Virus record (IMG/VR): IMGVR_UViG_3300042922_000894
Coordinates: 1 to 41,981 of that record
Direction: 5' to 3' (one strand)
Length of the DNA stretch: 41,981 bases
Origin: a virus
The notes beneath the pieces were generated by a model that searched no databases, was not told the DNA's origin, and saw nothing but the letters and a program-made list of their open reading frames with translations. A program made the translations under genes and the position numbers. Shown one piece after another: positions 1 to 41,981 of this stretch (the first letter of the stretch is position 1; each line of letters opens with the position of its first letter).

Positions 1-466
1 GCGAACGACGACGCACCCGGTTGCGGTTGGTGTTGCGCTGGCCGGCGATCGGGCGGATCGCGCTGATGCGCGGGACCTCCCGGATGATCTCCGACTCGAG
101 GTCCTCGGGGACGAGGATCTCGCCGGCGGCGTTCTCGACGAGGGCGCGCTGCTCGGGGGCGAGCACGCCGCCGCGGACGAAGCGCCGGAACGCCGCGCGA
201 CGATCCTGCGAGCGCTGGTCGTCGCCGCCGCCGGGGGCGTTGCCGTTGCCGTGGATGGGCTCGCCGAGCTGGGCGTTACGCCGCTCCTCGGCTTCCTGGC
301 GCTCGATGCGCTCCGAGAAGTCCCGGAACTCGTTCTCGCCGCGGTCGTACGCCGTGCGCTCTTCGGCGCTGAGGTTGCGGTTCTCGCCCTCGGCGCGTTC
401 GGTGATCGCTCGCATCGCCTCGACGGTGCGAGCACGCTCCTGACGGAGCTGAACAGAGGTGGGCAT
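1..466 (-). CDS. Major capsid protein, N-terminal part (copy 1, cut by window edge)
   Basis: Codes for the first 155 or so residues of the HK97-type major capsid protein, identical in sequence to the complete copy at 37077-38294. This part covers the charged N-terminal delta (scaffold) region rich in Glu and Arg, which the prohead protease normally removes during maturation. I chose the ATG at 466 because a GGGAG ribosome binding site sits 7 nt upstream; the in-frame GTG six bases earlier would be too close to it. The gene runs off the left edge of the window. It lies 58 nt downstream of the protease gene in the packaging/head operon. Confidence 0.9.
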   Translation of the reverse strand, partial: MPTSVQLRQERARTVEAMRAITERAEGENRNLSAEERTAYDRGENEFRDFSERIERQEAEERRNAQLGEPIHGNGNAPGGGDDQRSQDRRAAFRRFVRGGVLAPEQRALVENAAGEILVPEDLESEIIREVPRISAIRPIAGQRNTNRNRVRRRS

Positions 467-524
467 AGCCACTCTCCCTTCCTGTGTTGGGGTGTGTCCC
501 GCACCGTTCGGACGGGCACTCGGT

Positions 525-1112
525 TCAGAGCTGCTCGAGCAGCTCCAGTTCGTGGAGGCGGTGCCGCGCGCGCTCGGCCGGGTAGCCGGCCTCGCGGGCG
601 AGGTGCCGCTTCGCGAGATCGCGCAGCTCGGCCGACGTCTGCGTGTACGCCGGATAGGTGACGACGGAGACGTCGCCGCCGTCGAAATCGAACTCGCGGA
701 CCTCGTGGATCGAGCCGGACCACCCGTCGGAGGTGATCCAGAAGCCGAACGACATCTGCGTGATGTCCTCGCGCTCGAGCGACACGGCGAGGTCTCGGGC
801 GTACGAGACGTCGGCCATGTCGGACTCGACGAGCACGCCGTCGGAGTCCTCGGTGAGCGTTACCGTCCCGGCGCGGGTGCGGCCGAGCAGCAGGTTCGGG
901 TCGTGGTTGATCAGGAAGCGGACGTCGGGGTTGGCCGCGAGGGTGCGCGTGGCCGCGCCCGGGCGGATCAGCTCCTGCCAGCCGCCGAGGTCCTCGGAGA
1001 GCTGGTCGTAGACGACCGCCCGGCCGGTGAAGTGCAGCCGGCGGTCGTCGTCGCTGGCGGCCCGGATCTGGATGTCCGTCAGCGGGAAGGCGCGGCGTTC
1101 GAAGATGCGCAT
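525..1112 (-). CDS. HK97-type prohead protease (copy 1)
   Basis: A 195-residue protein, the normal size for the phage prohead serine protease family (U35/S78-like). This enzyme cleaves the capsid delta domain inside the assembled prohead. The expected catalytic landmarks are visible: His70 in an INHDPN motif and Ser121 in the TQMSFGFW motif, followed by an Asp-rich strand. Start ATG at 1112 has a GGAG site 8 nt upstream. It begins 11 nt after the portal stop and precedes the capsid gene, the standard portal-protease-capsid order. The copy at 38353-38940 differs by only a few residues near the C-terminus. The same reading frame stays open upstream over the portal gene, which is only a shadow. 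Confidence 0.93.
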   Translation of the reverse strand: MRIFERRAFPLTDIQIRAASDDDRRLHFTGRAVVYDQLSEDLGGWQELIRPGAATRTLAANPDVRFLINHDPNLLLGRTRAGTVTLTEDSDGVLVESDMADVSYARDLAVSLEREDITQMSFGFWITSDGWSGSIHEVREFDFDGGDVSVVTYPAYTQTSAELRDLAKRHLAREAGYPAERARHRLHELELLEQL

Positions 1113-1123
1113 GGGATCAGCTC

Positions 1124-3010
1124 CTAGTAGTCGAAGTCCATGCCGCAGGTGCACCCTGCGGCGTCGTCGGCGCCGGCCGCGAGGTCGCCCGGCCACATGG
1201 CACCGTTCGAGAACGGCTCGTCGATCGGGACCGTCTCGCCCTGCATGTCCGCGTGCCGGTCGTGATCCGACCGCCACCGTTTCGCCGATGCGCCGGTCTG
1301 CGACGCGCCCTCGAAACGGCCGAAGGATCCCGCCCGGTTGATGATCCGCGCCGCCCACACCGACACGCTCTCGAGCACCACGTCGAACGCTCGCGCGGCC
1401 GAGACGTCGGACTCGAGGAGGCGGAAGACGGAGGAGTTGAACGCGGCGGCTTCCGAGCCGGCGACCGAAGCCGCCCAGTTCGTCGTCCGCTCGGAGATGA
1501 ACACGTCGCCGCGGGTCTCGGCCTGTCGCGCGCCGAACTCGGACACGACGCCACCGATCGCGGGGGCGAGGGTCTCGGCGAGCAGCTCGTCCCAGACGGT
1601 GCGCTCGTCGGCGTCCGGCGCGGCGGCGATCTGGTCGCGCTGGTCGCGGACGTAGTCGCTGAAAATCAGCTCGAGGCGAGTGACCCATGCGGGCGCGTCG
1701 TCCGTGGCCGCCCGGCGCGCAGCGGGCAGCGCCCGGAACGCGGTCGGGTGAAGCTGCGCGATGTGCACCGGCGACATGCCGTCGCGCTGGATCGGCAGGG
1801 ACCCCGCGGGCACCATGTTCGTCGGCTCGAGGTAGGTGTCGCCGTTCTCGATGGGCGGTTCGTCCTCGAGCGCGCGAACGTCGTTCGCGGAGAGGTAGCC
1901 CCACTGGCGTCCGGCGGCGTACGCGGCGGTCTGCGCTGCGGTGTCGCCGCGCATCCGGCCGCGCGGGTCGAACTTCAGCCGCATCTCCTCCTCGTCGAAC
2001 AGCCGCTGCGTGACCTTCTCGAGGCGGGTGATCGGCGGCAGGAGTGCGTCCTGGACGAACTCGATGCCGAGGTGCTCGATGTTCGAGAACGTCGCGTGGT
2101 CGAGGTCGCCGATCTTGTGCGGCGGGACGCCGTACATCGATGCGATCTTGCCCTCGGTGAGCTTGTAGATGGCGAGGAACTGCGCGTCCGCCGGTGACAG
2201 CGACACGCGCTCGAGCTTCGCGCCGCCCTCGAAGACCGCGATCTGGTGCGAGTTCTCGAAGCCCTGGTGGCGGTCCTCCATCTGCTGGACGAGGCGCTCC
2301 CACTGCTTGTCCGAGAGGTTCCCCGACGTGGTCAGCACGGTCTCGGGCGTCGCGTCGCGCTCGAAGAATCCGCCGATGTAGGCGGTCGCCGCGACGGAGA
2401 TCCCGACCTGCTGCCGGGCGACACCGATCGGCGAGAGAGCCTCCGGCCCGGTCCCGAACCAGCGGTAGTGCAGGATCTCGAGGTGCGTGGCGACGTAGCC
2501 CTTCTCGACCGGCAGCCACGTCTCCTTGCCGTCGTGGTCGAGCTTGTAGGCGAGGTCCCCCGTCGACGTGCGCAGCACGGTGACGTCGCTCGGCGGCACC
2601 GGCCACAGCGCCTTGACCTGACCGGCGCCGTTGCGGTGCACGTACACGTACGCGTTGCCGCGGATCAGTAGCCACGTCACGACGACGCGCCAGAACTCCG
2701 ACGCGTCCATCACCGGGTTCGGCTGGACCGTCAGGATGCGGACGAGCTTCGCGTAGCGGGCCGGCGGGGCGACCCGGTCGCGGCCGCGGCGGACGACCAC
2801 GGACACCGGGAGGCTCGCGATCGCCTCGGCGACGAGCCGCACCGACGTGAGGACTGCCATCACCTGCAGCGACTGCTCCGGGGTGACGTGCACGCCGGCC
2901 GAGGTGCGGCTGCCGCGGAGCGAGGGCATCCGGGAGCGCCGAGTGAAGGCGCGGACGCCGTCGGTGACGGTGCGCCAGGTGCGGGCGATTCGGCCGGTGA
3001 AGCTAGCCAC
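1124..3010 (-). CDS. Portal protein with C-terminal MuF-like domain (copy 1)
   Basis: A 628-residue protein. The first 420 or so residues match HK97-family portals (phage_portal), which form the dodecameric ring through which DNA enters and leaves the head. At 628 aa it is about 200 residues longer than a typical HK97 portal. Residues 578-628 carry the hallmarks of the Mu F/SPP1 gp7 minor head domain: RW-SDHDRHADMQG, then VPIDEPF, then a WPGD turn and a terminal CTC motif in place of NCRC. It therefore looks like a portal-MuF fusion. The start is GTG at 3010, with AGGAGG 4 nt upstream, and overlaps the terminase stop by 8 nt (GTGGCTAG), suggesting coupled translation. The stop is TAG. Confidence 0.93.
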   Translation of the reverse strand: MASFTGRIARTWRTVTDGVRAFTRRSRMPSLRGSRTSAGVHVTPEQSLQVMAVLTSVRLVAEAIASLPVSVVVRRGRDRVAPPARYAKLVRILTVQPNPVMDASEFWRVVVTWLLIRGNAYVYVHRNGAGQVKALWPVPPSDVTVLRTSTGDLAYKLDHDGKETWLPVEKGYVATHLEILHYRWFGTGPEALSPIGVARQQVGISVAATAYIGGFFERDATPETVLTTSGNLSDKQWERLVQQMEDRHQGFENSHQIAVFEGGAKLERVSLSPADAQFLAIYKLTEGKIASMYGVPPHKIGDLDHATFSNIEHLGIEFVQDALLPPITRLEKVTQRLFDEEEMRLKFDPRGRMRGDTAAQTAAYAAGRQWGYLSANDVRALEDEPPIENGDTYLEPTNMVPAGSLPIQRDGMSPVHIAQLHPTAFRALPAARRAATDDAPAWVTRLELIFSDYVRDQRDQIAAAPDADERTVWDELLAETLAPAIGGVVSEFGARQAETRGDVFISERTTNWAASVAGSEAAAFNSSVFRLLESDVSAARAFDVVLESVSVWAARIINRAGSFGRFEGASQTGASAKRWRSDHDRHADMQGETVPIDEPFSNGAMWPGDLAAGADDAAGCTCGMDFDY

Positions 3011-4556
3011 GAGGCCTCCTCTGCAGTGTGCGGATGCGCGGCTCGGGAGTAGCCGGCGGGTTCTTCAGCAGCCAGTACGCGCCAGCGACAGCCCAGATTG
3101 GCGATGCGTCGCCGGGTGAGGCCTTCGCGTCGACGACGTACGCGCCGCCGAGATTCTTCATGACGGCGGTGTTCGCTGCGATGTCGAGCAAGGGCTGGTT
3201 GCGGTGCTTGATCTTGCCGAGGTTCACGCCGTCGAGCAGCAGGCCGGCCGCACGGCCGAGATCCGGCCCGCCCCACTCGGTGACGGTGAGCTCGGCCTCC
3301 TCGAACTCGGTCAGCATCGACGACACGGGAGCGCCGCGGACCTGGAACGTGATCCCCGCCGGGGTGAACGTGCGCTCCGGCGAGGTGAGCCAGGGGACGA
3401 TCCAGTCGGTGCCGGGCTGCGAGGCCATGATGCCGACGTGCACGAGCCCATCGGCGCGCTTCGAGGCGAACGCGATGTGCGCAAGCTGGCGGTTCTGCGA
3501 CACCTCGATGCAGATGTAGACGTCGGCGTCGTCGGCGCGCTTCGAGAGCCGGTCGAAGCCGTCCGCCCACTTGCCGGGCTGGAACGGGCCACCGACAGAC
3601 GAGTCGACGAAGACGTTGCCGACCTCGGACGCGAACACCGGTGCCGGGTCGGAGATCCAGTAGGCGTAGAGGTTCTCCTGCGGCAGGTTGTAGTTCAGCG
3701 ACGGGTTCGAGTACGCCCACGCCTCGGGACTGTCGAGCGGCATCCCCGGCGGCGGCGACCACCAGAACAGGCCGATCGTCGTGTCGGTGTCGCCAGCCTC
3801 GATCGCGTCCATCGCCTGCTTGTGCAGGAACCGCTGGACGATCGCTTCCATGTCGCCGGCGTTTGATGCGGCGATGAGCTGCGACCGTCGGCGGGCCGCC
3901 GTGGTCTTCGACAGCGCCGACCACGCCTTGAACGTCTTGTGCTTGAGGATCTCGTCGACGAAGACGAGATCGAACGTGAGACCGCGGCCGCCGTTGTCGG
4001 CGGAGTCGACCCAGTACCGCTGACCACCGGTGAGCTCGAACCACAGCTCGCCGTTCGTGTTCGAGAACTCGCCGCGCTCCTGCTTGAGATCCGGGATCGC
4101 GTCGATGATGTTCTGCGCGTGTTCCCACGTCTTCTTCGCGGTCGCGAGCTTCTGGGCGACGCCGATGATCTGCGCGTCGCCGTCGACGAACATGCGGAAC
4201 AGGATCAGCAGCGCGGCGATGAACGTCTTGCCGTTCTGTCGCGCAACCCACAGCAGCACCGTCTTGAACCGGTACGACCCGTCCGGGTTCAGCTCGAGCG
4301 CGTGGATCAGGAACCAGCGCTGCCACGGATTGAGCTTCGGCGCGAGTTCCTCGTAGCGCGTTCCGGCGAGCTGTAGGTGCAGCCACATCGCGAAGTGGAT
4401 CGCGGCGTAGCCGGCGCTCGTCTGCGGGGTCAGCTTGCGGCGCGGCGGGGTGAAGACACGCGGCACCATGTGCCCGTACACCCGCCGCGGCCGCGCGCTA
4501 CGCCTTTTTCCGGACTGGGCGCCGCTGGGGCGCTTCCGGGTCGTCGTCGATGGCAT
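3003..4556 (-). CDS. terL: Terminase large subunit (complete, copy 1)
   Basis: A 517-residue packaging motor ATPase/nuclease. A Walker A-like motif ARQNGKT lies at residues 105-111 and a Walker B motif LVFVDE at 197-202. The C-terminal half has the acidic strands expected of the RNase H-like nuclease (DVYICIEVS near residue 337). TerL pumps phage DNA through the portal into the prohead and cuts the concatemer. I chose ATG 4556, which has GGGAG about 5 nt upstream. This start overlaps the small-terminase gene by 59 nt in another frame, which is long; a later in-frame Met at residue 30 lacks a good ribosome site. The gene ends in a TAG that overlaps the portal start. Confidence 0.95.
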   Translation of the reverse strand: MPSTTTRKRPSGAQSGKRRSARPRRVYGHMVPRVFTPPRRKLTPQTSAGYAAIHFAMWLHLQLAGTRYEELAPKLNPWQRWFLIHALELNPDGSYRFKTVLLWVARQNGKTFIAALLILFRMFVDGDAQIIGVAQKLATAKKTWEHAQNIIDAIPDLKQERGEFSNTNGELWFELTGGQRYWVDSADNGGRGLTFDLVFVDEILKHKTFKAWSALSKTTAARRRSQLIAASNAGDMEAIVQRFLHKQAMDAIEAGDTDTTIGLFWWSPPPGMPLDSPEAWAYSNPSLNYNLPQENLYAYWISDPAPVFASEVGNVFVDSSVGGPFQPGKWADGFDRLSKRADDADVYICIEVSQNRQLAHIAFASKRADGLVHVGIMASQPGTDWIVPWLTSPERTFTPAGITFQVRGAPVSSMLTEFEEAELTVTEWGGPDLGRAAGLLLDGVNLGKIKHRNQPLLDIAANTAVMKNLGGAYVVDAKASPGDASPIWAVAGAYWLLKNPPATPEPRIRTLQRRPRG

Positions 4557-4980
4557 CCACGCTCCCGGTGTAGAACGCGCGGCGCTGCCGATCGAGCTCG
4601 CTGACCTGGACCGGCTTGGCGGCCGCGACGAGCTTGTCCATCGTCTCGTCGTAGCGCTGCGCGATGGCCGACCGCTGAGCGATCGCAGCCGAATCGAGGT
4701 CGCGCGCCAGAGTGATCAGCAGCGCGACGCGAGGCTTAGCCGACAGCGGCACGGCGAGCGACTGGACGAACTCGAGCGCGGCGGCCTCGTTCGACTGAGT
4801 GACGTTCGATGTCCCGCCGGATGTCCCGTCATCTGTCCCGCTCGATGTCCCGCTGTTGTCCCGGCCCGCCGGACCGATCCGCGGGAGCGCCTCGAGGGCG
4901 GCGCGCTCCTTGGCAGCCGCACGATTCCGCGCCTTTCGCTCGCGCTCCTTGGCGCGGCGCTCCTCCGGCGTCATCGCCAT
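4498..4980 (-). CDS. Putative terminase small subunit
   Basis: A 160-residue protein directly upstream of terL. Residues 1-30 form a strongly basic, Glu/Arg/Lys-rich helix. A Gly/Thr/Ser/Asp-rich linker (roughly residues 40-62) follows, then a helical C-terminal region ending in a basic tail. Small terminases recognise the packaging site and recruit TerL. I assign it from position and overall character; no family motif is obvious. ATG 4980 has GGAGG 8 nt upstream, and an earlier GTG at 4989 is too close to that site. The linker is encoded by five iterations of a TGTCCCG heptamer, discussed separately. Confidence 0.72.
   Translation of the reverse strand: MAMTPEERRAKERERKARNRAAAKERAALEALPRIGPAGRDNSGTSSGTDDGTSGGTSNVTQSNEAAALEFVQSLAVPLSAKPRVALLITLARDLDSAAIAQRSAIAQRYDETMDKLVAAAKPVQVSELDRQRRAFYTGSVDAIDDDPEAPQRRPVRKKA
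4810..4863. repeat. Five iterated TGTCCCG repeats inside the small-terminase gene
   Basis: The heptamer TGTCCCG (plus strand) occurs at 4810, 4822, 4834, 4846 and 4857, spaced 12, 12, 12 and 11 bp. Two inverted copies (CGGGACA) lie side by side at 5001-5014, just upstream of the gene. The array may simply encode a low-complexity linker, but iterated sites in or beside a small-terminase gene are typical of pac/cos recognition sites (P22 and SPP1 have the pac site in the small-terminase gene). Confidence 0.7.
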
Positions 4981-5264
4981 CGCGACCACCTCCGGAAGAG
5001 CGGGACACGGGACACGACCGTGCGGAGGGGGACAGTTGACCCCCGGTGTGGTGCGGAGCCCCCAGGGCTAGGGATTGAACCCCCCTACCCCTGTGGTGGT
5101 CAGCAGAGTCGGACAGTGCTTGCCAGGCAGACGGTGAGACTCACGACAGCGATGCCGACTCCTATGTAGCCGAGCACCTCGCCGCGGGCCGGACCTGTGC
5201 GCTCGTCCAGCTACGGGGCGGGGCAGGAGGAGCAGGAGGGGCGACGTGCTTCATGCGGTGAGCC
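4981..5264. other. Non-coding stretch between LysM gene and small terminase; candidate cos/pac region
   Basis: This 284-bp stretch has no convincing complete gene. It contains unusual homopolymer-rich sequence (runs of 5-6 C or G around 5030-5090) and the paired CGGGACA heptamers at 5001-5014, which are inverted relative to the array in the terminase gene. In HK97-like phages the cohesive-end or packaging site usually lies immediately upstream of the small-terminase gene, which fits here. I cannot point to the cleavage position. A short open frame on the minus strand (5100-5210) is listed separately with low confidence. Confidence 0.4.
5100..5177 (-). CDS. Possible tiny membrane peptide
   Basis: From GTG 5177 to the TGA at 5100-5102 the minus strand encodes 25 residues that are almost entirely hydrophobic (Val, Ile, Gly, Leu, Ala), compatible with one membrane helix. 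The frame is open for 36 codons back to a TAG at 5211-5213, and the upstream codons (Asp-Glu-Arg-Thr-Gly) also look protein-like but have no ATG/GTG/TTG start. No good ribosome site precedes the GTG. It may be a real small membrane protein with a non-standard start, a remnant, or chance. Confidence 0.2.
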   Translation of the reverse strand: MLGYIGVGIAVVSLTVCLASTVRLC

Positions 5265-5522
5265 TCAGCCCTTGATGGGAGTGCGCGGGTTGCGGCGCGG
5301 GATGCGGAGCGTCATGCCCGGCCAGATCAGGTCGGGGCGCTTCACACCGTTCAGGCGCTGCAGCGTGGCGGGTTCGACCTTGTAGGCGGAGGCGATGTCC
5401 TCGAGGGACTCGCCGTCCTTCACCTCGTGCGTCTCGTTGCCGCTGTCCGGGCTGTCCCGGTCCTCGGTCGACGGCGGCCGGTTCGCGACTGCGGTCTTCT
5501 TCGTGCTCTGCGTGTTCGCCAT
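5265..5522 (-). CDS. Small LysM-domain protein
   Basis: An 85-residue protein. The N-terminal 38 or so residues are polar and disordered-looking. Residues 40-80 are a single LysM repeat: HEVKDGESLEDIA, then AYKVEPATLQRLNG, then WPGMTLRIP, the usual beta-alpha-alpha-beta arrangement. LysM binds GlcNAc-containing peptidoglycan. There is no signal peptide, so in the lysogen or infected cell it would stay cytoplasmic unless it is released at lysis or carried by the virion. ATG 5522 is preceded by GAGAGG 7 nt upstream. It sits between the amber-containing ORF and the packaging site. Its role is unknown. Confidence 0.8.
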   Translation of the reverse strand: MANTQSTKKTAVANRPPSTEDRDSPDSGNETHEVKDGESLEDIASAYKVEPATLQRLNGVKRPDLIWPGMTLRIPRRNPRTPIKG

Positions 5523-5542
5523 GACGGATCCTCTCTGCTCGG

Positions 5543-5890
5543 TCACCGGTCGTTCCGGCGACGCTCCCACTCGATGACGCGGTCACTCAACCGCTCGGAC
5601 AGTGAACGGGTGATGACGTAGTACGCGATGTCCCGCTTGCGGAACCCGGACACGTAGCCGAACGCTGCGTCCCAGATCGCGCGACGCAGACCGTGCTAGG
5701 GCGTTCGCCACACTCCGCGGCCGAGATCCATGTGCGTCTCGACGATGCGCGTAGTCCCACCGATACCGACGTGCTAGACGAAGCGATCGTGATAGCCGAT
5801 CTCGTCGAGTATGACGAGACTCGCCCGATGCCCGCGGACCGGCAGGTAGCACTCGGCGCCAGACTCCGGTTCTGCGAACGGCAGCGTCAT
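5543..5890 (-). pseudogene. Single reading frame interrupted by two in-frame amber codons
   Basis: An ATG at 5890 with an excellent AGGAGG site 5 nt upstream, 14 nt after the HNH gene, starts a frame of 116 codons that ends at TGA 5543-5545. It is interrupted by two TAG codons, at 5774-5776 (codon 39) and 5696-5698 (codon 65), each followed by CAC. All three segments look protein-like. The last one reads from RRAIWDAAFGYVSG to YYVITRSLSERL and ends in a basic WERRR tail. No homologue is recognised. It could be a gene broken by two nonsense mutations, a readthrough gene whose ambers stand for Trp or Gln, or a 38-residue protein followed by decayed sequence. If translated through, the product would have 115 residues. 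Confidence 0.6.
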
Positions 5891-5904
5891 CGCGTCCTCC
5901 TCGA

Positions 5905-6201
5905 TCACCAGACCTCGGACGGATCGCCGAGGCCGGGGCGCGCGTCGCCGTCGCCCTTGTTCTCGTTGCAGCGGCGATGAGACGGCTGCCCGTTCGACGG
6001 GTCGTCAGCGAGCTCGGGATACGCGAGCCGCGACTTGATGTGGTCGTAAGCGAAGGACCATGCGTCGGTGTGCGGCAGTGTCGTGTCGATCGCCTGTCCG
6101 CACAGTGCGCAGGGCAGCCCGTGCTCGGCGGTCAGCTTTTTCAGGTTCTCGCGGTTTCGACGGTGCGCCGCCGTGGTGCGGCCCGGTACTCCGGCAGCCA
6201 T
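5905..6201 (-). CDS. HNH endonuclease, packaging-associated
   Basis: A 98-residue HNH protein. It has the CALCG zinc knuckle (residues 34-38), a YDHIKSR motif with the first catalytic His, a QPSHRRCNENKGD segment giving the second His and the Asn, and a basic N-terminus. Small HNH proteins next to terminase are required for DNA packaging or cos cleavage with TerL in HK97-like phages (established for HK97 gp74). Position at the head of the packaging operon supports that role. The start is ATG 6201 or the adjacent GTG 6204; the upstream G-rich stretch is close to both. Confidence 0.9.
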   Translation of the reverse strand: MAAGVPGRTTAAHRRNRENLKKLTAEHGLPCALCGQAIDTTLPHTDAWSFAYDHIKSRLAYPELADDPSNGQPSHRRCNENKGDGDARPGLGDPSEVW

Positions 6202-6204
6202 CAC

Positions 6205-6494
6205 TCCCCCGCATCCGACGAGACCGGGGCGCCGCTGAACCCTGCACCACTCACGGCAGGTCAGGTATCGGCGCCCCGTCTCGGTCTAGTCGAACGCCCC
6301 ATAGCGCCCGGCATTCGGTCGCTGTCACGCGCGACCACATCCCGCCTACGCCGCGTGTCAGGCGACCGACGAGGAAGTCTGCGCCCTGCACGTCCTTCGA
6401 CCGTCCCAGGTGAACCCTTCGAGGTGTGGACGTGAGGAGCGCAGAGCGAGATCCCGGCCGGGGCACCGACCAGGAAGACTAGGCACGAATGACG
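6205..6494. other. Gap between early-operon terminator and HNH gene
   Basis: About 290 bp with no well-supported gene. It lies just downstream of the early-operon hairpin and just upstream of the packaging operon, so the late promoter is expected here, but I find no convincing -35/-10 pair. A minus-strand frame closing at 6251 is open across much of it; the part from GTG near 6391 has plausible composition (46 codons) but no properly spaced ribosome site, so I do not call it a gene. Confidence 0.4.
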
Positions 6495-6522
6495 AAAGCC
6501 CCGCCGATCTCGGCAGGGCTTC
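6494..6522 (-). terminator. Hairpin terminator at end of early operon
   Basis: Arms 6497-6507 and 6510-6520 form an 11-bp stem with one G-U pair on the minus-strand RNA; the innermost pairs open to give a small loop. On the minus strand it is followed by TTTC. It lies about 60 nt after the ParB-like gene stop and marks the end of the long early operon. Confidence 0.65.
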
Positions 6523-6583
6523 AGGGTCAACGGTCGTGCAAGGCACAGCCTAGCACCGAAGTGCGACAGAGATGACAAAGTTC

Positions 6584-6844
6584 TCACGGACCCGTCGAGA
6601 CGCCCGGCGGCTCGACCACTGCGAGCACCGTCTTACGTCCCGCCATCATCGACGCGACCGCGCGGTGCCGGCCGTCCACGATCCGCCAGTACGCGCCCTC
6701 CGCGCGCACCGTGATCGGGTCCGCGTCCTCGTTGCCCCCCCGGTAGAAGTAGGTCAGCGACGCCACGACGAGATAGTTCATCCCGGCGACCACCGGATCC
6801 GGCCAGAGCAGACGCTCGATCGGCACCAGGCGCGTCCCCGTCAC
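6584..6844 (-). CDS. ParB-like N-terminal-domain protein
   Basis: An 86-residue protein starting VPIERLLWPDP and containing the IVDGRHRAVASMMAG signature (residues 58-72) of the ParB/sulfiredoxin nuclease-like fold, which binds CTP or nucleotides. It has the N-terminal domain only, with no HTH or dimerisation domain, as often seen in actinophages; its function there is not known. GTG 6844 overlaps the previous stop (GTGA) and has GAGGAG 8 nt upstream. It is the last gene of the early operon before the hairpin. Confidence 0.72.
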   Translation of the reverse strand: MTGTRLVPIERLLWPDPVVAGMNYLVVASLTYFYRGGNEDADPITVRAEGAYWRIVDGRHRAVASMMAGRKTVLAVVEPPGVSTGP

Positions 6845-7209
6845 CGGCCTGTCTCCTCTGTCGATACGGGAGCGGGCTGGTTCTCCGCGAGCCACGTCCC
6901 GTAGTCGGCCCAGCAGGTGAACTCGTCGGCGAAGTCGAGGCGGTCAGGGTCGCGCTGGACGACGACCTCGACGTTGGGGCGTCCGTACTTCTGCTCCCAC
7001 CGGTCGGGGCGTTCGTCGGTCCCGCGGCGGAGGACCGCCACGACCGTTGCCGTCCCCACCGTCCATGCGCGGTCGAACTGCTCGCCGGCGTTGTGCACGC
7101 GCGCGCCCTCTGCGATGCCCGGAGTTCTGGGTGCGCAGTCGATGCGCGCGAACCCGTCCCGCTCGAGCGACGCGACGATCTCGTCTGGGGTCTTGCCTCG
7201 CGTGGTCAT
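6841..7209 (-). CDS. Conserved-type phage hypothetical protein
   Basis: A 122-residue acidic soluble protein of unknown function. It starts MTTRGKTPDEIVASLERDGF and is rich in Trp/Asp toward the C-terminus. No motif recognised. ATG 7209 has GGAGG 7 nt upstream and overlaps the preceding stop (ATGA), so it is co-translated with the zinc-motif gene before it and with the ParB-like gene after it. Confidence 0.75.
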   Translation of the reverse strand: MTTRGKTPDEIVASLERDGFARIDCAPRTPGIAEGARVHNAGEQFDRAWTVGTATVVAVLRRGTDERPDRWEQKYGRPNVEVVVQRDPDRLDFADEFTCWADYGTWLAENQPAPVSTEETGR

Positions 7210-7445
7210 CGGTCTGCCTCCGGTTCGATCGAAGCGCCACCGGTGCGGTGTGGGTAGGTGGGCTCCGACTCGACGTTCCACGTCTCCCACCCGAGGTCCG
7301 CGTCGCCGTGCTCCGGGCATCCAGCGGGCGGCATCCCGTCGTCGGTCGGAGCATCCAGGTCGACGCCGAGCTCGCGCGAGCAGATGCCGCAGTACCAGGA
7401 CCAGACGTCGCCGTTACGCTCCATCGACTCGGCCGGCGCGGTCAT
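7206..7445 (-). CDS. Small zinc-knuckle protein
   Basis: A 79-residue acidic protein with a WYCGIC pair of cysteines near residue 20 and a C-x2-H (CPEH) further on, likely binding one zinc ion. Unknown function. ATG 7445 has GGGAG 6 nt upstream and touches the previous stop (TGATG); a GTG one codon earlier is possible. Confidence 0.7.
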   Translation of the reverse strand: MTAPAESMERNGDVWSWYCGICSRELGVDLDAPTDDGMPPAGCPEHGDADLGWETWNVESEPTYPHRTGGASIEPEADR

Positions 7446-8095
7446 CACTCGCTCCCGTCCGTGTGGGCGGCATGGTCGCGTTCGTTACCGCAAACCCAGC
7501 AGTAGCCCTCGTTGTCGGGTTCGAACGAGTGACCCGCGGGGGTGGTCGCCGTAGTTAGGAGGCCGGCGATACTCACCCCCGCGGGAGTATGCGGTACGGG
7601 TGCAGGACGAACAGCACCGAGAGCGGCGCGGAGAGCGGATCGCATCCGAGTCGCATCGTCATCGCCCGGTTCCTCGAAATGCGCAGCGATCGCAGCGGCG
7701 ACCATCTCGTCCGTTACGGCGGGCGGGTGCTGCTTGGAGTAGCCCGCGGCGATGGCAGCATGAGCCTGCTTCCGGTACCACTCGCGGTCCTCGAACGCGC
7801 TGCTCGGGTAGTTGTCGGGGTACGCCTCGCGCTCCCACAGATCGAGGCTTTCCCACACCCCGATCTCGTCCACCCAGTAGTCGGCGTCCGCTGCCTTCGC
7901 GATCGCCGCGGCGACACGGTCAACCTCGTCAGTGTCGGCTTCTCGGGGCTTAGAGTAGCCCTGCTCAGCCATCCACGCGAGAACGGCATCGGCTTCGACC
8001 AGTGCGAAAGCACGCCCGAAACCGGGCTGAAGCATCACAGCGTCGCTCATCAATACGTCCGCCAGACTCTCGCGGGCTTCGGGGTCGGTGCTCAT
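7445..8095 (-). CDS. Phage hypothetical protein with C-terminal zinc motif
   Basis: A 216-residue protein. The N-terminal and central parts are acidic and helical, with repeated TDEV/TDEM-VAAAIA segments (near residues 52-65 and 130-145) suggesting an internal duplication of a short module. The C-terminus has YCWVCG followed by H-AAH, a likely zinc site. Function unknown. I chose ATG 8095 because it overlaps the HTH gene stop (ATGA); the frame is open further upstream but that part overlaps the next gene and is a shadow. Confidence 0.72.
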   Translation of the reverse strand: MSTDPEARESLADVLMSDAVMLQPGFGRAFALVEADAVLAWMAEQGYSKPREADTDEVDRVAAAIAKAADADYWVDEIGVWESLDLWEREAYPDNYPSSAFEDREWYRKQAHAAIAAGYSKQHPPAVTDEMVAAAIAAHFEEPGDDDATRMRSALRAALGAVRPAPVPHTPAGVSIAGLLTTATTPAGHSFEPDNEGYCWVCGNERDHAAHTDGSE

Positions 8096-8301
8096 CGGTT
8101 CGCTTCCTTCCGCGGCCGCCCCTTGGCTCGCCGCTCTCGCCTGTTCTTCTCCTCGCGCACGACGTCGGCTACGTTCAGCAGCCCCGCCATGCGCGTCACC
8201 GCGTCGGATGCGGCGTACCGCTGCACCGTCCGCTTGCTCAGCCCTGTGGCGTCGACGACCTCGGCCGCCGTACCCCAGAGCTGTCCGTTCACCTGGATCA
8301 C
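8092..8301 (-). CDS. Small helix-turn-helix protein
   Basis: A 69-residue protein. Residues 10-30 (TAAEVVDATGLSKRTVQRYA) form a clear helix-turn-helix of the MerR/excisionase or sigma-70 region 4 type, followed by a strongly basic tail (KNRRERRAKGRPRK). Likely a DNA-binding regulator or replication accessory. GTG 8301 overlaps the upstream stop (GTGA). Confidence 0.72.
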   Translation of the reverse strand: MIQVNGQLWGTAAEVVDATGLSKRTVQRYAASDAVTRMAGLLNVADVVREEKNRRERRAKGRPRKEANR

Positions 8302-9104
8302 GACGCCCGCGCACGCTCGATGAACGCCGCGACCCGCTCGGCTGACACCGTCGGGTCGTCCGTGTCGAAGACCCGCACCTCCGCGAACGTCTCCGCGATG
8401 AACAGGTCCCGGGAGTCACCCGTCCAGTCGCAGTGCTGGCACACGAACCGGACGCGGCCGCGCGTCGGCACGACCCGCACCATCCGCAGATCACACTCCG
8501 GGCACGGGTTCGCCGCCCACCGCGGACGATCGTCGAGCGGCCACTTCACGGACGCGTCGGCCACCGACCAGAACGGCCGGTCATCGGAGTGGCGGGTCAG
8601 GACGGCGTCGGCGAGGTTCACGATCTCGACACGGTTCACCAGGCGCTCGTAGTCGTCGAGGATCACGTCGACGCACCCGCGGGCGTCGTCGTGCACGTCC
8701 TCGCCGTCGACACCCGCCTCGAGGCCGTAGACGTACCAGCCCTGCCCCGGGAACTGGATCTCGAGCGCCCACTCGCGCAGCATCAGCATGATGTCGTTCG
8801 ACGCGTCGAGCAGGTCCGCCGCGACGGGCGCCGGCAGCTCAACCATCGACGACGACACACGCTCCGACGAGTACCGAGTGGCCTTCGTTGGATCCGCGAT
8901 CGATCGCAGGTGACCGAGGAGATCCGGCGTCTCGTCCAGGAAGCGGCGCAGCGACCGGTAGCAGCGGTCGCAGATCAGCGCGCCGTCGCGGGCGGCCACC
9001 GGCACGCACCCGCGGCACTCGCCACCCTCACGACCGAAGTCCGGGCAGGACGCGAAGTGCATGTCTTTCACCGTGCAGCCCCGGATGCATACGCGTTCGT
9101 TCAT
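8298..9104 (-). CDS. Zinc-finger phage protein, two cysteine clusters
   Basis: A 268-residue protein. The N-terminus has a dense Cys region (residues 6-48, ending CDRCY). The C-terminal part has CPECD and CQHCDWTG pairs typical of a zinc ribbon. The middle is acidic and helical with conserved-looking aromatic residues (GQGWYVYG). No enzymatic motif recognised. The architecture suggests nucleic-acid binding in the replication module. ATG 9104 overlaps the previous stop by 4 nt. Confidence 0.75.
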   Translation of the reverse strand: MNERVCIRGCTVKDMHFASCPDFGREGGECRGCVPVAARDGALICDRCYRSLRRFLDETPDLLGHLRSIADPTKATRYSSERVSSSMVELPAPVAADLLDASNDIMLMLREWALEIQFPGQGWYVYGLEAGVDGEDVHDDARGCVDVILDDYERLVNRVEIVNLADAVLTRHSDDRPFWSVADASVKWPLDDRPRWAANPCPECDLRMVRVVPTRGRVRFVCQHCDWTGDSRDLFIAETFAEVRVFDTDDPTVSAERVAAFIERARAS

Positions 9105-9409
9105 GACAGGTCCCCATAGGTCTGGGTTTCGTCGGTCGGAGCGGGCACCCAGTCGAGGACGATCTCGTCCGAGTAGAGGATCCTCGTGACGAGTTCCTGC
9201 GCGAACCGACGTGCGATCGGCAGGTCTCGATGCGAGCCGTGAACGCCGGGCTCCTCCACCGAGAACGTGCCGATCAGCGTGTCGTCGTCGTACACGTCCT
9301 GCACGTCGATCGCCGCCACCGTGAGAAGGGACGCGACTTCCAAGACGATGGCCTCGATGGCCTGATGGGCACCCTGCAGTGAGCGGTCAGAACGGGGTGT
9401 CGTCTCCAT
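9101..9409 (-). CDS. Hypothetical protein overlapping ssb end
   Basis: A 102-residue acidic protein with a central hydrophobic beta/alpha stretch ([20 protein letters not shown]). Function unknown. ATG 9409 lies inside the last codons of ssb (23-nt overlap), with a GAGG site about 8 nt upstream, so translation is probably coupled to SSB. Confidence 0.65.
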
Positions 9410-9875
9410 AGCTCGCACCTCCCGACTGCAAGGCATCCCACGACTGCTCGGGAGTGGAGGGCTTCGCCCAACCCTCATCCGTCGCCTGCGGCCGCGACTG
9501 GCCGCCCGTCGACGCGGCCCGCGTGACCTCCGCCGTCGCGTAGCGCAGCGACGGTCCGATCTCGTCGACCTCGAGCTCGATCGACGTCCGGTTCTGGCCC
9601 TCGCGGTCCTGGTAGCTGCGCTGCTTCAGGCGGCCGGTCGCGATGACGCGGGCGCCCTTCTTCAGCGACCCGGCGACGTGCTCCGCGAACTCGCGCCACA
9701 CGCTGGCGCGCATGAACAGCGCCTCGCCGTCCTTCCACTCCCCCGACGCCCGGTCGAAGTTCCGCGGGGTGCTGGCGATCGTGAAGTTCGCGACCGGGAG
9801 ACCGTTCTGCGTGTACCGCAGCTCAGGGTCCGCGGTGAGGTTACCCACGATCGTGATGTTGGTTTCGCCGGTCAT
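9387..9875 (-). CDS. ssb: Single-stranded DNA-binding protein
   Basis: A 162-residue SSB with an N-terminal OB fold (residues 1-110: [19 protein letters not shown], then [11 protein letters not shown], then [24 protein letters not shown]), a disordered linker and the canonical acidic tip DDTPF that docks replication and repair partners. It coats single-stranded DNA during phage replication and RecT-type annealing. The start is ATG 9875 in an ATGA overlap. Confidence 0.96.
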
Positions 9876-10228
9876 GCTGCGAATCTCCGTTCCTTGGCAC
9901 CCTCGAGGGCGCGGGGTCTGATGTTGATGGCGAGGTCAGGGCGGTCGTACCGCTCGGCGGTCTTGCCGAGCGCCTCCCGCTCCTTGCCGAGCTGCTTCGC
10001 TATCTGGTCCGGGTGGACACCGCACCGCAGCAACCACTCGAGCTCCTCGACGACCTCCTCGCCGGTCATCGGCTTCTCGCCGCGGAACTCCATCCGCAGC
10101 TCGTCCGCCGACGGCCACAGGTAGCCGCCGAACGAGTCCCGCCGGCGACGGTCGAGAACCTCCTGCGCGATCGGTTCCGGCCAGCCGGTGCGGTTGATCG
10201 CCCGGCGGAGCTGCACGCTACGTTTCAT
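9872..10228 (-). CDS. Basic hypothetical protein of replication module
   Basis: A 118-residue basic protein: [21 protein letters not shown], then [20 protein letters not shown], then [28 protein letters not shown]. The last segment looks like a degenerate helix-turn-helix. Probably DNA-binding, function unknown. ATG 10228 has GAGG 7 nt upstream and overlaps the preceding gene by 11 nt. Confidence 0.7.
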
Positions 10229-10817
10229 CGCCGGACCTCGACTGTCGTGCGGCGATCTGCTCGTCGTCCCAGACCTTCCGCTGAAGGCGAGCACGCCCGC
10301 ACCCCCTGCACGGATCGTCGGTTCCCCCGGTTTCGCGGTGGGCGAGACAGAACGGTGATGGGGGCGAGTCGCGATCGGTTCGAGCGGGGCCGCTCTCCCA
10401 CTCGCCCGCACCCTCGCTCGCTCTCTCGCTCTCCCTCTCCCCCGCCACGAAGGACTCGCGAGAGCCTCGCGACGCACTCGCGAGCGGCGGCGGTGACGGG
10501 AACCGGGAGTCCTTCGCACGGTCCACCGACGGCCACTCGCTCATCGCGTAGAACGTCGCCCCGTCGAGGTCGTACAGCGTCAGGCATCCCGCGTCGTCCA
10601 GCATGAGCAGGTGCTCGACGATCGTCTGATCCGTCATGTCCCGGTCCAGCGGATAGAACGACGCAAGCATCAGCCGCGAGTTCACCCGCTCCCTCCCGTG
10701 ATCGTCCGCGTACAGGCGCAGCGAGATCTCCGTCAGGCGCACCTCCGGCGGCAGGCTCAGCAGCTCCTCCCGTGAGTACCCTTCCGGCGTCACCGTGCGC
10801 CGTCTTGTCATCGCCAT
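10218..10817 (-). CDS. Winged-helix DNA-binding protein, possible replication initiator
   Basis: A 199-residue protein. Residues 15-100 (LPPEVRLTEISLRLYADDHGR, then MTDQTIVEHLLMLDDAGCLTLY) resemble the winged-helix N-terminal domain of phage replisome organisers/initiators. Then comes a low-complexity Glu/Arg/Ser segment (codons over 10425-10460), and last a CLAH-CRGCGRA zinc motif. Initiator or helicase-loader role is an inference. ATG 10817 has GAGGGG about 10 nt upstream. The gene overlaps, out of frame, the open reading frame of the GIY-YIG-like gene. Confidence 0.7.
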   Translation of the reverse strand: MAMTRRRTVTPEGYSREELLSLPPEVRLTEISLRLYADDHGRERVNSRLMLASFYPLDRDMTDQTIVEHLLMLDDAGCLTLYDLDGATFYAMSEWPSVDRAKDSRFPSPPPLASASRGSRESFVAGERESERASEGAGEWESGPARTDRDSPPSPFCLAHRETGGTDDPCRGCGRARLQRKVWDDEQIAARQSRSGDET

Positions 10818-11142
10818 AACGGACGATCCCCTCGTAGATCTGATCGACGGCCTGCCAGAGATCGGCGGGCGCGACGCTGAAGCACTCCGTGAAGCCGCGG
10901 CCGCGCGGCAGGACGTGCTCGGATTCGGCGGCCGTGGCGAACGCCGGCGGGAAGTGCTCGTCGAGCTGCGCGAGCGCGCACATCTCCCAGCGGGACGGGA
11001 CGTCGCGCATCAGGAAGACGACTTCGCCGCCGGTCGCGCACAGCTCCCGGTAGCGGGACGACCGCCAGCAGCGGCCGACCTTCAGCACGCCGTGCTCGGG
11101 CCAGTACACCGCGTAGAGCGTGGTGGTCTCGGGGCGGATCAT
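10225..11142 (-). CDS. GIY-YIG/T5orf172-like protein, 3' end uncertain
   Basis: The first 110 or so residues read as a real protein: TLYAVYWPEHGVLKVGR at residues 8-24 resembles the GIY-YIG/T5orf172 nuclease start, followed by Arg and Glu residues (SRYRELCATGGEVVF, then DLWQAVDQIYEGIVRYGDD). After about 10820 the frame continues for another 200 codons through the winged-helix gene in a different frame, with Gly/Ala/Arg-rich composition typical of a shadow. Either the native stop was lost or a genuine long overlap exists. ATG 11142 overlaps the upstream stop. Confidence 0.5.
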   Translation of the reverse strand: MIRPETTTLYAVYWPEHGVLKVGRCWRSSRYRELCATGGEVVFLMRDVPSRWEMCALAQLDEHFPPAFATAAESEHVLPRGRGFTECFSVAPADLWQAVDQIYEGIVRYGDDKTAHGDAGRVLTGGAAEPAAGGAPDGDLAAPVRGRSREGAGELAADACVVLSAGPGHDGSDDRRAPAHAGRRGMPDAVRPRRGDVLRDERVAVGGPCEGLPVPVTAAARECVARLSRVLRGGGEGERESERGCGRVGERPRSNRSRLAPITVLSRPPRNRGNRRSVQGVRACSPSAEGLGRRADRRTTVEVRR

Positions 11143-11453
11143 CGCCGCGCCGCCTTCACGACGTGGTCGCCGAGCTGGCTCAGCAGCGCGCCGACATCCT
11201 GCAGGCCGCGCGCTTCAGCGATGCGCGCGAGTGCGCGGTAGGTTGACGGGCGCAGCCAGGACCGGATCGGCACGATCGGATCCTCGACCGATGGCAGCGG
11301 CGTCGCGGCGCTCTTCTTCGCCGCGCGGCCGCGCCGTGCGTAGCAGGTCGCGCAGATCGAGGCGCCGCCTCGAGCTACCGTTCCCGGGTGCTCGCCCTTC
11401 GGCGCGCCGTATGGTCGCAGCTTCTGGCTGCACTGCTCGCAGAATCCGCTCAC
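11139..11453 (-). CDS. Small zinc-finger protein
   Basis: A 104-residue protein. The N-terminal zinc ribbon (FCEQCSQKL at residues 4-12, CATCYARRG near 35) is followed by a basic linker and a helical C-terminus (RPSTYRALARIAEARGLQDVGALLSQL) that could be a ribbon-helix-helix-like or dimerisation element. Likely DNA-binding. GTG 11453 overlaps the upstream stop (GTGA). Confidence 0.68.
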   Translation of the reverse strand: MSGFCEQCSQKLRPYGAPKGEHPGTVARGGASICATCYARRGRAAKKSAATPLPSVEDPIVPIRSWLRPSTYRALARIAEARGLQDVGALLSQLGDHVVKAARR

Positions 11454-11749
11454 GCGCTCATCCCCATCTCTCGCTGCTCCTGCAGCCATCGGCGCTCGAA
11501 GTCCGCGAACGTCACCCGCGGGAACTGCCGCCAGTGCTCGACCAGCTCCTCGGACGCGTAGCAGTACGCGCGGGCCGCGTTCCCCATGAACAGCGACAGC
11601 GAGTCGATCCCGGCCGCCCGCCCCTTCGCGTTGAGCAGCGCGCCGCTCGTCGCCTCTTCGGCGCGCTTGTACGCGGCGTACAGCACCTCGTTGTACTCGG
11701 CGCGGCACACCCGCCAGTCGGCGAACGCCTCACGGATCAGGCGGCTCAT
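11450..11749 (-). CDS. Hypothetical helical protein
   Basis: A 99-residue, mostly helical protein rich in aromatic and basic residues (MSRLIREAFADWRVCRAEYNEVLYAAYKRAEE, in part). No motif recognised. The ATG 11749 overlaps the previous stop, within the chain of 4-nt overlaps of the early operon. Confidence 0.65.
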   Translation of the reverse strand: MSRLIREAFADWRVCRAEYNEVLYAAYKRAEEATSGALLNAKGRAAGIDSLSLFMGNAARAYCYASEELVEHWRQFPRVTFADFERRWLQEQREMGMSA

Positions 11750-11973
11750 CGCGCACCCGCTCTCGCATAGGCGGCACCCTCGAGGCGCGCCCGCTTGTGC
11801 GCGTCGCTGACCTTCGAGCACAGCCCGGACGCGTCGAGGCGGTTCACGCGCTGGCCGCAACTCTTCAGGCCGCACATCGGCTTCACCGAGTGCGCGAGGT
11901 CGATCGCGTCGAAGGTGCGCTGCACGCGCGCCCGGCTCTCGAGGGTCGGCGCCCACGCCTGCCCGTCGCTCAT
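11746..11973 (-). CDS. Small cysteine-containing protein
   Basis: A 75-residue basic protein with CGLKSCG (residues 34-40) and a third cysteine at LCSK, possibly a one-zinc motif. It follows the methyltransferase gene with an ATGA overlap. Function unknown. Confidence 0.62.
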   Translation of the reverse strand: MSDGQAWAPTLESRARVQRTFDAIDLAHSVKPMCGLKSCGQRVNRLDASGLCSKVSDAHKRARLEGAAYARAGAR

Positions 11974-13082
11974 GACGCCAGCTCCAACACGTTGTCGTCC
12001 GCACGCGGACGGAGCGCGGCGGGGTCGCGGATCTCGTCGATCAGGGCGCCCGCGAGCACGGGCGGGACGGCGTTACCGACCTGCAGGAACTGCTTCTCGC
12101 GCGACTTCCCGGCGAACACGAAGCCCTCGGGGTACGTCTGCAGCGCAGCCGCCTCGCCGACGGTCATCGCGCGGCGGCCGTCCCACTTGTTCCGTCCCGC
12201 CTTGCTCGTAATCGTCGGTGCCGGCTGGTCGACCTTCCGCTCGCCACGCTTCGCCGGGTCGCCGCCCGTCCCGTAATTGGATCGCAGCACCCACGAGCGA
12301 GCCTGCCCCGTGATTGTCTGCGCGGGCGCGTCCGCGGGACGCGAGTGGTAGTCGCCGCGTTCACGACCCCGAGGTACCTGATTGCCGACGAGATCGAAGC
12401 CGTCGAAGCCCAGCGCCTGCGCCATGCTGACCCAGGGCAGGACGCCTTCGTCGAGTCGCTGTGTGTCGCGCTCGTAGTAGCGCGAGTGCGTCGGTTCAGG
12501 CATGGCGGCGGGGACGCCGTCGAGACGGGCGAGCAGGACGGCGCGGCGCCGAGTCTGCGGGACGCCGTACTGCTCGGCGCGTAGGACACCGGTCCAGGTC
12601 GAGTAGCCCATGCGCTCGAGCACCACGGCGCACGCCTCCCAGACCGGGAGCACGGGCGGGACCTGCTCCCAGAGCACGTACAGCGGTCGGTCTCGGTAGA
12701 CGTGCGCGAGCGGCGTGAGCACGAGGGCAGTGCGGTCGTCGGTCTCGGCGCCGAGCGCGCGGAGCTTCTCGGGCACCTGATACGCGCGGGCATCGATCGC
12801 GCGCAGCACGTCCTCGAGCGCGGCGCGGCCGGCCCCCTTGCCCGCCAGGCTGAAGCTCTGGCACGGCGGGGACGCGATCTGCAGCGCGTGCCAGAAGCGG
12901 GCAGGGTCGTCACCGAGTAGGCCGTCCCAGACGTCGCGGTAGATCGTCTCCATCCCGGCGGCGTCGCGGGAAGCGACGGCCTCCGACATGATCTCGACGC
13001 CGGCCTCGCGGATGCCGCGCTGCTGCAGGGCGACGCCCCAGCCGGTGCCGGCGAAGAGGTCGAGTGCGACGAGGCCGGTCAT
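11970..13082 (-). CDS. DNA (cytosine-5) methyltransferase
   Basis: A 370-residue C5-cytosine methyltransferase. Motif I LDLFAGTG at residues 8-15 binds S-adenosylmethionine. Motif IV SPPCQSFS holds the catalytic Cys74. Motif VI appears as WEQV (Glu139, with Gln in place of the usual Asn). Motif VIII is QTRRRAVL (176-183), and motifs IX/X are EAAALQTYPEGF and QVGNAVPP. No partner restriction enzyme is visible, so it probably protects phage DNA from host restriction or has a regulatory role. ATG 13082 overlaps the upstream stop; the frame is open further upstream but there it is a shadow. Confidence 0.95.
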   Translation of the reverse strand: MTGLVALDLFAGTGWGVALQQRGIREAGVEIMSEAVASRDAAGMETIYRDVWDGLLGDDPARFWHALQIASPPCQSFSLAGKGAGRAALEDVLRAIDARAYQVPEKLRALGAETDDRTALVLTPLAHVYRDRPLYVLWEQVPPVLPVWEACAVVLERMGYSTWTGVLRAEQYGVPQTRRRAVLLARLDGVPAAMPEPTHSRYYERDTQRLDEGVLPWVSMAQALGFDGFDLVGNQVPRGRERGDYHSRPADAPAQTITGQARSWVLRSNYGTGGDPAKRGERKVDQPAPTITSKAGRNKWDGRRAMTVGEAAALQTYPEGFVFAGKSREKQFLQVGNAVPPVLAGALIDEIRDPAALRPRADDNVLELAS

Positions 13083-13483
13083 GCTGCGACCGCCCGTCGG
13101 TGGCGGCGGATCTCGAGGGCCGTCGCGAGGCGGCGGGTCTTCGTATCGAGCAGCATCCACCAGAGCCCGTCGATTCCCTGCACGGGCGTGTGCTGCACGC
13201 GGATCAGCGTCTTGCGGTGCGTGGCAGCGGGGATGACGCGCAGGCCGCGTTCGATGAGGTCGAGGCGCACCAGGCCGGTCGCGTTCTCCTTGTCGGCGTT
13301 GCAGATCGCGCAGGCGGCGATGAGGTTCTCACCGCCGTCGAGCGCGCTGCCCGCTCCACCGTGGCCGCGGTTCGCGCGGTGGTCGGCGGTCTGCGCCTCG
13401 CCGATGCAGTTCGTCAGCGCGAGCAGGCAGTAGCCGCCGTCCCGCTCTATCACGTCGGTCTTGTCCCTCCGGGTGACGGTCAT
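13079..13483 (-). CDS. HNH-fold protein (putative endonuclease)
   Basis: A 134-residue protein with the HNH layout: YCLLALTNC cysteine pair, TADHRANRGHGG with the first His residues, then NLIAACAICNADKEN (Asn, Cys-x2-C). A basic C-terminus (RRLATALEIRRHRRAVAA) follows. Such proteins nick or cut DNA, or act in recombination; in this operon it lies between the RecT region and the methyltransferase. ATG 13483 is in an ATGA overlap. Confidence 0.72.
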   Translation of the reverse strand: MTVTRRDKTDVIERDGGYCLLALTNCIGEAQTADHRANRGHGGAGSALDGGENLIAACAICNADKENATGLVRLDLIERGLRVIPAATHRKTLIRVQHTPVQGIDGLWWMLLDTKTRRLATALEIRRHRRAVAA

Positions 13484-13902
13484 GAGTGCTCCGTCCGGAA
13501 GTTCGCATTGAGGGAGCGGAGGATCTCGATGTCCTCGCTCAGGGATTTGCGGAGGTCGCGGCCGTACTCGAGCCGGAGCTCGGCGTCGTCGAGGGCTTCG
13601 TGCGCGGAGATCACACGGGCGTCGGACTCGGCGACGAGCTTCCGGGTGTCGGCGTCGCGGCCGTTGGCTTCGACGCGCGCGTAGCCGCGAGCGATGATCA
13701 GGTCGCGGCGCGCGTCCTTCACCCCCTTGGACAGGCGGTTGAGGACCTTCGGAGCGCGCGCGAGGCGCTGGCGAGCGATCACCAGAGCGAGCGCGCACTG
13801 CCCCGGCGTGGGGATCATCTGTGCGAGCTGCTGCTCGTCGAGCTCGGCGAGGTTCAGGGGGACGAGTTCGAGGACCTCGCCGGTGGACTGGTCGACTTCC
13901 AT
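13480..13902 (-). CDS. Coiled-coil hypothetical protein
   Basis: A 140-residue protein. After an acidic N-terminus it is strongly helical with heptad-like spacing from residue 40 to 130 (ARQRLARAPKVLNRLSKGV, then DAELRLEYGRDLRKSLSEDI). Its place directly after the recombination pair suggests a recombination or replication accessory. No family recognised. ATG 13902 abuts the stop of the RecT-like gene (TGATG). Confidence 0.65.
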   Translation of the reverse strand: MEVDQSTGEVLELVPLNLAELDEQQLAQMIPTPGQCALALVIARQRLARAPKVLNRLSKGVKDARRDLIIARGYARVEANGRDADTRKLVAESDARVISAHEALDDAELRLEYGRDLRKSLSEDIEILRSLNANFRTEHS

Positions 13903-14579
13903 CAGCGGCGCCGTCCCTTCCGGGTGCGCTTGGTCGCGGTGGACTTCGCGGGCATGCGGTCGCGGGGCGCGGGGCGCGCCGGGGCGGGCGTGCCAGGTTC
14001 GCCCCAGGCGTCCGCCTCAGCGGCCTGCAGCTCGGCGAGGCGCTGCTCGTAGACGACTTCGCGGGCGGCGGTGCGAGCGCGTGCGGCGCGCGCCTCGGCC
14101 CACACCGCCGTCAGATCTTCGGAGGTGCGCGCGTTCGCGAGGTCGGCGTCGAAGTCCCTGTCTGCGACCGGCGCCGCGGGTGCGCCGATCGGGTGGTCGT
14201 CGGGCTCGCGGCGGGTGCCGATCGCGGCGCGGAACGCCGACCGGATCGCGGTGCGGGCGGTGAACGCACCGAACAACGTCGTCGGACGGGCGAGCCACAG
14301 CGCGGACCACGCGACATCCGCCGGCACAGCCTCGTCCCACAGGACGTAGACAGTCGTCGGAATGGCGACGCCCTTGCGGTGCACGGTCGACCGAGCGACG
14401 AGCGGATGCGGGTGTGCGTCCGTCTTCAGCCACACCGGGGAGAACGTGACGCCATCGTTCGAGAACTCGGTCGCCTCGCGGCCGTCCCACTCCCCCGTCT
14501 CCTGCGCGATGCGCTCGTACTCGGCGAGCGTCTTCGCGACTTCCTCTTCCGTCTGCTCGACGGTCTGCTGATCGGTCAC
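13902..14579 (-). CDS. Putative RecT/Bet-like single-strand annealing protein
   Basis: A 225-residue protein directly downstream of a YqaJ exonuclease, the normal place for a RecT/Bet annealase. The region DVAWSALWLARPTTLFGAFTARTAIRSAFR (in part; residues 95-130) resembles the RecT core with Trp-Pro, then Lys/Arg-Thr-Ala, then Arg-x-Ala-Phe. The N-terminus is shorter than in typical RecT (225 aa against about 260-330), and the C-terminus is an acidic/basic low-complexity tail. GTG 14579 overlaps the exonuclease stop. Identification rests partly on context. Confidence 0.6.
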   Translation of the reverse strand: MTDQQTVEQTEEEVAKTLAEYERIAQETGEWDGREATEFSNDGVTFSPVWLKTDAHPHPLVARSTVHRKGVAIPTTVYVLWDEAVPADVAWSALWLARPTTLFGAFTARTAIRSAFRAAIGTRREPDDHPIGAPAAPVADRDFDADLANARTSEDLTAVWAEARAARARTAAREVVYEQRLAELQAAEADAWGEPGTPAPARPAPRDRMPAKSTATKRTRKGRRR

Positions 14580-15544
14580 GCTGCGGCTCCGTTCGGTGTC
14601 ACGCGGAACGTCGGCGCGACGGTCTTGGTCTTGCTGTAGAGCGCAGCGGCGGCCTCCTCGGCGGCCTTCACGCGGGTGCGCAGCTCGAGGTACGCGGCGT
14701 AGTTCTCGGGCTCCTTGTCGGCCCACTCCGCCTCGTCGAGCACGCGCTCGGCGGGCTTCGGCTGGAAGAACAGCGCGGCGCGGGATCCGCCCTTACGGAG
14801 CGGCTCACCCTCGGCGGCCGCGGCGATCGCGTAGGCGTCGATCGTCTTCCGTGCGGACTTCTTGAGCGCGTCGCCCTCGGTCGAGAGCGCGAGGCCACGG
14901 GCGTAGTCCGCGAGCGCGTCGTCGACGTCGTCGGGGATGTCGTCGATCTCGGGGGCGCCGGCGGCGCGCCACTCGATGAAGAGGTTCGCCTGCTGCGCGA
15001 GGTACGCGATGCGCGCGTCGTCGCGTTCGACCCACCGGTGCTCGATGCCATCGACGCCTTCGACAGCCCAGCAGTAGAGCCAGAACCGGTAGCCGAGGAC
15101 GTGCATCCCCCACTGCATCTGGTCGTAGTGGTCGGCGGGGATCGCGTCGGTCTTGCGGGGCTCAGCGTGGTGCTTCACCTCGGCACCGAACAAGCCGCGG
15201 GTGCGGTGCGCGCCGAGGCCGTCGGGCGTCGCGCGGTGCTTGCGGCGCTCGACGTGCGCGTACAGCGCCGTCGAGGGCTTCAGGTCGAGGATCCCGGGGA
15301 TCGTCGCGGCCTCGGCGATGATGCGGTTCTCGTTCTCGTGGCCGCGGCGGGTGTGCTTGTTGCCGCGGAACGTCGAGCCGTTGAGTTTGTCGTCGAGAAT
15401 GCGTCTCCACGTCTTCCGGGAGCCCTGAGCGACGTCATGGACCTCGGATGCGGTGACGCCGCCGGAGCGGCCGTCCTGCCACTGCTCCTCGGTCGCGCCC
15501 TCGGGAACGACGACGACGAGCGTGGTGATGACGTCGCGCATCAT
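14576..15544 (-). CDS. YqaJ-like viral recombinase (RecE/lambda-Exo type exonuclease)
   Basis: A 322-residue nuclease of the PD-(D/E)xK superfamily. GHENENRI gives Glu70, ATPDGLG gives the active-site Asp108, GAEVKHH gives Glu122-x-Lys124 and YDQMQWGM gives the conserved Gln142 region. It digests one strand of double-stranded DNA ends to make single-stranded tails for the annealase encoded next. The C-terminal 130 residues are helical. The start is ATG 15544 (or the adjacent ATG 15541), overlapping the upstream stop. Confidence 0.88.
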   Translation of the reverse strand: MMRDVITTLVVVVPEGATEEQWQDGRSGGVTASEVHDVAQGSRKTWRRILDDKLNGSTFRGNKHTRRGHENENRIIAEAATIPGILDLKPSTALYAHVERRKHRATPDGLGAHRTRGLFGAEVKHHAEPRKTDAIPADHYDQMQWGMHVLGYRFWLYCWAVEGVDGIEHRWVERDDARIAYLAQQANLFIEWRAAGAPEIDDIPDDVDDALADYARGLALSTEGDALKKSARKTIDAYAIAAAAEGEPLRKGGSRAALFFQPKPAERVLDEAEWADKEPENYAAYLELRTRVKAAEEAAAALYSKTKTVAPTFRVTPNGAAA

Positions 15545-15837
15545 GCGCGCACCCCGATGAAGATCAGGTCGTCGCTCGGGAGGACTCTCGTCACGACGAC
15601 GGGCGCGGGTGCGTCGACGGTGTCGGGCTCGTCGGGCCAGCCGATGACGTCGACACCGCGGAGGAGCCGGTGAGCGAGGTCTACAGCCTCGACAGCGGTG
15701 AGGTCGTTGCAGTTCGTCTCCACGTGCATGTGCAGAGCGGGTGCGCCGTAGAGGGTCGTCGAGGTGATCTCCACCTCTCCGCCGTGGGTGAGTTCGATGC
15801 GTTCCTCGACGGCGTCGAGGGTGGTGGTGTCCGTCAT
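15541..15837 (-). CDS. Hypothetical acidic protein
   Basis: A 98-residue protein with beta-rich, Thr/Val-rich composition (ERIELTHGGEVEITSTTLYG, then HVETNCNDLTAVEAVDLAHRLL). No motif recognised. It starts 36 nt after the membrane-protein gene, one of the very few gaps in this operon, with a GAAGGG site 9 nt upstream of ATG 15837. Confidence 0.65.
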   Translation of the reverse strand: MTDTTTLDAVEERIELTHGGEVEITSTTLYGAPALHMHVETNCNDLTAVEAVDLAHRLLRGVDVIGWPDEPDTVDAPAPVVVTRVLPSDDLIFIGVRA

Positions 15838-15873
15838 GTCGATGTGCCCTTCGTTCGACGGATGAGTGGATGG

Positions 15874-16143
15874 TCAGATGAGGACGCGGAGGTCGCGGTC
15901 CTTCCGTGCCTGCTCGTGGCGGGCGGACTCGGCGAGCGCGCGGCGCACGTCCGGGTCGAGGTCGGGTCGCGGCGGTTTCCGGTGGGCGGCGAGCGCCCAG
16001 CAGAGGACGAGGAACGCGACAGCGAAGATGAGCACAAGCGCGAGGGTCGCGGGGCCGCGCTCGAGGTTGCCGAGGGCGATCGTCGCGATGACGAGGATGA
16101 GCATCGCTCCCCAGGCGATGACGGCGCGTGCTGAGCCGGTCAT
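15874..16143 (-). CDS. Small two-helix membrane protein
   Basis: An 89-residue protein. Residues 8-24 and 33-53 are two hydrophobic helices (WGAMLILVIATIALG; LALVLIFAVAFLVLCWALAA), followed by a charged cytoplasmic-type tail. Early-expressed phage membrane proteins can act in superinfection exclusion or membrane attachment of replication, but nothing in the sequence decides. ATG 16143 is in an ATGA overlap. Confidence 0.68.
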   Translation of the reverse strand: MTGSARAVIAWGAMLILVIATIALGNLERGPATLALVLIFAVAFLVLCWALAAHRKPPRPDLDPDVRRALAESARHEQARKDRDLRVLI

Positions 16144-16640
16144 GCGGCGGCCCTTGCGGACGTGGTGGGCGGGAAGCCTCCGGCGGCGAACGCGGCGCCG
16201 ACGGTGCCGTGCTCGAGGACGACGACGCGGATGCGGCCGACGGCCTGGTTGAATTTCTGGAACGAGCTGCGGACCTTGCGGTAGTTCTCGTAGCGGATCT
16301 CGTTCATCTGCTCGAGGTCGGCGGGCGAGACGTCGCGCCAGGACTTCCGGAGTCCGCGGCCGAGGGTGACGATGACGTCCATGTCGGCGTCGGTGAGGGG
16401 TTCGGTGCCGTAGGCGGCGCGGTCGATGATGGCGTCGGCGACGCGGCCGTCGTACTCGTCGGCCTTCTTCAGTTCGGCGCGGATCGCGGACTCGACGTCG
16501 AGGTCGAGGCGGCCGGCGCGGACTTCGACCATGAGGGCGGCGGTCGCGGACTCGATGGCCTCGGGTCTATTGATTCCCTCGGGGCCGTACGATGCGACGG
16601 TCTCGCGGTAGACGCGGGCGATGGTCTCGTTGTAGGTCAC
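16140..16640 (-). CDS. Hypothetical helical protein of early operon
   Basis: A 166-residue acidic, helical protein (TYNETIARVYRETVASYGP at the start; Ala/Thr-rich tail). No recognised family. It lies between the HTH/ParB-like protein and the membrane protein, overlapping both neighbours by 4 nt. GTG 16640 is the start. Confidence 0.66.
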   Translation of the reverse strand: MTYNETIARVYRETVASYGPEGINRPEAIESATAALMVEVRAGRLDLDVESAIRAELKKADEYDGRVADAIIDRAAYGTEPLTDADMDVIVTLGRGLRKSWRDVSPADLEQMNEIRYENYRKVRSSFQKFNQAVGRIRVVVLEHGTVGAAFAAGGFPPTTSARAAA

Positions 16641-17434
16641 AGCGTTGCCTCCAATTCGTCAGCGAGTTGCATGAGGTGCGTCGCGATGTCGCGGAGCGAC
16701 GGCGGCGCGAAGAGCTTCCGGACGTCGGGCGGGACGGCGTCGTTTCCGAGCGGCCACCAGTGGGAGACGACCCGCTCGCGGTGTGCGGCGGAGGACATCG
16801 ACGACATCGCGACGAGCGCGCGGCCGATGGCCTTCGACTCGGTCTCCGCGGTGACGAGGTCGGCGGCCGGGTCGACGGGCGCGACCGGCGGCTCGTACGG
16901 CTTCCAGTCGACGTCGACGAGCGGGGTGTCCGGGATGTCGTTCTGGTCGTCGAGCTTCGGCTCGGGACGCGTGTACGTCTTCCCGTCGAGTCCCTGAATC
17001 TTCGGGGGAACCGTGGCCGCGCCTGCGGACGTGGGGGACGCGACGGGCGCGGCCACGGCGGGGTCCGACGCGGGGGAAGCGTCGGAGTCAGGTGTGTCAT
17101 TTGACACAGGTGTGAGGTCGCGGGCGACGGTCTTGTGCGCGACGCCGACGATCGGTGCGATCGCGCGGGTACTGAGTCCCTCGCCTGCGAGGTAGCCGAC
17201 GAGTTCCTGCCGCTCGTCACGGCCGAGGCGCATCGGCTCGGCGCCGAGAGTGTCGGCGAGGTACGCGGTCCAGGACGCGAAGCCCATGACCTGCCACACG
17301 TTCGAGTCGCGCGCCTCGTCGACGAGGTTCCGCAGCTTGAACAGGCCGTCTCGGACGGACGACGCGGTGAGCTGAATCCGCTGCGTCAGGCGCTGCGCCT
17401 CCCCCTCCGACAAGAGGGTCACGACGGCGCTCAT
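16637..17434 (-). CDS. Helix-turn-helix protein, ParB/KorB-like organisation
   Basis: A 265-residue protein. Residues 12-65 form a helical domain (RDGLFKLRNLVDEA, then WQVMGFASWTAYLADTL). A clear helix-turn-helix (LSTRAIAPIVGVAHKTVARDL, about residues 86-106) is followed by a Pro/Ala/Asp-rich linker, the segment KIQGLDGKTYTRPEP typical of ParB-like or host-derived HTH proteins, and a helical C-terminus. Probably a regulator or replication protein; target unknown. ATG 17434 overlaps the AlpA-like gene stop. Confidence 0.7.
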   Translation of the reverse strand: MSAVVTLLSEGEAQRLTQRIQLTASSVRDGLFKLRNLVDEARDSNVWQVMGFASWTAYLADTLGAEPMRLGRDERQELVGYLAGEGLSTRAIAPIVGVAHKTVARDLTPVSNDTPDSDASPASDPAVAAPVASPTSAGAATVPPKIQGLDGKTYTRPEPKLDDQNDIPDTPLVDVDWKPYEPPVAPVDPAADLVTAETESKAIGRALVAMSSMSSAAHRERVVSHWWPLGNDAVPPDVRKLFAPPSLRDIATHLMQLADELEATL

Positions 17435-17646
17435 GCCGCGTCCGCCTGCGGGTCCGTGATGCGCTTCTCGAGCCACGCGTCGAGATCCGACGGGTAGAAC
17501 GCGTTCAGGCGCCCCTGCTTGAAGACCTTCGGACCCTGCCCGGACGCCAGCAGGTTTCGCAGCGTCTGGTATCCGAGGCCGCAATACTCGGCAGCGCGAC
17601 GAGTGTTCAGGACAGGCCCCCGCCGCTCGGCGGCGGCGGCGGTCAC
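17431..17646 (-). CDS. AlpA/excisionase-like helix-turn-helix protein
   Basis: A 71-residue protein with the small winged-HTH pattern of the excisionase/AlpA family: LNTRRAAEYCGLGYQTLRNL, then a FKQGRLNAFYPSDLDAWL wing. It is the second gene of the early operon. A good candidate for the recombination directionality factor that would bind the phased repeats beside the att core, or a transcription regulator. GTG 17646 overlaps the Cro-like stop. Confidence 0.75.
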   Translation of the reverse strand: MTAAAAERRGPVLNTRRAAEYCGLGYQTLRNLLASGQGPKVFKQGRLNAFYPSDLDAWLEKRITDPQADAA

Positions 17647-17906
17647 GACGCCACCGCCACGGGACGCGACACCGAGAAAAGGTCATCCATGCGTGCAGTC
17701 GGGAACGCGACCATCACGCGGGCGATGAACTCGGGGGAAGGCTGCACCTTCGCCTCGGAGATGCGCCAGAGAGTGGAAGCCGCGACACCGATACGCCGCG
17801 CGAGCTCAGCCTCGGAGTCGATGCTGTGCGCTCGACGCAGCTCGTTGAGCTTCTTCCGGTTGAGCACGAGCTGCGGAGCCTCGTCGCTTGCATGTGTCGG
17901 TTGCAT
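17643..17906 (-). CDS. Cro-like XRE helix-turn-helix regulator
   Basis: An 87-residue protein. The HTH spans residues 25-60 (SEAELARRIGVAASTLWRISE), followed by the usual XRE helix (SPEFIARVMVAFPTARMDDLF). It is transcribed divergently from the repressor and is the first gene of the early operon, the classical place for Cro. ATG 17906 lies 7 nt downstream of a TATTCT -10 element, so the mRNA would start at or next to the ATG (leaderless). Confidence 0.85.
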   Translation of the reverse strand: MQPTHASDEAPQLVLNRKKLNELRRAHSIDSEAELARRIGVAASTLWRISEAKVQPSPEFIARVMVAFPTARMDDLFSVSRPVAVAS

Positions 17907-18029
17907 GCAAGCGAGAATACGCGCCGAGTGCCCGGATGCAAGCCCTTTGTTGCATGAAATGTCCCCCATATGCCCGACAAGCCCGTGATTACGCGGGAGC
18001 ACTCGCGCAGATTAGTTGCATGCGTGCAA
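17888..18029. promoter_or_regulatory. Divergent immunity operators (TTGCATGCAA family)
   Basis: Five related sites are visible: the half-site TTGCATG at 17888-17894, the perfect palindrome TTGCATGCAA at 17901-17910, the half-site at 17936-17942 on the minus strand, TTGCATGAA at 17950-17958 and the spaced palindrome TTGCATGCGTGCAA at 18016-18029. They cover the start of the Cro-like gene and both divergent promoters. They are the likely binding sites for the repressor and the Cro-like protein. Confidence 0.75.
17907..17941 (-). promoter_or_regulatory. Leftward early promoter (PR-like), leaderless
   Basis: On the minus strand, -35 TTGCAT (17941-17936), a 16-bp spacer and -10 TATTCT (17919-17914). 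The ATG of the Cro-like gene begins 7 nt later, where transcription is expected to start. The -35 hexamer is itself an operator half-site. Confidence 0.65.
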
Positions 18030-18053
18030 TGGGTAGGTGTAGCGTCGGGGACC
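18016..18053 (+). promoter_or_regulatory. Rightward repressor promoter, probably leaderless
   Basis: -35 TTGCAT (18016-18021, inside the spaced operator), an 18-bp spacer and -10 TAGCGT (18040-18045). The repressor GTG at 18054 follows after 8 nt. GGGG just before the start could act as a weak ribosome site if transcription begins earlier. Confidence 0.5.
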
Positions 18054-18551
18054 GTGACCACCTCGCAGACCTGGCCCGAGTACCTCCGACGCGTCACCGG
18101 CGGCCTCGCACCCGCCGAGATCGCCAAGCGCGCCGGCATCCCCCTCTCGACCGTCACTCGATGGCTATCCGGCGAGACCAAGCCGTCGGCCGCGAAGCTC
18201 GCGCAGCTCGCACAGTTCTTCCCCATGCGCATGGACGAGGCGCACGCGGTTGTGGCGAGCTACAAGCCGACGCCGAGAGCAGAGGTAACACCGACCGTCT
18301 ACGCCATAGACAGCCGCCGCATCGGCCGCCACAAACTGCTGCGGATGTTCAGTGACCTCGAGATTTCGCGCGAGCTCGTCCGCCGCATCGACGAACACGA
18401 CAGCATCCCCAACCCGCAGCCCTTCAGCGAGGACTGGTACGACGAGCCCGACAACGTGGTCCGCGGCCGCTTCGATGTCACACCCCCGGCCGAGGATGAT
18501 CTCGACGCCGTAGCCCGCCCCACCGACCCGGAGCCCACCGACGAGCAATGA
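18054..18551 (+). CDS. Immunity repressor, XRE helix-turn-helix
   Basis: A 165-residue protein. Residues 12-60 form an XRE HTH (GLAPAEIAKRAGIPLSTVTRWLSG, in part), followed by a Pro-rich linker and an acidic C-terminal region without a LexA-type self-cleavage domain. It is paired with an ImmA/IrrE-type metalloprotease encoded directly downstream (ATGA overlap), so induction is probably by proteolysis in trans, as in the ImmR/ImmA system of ICEBs1 (established knowledge; application here is inference). The start is GTG 18054. Confidence 0.82.
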   Translation: MTTSQTWPEYLRRVTGGLAPAEIAKRAGIPLSTVTRWLSGETKPSAAKLAQLAQFFPMRMDEAHAVVASYKPTPRAEVTPTVYAIDSRRIGRHKLLRMFSDLEISRELVRRIDEHDSIPNPQPFSEDWYDEPDNVVRGRFDVTPPAEDDLDAVARPTDPEPTDEQ

Positions 18552-19006
18552 CGACCCCGATCGACGAGTACCTCGAGGACCTCGCCCGCCAGGCCGGCAT
18601 CCGCATCGAGTACGTGCAGCTCCGCGATGGTCGCGACGGTGAGTACGACCACGCCCGCAAGGTCATCCGCCTGCGCCCGGGGATGAGCGCCCGCCTCCAC
18701 CGCTCCGTCCTGGCGCACGAGCTCGGCCACGCCGCGTTCAGCCACACCCCGACCCGTTTCGGTCCGGTGCACGCGAAGCAGGAGCGCATGGCGGAGGAGT
18801 GGGCCGCGCTCCGACTCATCACACCGGCCGACTACCGTCACGTCGAAGAGATCCACGCCGGACACCCGGGCGCGATGGCTCTCGACCTCGGCGTCATGAA
18901 GAGCATCGTCATCGCATTTCAGGGACTGCTCGAGCGCCTCGGCGACGTCGTCTACGTAGACGGCCGGATGGGCGCCGGACAGTGGTCCCATCGCGAGGCC
19001 GTCTGA
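18548..19006 (+). CDS. ImmA/IrrE-family metallopeptidase
   Basis: A 152-residue protein with the zinc-protease motif HELGH at residues 57-61 and a downstream EEWAALRLI segment supplying the third ligand Glu, the standard DUF955 pattern. It probably cleaves or otherwise inactivates the repressor encoded just before it, switching the prophage to lytic growth. ATG 18548 overlaps the repressor stop; its own TGA shares one base with the integrase ATG (TGATG). Confidence 0.9.
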   Translation: MTTPIDEYLEDLARQAGIRIEYVQLRDGRDGEYDHARKVIRLRPGMSARLHRSVLAHELGHAAFSHTPTRFGPVHAKQERMAEEWAALRLITPADYRHVEEIHAGHPGAMALDLGVMKSIVIAFQGLLERLGDVVYVDGRMGAGQWSHREAV

Positions 19007-20169
19007 TGGCCCGGCCACCTCTCGAGCTCGAGACGTGGGGCAAGATCCGGCGCACCAACGTCGGAGGCAAGCCGACGGCCGTCGCCTACTACCGCGACTC
19101 CGACGGCATCACGCGCCCGATGCAGCGCCAGGGGAAAACACCGGCGGAGGCCGAGCGCAATCTCGTGCGCGCCCTGAAGCAACGCCTCGCCCCAGTCAGC
19201 GAAGAGCTGACGCCGGACTCGACGGTCGCCGACCTCGCCGACAAGTGGCTCCCGACGAAGACGCGCCTCGCCGAAGGATCGATCCGGATCTACACGAACT
19301 CGATCCGGAAGCACATCGCGCCCGGCATCGGGTCCGTCCGGCTGCGCGAGGTCACCGTGCCGAAGCTCGACCGCTTTATCGCGGCCCTCGCATCCTCGTC
19401 CGGGCACGGCACGGCCACGACCGCGCACGTCGTCCTCAGCGGCATGTTCACCCTCGCCGCGCGCCACGGCGCGGTCCGCCCGAACCCGATGTCCGACGTC
19501 CCGGGACCGGAGAAGCCGAAACGCCGCCGCCGATCTCCCGCCCCCGACCTCGAGATCGTGCGCGGCATCCGCAGCCGCTTCGAGATGTGGGACGCCGGTA
19601 CCGAGCCGCGGCCGGACGGCGACCGGCGGCCGCGCCGCCCGCGCGCGAGCGACCTCCTCGACACGACGAACATGATCATCGGATCCGGCATCCGCACCGG
19701 CGAGCTGCTCGCGCTGCAGTGGGACTCGCTCGACCTCGTCGGCAAGACCGTGACGATCGAGCGCACAATCGCCCAGGACCGCGAGGGCAAGTTCTTCGTC
19801 CAGCAGTTCACGAAGAGCTACGCCGGCTACCGACAGCTCGAGCTGCCGGATGCGCTCGTCGAGATGCTCGTGCGACGTCGCGTCGCGTCCTACACCGCGT
19901 TCGTCTTCCCCTCCGCGGTCGGCACGTTCAAGCACCCGAACAACTACCGGACGACCTGGCGCGCTGCCCTCGCGGGCACGCCCTACGCCAGGACCACACC
20001 GAAGAGCTTCCGGAAGACGGTCGCGACCGTCGTCCGCGACAAGCTCGGCATAGAAGCGGCGAAGGCGCAACTCGGCCACGAGGACGAGAGCACCACGCGT
20101 AAGCACTACGCCGACGAGGTGCACCACGGCCCCGCGCTCGGACCCGTTCTCGACGACCTGTTCTTCTGA
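19006..20169 (+). CDS. int: Tyrosine integrase
   Basis: A 387-residue phage integrase. An N-terminal arm-binding domain (residues 1-65) and a core-binding SAM-like domain (72-165) precede the catalytic domain. The catalytic set is Arg230 (GSGIRTGE), Lys270 in the beta hairpin, Arg336 in TPKSFRKT, His358 in LGHED and the nucleophile Tyr368 (KHYADE). Box II, normally H-x-x-R, is K-S-F-R here (Lys333 in place of His). It recombines the attP located 80 bp downstream with a host tRNA gene. It is the last gene of the repressor operon and is followed by a strong terminator. Confidence 0.95.
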   Translation: MARPPLELETWGKIRRTNVGGKPTAVAYYRDSDGITRPMQRQGKTPAEAERNLVRALKQRLAPVSEELTPDSTVADLADKWLPTKTRLAEGSIRIYTNSIRKHIAPGIGSVRLREVTVPKLDRFIAALASSSGHGTATTAHVVLSGMFTLAARHGAVRPNPMSDVPGPEKPKRRRRSPAPDLEIVRGIRSRFEMWDAGTEPRPDGDRRPRRPRASDLLDTTNMIIGSGIRTGELLALQWDSLDLVGKTVTIERTIAQDREGKFFVQQFTKSYAGYRQLELPDALVEMLVRRRVASYTAFVFPSAVGTFKHPNNYRTTWRAALAGTPYARTTPKSFRKTVATVVRDKLGIEAAKAQLGHEDESTTRKHYADEVHHGPALGPVLDDLFF

Positions 20170-20170
20170 A

Positions 20171-20182
20171 AACCCAGAGTAA
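20171..20182 (+). promoter_or_regulatory. Candidate integrase arm-type site
   Basis: The 12-mer AACCCAGAGTAA matches AACCCCGAGTAA at 20379-20390 at 11 of 12 positions. The two lie on opposite sides of the att core, as arm-binding sites of tyrosine integrases do. Confidence 0.5.
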
Positions 20183-20192
20183 ATAGCGAACG

Positions 20193-20226
20193 GCCCCGGA
20201 TCTCGCGAAGAGATCCGGGGCTGTTT
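20193..20226 (+). terminator. Strong intrinsic terminator after integrase
   Basis: A perfect 12-bp GC-rich stem (20193-20204 with 20210-20221) and 5-nt loop, followed by TGTTT. It closes the repressor-protease-integrase operon. Confidence 0.85.
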
Positions 20227-20250
20227 CGCTTATCTACCTGGGATTTCCTG

Positions 20251-20291
20251 TGCCGGCTACAGGACTTGAACCTGCAACCCCCGTTTAGAAG
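20251..20291. other. attP: attP core: 3' half of a tRNA gene (Arg-UCU-like loop)
   Basis: On the minus strand this is the 3' portion of a tRNA: anticodon loop CTTCTAA (anticodon TCT, Arg), right anticodon stem ACGGG, a variable loop, a perfectly formed T-arm (GCAGG TTCAAGT CCTGT) and the 3' acceptor strand AGCCGGC followed by discriminator A. The 5' half (GCCGGCT acceptor) is absent, so this is the segment that replaces the tRNA end on integration and restores the host gene. The amino-acid identity rests on the loop alone. The site is intact with phage DNA on both sides. Confidence 0.88.
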
Positions 20292-20296
20292 GTGTC

Positions 20297-20372
20297 GGGT
20301 ACCTTCGCGTACTTCCCTGTACTTCCCGCGGCATCCGCTTCAGTCAGTACAGACAAGTACATATAGGTACAT
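20297..20372. repeat. Phased GTAC repeats next to attP core (candidate Xis sites)
   Basis: GTAC occurs at 20299, 20309 and 20319 (10-bp steps, unit gtacttccct), and again at 20347, 20357 and 20367 (10-bp steps, unit gtacat-like). Read as AAGTAC the first three are on the minus strand and the last three on the plus strand, giving two inverted triplets, each in helical phase. Tandem 10-bp-phased sites beside an att core are typical of excisionase binding. Confidence 0.6.
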
Positions 20373-20378
20373 CGCAAA

Positions 20379-20400
20379 AACCCCGAGTAAACCCCGAGCG
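20379..20400 (+). repeat. Direct repeats AACCCCGAG (candidate integrase arm sites)
   Basis: Two head-to-tail copies, AACCCCGAGTAA at 20379-20390 and AACCCCGAGCGG from 20389, matching the copy on the other side of the core at 20171-20182. A weaker inverted relative lies at 20234-20246. Confidence 0.55.
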
Positions 20401-20485
20401 GACGCTGCCGACGACGCGTCGTCGCCCGCACCGGCGATCGCGACAAGTAGCGCCGCGCCGGCACGACGCGTCCGCCTGGTCAGCG

Positions 20486-20728
20486 CTACGCGGCCGACGT
20501 GCGGACCGCGCTCCGTGCGCGCCGACGGCCGTCTCGGATGCGGCGCAGTCGCGCGACCAGCATCGGTTCCGCCTGAAGCGCTTCCGGTGTGTCGATCAAC
20601 CGCCCGAGCAGTTGGTAGTACCGCGCCGGGGCTTCGCCGAGCTCGCGGCGGATCGCTTCCTCTTTGTCACCGGTGTGGCGCTGCCCCCAGCGGTCTTCGA
20701 AGGCGAGGAGGTCAGCAGGCTCGAGCAT
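20486..20728 (-). CDS. DUF3263-like small protein
   Basis: An 80-residue protein with the DUF3263 pattern of actinobacteria: LLAFEDRWGQRHTGDKEEAIR, then ELGEAPARYYQLLGRLID, then LVARLRRIRDGRRRAR (in part). Members are usually host-encoded helix-turn-helix-like proteins of unknown function. There is no ribosome site. A weak -10 (CAGACT, 6 nt before ATG 20728) allows a leaderless transcript. It stands alone on the minus strand between att and the plus-strand cargo genes, suggesting a lysogenically expressed gene acquired with the host flank. Confidence 0.75.
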   Translation of the reverse strand: MLEPADLLAFEDRWGQRHTGDKEEAIRRELGEAPARYYQLLGRLIDTPEALQAEPMLVARLRRIRDGRRRARSAVRTSAA

Positions 20729-20775
20729 GTGGACAGTCTGAGCGGGACCACCGACACGGGCAGTACGCTCCCGGG

Positions 20776-20913
20776 ATGATCGACCCGCTCGACGACGTGC
20801 AGCAGCCGCGGTGCCCGCATTGCGGGACTGTGCTGCGAGACGTGCGCGGCGGGTACTGGTGCGGCGGATGTCAGATTGCGACCATACGATCGATGCCATG
20901 TTCATCGGACTGA
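20776..20913 (+). CDS. Tiny zinc-ribbon protein
   Basis: A 45-residue protein with CPHCG (residues 13-17) and CGGC (29-32), a complete zinc-ribbon pair around a YW turn. ATG 20776 follows a TACGCT -10-like hexamer (20764-20769) by 6 nt, with no ribosome site, consistent with leaderless expression. Function unknown. Confidence 0.6.
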   Translation: MIDPLDDVQQPRCPHCGTVLRDVRGGYWCGGCQIATIRSMPCSSD

Positions 20914-21167
20914 TCCGCCCCGTCGAGACCCGCACGCGCGAGGTTCGGGGTGAGGGCATCGGGGCTATCCTCGAGCAGCTCGAGGCGCCTCCCGGGTGGG
21001 AGCTGACGCAGGCGCACATGGGACGCCGGCCGGGAACGACGGAGTTCTTCACCGTCGGCCAGTTCGCGCGCCGTGATGAGCCGACCGAGATCGAAGCGGA
21101 CGACATCGACACGCTGCGAGGGAAGGTCCCCGAGGGGCACCAGCTCCTCTGCATCATCCAGCGATGA
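20898..21167 (+). CDS. Hypothetical cargo protein
   Basis: An 89-residue protein (MFIGLIRPVETRTREV, then PGWELTQAHMGRR, then TTEFFTVGQFARRDE). No family recognised; the mixed alpha/beta pattern suggests a small globular protein. TACGAT (20885-20890) lies 7 nt before ATG 20898, again fitting a leaderless start. It overlaps the zinc-ribbon gene end by 16 nt in another frame. Confidence 0.62.
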   Translation: MFIGLIRPVETRTREVRGEGIGAILEQLEAPPGWELTQAHMGRRPGTTEFFTVGQFARRDEPTEIEADDIDTLRGKVPEGHQLLCIIQR

Positions 21168-21484
21168 GCACCCTGCACCCCGACGTCATGCTCGAGATCC
21201 AACTCTCGGCGGCGATGAGTCGGAACCAGTACATCCGCGACGCGCAGCCGATCATCGACGAGGTCCGGCAGATCGCAGGCGGGCGCCCCGACATCCTCCA
21301 CCGCCAGGTCGGCATCTGGGTCGGATACCACGGCATCCCCGAGAACGCTGCGCTCACGTCCGCGCTGCTCGACGCGTTCCCCGGTGCCGTGCCGTTCATC
21401 CGCGAGGGCCAGGCGCGACGCGGGCGCGGCTCGCACAGCACGCCGTCCGTCCGGACGCCGAAGCAGCCCCCGGCCACCTCGTAA
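21164..21484 (+). CDS. Hypothetical cargo protein
   Basis: A 106-residue protein, translationally coupled to the preceding gene (ATGA overlap at 21164). The sequence (IIDEVRQIAGGRPDILHRQVG, then WVGYHGIPENAALTSALLDAF, in part) is soluble and globular-looking; no family recognised. Its C-terminal tail is basic and Pro/Ser-rich. The stop lies inside the terminator hairpin. Confidence 0.62.
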   Translation: MSTLHPDVMLEIQLSAAMSRNQYIRDAQPIIDEVRQIAGGRPDILHRQVGIWVGYHGIPENAALTSALLDAFPGAVPFIREGQARRGRGSHSTPSVRTPKQPPATS

Positions 21485-21501
21485 AGAGGCATCCGGGGGC
21501 T
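21465..21501 (+). terminator. Hairpin at end of cargo operon
   Basis: The outer 9-bp stem AGCCCCCGG (21465-21473) pairs with 21493-21501 and the inner CCTC (21477-21480) with GAGG (21486-21489). No T-run follows. It overlaps the stop of the preceding gene. Confidence 0.55.
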
Positions 21502-21555
21502 GGACTGAGTTCCTGCATTGCTGGCGAGTGCGTGCTGGCCGATATGCTCTGCGTC

Positions 21556-21708
21556 ATGGCTTCCGAACGCGAACCGATCTACCGGCTGGCTGAGCGAGCC
21601 GCACACCACCGCGCAGACGGATCGCTCCGTCGGGTGGCGAAGCCCGCCCTGATCGCGCTCGGCGCGCTCGCGATGCTGGCGTATTTCAGCGGCCCGCAGT
21701 TCTGGTGA
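21556..21708 (+). CDS. Small membrane protein
   Basis: A 50-residue protein: a charged cytoplasmic N-terminus, then one hydrophobic helix (KPALIALGALAMLAYFSGP, in part). TATGCT lies 7 nt before ATG 21556, a textbook actinobacterial leaderless arrangement. It ends 12 nt before the polymerase-like gene and may be co-transcribed with it. Confidence 0.62.
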   Translation: MASEREPIYRLAERAAHHRADGSLRRVAKPALIALGALAMLAYFSGPQFW

Positions 21709-21720
21709 GGCAGCGCTGAG

Positions 21721-23061
21721 ATGTCGATCTCACTGCTCGGCATCATCTTTCTCGGACTCGGCGTCATCGGCTGGTTGTTCTCCGAGCGCCTGTTCATTGC
21801 CACGATCGCAGCTTCCGCGGTGTTCTCGACGTCAGCAGCGGTCACGATTGCCGGGAACGGCATCCCGCCTTTCCATGTCGTCGGCGCTCTAGCTGTCGTC
21901 TCCGCGATCGTGTCGATGCTGCGAGGCGCGAAAGTCCGGCACCCTGCAGTGCCCCTACTGGTGCTGCTGCTGGTCTGGTCTGTTCTGGTGACCGCGTGGG
22001 CACCGACACTGTTCGCGGGCATCCCGATCCTGGACCCGCGCGCCGGCATCGATCGACAGGTGTACGACCCGACACCCCTCGCCTACACCCCCTCGATGGC
22101 CGCGCAGGTGGCGTACCTCATCGTGGGCGTTGGCGTCGCGATCTATCTCGCGCAGCGGCCACGCCTGACGCCTGCGGTTATCACCATCCCGATCACCATC
22201 GGCACCGCGCTGAGCGCCCTCCGCCTCGTTCCGGGGCTCGCTGAGCCTATGGATGCCATCTTCCGCAACTCCGCGTCCGCGGGGTACCTCGGGTTCGTGC
22301 AGCGCCATTTCGGGGTGTTCGCGGAGCCCTCCTACCTGGCCGTGTTCTCCATTGCCGCCCTCGCGTTCACCGTCTACCGACTGCGCGCCTCCCGAGGAAC
22401 GGAGCGCGTCGCTCTCGTCGCCGTCGTCTTGCTCGCGCCCGTGAACCTCTTCGCCGCGTCCTCCGGAACTGGCGCTCTCGGCTTCGTGCTGCTCGTCGGC
22501 ATCGCCCTCGTCTACTACGGGACGCGGTTCCTCTTCGCACGTATGAAGCTCAACCCCTGGTGGCTGCTGCTCCCGCTCGGGGTGGTCATCGCTCTCATCA
22601 CCCCGAACCCCCTTACCGCGTCGATTGCGGAGGTGCTGGACGACAAGTCCGGGAGCGCGTCGTTCCGCAACCGCTTCGCGTCGGATCTCTTCTCGCTTGA
22701 TCTCACCCTTGACACCTTCGGCATCGGCGTGGGTCTCGGCGCGAGTCGCCCCTCGAGCTTCGCCACTCTCGTCCTGAGCAACCTCGGCGTGATCGGCTTC
22801 GCGCTTCTCGCTGTGGCCCTCTGCCTTGCCATCGCGCGGGTGCGCATTACGCCCGGGTGGACGCCGGCCGCGGTCGCTCTGTTCGCGTTGGTGCTCGCCA
22901 AAGTCATCGCCGAGCCTGCCCTTAGCACCCCGCTGCTGTGGCTGCTCGTCGGCGCCTGCCTATACGCGGGAAACCGTGCACGGAACGAAGAGAAGCCCCC
23001 GCTGAGCAGCACGGTGGCTACTCAGCGGGGGCTCGTTCGTCAGTCGGCGAGGAACGCCTGA
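21721..23061 (+). CDS. O-antigen polymerase/ligase-like membrane protein
   Basis: A 446-residue protein with about ten to twelve predicted membrane helices. It shows features of the Wzy/WaaL superfamily: a periplasmic/extracellular loop with FAEPSYLAVF (residues about 200-210), the SGSASFRNRF segment, then FGIGVGLGASRPSSFA. These proteins polymerise or transfer surface polysaccharide repeat units. In the lysogeny region it is best explained as a conversion gene that alters host surface glycan and may block superinfection. The last 22 nt overlap, tail to tail, the end of the tail-fibre gene, and its 3' codons contain the terminator hairpin. Confidence 0.75.
   Translation: MSISLLGIIFLGLGVIGWLFSERLFIATIAASAVFSTSAAVTIAGNGIPPFHVVGALAVVSAIVSMLRGAKVRHPAVPLLVLLLVWSVLVTAWAPTLFAGIPILDPRAGIDRQVYDPTPLAYTPSMAAQVAYLIVGVGVAIYLAQRPRLTPAVITIPITIGTALSALRLVPGLAEPMDAIFRNSASAGYLGFVQRHFGVFAEPSYLAVFSIAALAFTVYRLRASRGTERVALVAVVLLAPVNLFAASSGTGALGFVLLVGIALVYYGTRFLFARMKLNPWWLLLPLGVVIALITPNPLTASIAEVLDDKSGSASFRNRFASDLFSLDLTLDTFGIGVGLGASRPSSFATLVLSNLGVIGFALLAVALCLAIARVRITPGWTPAAVALFALVLAKVIAEPALSTPLLWLLVGACLYAGNRARNEEKPPLSSTVATQRGLVRQSARNA
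22994..23033. terminator. Bidirectional terminator between convergent operons
   Basis: A 13-bp perfect stem, AGCCCCCGCTGAG (22994-23006) with 23021-23033, and a 14-nt loop. It lies within the last codons of the polymerase-like gene and just past the end of the tail-fibre gene, so it can stop transcription from both sides. Confidence 0.75.
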
Positions 23062-25610
23062 TACAGGTCGGCGTGACCTGCGGCGGATAGCAGCGTGGGC
23101 GTCTGGAAGACGTCGGATACCTGCCCGGTCATCCCCTGCGTGATGCCGCCGGGGGTGTCCCGACCGAGTGCGTGCAGGTTGGCCGTGCTGTTCCGGTTGT
23201 ACTCGCCCGTCCACTTCCCGACGAGAGCCCCGTCGAGATAAAGACTCACGCCCGTAGCGTCAGCCGTCCATGTGATCAGGTGCGGCTGCCCGTTCGCAAT
23301 AGAGACTGCGTTCGGACCGACCTCGCGCAGCACGAACGCAGTGTCGTAGGCGAGCAGGTGGATGGTGCCGTTGGTCTTGACCTGCAACGACCAGGCGACG
23401 CCGCCGTTCTGCTGGCCGGTCTTGGACGAGTTGCGCCCGACGATGCTGACCTCGGACGCCGGATTTGCGGCCATCTTCACTACGCACCCCGCGGTGAAGT
23501 ACCCCTGAATCCAGCCCTGCCCGTACGAGTTCTGCATGACGAGCGTGCCGCCCGCAACGTGCATCGACTTGTCGTCTGGCTCCGAGGGCACGATCGATCC
23601 CGCCCGGTAGGTGGGCGCAGTTCCCGAGAGCGTGGCGGCGTGTCCCGCGCCGGACGCATCGGCGATCGCAGTACCCGCTGCCTCGTCGAGCTTCCACCAC
23701 ACAAGCGGATCGATCGACGCGATGGCCGTGGAGAGGTTCGTGCGGTCGATGACTGGCTCGTGCGTGAACTTCTCGGCGGGCGCAGTTGCGGTGAGCAGGC
23801 CGTGTGCGAGGTTCGCGGCGACGACCATCTCGGCGCCGACGCTGCCGTTCTCGCCCGTTGTGTACGTCTGGCCGGTCGTGAATCGGGCTTGCAGCTCAAG
23901 CTGCCGGGTGAGGTGCTGGATCGCCCAGTACCCCGCGCCCGGATTCTGACCGCGGTCCCATCCGTAGACGTAGGCGCAGACGTCGTAGATGGCCTTGTCT
24001 TCGACACGAGGGAGCTGGTGGTCGGTTCCCTGCGGGTAGTAGATGTCGGCCGTCCCCGGCCATTTGTAGATCGTGCCGCCCGGCGCAAGGATGCGTCCGC
24101 CCGCCGGGTACGGGTGCGGCCCGAACGTCCCGACCGTGAAGTCGACGTTCAGCAGCGCGTCGTAGATGAGCTCGGCGTGCCGTGTGAGCGCCATCGGGAG
24201 CGCGAGTCCGGCGTCCCACGCGAACGCGAAGCTGCCGTACAGACTCGAGGCCGGCGACACCATGTAGTTCGGGTGAATGCGGGTGTGGTTGACGACCGTG
24301 CCGTCCGGGTTCACGTTGGTCCCGTTGAGGAACGTCGCCGGAATCACACCGTTGACGGGGGTCGTGTCGCTCAGGTCGGCGGGGATCGCGTTGTACGAGA
24401 TGCCCATGTTGATCAGCGACCGCCACCACTCGCCGTAGTTGGCGTGGTTCGGCTGCATCAGCATCGCCATGATGACGACCGGCGCGTGCCACGCCGTCTC
24501 CTCCGACTTCGAGTCGCCGAGAGCGACCTCGTTGCCGGCGCGGTCCTTCCAGTACGGGATGACGGTCGGCCCCCAGATCGAAGGCCGCATGCGGTTCGCT
24601 TCCCACACGACCATCGCGATGATCGCGTTCTGCCCAGCCGTCGAGATGCTGTCCCACACCATCCACGCCGCGGAGCTGATGAGGTACGCCCAGAGGGTGT
24701 ACTGCTGGTTGCCTGCGGTGCCGGGTCCGATGTTCTGCGGACCGCCCCACCCGGTGCCGCCGTTGTTCGCGAAGTGCTTCGCGGTCAGCGACGTCACGAG
24801 ACGCACGATCTGAACCCGCGCAGCAGCTTCTGTCGCTCCCACTACGGTCGGGTCAAACTTCCCGCGGCGGATGAGCGCACCCAGTGTGAAGGCAGCGTTC
24901 GCAGGGATGCGGATATTCGTCTCTGTCAGCCCGCCGAAATCGGTGATCGTGCCCGTACCGGGGTACGTGGTCGTGATCCACGTCATCGCGTACTTCGCGG
25001 CGTTCAACGTCGCCTCGGTCAGCAACGCCTCGATCTGCGCGTCGACGTCGCGCTGCGCGATCGGGTCGCGCAGAACGACGCCGAGAGGACTCGAAGCGTC
25101 CTGCGCCTGCCCAGCGATGACCGTCCCGAGCGCTGTTGCAGTCTTCGATCCGGGGGACTTGATGAGCGCCTCGGTGATGGTGTCGTTCGTGTTCCCGACG
25201 GCGGCAGCCTCCGCCGCAGCTTCGACGGCGGCGGCCTGTGCCGCCACGGCGTTCAGCCGCGCGAGTTCCGCCGCCTGAGCGCTGCTCGCCGCGGCGCCCG
25301 CGTTCCCCGATGCCATCGCCGCCGCGGCCTCTGCAGCGTTCGCGTAGACGGACAGCGACGTCATCGGGGTCCGGAGCGAGCCGGACACCACGACGATCTG
25401 CATCGTCTGGTTCACGACCCGGAAGGCGGGGTAGATGCCGAGGTCCGAGGACCGCAGCTCCGGCATCGGGACGCCCTGCAGGTCGGTGAGAGCGAGCGGC
25501 GTCGAGAGGGTGGTGTCCGCCAGGGCGTATACCTGCGCGGACGCGTTCTTGACGGTGTTGCCGTTGCCGTCGGCGGCGAGCGTCGCCGGGAAGTAGTCGA
25601 TGATCGCCAC
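23040..25610 (-). CDS. Tail fibre/spike with putative glycan-degrading and LamG domains
   Basis: An 856-residue protein. Residues 1-85 form the attachment module (IIDYFPATLAADGNGN, then YPAFRVVNQTMQIVVVSG). Residues 85-135 are an Ala-rich coiled-coil collar. The centre (about 190-600) is rich in Trp, Tyr, Asn and His (NQQYTLWAYLISSAAW, then KSEETAWHAPVVIMAM, then VNHTRIHPNYM) and resembles an alpha/alpha-toroid polysaccharide lyase or hydrolase. Residues 636-856 are a LamG/concanavalin-like domain starting DPLVWWKLDEAAGTA. It probably binds and cuts host surface glycan. GTG 25610 has AGGAG 7 nt upstream; the frame extends further but as a shadow. Confidence 0.8.
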   Translation of the reverse strand: MAIIDYFPATLAADGNGNTVKNASAQVYALADTTLSTPLALTDLQGVPMPELRSSDLGIYPAFRVVNQTMQIVVVSGSLRTPMTSLSVYANAAEAAAAMASGNAGAAASSAQAAELARLNAVAAQAAAVEAAAEAAAVGNTNDTITEALIKSPGSKTATALGTVIAGQAQDASSPLGVVLRDPIAQRDVDAQIEALLTEATLNAAKYAMTWITTTYPGTGTITDFGGLTETNIRIPANAAFTLGALIRRGKFDPTVVGATEAAARVQIVRLVTSLTAKHFANNGGTGWGGPQNIGPGTAGNQQYTLWAYLISSAAWMVWDSISTAGQNAIIAMVVWEANRMRPSIWGPTVIPYWKDRAGNEVALGDSKSEETAWHAPVVIMAMLMQPNHANYGEWWRSLINMGISYNAIPADLSDTTPVNGVIPATFLNGTNVNPDGTVVNHTRIHPNYMVSPASSLYGSFAFAWDAGLALPMALTRHAELIYDALLNVDFTVGTFGPHPYPAGGRILAPGGTIYKWPGTADIYYPQGTDHQLPRVEDKAIYDVCAYVYGWDRGQNPGAGYWAIQHLTRQLELQARFTTGQTYTTGENGSVGAEMVVAANLAHGLLTATAPAEKFTHEPVIDRTNLSTAIASIDPLVWWKLDEAAGTAIADASGAGHAATLSGTAPTYRAGSIVPSEPDDKSMHVAGGTLVMQNSYGQGWIQGYFTAGCVVKMAANPASEVSIVGRNSSKTGQQNGGVAWSLQVKTNGTIHLLAYDTAFVLREVGPNAVSIANGQPHLITWTADATGVSLYLDGALVGKWTGEYNRNSTANLHALGRDTPGGITQGMTGQVSDVFQTPTLLSAAGHADLYQAFLAD

Positions 25611-25642
25611 GTCGGCGCTCCTCTCGGGGTTAGGGGCGGGGG

Positions 25643-26041
25643 TCAGCCGAGCGCGCGGCGCGACTCGATCGCTGCCTGGTACTCGTCGCGGGTGACAACA
25701 CTCGGATCGGGCAGCACGGCGTCGTCGCCCGCACCCTCCGTCGCGACGACCTTGGATTTCGGGACGGAGCCGAGGCCGATCTTCGTCAGCCAGCCGTTGA
25801 CCTTCGGGATCGCCATGATGCGGGTGACGACGGAGGCGATCGCGACGAGCGAGGCGAGAGCGCCGGTCGCCCACGCGATCCAGGACGCCGGCAGGATCTT
25901 CGCCAGCTCGGCGAGGACGTCCGGCGCGACCAGCGCGAGGGCGAGGATGCCGGCGCTGATGGTCGACAGCCCGGAGACGACGACGGCGATTGCGGTGCGC
26001 AGCACGCGCTGCGTCTTGAACCAGATCTCGGGAACGTTCAT
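25643..26041 (-). CDS. Membrane protein, holin candidate
   Basis: A 132-residue protein with two hydrophobic helices (about residues 14-42 and 52-75), a basic loop and an acidic C-terminal tail. Size and topology suit a class II or actinophage holin, which makes the membrane holes that release the endolysin. ATG 26041 is preceded by a strong GGAGGT site. It is the last of three membrane-protein genes after the endolysin. Confidence 0.65.
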   Translation of the reverse strand: MNVPEIWFKTQRVLRTAIAVVVSGLSTISAGILALALVAPDVLAELAKILPASWIAWATGALASLVAIASVVTRIMAIPKVNGWLTKIGLGSVPKSKVVATEGAGDDAVLPDPSVVTRDEYQAAIESRRALG

Positions 26042-26051
26042 GGTGACCTCC

Positions 26052-26591
26052 TCAGGTCGTGGTGATGGTGTCGTCGAAGTCGGCAGGAAGGTGCAGCAGG
26101 TCCGCGAGTGGCACGGTCAGGTCGAGGGCGTTGTTGGCCCAGACGATGACGTCGCCTCCGGTGAACGTCGCGCCGCCCTCGGCGAGCTGACGCAAGCGGA
26201 GGATCGCGAGGCGGAGACGCTTCGCTTCTTCCTGTGCGCGCAGCATCGCCTCGGTGGTCTCTTCGAGGTCGTCCTCTGCGCGGCGGAGCGCTCGCGTGAG
26301 TACGTCGCGGGTTCCGTCGTCGACCTGCGTGTCGATTGAGGACTGCAGTTCGCGGATCGTCTCGGCCTGCCGGGCGATGGTCTTCGCGTCGCGTTCGACC
26401 TGCTCGTCGGCCTTCGTCAGAAGCTTGAGGATCAGATCGTTCGACGCGGCGTCGGCGGCGCGGATGTCGGTGGCGTTGGGTTGCCGATCCATGCGCGCCT
26501 TGCGGAGCATGTAGATCGGGGTTCCCACGGCGGCGCCGAGCGCAGTGATGAGCGCGGCGACCGCCGTGAGAAGGGCGGGGTTCAGATCCAT
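26052..26591 (-). CDS. Membrane-anchored coiled-coil protein of lysis cassette
   Basis: A 179-residue protein: one N-terminal membrane helix (ALLTAVAALITALGAAVGTP, residues 6-25), then a long charged coiled coil (about 45-140, heptads through ERDAKTIARQAETIRELQSS) and an acidic end. The arrangement resembles spanin-like or antiholin proteins, but assignment is by context only. ATG 26591 shares its region with the upstream stop (TGATG). Confidence 0.6.
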   Translation of the reverse strand: MDLNPALLTAVAALITALGAAVGTPIYMLRKARMDRQPNATDIRAADAASNDLILKLLTKADEQVERDAKTIARQAETIRELQSSIDTQVDDGTRDVLTRALRRAEDDLEETTEAMLRAQEEAKRLRLAILRLRQLAEGGATFTGGDVIVWANNALDLTVPLADLLHLPADFDDTITTT

Positions 26592-27046
26592 CAGACGAGA
26601 ACCTCCGCGCGCGTTCGCACCTCCACGAACCGCACCATGAGGAAGCACGCGATCGCTACCGACTGCAGCATCGGCCCGAGCCGGTTCGTGGCTTCGGGGT
26701 CCCCGGTTGTCAGTCCGATGACGACGAGCCACCCGAGGGTCGTGGCGTGGATGAAGGGCCCGACGGCGCCGACGATCAAGCCGGACAGCTCGACGAGCCG
26801 ACCCTGCCGCGACCGCCCGAGGCGCTGCGCGAGCAGCATCCCCACGATCGAACCGAGGATGCCAGCGACGGCGATGCCGACCCACGTCCAGACGAACGCC
26901 CCGAGGACCGCTGTCGTGGCCGGTGGAGTGGCGATCGCGTAGACCAGCAGCCAGGTGACGACGGCGAGCTTCGCCACCGCCCAGGCCTTGTGACGGGCAG
27001 GGAGCATGCGCTTCTTGCTCTGCGCGATCATGCGTCGCTCGGGCAT
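26591..27046 (-). CDS. Four-helix membrane protein, holin-like
   Basis: A 151-residue protein with a basic N-terminus and about four membrane helices (WAVAKLAVVTWLLVYAIA; AVLGAFVWTWVGIAVAGILG; and two more to residue 140). It directly follows the endolysin and is a second holin candidate. Start ATG 27046 (or 27031) has only weak ribosome sites and lies 11 nt after the endolysin stop. Confidence 0.62.
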   Translation of the reverse strand: MPERRMIAQSKKRMLPARHKAWAVAKLAVVTWLLVYAIATPPATTAVLGAFVWTWVGIAVAGILGSIVGMLLAQRLGRSRQGRLVELSGLIVGAVGPFIHATTLGWLVVIGLTTGDPEATNRLGPMLQSVAIACFLMVRFVEVRTRAEVLV

Positions 27047-27057
27047 CGCGAAGCCGC

Positions 27058-27879
27058 TCAGGCTTCGATGAGCGTGCGCAACTCGGCGGCGCGCGCGTTC
27101 ACGGCGGTCCACACGGCTCCGGCCAGCGCCTTGCCGGTGAGGGGGTCGAGGACCACGAACGCGTCGGCGGGGTTGTTCGTCGACTTGCCGTTCTTGTCGC
27201 GGACGTCCCAGATGTTGAGGTCGCAGCCGAAGGTGCGCAGGTAGACGGGCAGCTCGGAGATGTCGATCTCCTGCCAGTCGTCCTGGATGCGCAAGATGTT
27301 CTTCACCTTGTCCGGGTTGTCGGAGTGGACCAGGTGGCGGAAGATCCCGGGACCGAGGATCGCCAGGTGGGTGGCCGGTCCGAACTTGATACGAAGTGCG
27401 AGCATGTCGTCCTCCTCGAGGAGTGGTTTCGGCGCGGGCGCCGGCTTGGCGGGTGTGGATGCGGGTGCTGCGCCTGCGACGTTGATGTCGTAGCCCATGA
27501 CCCAGTTGGTCCAGCAGAGGAAGCGTCGACCCCATGCGCGCTCGAGAGCGCTGATCGAGGTGACGCCGACGCGGCCCGATCCGGGCACGTCTGTGGAGAC
27601 GACGTTGCCGCCGCCCACGCTGATGCAGATGTGGCCGTAACCGTTGCGGCCTGCCGTGAAGAACACGATCGCGCCCTTCGGTGGGGTGCGGTCGTAGTGG
27701 CGGTTCCCTGCCGGGACCGTCTCGAGTGCGCGAAGGGCGTAGGTGTAGAAGCCGGGGCGGTCCGAGGTGTGCGACCCGAGGGCGACGTACACGGCGTTGA
27801 GGCAGAGGCCCGTGCCGTACGTGCGCCACCCGAGCATGCGGTCGGCGGCGGCGACTCCGTCGAGACGCCCCTTACTCAT
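27058..27879 (-). CDS. Endolysin, CHAP/NlpC-P60-like cysteine peptidase
   Basis: A 273-residue lysin. The N-terminal domain (residues 1-125) has the catalytic Cys26 in GTGLCLNAVYVALG and His83 in NGYGHICISVGGGNV, typical of CHAP/NlpC-P60 peptidoglycan amidases or endopeptidases. A Pro/Ala linker (158-175) leads to a C-terminal domain that probably binds the wall. No signal peptide, so it needs a holin. ATG 27879 overlaps the 31-residue gene upstream (ATGA-type overlap). Confidence 0.85.
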   Translation of the reverse strand: MSKGRLDGVAAADRMLGWRTYGTGLCLNAVYVALGSHTSDRPGFYTYALRALETVPAGNRHYDRTPPKGAIVFFTAGRNGYGHICISVGGGNVVSTDVPGSGRVGVTSISALERAWGRRFLCWTNWVMGYDINVAGAAPASTPAKPAPAPKPLLEEDDMLALRIKFGPATHLAILGPGIFRHLVHSDNPDKVKNILRIQDDWQEIDISELPVYLRTFGCDLNIWDVRDKNGKSTNNPADAFVVLDPLTGKALAGAVWTAVNARAAELRTLIEA

Positions 27880-27967
27880 CGTCCACCGCCGGGTCTTCGA
27901 TGTGTTCCTCGACCTCGGCCGGCGCGGGTCCGAGGGTGGTGTGCACCGTGCGCTCACGATCTTTCAT
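27872..27967 (-). CDS. 31-residue acidic peptide gene
   Basis: ATG 27967 has a strong AAGGAGG site 4-5 nt upstream. It encodes a 31-residue acidic peptide (MKDRERTVHTTLGPAPAEVE, then an Asp/Glu-rich end). Its stop overlaps the endolysin ATG, so it may serve to couple endolysin translation. Function unknown. Confidence 0.6.
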   Translation of the reverse strand: MKDRERTVHTTLGPAPAEVEEHIEDPAVDDE

Positions 27968-28031
27968 GGCGCCTCCTTTCAGGTGGCATGGCGAAGCCTC
28001 CGACGGAGTGCCGGATGACGTGGGGAACCGG

Positions 28032-28919
28032 TTAGACGGCAGCCGGGTACGAGCCGTTGATGGTGACGTTCGTGTCGCCGTTCGAGTTCTTCGAGGCGAC
28101 GATGCCGCCGTCCGGCTTGAACTGGAACTCCGCGCCCTCACCGTTCGAGTGCGACGAGATCGCATAGTGGTCGACCGATGGGCGCAGGCCCGCGGGTACG
28201 GTTCCGAACGCGTTGCCCGGTGCCCAGCCGGCGCTGCGACCTGCGACCGCGCGGTAGAACACGATCCCGCCGATGCGCCGGACCTGCCCGTAGGCCCACT
28301 CCCACCCGCCATTGCGGGCGATGTCCACCCACCCGGTGTCCTCGGTCACGTCTCGGCGGCGCCAGATGGGCGAGCCGAGCGAGTCGAAGACTCGGGACCA
28401 TTCGACGTCTCCGATCTGAACGACCGTGCCAAGGCGGTTGAGGAACTGCAGCACGAGCGGGTCGGCAGCGAGTGCGCCGCCGTCTCCGCCCCATACCCGG
28501 AGGTCCACGAGCTCGCGCACCTGCGAAAATCCCGCCTGGACACGGGCCAGCCACAGCGGTTGATCGTCGAGCACCGCGACCGTCACTGCGCGGGCCGGGA
28601 GTTCCTTCGCCGTCCCGCCCTTCACGACGTGGAATGCGGACTGATTGGTGCCCCAGTCGCGCCGCATCGCGACGAGGTCCCAGCGAGAACCGGATGCGAT
28701 CGGATCGAGCGTCAGGGTCTCCTCGGCGTCGGTGAGGTCGCGGACGCCGTAGCCGAAGCCGCGCCCGGTCGAGAGGTTGATCTGCCGATCGCCGGTGCCC
28801 GGTGTGGCCCGCCAGGACGCGGCGTCCGCCACTCCGTACTGCCGACCGCCCGACATCGCGAGCAGATCAGACCACTCCGGCTCGTCGACGGAACCGTCGT
28901 ACCCGGCGCTGTGGATCAT
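28032..28919 (-). CDS. Minor tail / appendage protein
   Basis: A 295-residue protein. The N-terminal module (AGYDGSVDEPEWSDLLAMSG, then GYGVRDLTDAEETLTLDPIASGSRWDL, in part) is common to actinophage minor tail proteins found after the Gp37-like hub. The C-terminus (AISSHSNGEGAEFQFKPDGG, then NVTINGSYPAAV) resembles a receptor-facing beta-rich tip. ATG 28919 follows the hub stop by 2 nt. Confidence 0.75.
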   Translation of the reverse strand: MIHSAGYDGSVDEPEWSDLLAMSGGRQYGVADAASWRATPGTGDRQINLSTGRGFGYGVRDLTDAEETLTLDPIASGSRWDLVAMRRDWGTNQSAFHVVKGGTAKELPARAVTVAVLDDQPLWLARVQAGFSQVRELVDLRVWGGDGGALAADPLVLQFLNRLGTVVQIGDVEWSRVFDSLGSPIWRRRDVTEDTGWVDIARNGGWEWAYGQVRRIGGIVFYRAVAGRSAGWAPGNAFGTVPAGLRPSVDHYAISSHSNGEGAEFQFKPDGGIVASKNSNGDTNVTINGSYPAAV

Positions 28920-28921
28920 GG

Positions 28922-30061
28922 CTACCTTCTCTCGATCTGGCGCACGGCGGTCGCGACGTCGCGGACGTAGCTGACGAGCTGTGCTTGTGGGTCGCTCTTG
29001 GCGAGTCCGACGGTGGGGACGGCGACGAACCCGTTGCGGGCATCGGCGGAGATGTCGACCTGCGTGATCACGTCCTCGAACTCGAGAGCGCCGATCTTCA
29101 CCGGGAGGCGGTCGCCGAGCTCGTACGTCTCGCCGAAGCGGAACCATGACGTCTCTCGCAGTTCTGCGGTCAGCGCGGACGTTGCGGCGTGCTTCGCGAG
29201 CGCCGCCCACCCGTACGGGGCGAGGTCGGCACCCACCTCGGCGTTGCGCGCCTCGACGAACATCTCGATGGCGACGCCGAGCTGCGCCTCGAGCGCGTGG
29301 TCGATGACGAGCGCGAACTCGCGTTCCGTGCCGTCTCCGCGGCCGCCGACGACGGCACGCGTCGCGGTCGCCGGACGCTGCTCCCACGACCAGCGCTGCA
29401 GCACCCCGGACTGAGGCGTGATCGGCCGCGGGAACGTCTGCCCTTCGATGACGTCGACGTCCCACCGGTTCGTCGCGCGATCGCGCCCGATGGTGAGCTG
29501 CAGCCGGTCGCTGACCAGCGCGGGCAGGAGGCTCTCCGACAGGGTGTCCATCCGCAGCTCGATCGGCGCGGAGGTGCCGCGACCGAGCGACGGGGCGACA
29601 TCCCAGGGGCGACCGAGCCGGGACGCGTTCGCGGCGATCGCCGCTTTCGCCCGCGTCTCGGACGGGCTCGTCTGCCGCCAATACTCGGACGCGCCCTGAC
29701 CGCCGATCGGAGCGGTCGGGACTTGCCACCCGAGGAGCGTCGAGAAGTCGTCGAAGTCGTCCACCACAGGGATCGTGACGGTGCCGTACGGCGAGGAGTC
29801 ACCGGACAGCTCGCCAATCCTGCCCTCGAGCAGCCGGCGGGTGCGGAGCGCACCATCGTCGATGGTCGCCATCCACACGGCGCAGCGCACGCCGGGCTCG
29901 GCGATAATGTCCGAGAGAACCGGATGCGAGTCCTTCACAGTCAGCTCTGCCGTCGACGTCGCGTTCCAGAGGAGTGTCGCCGCGGTCTTCTGCGGCACCG
30001 CCTGGCGGATGAACTGATGATCGGCGGTAAGGAACTCGGAGATGAGCAGACGCCGCCGCAT
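28922..30061 (-). CDS. Gp37-like minor tail protein (baseplate hub)
   Basis: A 379-residue protein of the ReqiPepy6 Gp37-like family typical of actinobacterial siphophages. It has an N-terminal VRCAVWMATIDDGALRTRRLLEGRI segment (in part) and a C-terminal YELGDRLPVKIGALEFEDVITQVDI segment. It is thought to form the hub at the tail tip that links the distal tail ring to appendages. ATG 30061 overlaps the distal tail gene stop (1 nt). Confidence 0.85.
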   Translation of the reverse strand: MRRRLLISEFLTADHQFIRQAVPQKTAATLLWNATSTAELTVKDSHPVLSDIIAEPGVRCAVWMATIDDGALRTRRLLEGRIGELSGDSSPYGTVTIPVVDDFDDFSTLLGWQVPTAPIGGQGASEYWRQTSPSETRAKAAIAANASRLGRPWDVAPSLGRGTSAPIELRMDTLSESLLPALVSDRLQLTIGRDRATNRWDVDVIEGQTFPRPITPQSGVLQRWSWEQRPATATRAVVGGRGDGTEREFALVIDHALEAQLGVAIEMFVEARNAEVGADLAPYGWAALAKHAATSALTAELRETSWFRFGETYELGDRLPVKIGALEFEDVITQVDISADARNGFVAVPTVGLAKSDPQAQLVSYVRDVATAVRQIERR

Positions 30062-30975
30062 CAGAAGGCCATCCAGTACAGAGGGACGTGCGAGGCCTTC
30101 ACAGTGCCGGAACCGGCGGCCTGGATGACGAGGGCGGACTTACCGCCGGCGGGGATCGGAGCGAAGATCTGGAAGCCGAGCGCCTGATCGCGGCTTTCAC
30201 CGTCGAGCGAGGCGTACTGAGCGGCCGGGTCGGTGTCGATCACGAGTTTCGAGCCATCCGGGACGAGGAACGGGATCTCGATCAGCGCTTCACCGACGCC
30301 GAGCTTCGTCCCCGCGGGCTGTGGTCCGGTGACTTCCCAGATGAGGTAGCTCGGCTCGTCGCCGGGGTTCTCAATCGAGGCGTTCGCGAACGTCGCGCCG
30401 GGTGAGATGTGGAACGGAGGCCCGCCGCCTAGAGGGAAGAACGGTTCATCGCTCGGCCCGCTGAACGTTCGACTGATCGGCTGCCCGCGCCACAACGGCC
30501 GCGGGGCGATGAGCTCGACACCGATGAGCGCCTTGCCTGTCACGAACGGGTCGCGCTCGAACGCGTAGGAGCCGTCGAACGTGCCTGTCAGGGGAAGCGT
30601 GCGTGCGTCCGAACCCTCGCCGACGGACCACGAGCCCTCGCGGATGGGGTGGAACGAGCGGAAGAACGCGGCGTGCTCTTCGCGCCACTGCTCGGCCGAC
30701 CGCGACCGGAAGATCAGCGGCCAGTAGACCGGTCGCGCCGGGAGGTCGTACCCCTCGAGGTCGACTCCCGGCACGAGCGGGGACGAGGACGCGTGCACTT
30801 CCATCGGCGGCATGTGCAGCCCTTTGACGCCTGGCGCCATGCGCGGGTTCGGGATGCCGGGCCGTGTGAGCTGCCACTCAGACCCGTCGAAACCGGTCCA
30901 CGTCATCGGCCGGTTGTTCCGGGCGACCGAGACCGCCTCCGGTTCGACCATCGGCGCAGACAGGATGATCGTCAC
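30061..30975 (-). CDS. Distal tail protein (Dit-like)
   Basis: A 304-residue protein. The N-terminus (GFDGSEWQLTRP; VDLEGYDLPARPVYWPLIFRS) matches actinophage distal-tail/siphovirus tail component proteins that form the ring below the tail tube. A galectin-like C-terminal half (PTGFQIFAPI-type strands) follows. It sits directly downstream of the tape measure gene, the usual place. The GTG 30975 start has AGGAGG upstream. Confidence 0.85.
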   Translation of the reverse strand: MTIILSAPMVEPEAVSVARNNRPMTWTGFDGSEWQLTRPGIPNPRMAPGVKGLHMPPMEVHASSSPLVPGVDLEGYDLPARPVYWPLIFRSRSAEQWREEHAAFFRSFHPIREGSWSVGEGSDARTLPLTGTFDGSYAFERDPFVTGKALIGVELIAPRPLWRGQPISRTFSGPSDEPFFPLGGGPPFHISPGATFANASIENPGDEPSYLIWEVTGPQPAGTKLGVGEALIEIPFLVPDGSKLVIDTDPAAQYASLDGESRDQALGFQIFAPIPAGGKSALVIQAAGSGTVKASHVPLYWMAF

Positions 30976-30983
30976 GAGGCCTC

Positions 30984-33845
30984 CTACCGCTTCGGGAGCT
31001 GCCGCACCATGCGGCGCATCAGCTCGTCGCGCCGACGATTCACGTCGTTCGGGTCGTACGAGTAGTAGGTCGCCCGGTCGACGAGAGTGATGGCCGTGCC
31101 GCCACCCGAGGGCGGCGCCTCCGCGCGCGCGCCGATGCCGAACTGCCGCATCGTCTCGCCGAGGATCGCCCAGGACCGCGGCGAGTTGTCGTGCGGGATG
31201 AACGATTCCGGCACGTCCGACCGGTCGCCCACGACCCGCCAGGTGGAGGCGGGAACGACCTGCGCGACGGACTCCATCGGCGTGAGGCCGGGGATGCCGC
31301 CGCTTGCCATGTACTCGATGACCCCGCCGTTGCCGAGGACGAGTCCGCCTTGCCCGCCCGGGCCGGTGGAAACGCGCAGCCGCTTATCTCCGGTCACCTC
31401 TCGCAGGAGCGCCTGCAGGTTCATCAGGTTCTGATACGCCGACGAGGTGTCCGCCCGGATCACGACGCTGCCGTCGGGAAGGGTGACGATCCGGTCCGCG
31501 AGGGACTGCACCTTTCCCTGCTCGTCGGTCGCGTTCGACCCGAACGTCGTCGTCGCCGACGCTGGCGTCTGCAGCACGGTGTCGATGAGCTGCTGCGCCT
31601 GGTCCTTCGTGAGCCCCATCTGTTCCATCTGCAGGATGAGAGCGTCGCGCCCGGCCATGTACCGCTCGCGGAGCTGGGCTTGGCTTTCGCCGGCGAGATC
31701 CGCGGCGGCGACCTGATCGCTGAGCGCCGCGACCGCGCCGCGCACCTGCTCTTCGAGCTGGCGGCCGGAGTCTGACGCGGACAGGTTCGCGAGGTCGACG
31801 CCCTCGAGCGACGCCGTCGTGCCGTCAGCGTTCACGCCGACCTCTGCGATCGCGTCGCCGAGCCGCAGGGACGCGTCGTTCAGGTACCCCATCGCGACGG
31901 CGCCCTCGCCGAACTCGTTCAGCTTCTGGCGGGCTTCGTCGATGGCGCCGTTCCCGAGCTCGCGGATCGTGTCCGCGGTGACCTGCGTGAGGTCGTCGAA
32001 GCCGCGCATCTCCTCGGCCGCGGCCTTCAGCCCGCTCGTGTCTTGGTTGAACGGCCACGGCAGCTTGCCGAGGATGTCGGCCATCGAGTAGACGAAGTCG
32101 GCGAGCGGCCCGGCGGCGAACTCGCCGAGCGCCTCGGTGCCGGCCGCGGTGCCCTCGATGAGCGAGTCGCCGAAGTCGAGCGCGCCGTTCGCGAGGTCGA
32201 GGAAGAACTGCAGCACGGGGCCACGGTTGCGGGAGATGAAGTCCGCGGCGTCCGCGAGAGGCTCGGCGAATCCCGCTGCCAGCGCACCCTTGATGCCGTC
32301 CATCGCGACTTCGATGTTCCGGCCGGCCTGCTCGATCTTCGTCGCGTCGTTGTCGGCGATGGTGTCGAACATCCGCTGCGCGGCGCCCTCGACCTGCCCG
32401 AGCTGGTCGACGGCGTTCGACAGGTCCATCTCGAACAGAGCGTTTCCGAGGTCCTCGGCCTGCGTTCCGAACAGTGCCACGGCGGCCGCGTTCCGCAGCA
32501 CCGGGTCCTCGGTCTCGCGGAGCCGGTCGAGGACGAGGTCGAGTCCGTCGCGGGCGGTCGCGCCGCCGGCGGCGATCTTCGCCGTCATCTCCTCCGCGTT
32601 CAGCCCCAGCATCTCGAAACCCTGCGCCGACAGCTCCGAAGCGTCGGTGGCGCGGATCTGGAACTCTTTGAGCGCATCCGCCGCGAGGTCGCTGTTCCGG
32701 GCGCCGCCCGCGAGAGCCTGGTTGATTAGGCCGAGCGACTCCGGTCCGGTGAGTCCGAGCCGCTGGAACAGGGCTGGGTATTCCGTGAGGGTGTCGAGGA
32801 GGTCGCCTGCGCGGTTCGCGCCCTCGCGCTCGCCCGCAGCGATCAGGTCGAACGCTTCCTGTGCCGACCGTGCGAGGCCGGTCTTCAGGAGCGTGGTCGT
32901 GGTGGTCGCGACGGGCTGGACCTCGTCGCGCATGACGTCGGCGATGCCGGCGAGGCCTTCGATGGTCCGCTTCGCTTCGGCGTTGGTGCTGTCGGCGTCC
33001 AGGATGTTGAACTGCAGCGCGAGGCGGGCGGTGTCGAGGTTCGCGCCGACGGAGTCGCCGAAGACGTTCGCGTAGGCCTCGCCGGCGGCGCGGCCGATGC
33101 GGAGCGCGTCGGCCGTGTTGATGCCGGTGAGCGCTTCGAGCCGGTCGAACCCGACTTCCTGCTGCAGTCCGTCCTGGATGGCGCCGACGATGGTCTTCCC
33201 GATCGCGACGCCGCCGAGGATGATGCCGCCGGCGACGGGGATCGCCGTCAGCGCGGCGATCAGGGATCCCTCGATGTCTCCACCGACGACGTCGCCGACC
33301 TTCTGGCCGGCGCCGCGGGTTGCTCCGTCGAGTGACCGGACGAAGGACGCTCCGCCCTTCTCGCCCGCGTTGCCGCCGGCGGCCTGTGCTTTGTCGGCGA
33401 GCTGCTCGAGCTCGGACTCGGCCTTCGCGGTGCTGGCGTCGACTTCGATCCCGGCACGCAGCGACTTCAGGCGCTCGGCCTGCTGAGCGAGGCGTGCGAC
33501 GGCCGACTCGGCACGCTTCGTCTCGGCGGTGACCTCGAATCCGGCTTCGGCACGGATGGCGAGGTCCTCGACCTTGTCCTTCGCGCGCTGCAGGCTCTTC
33601 TCGGTCCGCTCGATGTCCGCGTCGACCTTGAGGACAGCGCGCTCGGAGACGAGCTTCTTCGCCTCCGCCTCGACCCGGTCCATGCCCGCCAGAGCGTCGC
33701 TCGCGTCGGCGTCGACCTTCTGCGTGATCGGCTTGGACTCGATGCGCTGCGCCGAGTCCTTGACCGACTTCTCGGCCTTCTCCACGCCCGCCGTGTTCGC
33801 GGTGTACAGCACCTCGAGTTCGGCTGCGCGGAGTGCACCGGACAT
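30984..33845 (-). CDS. Tape measure protein
   Basis: A 953-residue protein. The N-terminal 170 residues are charged coiled coil (EKAEKSVKDSAQRIESK and on). A hydrophobic Gly-rich segment follows (AALTAIPVAGGIILGGVAIG, near 195-215). The central part is a phage minor-tail/TMP core domain (EVGFDRLEALTGINTADALRIG; FDLIAAGEREGANRAGDLLD). Its length sets tail length; at about 0.15 nm per residue the tail would be about 140 nm. ATG 33845 follows the tail chaperone end by 3 nt. Confidence 0.93.
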   Translation of the reverse strand: MSGALRAAELEVLYTANTAGVEKAEKSVKDSAQRIESKPITQKVDADASDALAGMDRVEAEAKKLVSERAVLKVDADIERTEKSLQRAKDKVEDLAIRAEAGFEVTAETKRAESAVARLAQQAERLKSLRAGIEVDASTAKAESELEQLADKAQAAGGNAGEKGGASFVRSLDGATRGAGQKVGDVVGGDIEGSLIAALTAIPVAGGIILGGVAIGKTIVGAIQDGLQQEVGFDRLEALTGINTADALRIGRAAGEAYANVFGDSVGANLDTARLALQFNILDADSTNAEAKRTIEGLAGIADVMRDEVQPVATTTTTLLKTGLARSAQEAFDLIAAGEREGANRAGDLLDTLTEYPALFQRLGLTGPESLGLINQALAGGARNSDLAADALKEFQIRATDASELSAQGFEMLGLNAEEMTAKIAAGGATARDGLDLVLDRLRETEDPVLRNAAAVALFGTQAEDLGNALFEMDLSNAVDQLGQVEGAAQRMFDTIADNDATKIEQAGRNIEVAMDGIKGALAAGFAEPLADAADFISRNRGPVLQFFLDLANGALDFGDSLIEGTAAGTEALGEFAAGPLADFVYSMADILGKLPWPFNQDTSGLKAAAEEMRGFDDLTQVTADTIRELGNGAIDEARQKLNEFGEGAVAMGYLNDASLRLGDAIAEVGVNADGTTASLEGVDLANLSASDSGRQLEEQVRGAVAALSDQVAAADLAGESQAQLRERYMAGRDALILQMEQMGLTKDQAQQLIDTVLQTPASATTTFGSNATDEQGKVQSLADRIVTLPDGSVVIRADTSSAYQNLMNLQALLREVTGDKRLRVSTGPGGQGGLVLGNGGVIEYMASGGIPGLTPMESVAQVVPASTWRVVGDRSDVPESFIPHDNSPRSWAILGETMRQFGIGARAEAPPSGGGTAITLVDRATYYSYDPNDVNRRRDELMRRMVRQLPKR

Positions 33846-33848
33846 GGA

Positions 33849-34181
33849 TCACCTCCGGGTCAGTACCTCCCGCAGCCGTGTAGGCGAGTCGAGGAGGGAG
33901 AAGATGGCGGACCGGACGCTGAGCCAGGACCCGTCGAGCACCGCCGGCGCGTACAGGTCGATGCCGCGGTCCTTCAGCTCAGCGACGACGAGACGCCAGT
34001 GCGTGACGAGCGCGAGCCAGGACCCGTCGATGCGCGACGCCGCGGAGGCTGGCGTCGTCGCGGCCTGCACCTCGGGCGGCACCCGATAGTCGGCGTAGAT
34101 GGGGACGCCGTTCTCGTCGTGATCTATCGGCTTGCCGACGCCGTACTGCGCCCACTCTTCCGACGTGAGCGCGTCCGCACT
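33849..34181 (-). CDS. Tail assembly chaperone, frameshifted T part
   Basis: The second tail chaperone segment (about 110 residues), read only after a -1 frameshift from the G gene at 34181-34187. After slippage the frame reads KSADALTSEEWAQYGVGKPI, then HWRLVVAELKDRGIDLY, and ends just before the tape measure gene. The joined G-T protein would be about 240 residues (34570-34181 plus 34181-33849). G and GT bind the tape measure protein and recruit tail-tube subunits, as in lambda. Confidence 0.85.
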   Translation of the reverse strand, partial: SADALTSEEWAQYGVGKPIDHDENGVPIYADYRVPPEVQAATTPASAASRIDGSWLALVTHWRLVVAELKDRGIDLYAPAVLDGSWLSVRSAIFSLLDSPTRLREVLTRR

Positions 34182-34570
34182 TTTGGGGCCGGTGCACCTG
34201 CCTCGGCGCCCGCGCGCGGCGCCCACAGGACGAGAGCGAGCGAGTCGGCGTACTCCTTGCCGCGAGCCCAGTAGAAGACCGCGTAGTAGTCCATCCGATC
34301 GATCGTCTCGACGGGGATGCCGTCGGCGACGAGCTGCTCAGCGACCGGGCCGAGGCCGGGGCGCTCGATGGGGTCGAAGGTGTCGAGGACGGCCTGGATC
34401 TCCGCCGGGATCTCGCCCTTGACGATGCGAAGGTTCACCTCGCCGCGCACGGCGGCCGCGATGATCTTCTTCGCCTGCTCGACGCTGGGGGGCGGGACCT
34501 TGTAGGTCCGCCCCCCCAGCGTGAGCACGAGATCAGGCGCGACCCACTCCGAGAAGTCGACCGCGCCCAC
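34124..34570 (-). CDS. Tail assembly chaperone G
   Basis: A 148-residue protein (VAPDLVLTLGGRTYKVPPPSVEQAKKII, in part; DYYAVFYWARGKEYADSLALV) typical of actinophage tail assembly chaperones. Without frameshift it ends in a basic tail. ATG 34570 is just downstream of the major tail gene. Confidence 0.88.
   Translation of the reverse strand: MGAVDFSEWVAPDLVLTLGGRTYKVPPPSVEQAKKIIAAAVRGEVNLRIVKGEIPAEIQAVLDTFDPIERPGLGPVAEQLVADGIPVETIDRMDYYAVFYWARGKEYADSLALVLWAPRAGAEAGAPAPKVRTRSRRKSGRSTASASR
34181..34187 (-). promoter_or_regulatory. -1 ribosomal slippery heptamer CCCAAAA
   Basis: On the minus strand the zero-frame codons read GCC CCA AAA GTG; the heptamer C CCA AAA fits X XXY YYZ exactly. Slipping back one base gives CCC AAA AGT and opens the T frame. 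Location in the G/T overlap between major tail protein and tape measure is the conserved place for this event. Confidence 0.88.
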
Positions 34571-34572
34571 GG

Positions 34573-35367
34573 TCAGGCGGTCCGGGCGAAGGCTCGGGCT
34601 TCGGAGGTGCCGTTCGCCGACTTCACGGTGATCGGTGCCGATCCGGCCGCGCCCGCGGGCACCGTGGCAACGATGGTGGTCGCGTTGACGACGGTGTAGT
34701 CGCCGGCGTTCACGGTGCCGAACTTCACACCATCGGGGGCGGTGACGAGGACCGTGCCGGACGCGTCCCTGAACCCGGTGCCGCGCAGCGTCACGAGCTC
34801 ATCGACGGGGCCGCTCGCCGGGTCGACGGTGGACACCAGCGGCGCCTCGTCCGCCCAGCCCTCGAACGGGTTCTCGATCGGCGTATACGCGCCGACGCCC
34901 GTGAGCGTCCAGTTCCACGTCTCGTTCTGGCCGTCGGCGCCGGTCTGTCCGCGCTGGTACGAGACCGTCGCGAAGCCCTGGCCGGCGTCGGTGAGGTTCG
35001 GCGCGCCCTTCGTGGGCTTGTGGAAGAACTGGATCTCGATCTCGGCGTCGGTGTCGATCGACGTCGGCAGGGTGCGCTGGCGCAGCGCCTCGATCTCCTC
35101 GAGGTACTCGCCGGTCTCGCGGGAGCGGTTCACGAAGGTCGAGAACGCGAGCGCGAACGACCACGCGTCGACGCTGTTGTTCTGCGCGCCGGCGTCGTCG
35201 TAGGTGCGCGCGTCGCTCGTTGCCGGGGTGAACGTCGGCGAGTAGCCGAACAGGCGGCGCACGTCGATGAAGTTCTTCGGCTCGTCACGGTCGGCGACGT
35301 TGACGCGGACGCCGTACTCGTAGGACTTGCCCCGCACGGTGCCGGCGGGAAGGGGAACGCGATTCAT
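34573..35367 (-). CDS. Major tail protein with Ig-like (IPT/TIG) domain
   Basis: A 264-residue tail-tube subunit. Residues 1-170 are the tube domain (SYEYGVRVNVADRDEPKNFID, then WSFALAFSTFVNRSRETGEY, in part). Residues 175-264 form an IPT/TIG-type Ig fold (LVSTVDPASGPVDELVTLRGTGF, in part), which decorates the tail surface and can bind carbohydrates. ATG 35367 overlaps the upstream stop by 4 nt. Confidence 0.9.
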   Translation of the reverse strand: MNRVPLPAGTVRGKSYEYGVRVNVADRDEPKNFIDVRRLFGYSPTFTPATSDARTYDDAGAQNNSVDAWSFALAFSTFVNRSRETGEYLEEIEALRQRTLPTSIDTDAEIEIQFFHKPTKGAPNLTDAGQGFATVSYQRGQTGADGQNETWNWTLTGVGAYTPIENPFEGWADEAPLVSTVDPASGPVDELVTLRGTGFRDASGTVLVTAPDGVKFGTVNAGDYTVVNATTIVATVPAGAAGSAPITVKSANGTSEARAFARTA

Positions 35368-35786
35368 GATGAAGCCTCCGGGTTGTCGAAGATGATCAGG
35401 TAGTTGTCGGTGCGCTCTTCGCGCTGGTTGCCATCACTGCCGGACGGGGAGATGGACGTGCGGTTGACCTCGCTGATCACGCCTTCGCGCAGCAGCAGGT
35501 GGAGGTGGTCGAACGCGGCGTCCGCGATCGTGTCGGCGCCGGCGGGGTCATCACGGGCGCCGCGGGCGCGGATCTGCACGCGGCGAGTCTTCGTGCCGTC
35601 GACGTGATTGTCGGTGCCGCCGTAGATGCGGACGCCGACGCCGCGGTCGGGCGTCGCGGCGATGCGTCCGTAGCTCACGCCGACGCTGCTCGCGGCGTAC
35701 TCGGCTTCGACGTCTTCGGACCACTCCCAGCCGTCGAGAATTCCGAGCTGCTCGCAGATCCAGATCGTCAGGGCGCGGTCATCCAC
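35364..35786 (-). CDS. Tail terminator / minor capsid-type protein
   Basis: A 140-residue protein (LTIWICEQLGILDGWEW; GVRIYGGTDNHVDGTKTRRVQIRARG, in part; YLIIFDNPEASS) typical of the phage minor capsid/tail terminator family that caps the tail tube and joins it to the head. Its position between the gp10-like neck protein and the major tail protein fits. Confidence 0.75.
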   Translation of the reverse strand: MDDRALTIWICEQLGILDGWEWSEDVEAEYAASSVGVSYGRIAATPDRGVGVRIYGGTDNHVDGTKTRRVQIRARGARDDPAGADTIADAAFDHLHLLLREGVISEVNRTSISPSGSDGNQREERTDNYLIIFDNPEASS

Positions 35787-36096
35787 CGAGATCCCTCCGG
35801 TTCCGGGCCGCGATGATCGGGCCGATGTCGACCTCGTCGACAGCGGTCTCGAGGAACTTCGCCTGACCGTCGTCGTGCTCGAAGTCGAGGTCCTCGTGAT
35901 TCAGCCGCGCCTTCAGGGACTTGTACGCGATCTGCATGGTGAGGTCGTCGACGACGACCGTGCCCTCGTCCTTCAGCTCGCCGGTCAGCTCCGGCGAGAG
36001 CTCGCGGGAGCGTTTGAGGACTGCGCGGCCGCCGTCTCGCAGTCCGGCCTGGATGGACTTCTCGAGCTTCGTCATGAGCGGGTAGAACTTCGCCAC
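35779..36096 (-). CDS. HK97 gp10-like tail completion protein
   Basis: A 105-residue protein (KLEKSIQAGLRDGGRAVLKRSRELSPELTG, in part) with the GELKDEGTVVVDD strand pattern of HK97 gp10-like neck proteins. GTG 36096 has AGGAGG 7 nt upstream. It overlaps the tail terminator gene by 8 nt. Confidence 0.78.
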   Translation of the reverse strand: MAKFYPLMTKLEKSIQAGLRDGGRAVLKRSRELSPELTGELKDEGTVVVDDLTMQIAYKSLKARLNHEDLDFEHDDGQAKFLETAVDEVDIGPIIAARNRRDLGG

Positions 36097-36107
36097 GGCG
36101 CGACCTC

Positions 36108-36431
36108 CTACACGAGGAACAGGGTCTGGAATGACGGGAGCCGTTCGTGCCGGAACCGGCCGATCCTCTTCACCGCGCCGGAGCGTTCGCCCGGCAGGCC
36201 GGGCCACACGGTGACGAGCGATCCCATCGGGATGTCTTCGTCGAACGCGACGTGCACCTGCGTGTTGGAGACGACCTCGGATCCGTCTGCGTCGAGGATC
36301 GTCTGCTGCTCGTCCTGGACCGCGGCGGTGACGTCGCGCGGTTCGAGGTGTCGGCCGCCCATGCCGCCGCCGCGTTTGAGGACGCTGACCTTGACGGTCT
36401 CGGTCGTGAAGCGCGAAGGCAGCCCGTTCAC
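36108..36431 (-). CDS. Head-tail connector, stopper-like
   Basis: A 107-residue protein (TVKVSVLKRGGG; IPMGSLVTVWPGLPGERSGAVKRIG, in part), beta-rich, with the size and order (after the adaptor, before gp10-like) of head-closure/stopper proteins that plug the portal channel. GTG 36431 overlaps the adaptor stop (GTGA). Confidence 0.7.
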   Translation of the reverse strand: MNGLPSRFTTETVKVSVLKRGGGMGGRHLEPRDVTAAVQDEQQTILDADGSEVVSNTQVHVAFDEDIPMGSLVTVWPGLPGERSGAVKRIGRFRHERLPSFQTLFLV

Positions 36432-37006
36432 CGGCTCATCCCGATGCGGTGCGGGGTGAGCCGGTCGAGCTCGGCGGCGGTGAACATGGCGCCGGCGGCG
36501 GTGCCGTCCGCGGTCTTGCCGTAGGTGTAGCTCTGGCCGATGGCGGACTCGGAGACGAGGCCGCCGGCGGGGACGAAGACTCCGCGGGCGACGGCGGCGG
36601 CGATGGCCTGCGCGATGCCGCCAGGGCAGGCGTCGTACCCGTGCGTGAGCGTGACCTGCACGGAGCGGCGGCCGCGGGTCCAGCGGCGGCGGCCGATGCG
36701 TTCGATGACGCCTTCCTCGCCCCAGTCGAAGTCGCTCGGGGTGAGGATCGTGTCGCCGTCGCTGATGGCGGCGATCGCGGTGACGTGAAGCGTGGGGAGG
36801 AAGAGTCGGCCGGATCCGCGCGACGGCACGGTGAGGGTCTCGGTCTTGGTCTTCGCGACGCGCCAGCCGCAGTAGTCGCGGACGGCGTCGGTCGCGGACT
36901 TGGCGATCGCGGCGGCGAGGTCTTCGGACATCGCCCGGTTGGTGACGTTCTGCACCTCGGCGGGCGTGATCAGGAGGTCCGGCGTGTTCTCGGGTGCGTC
37001 AGGCAT
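36428..37006 (-). CDS. Head-tail adaptor (gp6-like connector)
   Basis: A 192-residue protein with an N-terminal helical region (AMSEDLAAAIAKSATDAVRDYCGWRV, in part) and the repeated beta turn VTLTHGYDACPGGIAQAIAAAV (in part) typical of phage gp6-like adaptors that extend the portal. First gene after the capsid in the connector series. Confidence 0.8.
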   Translation of the reverse strand: MPDAPENTPDLLITPAEVQNVTNRAMSEDLAAAIAKSATDAVRDYCGWRVAKTKTETLTVPSRGSGRLFLPTLHVTAIAAISDGDTILTPSDFDWGEEGVIERIGRRRWTRGRRSVQVTLTHGYDACPGGIAQAIAAAVARGVFVPAGGLVSESAIGQSYTYGKTADGTAAGAMFTAAELDRLTPHRIGMSR

Positions 37007-37028
37007 CGGACCTCCTCGGGGTTCGGGT

Positions 37029-37062
37029 GGCGGCGGCCGGGGTGTGGAACCCGGCCGCCGCC
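37029..37062 (-). terminator. Hairpin between capsid and adaptor genes
   Basis: A perfect 13-bp GC stem (37029-37041 with 37050-37062) with an 8-nt loop, placed 15 nt after the capsid stop and 22 nt before the adaptor start. There is no T-run, so it is more likely an mRNA stabiliser or partial attenuator that raises capsid mRNA relative to downstream genes than a full terminator. Confidence 0.6.
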
Positions 37063-37076
37063 GTGTCGAGCTGGTG

Positions 37077-38294
37077 TCAGGCTGCCTTGGTCTTCAGCAC
37101 CCGCAGCGCCTGCGGCCGGACGACGTCGCCGCCGACGCGCTTGCGGAAGCGGAAGCCGATCATGCCCTCCTCGGCGTACAGCTCCTCGAGCCGCTTCACG
37201 GTGATGCCGAGGCGGTCGTAGACGCGGTAGCCGGCCTGGAAGTCACCGAACGCCGCGACGGCCTTGTTGGCCGCGATGCCGTCGATGTTCTCCTGGTTGT
37301 GGATGGCGAACCCGTTGAGGGTGTTCGGGCGACCTGCCTGCAGCGAGGGCTGCCACAGGTACCGGCCGTCGGCGTCCTTCATCGTCGAGACGAACAGCTC
37401 CGTCGTCGAGGGGATGAGGAAGCTGCCGTTGCGGCGGTACTGCGCGGGCACGTCGTAGACGAGTCCGAGCAGGTCGTCGAGGAACACGCCGGGCGCGTTC
37501 GCACCGGTTCCGCCGTAGGTCGTCGCCCCGGACACGCGGGCGGGAACGCCGCCTGCGGTCGAGAAGATGCCCACGGGCATGTGCGCCGTGTGGCCGGTGC
37601 CGATCGTGAAGGCGGTGTCCTCGGCGTCGGCAGCGGCGCGCGCGAAGCTGTCGCGGATGAACGCGTCCAGGTTCACGTCGGTGTCGTCGAGCTCGTCCTC
37701 GCCGACCTTCGCCAGGCCGTAGAGGTCCTCGATGTACGTGTACTCCTCTTCGGGGGTACCCGGCATCGAGTCCGTGAGCTCCTGCTCGTTCGTCTCGAGC
37801 TTGCCCCAGCCGACGGACACCTCGTCGAGCGAACGACGACGCACCCGGTTGCGGTTGGTGTTGCGCTGGCCGGCGATCGGGCGGATCGCGCTGATGCGCG
37901 GGACCTCCCGGATGATCTCCGACTCGAGGTCCTCGGGGACGAGGATCTCGCCGGCGGCGTTCTCGACGAGGGCGCGCTGCTCGGGGGCGAGCACGCCGCC
38001 GCGGACGAAGCGCCGGAACGCCGCGCGACGATCCTGCGAGCGCTGGTCGTCGCCGCCGCCGGGGGCGTTGCCGTTGCCGTGGATGGGCTCGCCGAGCTGG
38101 GCGTTACGCCGCTCCTCGGCTTCCTGGCGCTCGATGCGCTCCGAGAAGTCCCGGAACTCGTTCTCGCCGCGGTCGTACGCCGTGCGCTCTTCGGCGCTGA
38201 GGTTGCGGTTCTCGCCCTCGGCGCGTTCGGTGATCGCTCGCATCGCCTCGACGGTGCGAGCACGCTCCTGACGGAGCTGAACAGAGGTGGGCAT
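37077..38294 (-). CDS. Major capsid protein, HK97 fold (complete copy)
   Basis: A 405-residue capsid subunit. Residues 1-110 are the charged delta domain (RQERARTVEAMRAITERAEG, then NLSAEERTAYDRGENEFRDF). The HK97 fold then runs from about 115 (ILVPEDLESEIIREVPRISA) to the C-terminus (FGDFQAGYRVYDRLGITVKRL, in part). It forms the icosahedral shell after protease processing. ATG 38294 has GGGAG 7 nt upstream. The N-terminal 466 nt lie in the block that is identical between the two repeat copies. Confidence 0.95.
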   Translation of the reverse strand: MPTSVQLRQERARTVEAMRAITERAEGENRNLSAEERTAYDRGENEFRDFSERIERQEAEERRNAQLGEPIHGNGNAPGGGDDQRSQDRRAAFRRFVRGGVLAPEQRALVENAAGEILVPEDLESEIIREVPRISAIRPIAGQRNTNRNRVRRRSLDEVSVGWGKLETNEQELTDSMPGTPEEEYTYIEDLYGLAKVGEDELDDTDVNLDAFIRDSFARAAADAEDTAFTIGTGHTAHMPVGIFSTAGGVPARVSGATTYGGTGANAPGVFLDDLLGLVYDVPAQYRRNGSFLIPSTTELFVSTMKDADGRYLWQPSLQAGRPNTLNGFAIHNQENIDGIAANKAVAAFGDFQAGYRVYDRLGITVKRLEELYAEEGMIGFRFRKRVGGDVVRPQALRVLKTKAA

Positions 38295-38352
38295 AGCCAC
38301 TCTCCCTTCCTGTGTTGGGGTGTGTCCCGCACCGTTCGGACGGGCACTCGGT

Positions 38353-38940
38353 TCAGAGCTGCTCGAGCAGCTCCAGTTCGTGGAGGCGGTGCCGCGCGCG
38401 TTCCGCCGGGTAGCCGGCCTCGCGGTCGAGGTGCCGCTTCGCGAGGTCGCGCAGCTCGGCCGACGTCTGCGTGTACGCCGGGTAGGTGACGACGGAGACG
38501 TCGCCGCCGTCGAAGTCGAATTCGCGGACCTCGTGGATCGAGCCGGACCACCCGTCGGAGGTGATCCAGAAGCCGAACGACATCTGCGTGATGTCCTCGC
38601 GCTCGAGCGACACGGCGAGGTCTCGGGCGTAGGAGACGTCGGCCATGTCGGACTCGACGAGCACGCCGTCGGAGTCCTCGGTGAGCGTGACCGTCCCGGC
38701 GCGGGTGCGGCCGAGCAGCAGGTTCGGGTCGTGGTTGATCAGGAAGCGGACGTCGGGGTTGGCCGCGAGGGTGCGGGTGGCCGCGCCCGGGCGGATCAGC
38801 TCCTGCCAGCCGCCGAGGTCCTCGGAGAGCTGGTCGTAGACGACCGCCCGGCCGGTGAAGTGCAGCCGGCGGTCGTCGTCGCTGGCGGCGCGGATCTGGA
38901 TGTCCGTCAGCGGGAAGGCGCGGCGTTCGAAGATGCGCAT
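38353..38940 (-). CDS. HK97-type prohead protease (copy 2)
   Basis: A 195-residue homologue of the protease at 525-1112, with the same catalytic His70 and Ser121. Only about one residue change is seen (KRHLDREAG here, KRHLAREAG in copy 1), while silent substitutions are frequent. Start ATG 38940 with the same GGAG site. Confidence 0.93.
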   Translation of the reverse strand: MRIFERRAFPLTDIQIRAASDDDRRLHFTGRAVVYDQLSEDLGGWQELIRPGAATRTLAANPDVRFLINHDPNLLLGRTRAGTVTLTEDSDGVLVESDMADVSYARDLAVSLEREDITQMSFGFWITSDGWSGSIHEVREFDFDGGDVSVVTYPAYTQTSAELRDLAKRHLDREAGYPAERARHRLHELELLEQL

Positions 38941-38951
38941 GGGATCAGCTC

Positions 38952-40838
38952 CTAGTAGTCGAAGTCCATGCCGCAGGTGCACCCTGCGGCGTCGTCGGCG
39001 CCGGCTGCGAGGTCGCCCGGCCACATGGCGCCGTTCGAGAACGGCTCGTCGATCGGGACCGTTTCGCCCTGCATGTCGGCGTGCTGGTTGTGATCCGATC
39101 GCCAGCGTTTCGCCGATGCACCGGTCTGGGACGCGCCCTCGAAGCGGCCGAAGGATCCCGCCCGGTTGATGATCCGCGCCGCCCACACCGACACGCTCTC
39201 GAGCACCACGTCGAACGCTCGCGCGGCCGAGACGTCGGATTCGAGGAGGCGGAAGACGGAGGAGTTGAACGCGGCGGCTTCCGAGCTCGCGACCGAGGCT
39301 GCCCAGTTCGTCGTCCGCTCGGCGATGAACACGTCGCCGCGGGTCTCGGCCTGTCGCGTGCCGAACTCGGACACGACGCCACCGATCGCGGGGGCGAGGG
39401 TTTCCGCGAGCAGCTCGTCCCAGACGGTGCGCTCGTCGGCATCCGGCGCGGCGGCGATCTGGTCGCGCTGGTCGCGGACATAGTCGCTGAGGATCAGCTC
39501 GAGGCGAGTGACCCAGGCGGGTGCGTCGTCCGTTGCCGCCCGGCGCGCAGCGGGCAGCGCTCGGAACGCGGTCGGGTTGAGCTGCGCGATATGCACCGGC
39601 GACATGCCGTCGCGCTGGATCGGCAGGGACCCTGCGGGGACCATGTTCGTCGGTTCGAGGTACGTGTCGCCGTTCTCGATGGGCGGTTCGTCCTCGAGTG
39701 CGCGGACGTCGTTCGCGGAGAGGTAGCCCCACTGGCGACCGGCGGCGTACGCGGCGGTCTGCGCCGCGGTGTCGCCGCGCATCCGACCGCGCGGGTCGAA
39801 CTTCAGCCGCATCTCCTCCTCATCGAACAGCCGCTGCGTGACCTTCTCGAGGCGGGTGATCGGCGGCAGGAGCGCGTCCTGCACGAACTCGATGCCAAGG
39901 TGCTCGATGTTCGAGAACGTTGCGTGGTCGAGGTCGCCGATCTTGTGCGGCGGGACGCCGTACATCGACGCGATCTTGCCCTCGGTGAGCTTGTAGATCG
40001 CGAGGAACTGCGCATCCGCCGGTGACAGCGACACCCGCTCGAGCTTCGCGCCGCCCTCGAATACGGCGATCTGGTGCGAGTTCTCGAAGCCCTGGTGGCG
40101 GTCCTCCATCTGCTGAACGAGGCGCTCCCACTGCTTGTCGGAGAGGTTCCCCGACGTCGTCAGCACGGTCTCGGGCGTCGCGTCGCGCTCGAAGAAGCCG
40201 CCGATGTAGGCGGTCGCGGCGACGGAGATCCCGACCTGCTGCCGGGCGACGCCGATCGGCGAGAGCGCCTCCGGCCCTGTCCCGAACCAGCGGTAGTGCA
40301 GGATCTCGAGGTGCGTGGCGACGTAGCCCTTCTCGACCGGCAGCCACGTCTCCTTGCCGTCGTGGTCGAGCTTGTAGGCGAGGTCTCCGGTCGACGTGCG
40401 CAGCACGGTGACGTCACTCGGCGGCACCGGCCACAGCGCCTCGACCTGACCGGCCCCGTTTCGGTGCACGTACACGTACGCGTTGCCGCGGATCAGCAGC
40501 CACGTCACCACGACGCGCCAGAACTCCGACGCGTCCATGACCGGGTTCGGCTGGACCGTCAGGATGCGGACGAGCTTCGCGTAGCGGGCCGGCGGGGAGA
40601 CGCGGTCGCGGCCGCGGCGGACGACCACGGACACCGGCAGGCTCGCGATCGCCTCGGCGACGAGCCGCACCGACGTGAGGACCGCCATCACCTGCAGCGA
40701 CTGCTCGGGCGTGACGTGCACACCGGCCGAGGTGCGGCTGCCGCGGAGCGATGGCATCCGGGAGCGCCGGGTGAAGGCACGGACGCCGTCGGTGACGGTG
40801 CGCCAGGTGCGGGCGATTCGGCCGGTGAAGCTAGCCAC
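38952..40838 (-). CDS. Portal protein with MuF-like domain (copy 2)
   Basis: A 628-residue portal, the counterpart of 1124-3010. Substitutions against copy 1 include A/S in RDRV(A/S)PP, K/E before ALWPV, H/N in IAQL, F/L in LELI, A/T in SEFG, S/A before ERTTNW, G/S before EAAAFN, and DR/NQ before HADMQG. They are conservative and cluster in the C-terminal extension; the MuF signature is retained. Same GTG start overlapping the terminase stop. Confidence 0.93.
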   Translation of the reverse strand: MASFTGRIARTWRTVTDGVRAFTRRSRMPSLRGSRTSAGVHVTPEQSLQVMAVLTSVRLVAEAIASLPVSVVVRRGRDRVSPPARYAKLVRILTVQPNPVMDASEFWRVVVTWLLIRGNAYVYVHRNGAGQVEALWPVPPSDVTVLRTSTGDLAYKLDHDGKETWLPVEKGYVATHLEILHYRWFGTGPEALSPIGVARQQVGISVAATAYIGGFFERDATPETVLTTSGNLSDKQWERLVQQMEDRHQGFENSHQIAVFEGGAKLERVSLSPADAQFLAIYKLTEGKIASMYGVPPHKIGDLDHATFSNIEHLGIEFVQDALLPPITRLEKVTQRLFDEEEMRLKFDPRGRMRGDTAAQTAAYAAGRQWGYLSANDVRALEDEPPIENGDTYLEPTNMVPAGSLPIQRDGMSPVHIAQLNPTAFRALPAARRAATDDAPAWVTRLELILSDYVRDQRDQIAAAPDADERTVWDELLAETLAPAIGGVVSEFGTRQAETRGDVFIAERTTNWAASVASSEAAAFNSSVFRLLESDVSAARAFDVVLESVSVWAARIINRAGSFGRFEGASQTGASAKRWRSDHNQHADMQGETVPIDEPFSNGAMWPGDLAAGADDAAGCTCGMDFDY

Positions 40839-41981
40839 GAGGCCTCCTCTGCAGTGTGCGGATGCGCGGCTCGGGAGTGGCCGGCGGGTTCTTCAGCAGC
40901 CAGTACGCGCCAGCGACAGCCCAGAGTGGCGATGCGTCGCCGGGCGAAGCCTTCGCGTCGACGACGTACGCGCCGCCGAGGTTCTTCATGACGGCGGTGT
41001 TCGCTGCGATGTCGAGCAGGGGCTGGTTGCGGTGCTTGATCTTGCCGAGGTTGACGCCGTCGAGCAGCAGACCGGCCGCGCGGCCGAGGTCCGGGCCGCC
41101 CCACTCGGTGACGGTGAGCTCCGCCTCTTCGAACTCGGTGAGCATCGACGACACAGGGGCGCCGCGGACCTGGAAGGTGATCCCGGCCGGGGTGAACGTG
41201 CGCTCCGGCGACGTGAGCCACGGAACGATCCAGTCGGTGCCAGGCTGCGAGGCCATGATGCCGACGTGCACGAGCCCGTCGGCGCGCTTCGAGGCGAACG
41301 CGATGTGCGCGAGCTGCCGGTTCTGCGACACCTCGATGCAGATGTAGACGTCGGCGTCGTCGGCGCGCTTCGAGAGCCGGTCGAAGCCGTCGGCCCACTT
41401 GCCGGGCTGGAACGGTCCACCGACGGACGAGTCGACGAAGACGTTGCCGACCTCGGACGCGAACACAGGCGCCGGGTCAGAGATCCAGTAGGCGTAGAGG
41501 TTCTCCTGCGGGAGGTTGTAGTTCAGCGACGGGTTCGAGTACGCCCACGCCTCAGGGCTGTCGAGCGGCATCCCCGGCGGCGGCGACCACCAGAACAGAC
41601 CGATCGTCGTGTCGGCGTCGCCAGCCTCGATCGCGTCCATCGCCTGCTTGTGCAGGAACCGCTGGACGATCGCTTCCATGTCGCCGGCGTTCGAAGCGGC
41701 GATGAGCTGCGACCGGCGGCGGGCGGCCGTGGTCTTCGACAGCGCCGACCACGCCTTGAACGTCTTGTGCTTGAGGATCTCGTCGACGAAGACGAGGTCG
41801 AACGTGAGACCGCGGCCGCCGTTATCTGCGGAGTCGACCCAGTACCGCTGACCGCCGGTGAGCTCGAACCACAGCTCGCCGTTCGTGTTCGAGAACTCGC
41901 CGCGCTCCTGCTTGAGATCCGGGATCGCGTCGATGATGTTCTGCGCGTGTTCCCACGTCTTCTTCGCGGTCGCGAGCTTCT
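40831..41981 (-). CDS. terL: Terminase large subunit, C-terminal part (copy 2, cut by window edge)
   Basis: Counterpart of 3003-4556, covering about residue 136 to the end. It includes Walker B and the nuclease half; the Walker A region and the start lie beyond the window. Two residue changes are seen against copy 1 (T/A in AGD-DTTIG and I/L in SP-WAVAG), with many silent differences. Confidence 0.93.
   Translation of the reverse strand, partial: KLATAKKTWEHAQNIIDAIPDLKQERGEFSNTNGELWFELTGGQRYWVDSADNGGRGLTFDLVFVDEILKHKTFKAWSALSKTTAARRRSQLIAASNAGDMEAIVQRFLHKQAMDAIEAGDADTTIGLFWWSPPPGMPLDSPEAWAYSNPSLNYNLPQENLYAYWISDPAPVFASEVGNVFVDSSVGGPFQPGKWADGFDRLSKRADDADVYICIEVSQNRQLAHIAFASKRADGLVHVGIMASQPGTDWIVPWLTSPERTFTPAGITFQVRGAPVSSMLTEFEEAELTVTEWGGPDLGRAAGLLLDGVNLGKIKHRNQPLLDIAANTAVMKNLGGAYVVDAKASPGDASPLWAVAGAYWLLKNPPATPEPRIRTLQRRPRG

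Follow-up and report, generated by a model that had tools for sequence, protein, structure and literature searches.

The 4.15-kb duplication carried at the two ends of IMG/VR virus record IMGVR_UViG_3300042922_000894 is, with a probability that we put at roughly 0.93, an assembly wraparound of a 37,828-bp circular phage map through a two-strain bubble. The window analysed here is the whole stretch of 41,981 bp, positions 1 to 41,981 of that record. Without the wraparound, it is a complete 37,828-bp map of a temperate phage, and the offset between the two copies (37,828 bp) is a plausible complete genome length, as the longer related records measure 36.8-39.8 kb.

For such a wraparound to arise, the sample would hold at least two co-resident strains that are about 4% apart in the terminase-portal region, and this region would form a bubble in a de Bruijn graph with k=127. 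The assembly path would start in the shared segment, take the strain-A arm and complete the circle; it would then pass the shared segment a second time, follow the strain-B arm and halt at the k-mer that closes the bubble (position 4153). The 572-bp identical block would then be a single shared graph segment that was printed twice, and the 4.15-kb duplication would exist in no DNA molecule. Two strains of one circular genome, present side by side in a sample, therefore yield exactly the diverged repeat that is observed. The metagenomic origin of the sample, the assembler and the k used for this record are inferred here. The largest k in JGI metaSPAdes runs is 127, and for this record the value is taken from that general setting and from the control contigs described below rather than from the record itself.

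Structure of the repeat and its two alleles

When the window was aligned to itself, positions 1-4153 matched positions 37829-41981 (offset 37,828, overlap 4,153 bp) with 133 substitutions and no indels. The first 572 bp of the two copies show no mismatch, and all differences are confined to positions 573-4026, where the divergence is 3.85%, with 573-1200 being less diverged than most of the repeat region. The preliminary description, made from the letters of the sequence, had reported two 4.15-kb copies that are about 4% diverged and share an identical 572-bp block, and the alignment bears this out; the 11 mismatches that it counted in 3001-3270 also agree with the positions listed in our alignment. 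It had further judged the 572-bp identity very unlikely to occur by chance, for which we calculated a probability of about 2e-10 at the observed divergence, if sites are independent. What it overlooked is that the last 127 bp of the overlap are identical as well, and that these are the final 127 bases of the contig (Table 1). At the observed divergence, an identical run at the end would come out at exactly this length with a chance of about 3e-4. Identical runs located between the two end runs reach a maximum of 115 bp. Thus, at the presumed k, the contig ends on a shared run of 127 bp and no internal shared run is 127 bp or longer, which is the pattern of a bubble.

Table 1. Features of the window (41,981 bp); the names of segments and arms follow the wraparound interpretation
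Feature	Coordinates	Strand	Remarks
Shared segment, first printing	1..572		N-terminal part of major capsid gene and intergenic DNA; equals 37829-38400
Putative strain-A bubble arm	573..4026		133 substitutions relative to 38401-41854
Portal protein, allele A	1124..3010	-	PHROG 12/2662; allele B at 38952-40838
Terminase large subunit	3003..4556	-	PHROG 9; allele A in 3003-4026; allele B at 40831-41981, cut by contig end
127-bp identical run, putative shared k-mer vertex	4027..4153		Reprinted at 41855-41981
Tyrosine-type integrase	18799..20169	+	PHROG 1; 71% identical to the Microbacterium sp. MYb62 prophage integrase
Probable attP core	20254..20284	+	Resembles 3' end of a tRNA-Thr gene; ~85 bp past integrase stop
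Major capsid gene, complete	37077..38300	-	PHROG 10; Pfam Phage_capsid; spans junction 37828/37829
Shared segment, second printing	37829..38400		37829 is map position 1
Putative strain-B bubble arm	38401..41854		From the repeat alignment
127-bp end run	41855..41981		Equals 4027-4153

The two portal alleles differ in 69 synonymous and 9 nonsynonymous codons and the two terminase alleles in 42 synonymous and 2 nonsynonymous codons. Because both alleles are intact and their differences are mostly synonymous, they look like those of real sibling strains that are co-resident and under purifying selection. Sequencing error or damage was considered as the origin of the allele differences and was rejected, given that there are no indels, the frames are open and the changes are mostly synonymous. 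Neither copy is markedly closer to the relatives than the other, each aligning to them at 74-84%. When the 133 sites were polarised against these relatives, with the question of a mosaic in mind, the pattern was mixed and did not resolve into clear blocks. It seems unlikely to us that the strains differ only in the 3.45-kb terminase-portal segment as the result of a recent swap of packaging-gene alleles between sibling phages of one population.

Assembly graph and alternative explanations

A graph with k=127 was built from two circular genomes, one for each allele. Because the window contains 4154-37828 only once, the strains were set identical there, and the graph is therefore not informative about their real similarity in this part. 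The circular-strain graph consisted of three unitigs, namely a common part (4027-38400) and two arms (446-4153). The simulated strain-B arm ends at map position 4153, which corresponds to the last base of the contig. Walking through the A arm, the common part and the B arm reproduces the contig, except that the walk starts at position 446 and the actual contig at position 1. We infer a further graph branch at map position 1; such an extra branch at k-mer 1-127 would account for this start. For comparison, a tandem-lysogen graph was built from the same two alleles at k=127 with random host flanks. This graph breaks at attP, giving a separate 222-bp unitig (20159-20380) and separate arms, because the host junctions and the junction between the units share their flanks. 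The actual contig, on the other hand, crosses the attP region (~20254-20284) unbroken.

The preliminary description had offered three interpretations and had excluded a simple circular genome and terminal redundancy on account of the divergence. Its second interpretation, in which the assembly goes in through strain A and comes out through strain B, has strong support in the 127-bp run at the contig end, in the simulated graphs and in the control contigs from IMG/VR. Its exclusion of terminal redundancy stands, whereas that of a circular genome does not, since two co-resident strains are sufficient to explain the divergence. Its first interpretation, two related phages integrated in series at the same tRNA-Thr site with an attP-like junction between them, now appears improbable. 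In its favour, the integrase and the tRNA-derived attP core mark a temperate phage, and the junction within such an array would resemble the uninterrupted attP seen in the window. However, the graph break predicted for a tandem lysogen at k=127 is absent, as the contig runs through attP, and tandem integration as such does not predict a 127-bp end run. Moreover, no tRNA gene is present and no host DNA was recognised in the window; attL or attR host flanks were likewise not seen, though the window could be the inner part of an array only. The three host genomes searched carry one terminase copy each, with a weak additional match of 91 residues in one of them (G003). We found no positive evidence for tandem prophages.

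Related phages recombine often, and the lower divergence in 573-1200 would be compatible with the third interpretation, namely that co-resident phages came to share the identical 572-bp block through recent gene conversion or recombination. This is more doubtful still: the block starts at base 1 of the contig, the identities at the ends fit a shared graph segment with no special event, and the second molecule that such an event involves is hypothetical. Recombination is not needed if the 572-bp block is a shared graph segment printed twice. The least probable origin, to which we give hardly any weight, is a linear virion genome that is truly terminally redundant, its ends having diverged. Related phages do package linear DNA, but each terminal repeat is a copy of the other, made during replication and packaging, and the two are hence identical. 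The 133 differences between the copies exclude this origin, and the first copy furthermore starts inside the capsid gene.

The phage and its attachment site

The window phage is an ordinary temperate actinobacterial siphovirus. It carries the set of features belonging to this type of phage (integrase, repressor, HK97-type capsid, terminase, tape measure and attP), and in addition genes for the portal, major and minor tail proteins, a RecE-like exonuclease and a cytosine methyltransferase. The unit junction falls within an intact capsid gene, so that the map forms a closed circle of 37,828 bp. Relatives were found in genomes of Microbacterium and Leifsonia, in a Leucobacter, in an actinomycete MAG and in metagenome contigs; these relatives infect high-GC actinobacteria. 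The terminase-portal block is present as a single copy in the relatives, and in any one relative the two window copies align at the same place.

The core downstream of the integrase gene probably represents attP; it reads as such because no tRNA half adjoins it. Rfam and tRNA searches of the window found nothing. The prophage of Microbacterium sp. MYb62 is flanked by two 35-bp att cores (49548 and 86457), one of which lies within a tRNA-Thr gene. Several positions differ between this core and that of the window, which may reflect a different host tRNA or a different allele of it. A related record (G004; IMGVR_UViG_3300042922_000811) is bounded by 32-bp copies at 1-32 and 38383-38414, which look like a tRNA 3' end, as though the record had been cut exactly at attL/attR or closed at attP.

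On the attachment-site side of the map, a 944-aa protein (23040-25874, minus strand) has no PHROG match; in Pfam, its C-terminal portion hits Laminin_G_3 (E 1.3e-6), and it is perhaps a host-binding or tail-tip protein. Between attP and this gene lies an open frame of 446 aa (21721-23061, plus strand), for which PHROGs, Pfam and PADLOC all gave no hit and which may be an accessory gene of the lysogenic state.

Imperfect wraparounds in IMG/VR and comparison with known systems

As controls we used 153 IMG/VR contigs of gokushoviruses, small circular ssDNA phages (microviruses) that are unrelated to the window phage. A mismatched overlap of end to start was found in 24 of these (16%, an approximate figure as some of the 24 overlaps are short or of low complexity). 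The commonest end run among the mismatched wraparounds was 127 bp, with five cases. One contig (L163; IMGVR_UViG_3300039104_000010) has a 539-bp overlap with 42 mismatches that ends in exactly 127 identical bases, and in another (L158; IMGVR_UViG_3300047562_000676) the second copy extends over 3.2 kb at 91% identity. Exact terminal repeats of 127 bp were present in six control contigs, while 123 bp was the commonest exact length (13 contigs); exact repeats come in many lengths, of which 127 is frequent but not universal. Imperfect wraparound is common in the IMG/VR collection. The gokushovirus contigs concerned include L158, L100, L087 and L163, and in some of the contigs the second copy is kilobases long, with an identity of 76-91%. 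An exact 41-base scan of IMG/VR with the vertex region found no other record, although records close to the window may have been hidden from it.

In circular assemblies, direct repeats of k-mer length can be a technical artefact (PMC8008677), and strain variation gives rise to bubbles, at which assemblers select one path or terminate contigs (PMC10563150). End overlaps have been described as n and n-1 for IDBA-UD and metaSPAdes (PMC7111523); the wording n-1 for metaSPAdes would predict 126 and not the observed 127.

Public virus contigs can hold imperfect wraparounds that tests for identical ends miss. The present record, which most probably joins a complete phage map to 4.15 kb from a second strain, would count as a linear contig with duplicated head genes, and cutting it to 37,828 bp gives the complete map. 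Biologically, the two copies would represent ordinary microdiversity, and the duplication would not be a real genomic feature.

As with the k-length direct terminal repeats that de Bruijn assemblers leave on circular contigs (PMC8008677), the window ends in an exact copy of an earlier k-mer. It differs from them in that a 3.45-kb diverged arm and the shared segment stand before this k-mer. The arm would be there because two strains are present, and owing to it the contig passes for linear in simple tests of end identity. The gokushovirus contigs L163 and L158 are similar to the window in that a circular genome is followed by an imperfect second copy of its start, which in L163 ends in a 127-bp run; they are unlike it in being unrelated, small ssDNA phages of ~4-4.5 kb. 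The MYb62 prophage (L035; IMGVR_UViG_2791355177_000001, 37,405 bp) shares with the window phage a colinear terminase region, a similar length, an integrase (71% identical) and a tRNA-Thr attachment site. In contrast to the window, it is integrated and present as a single copy, and its terminase is 81% identical.
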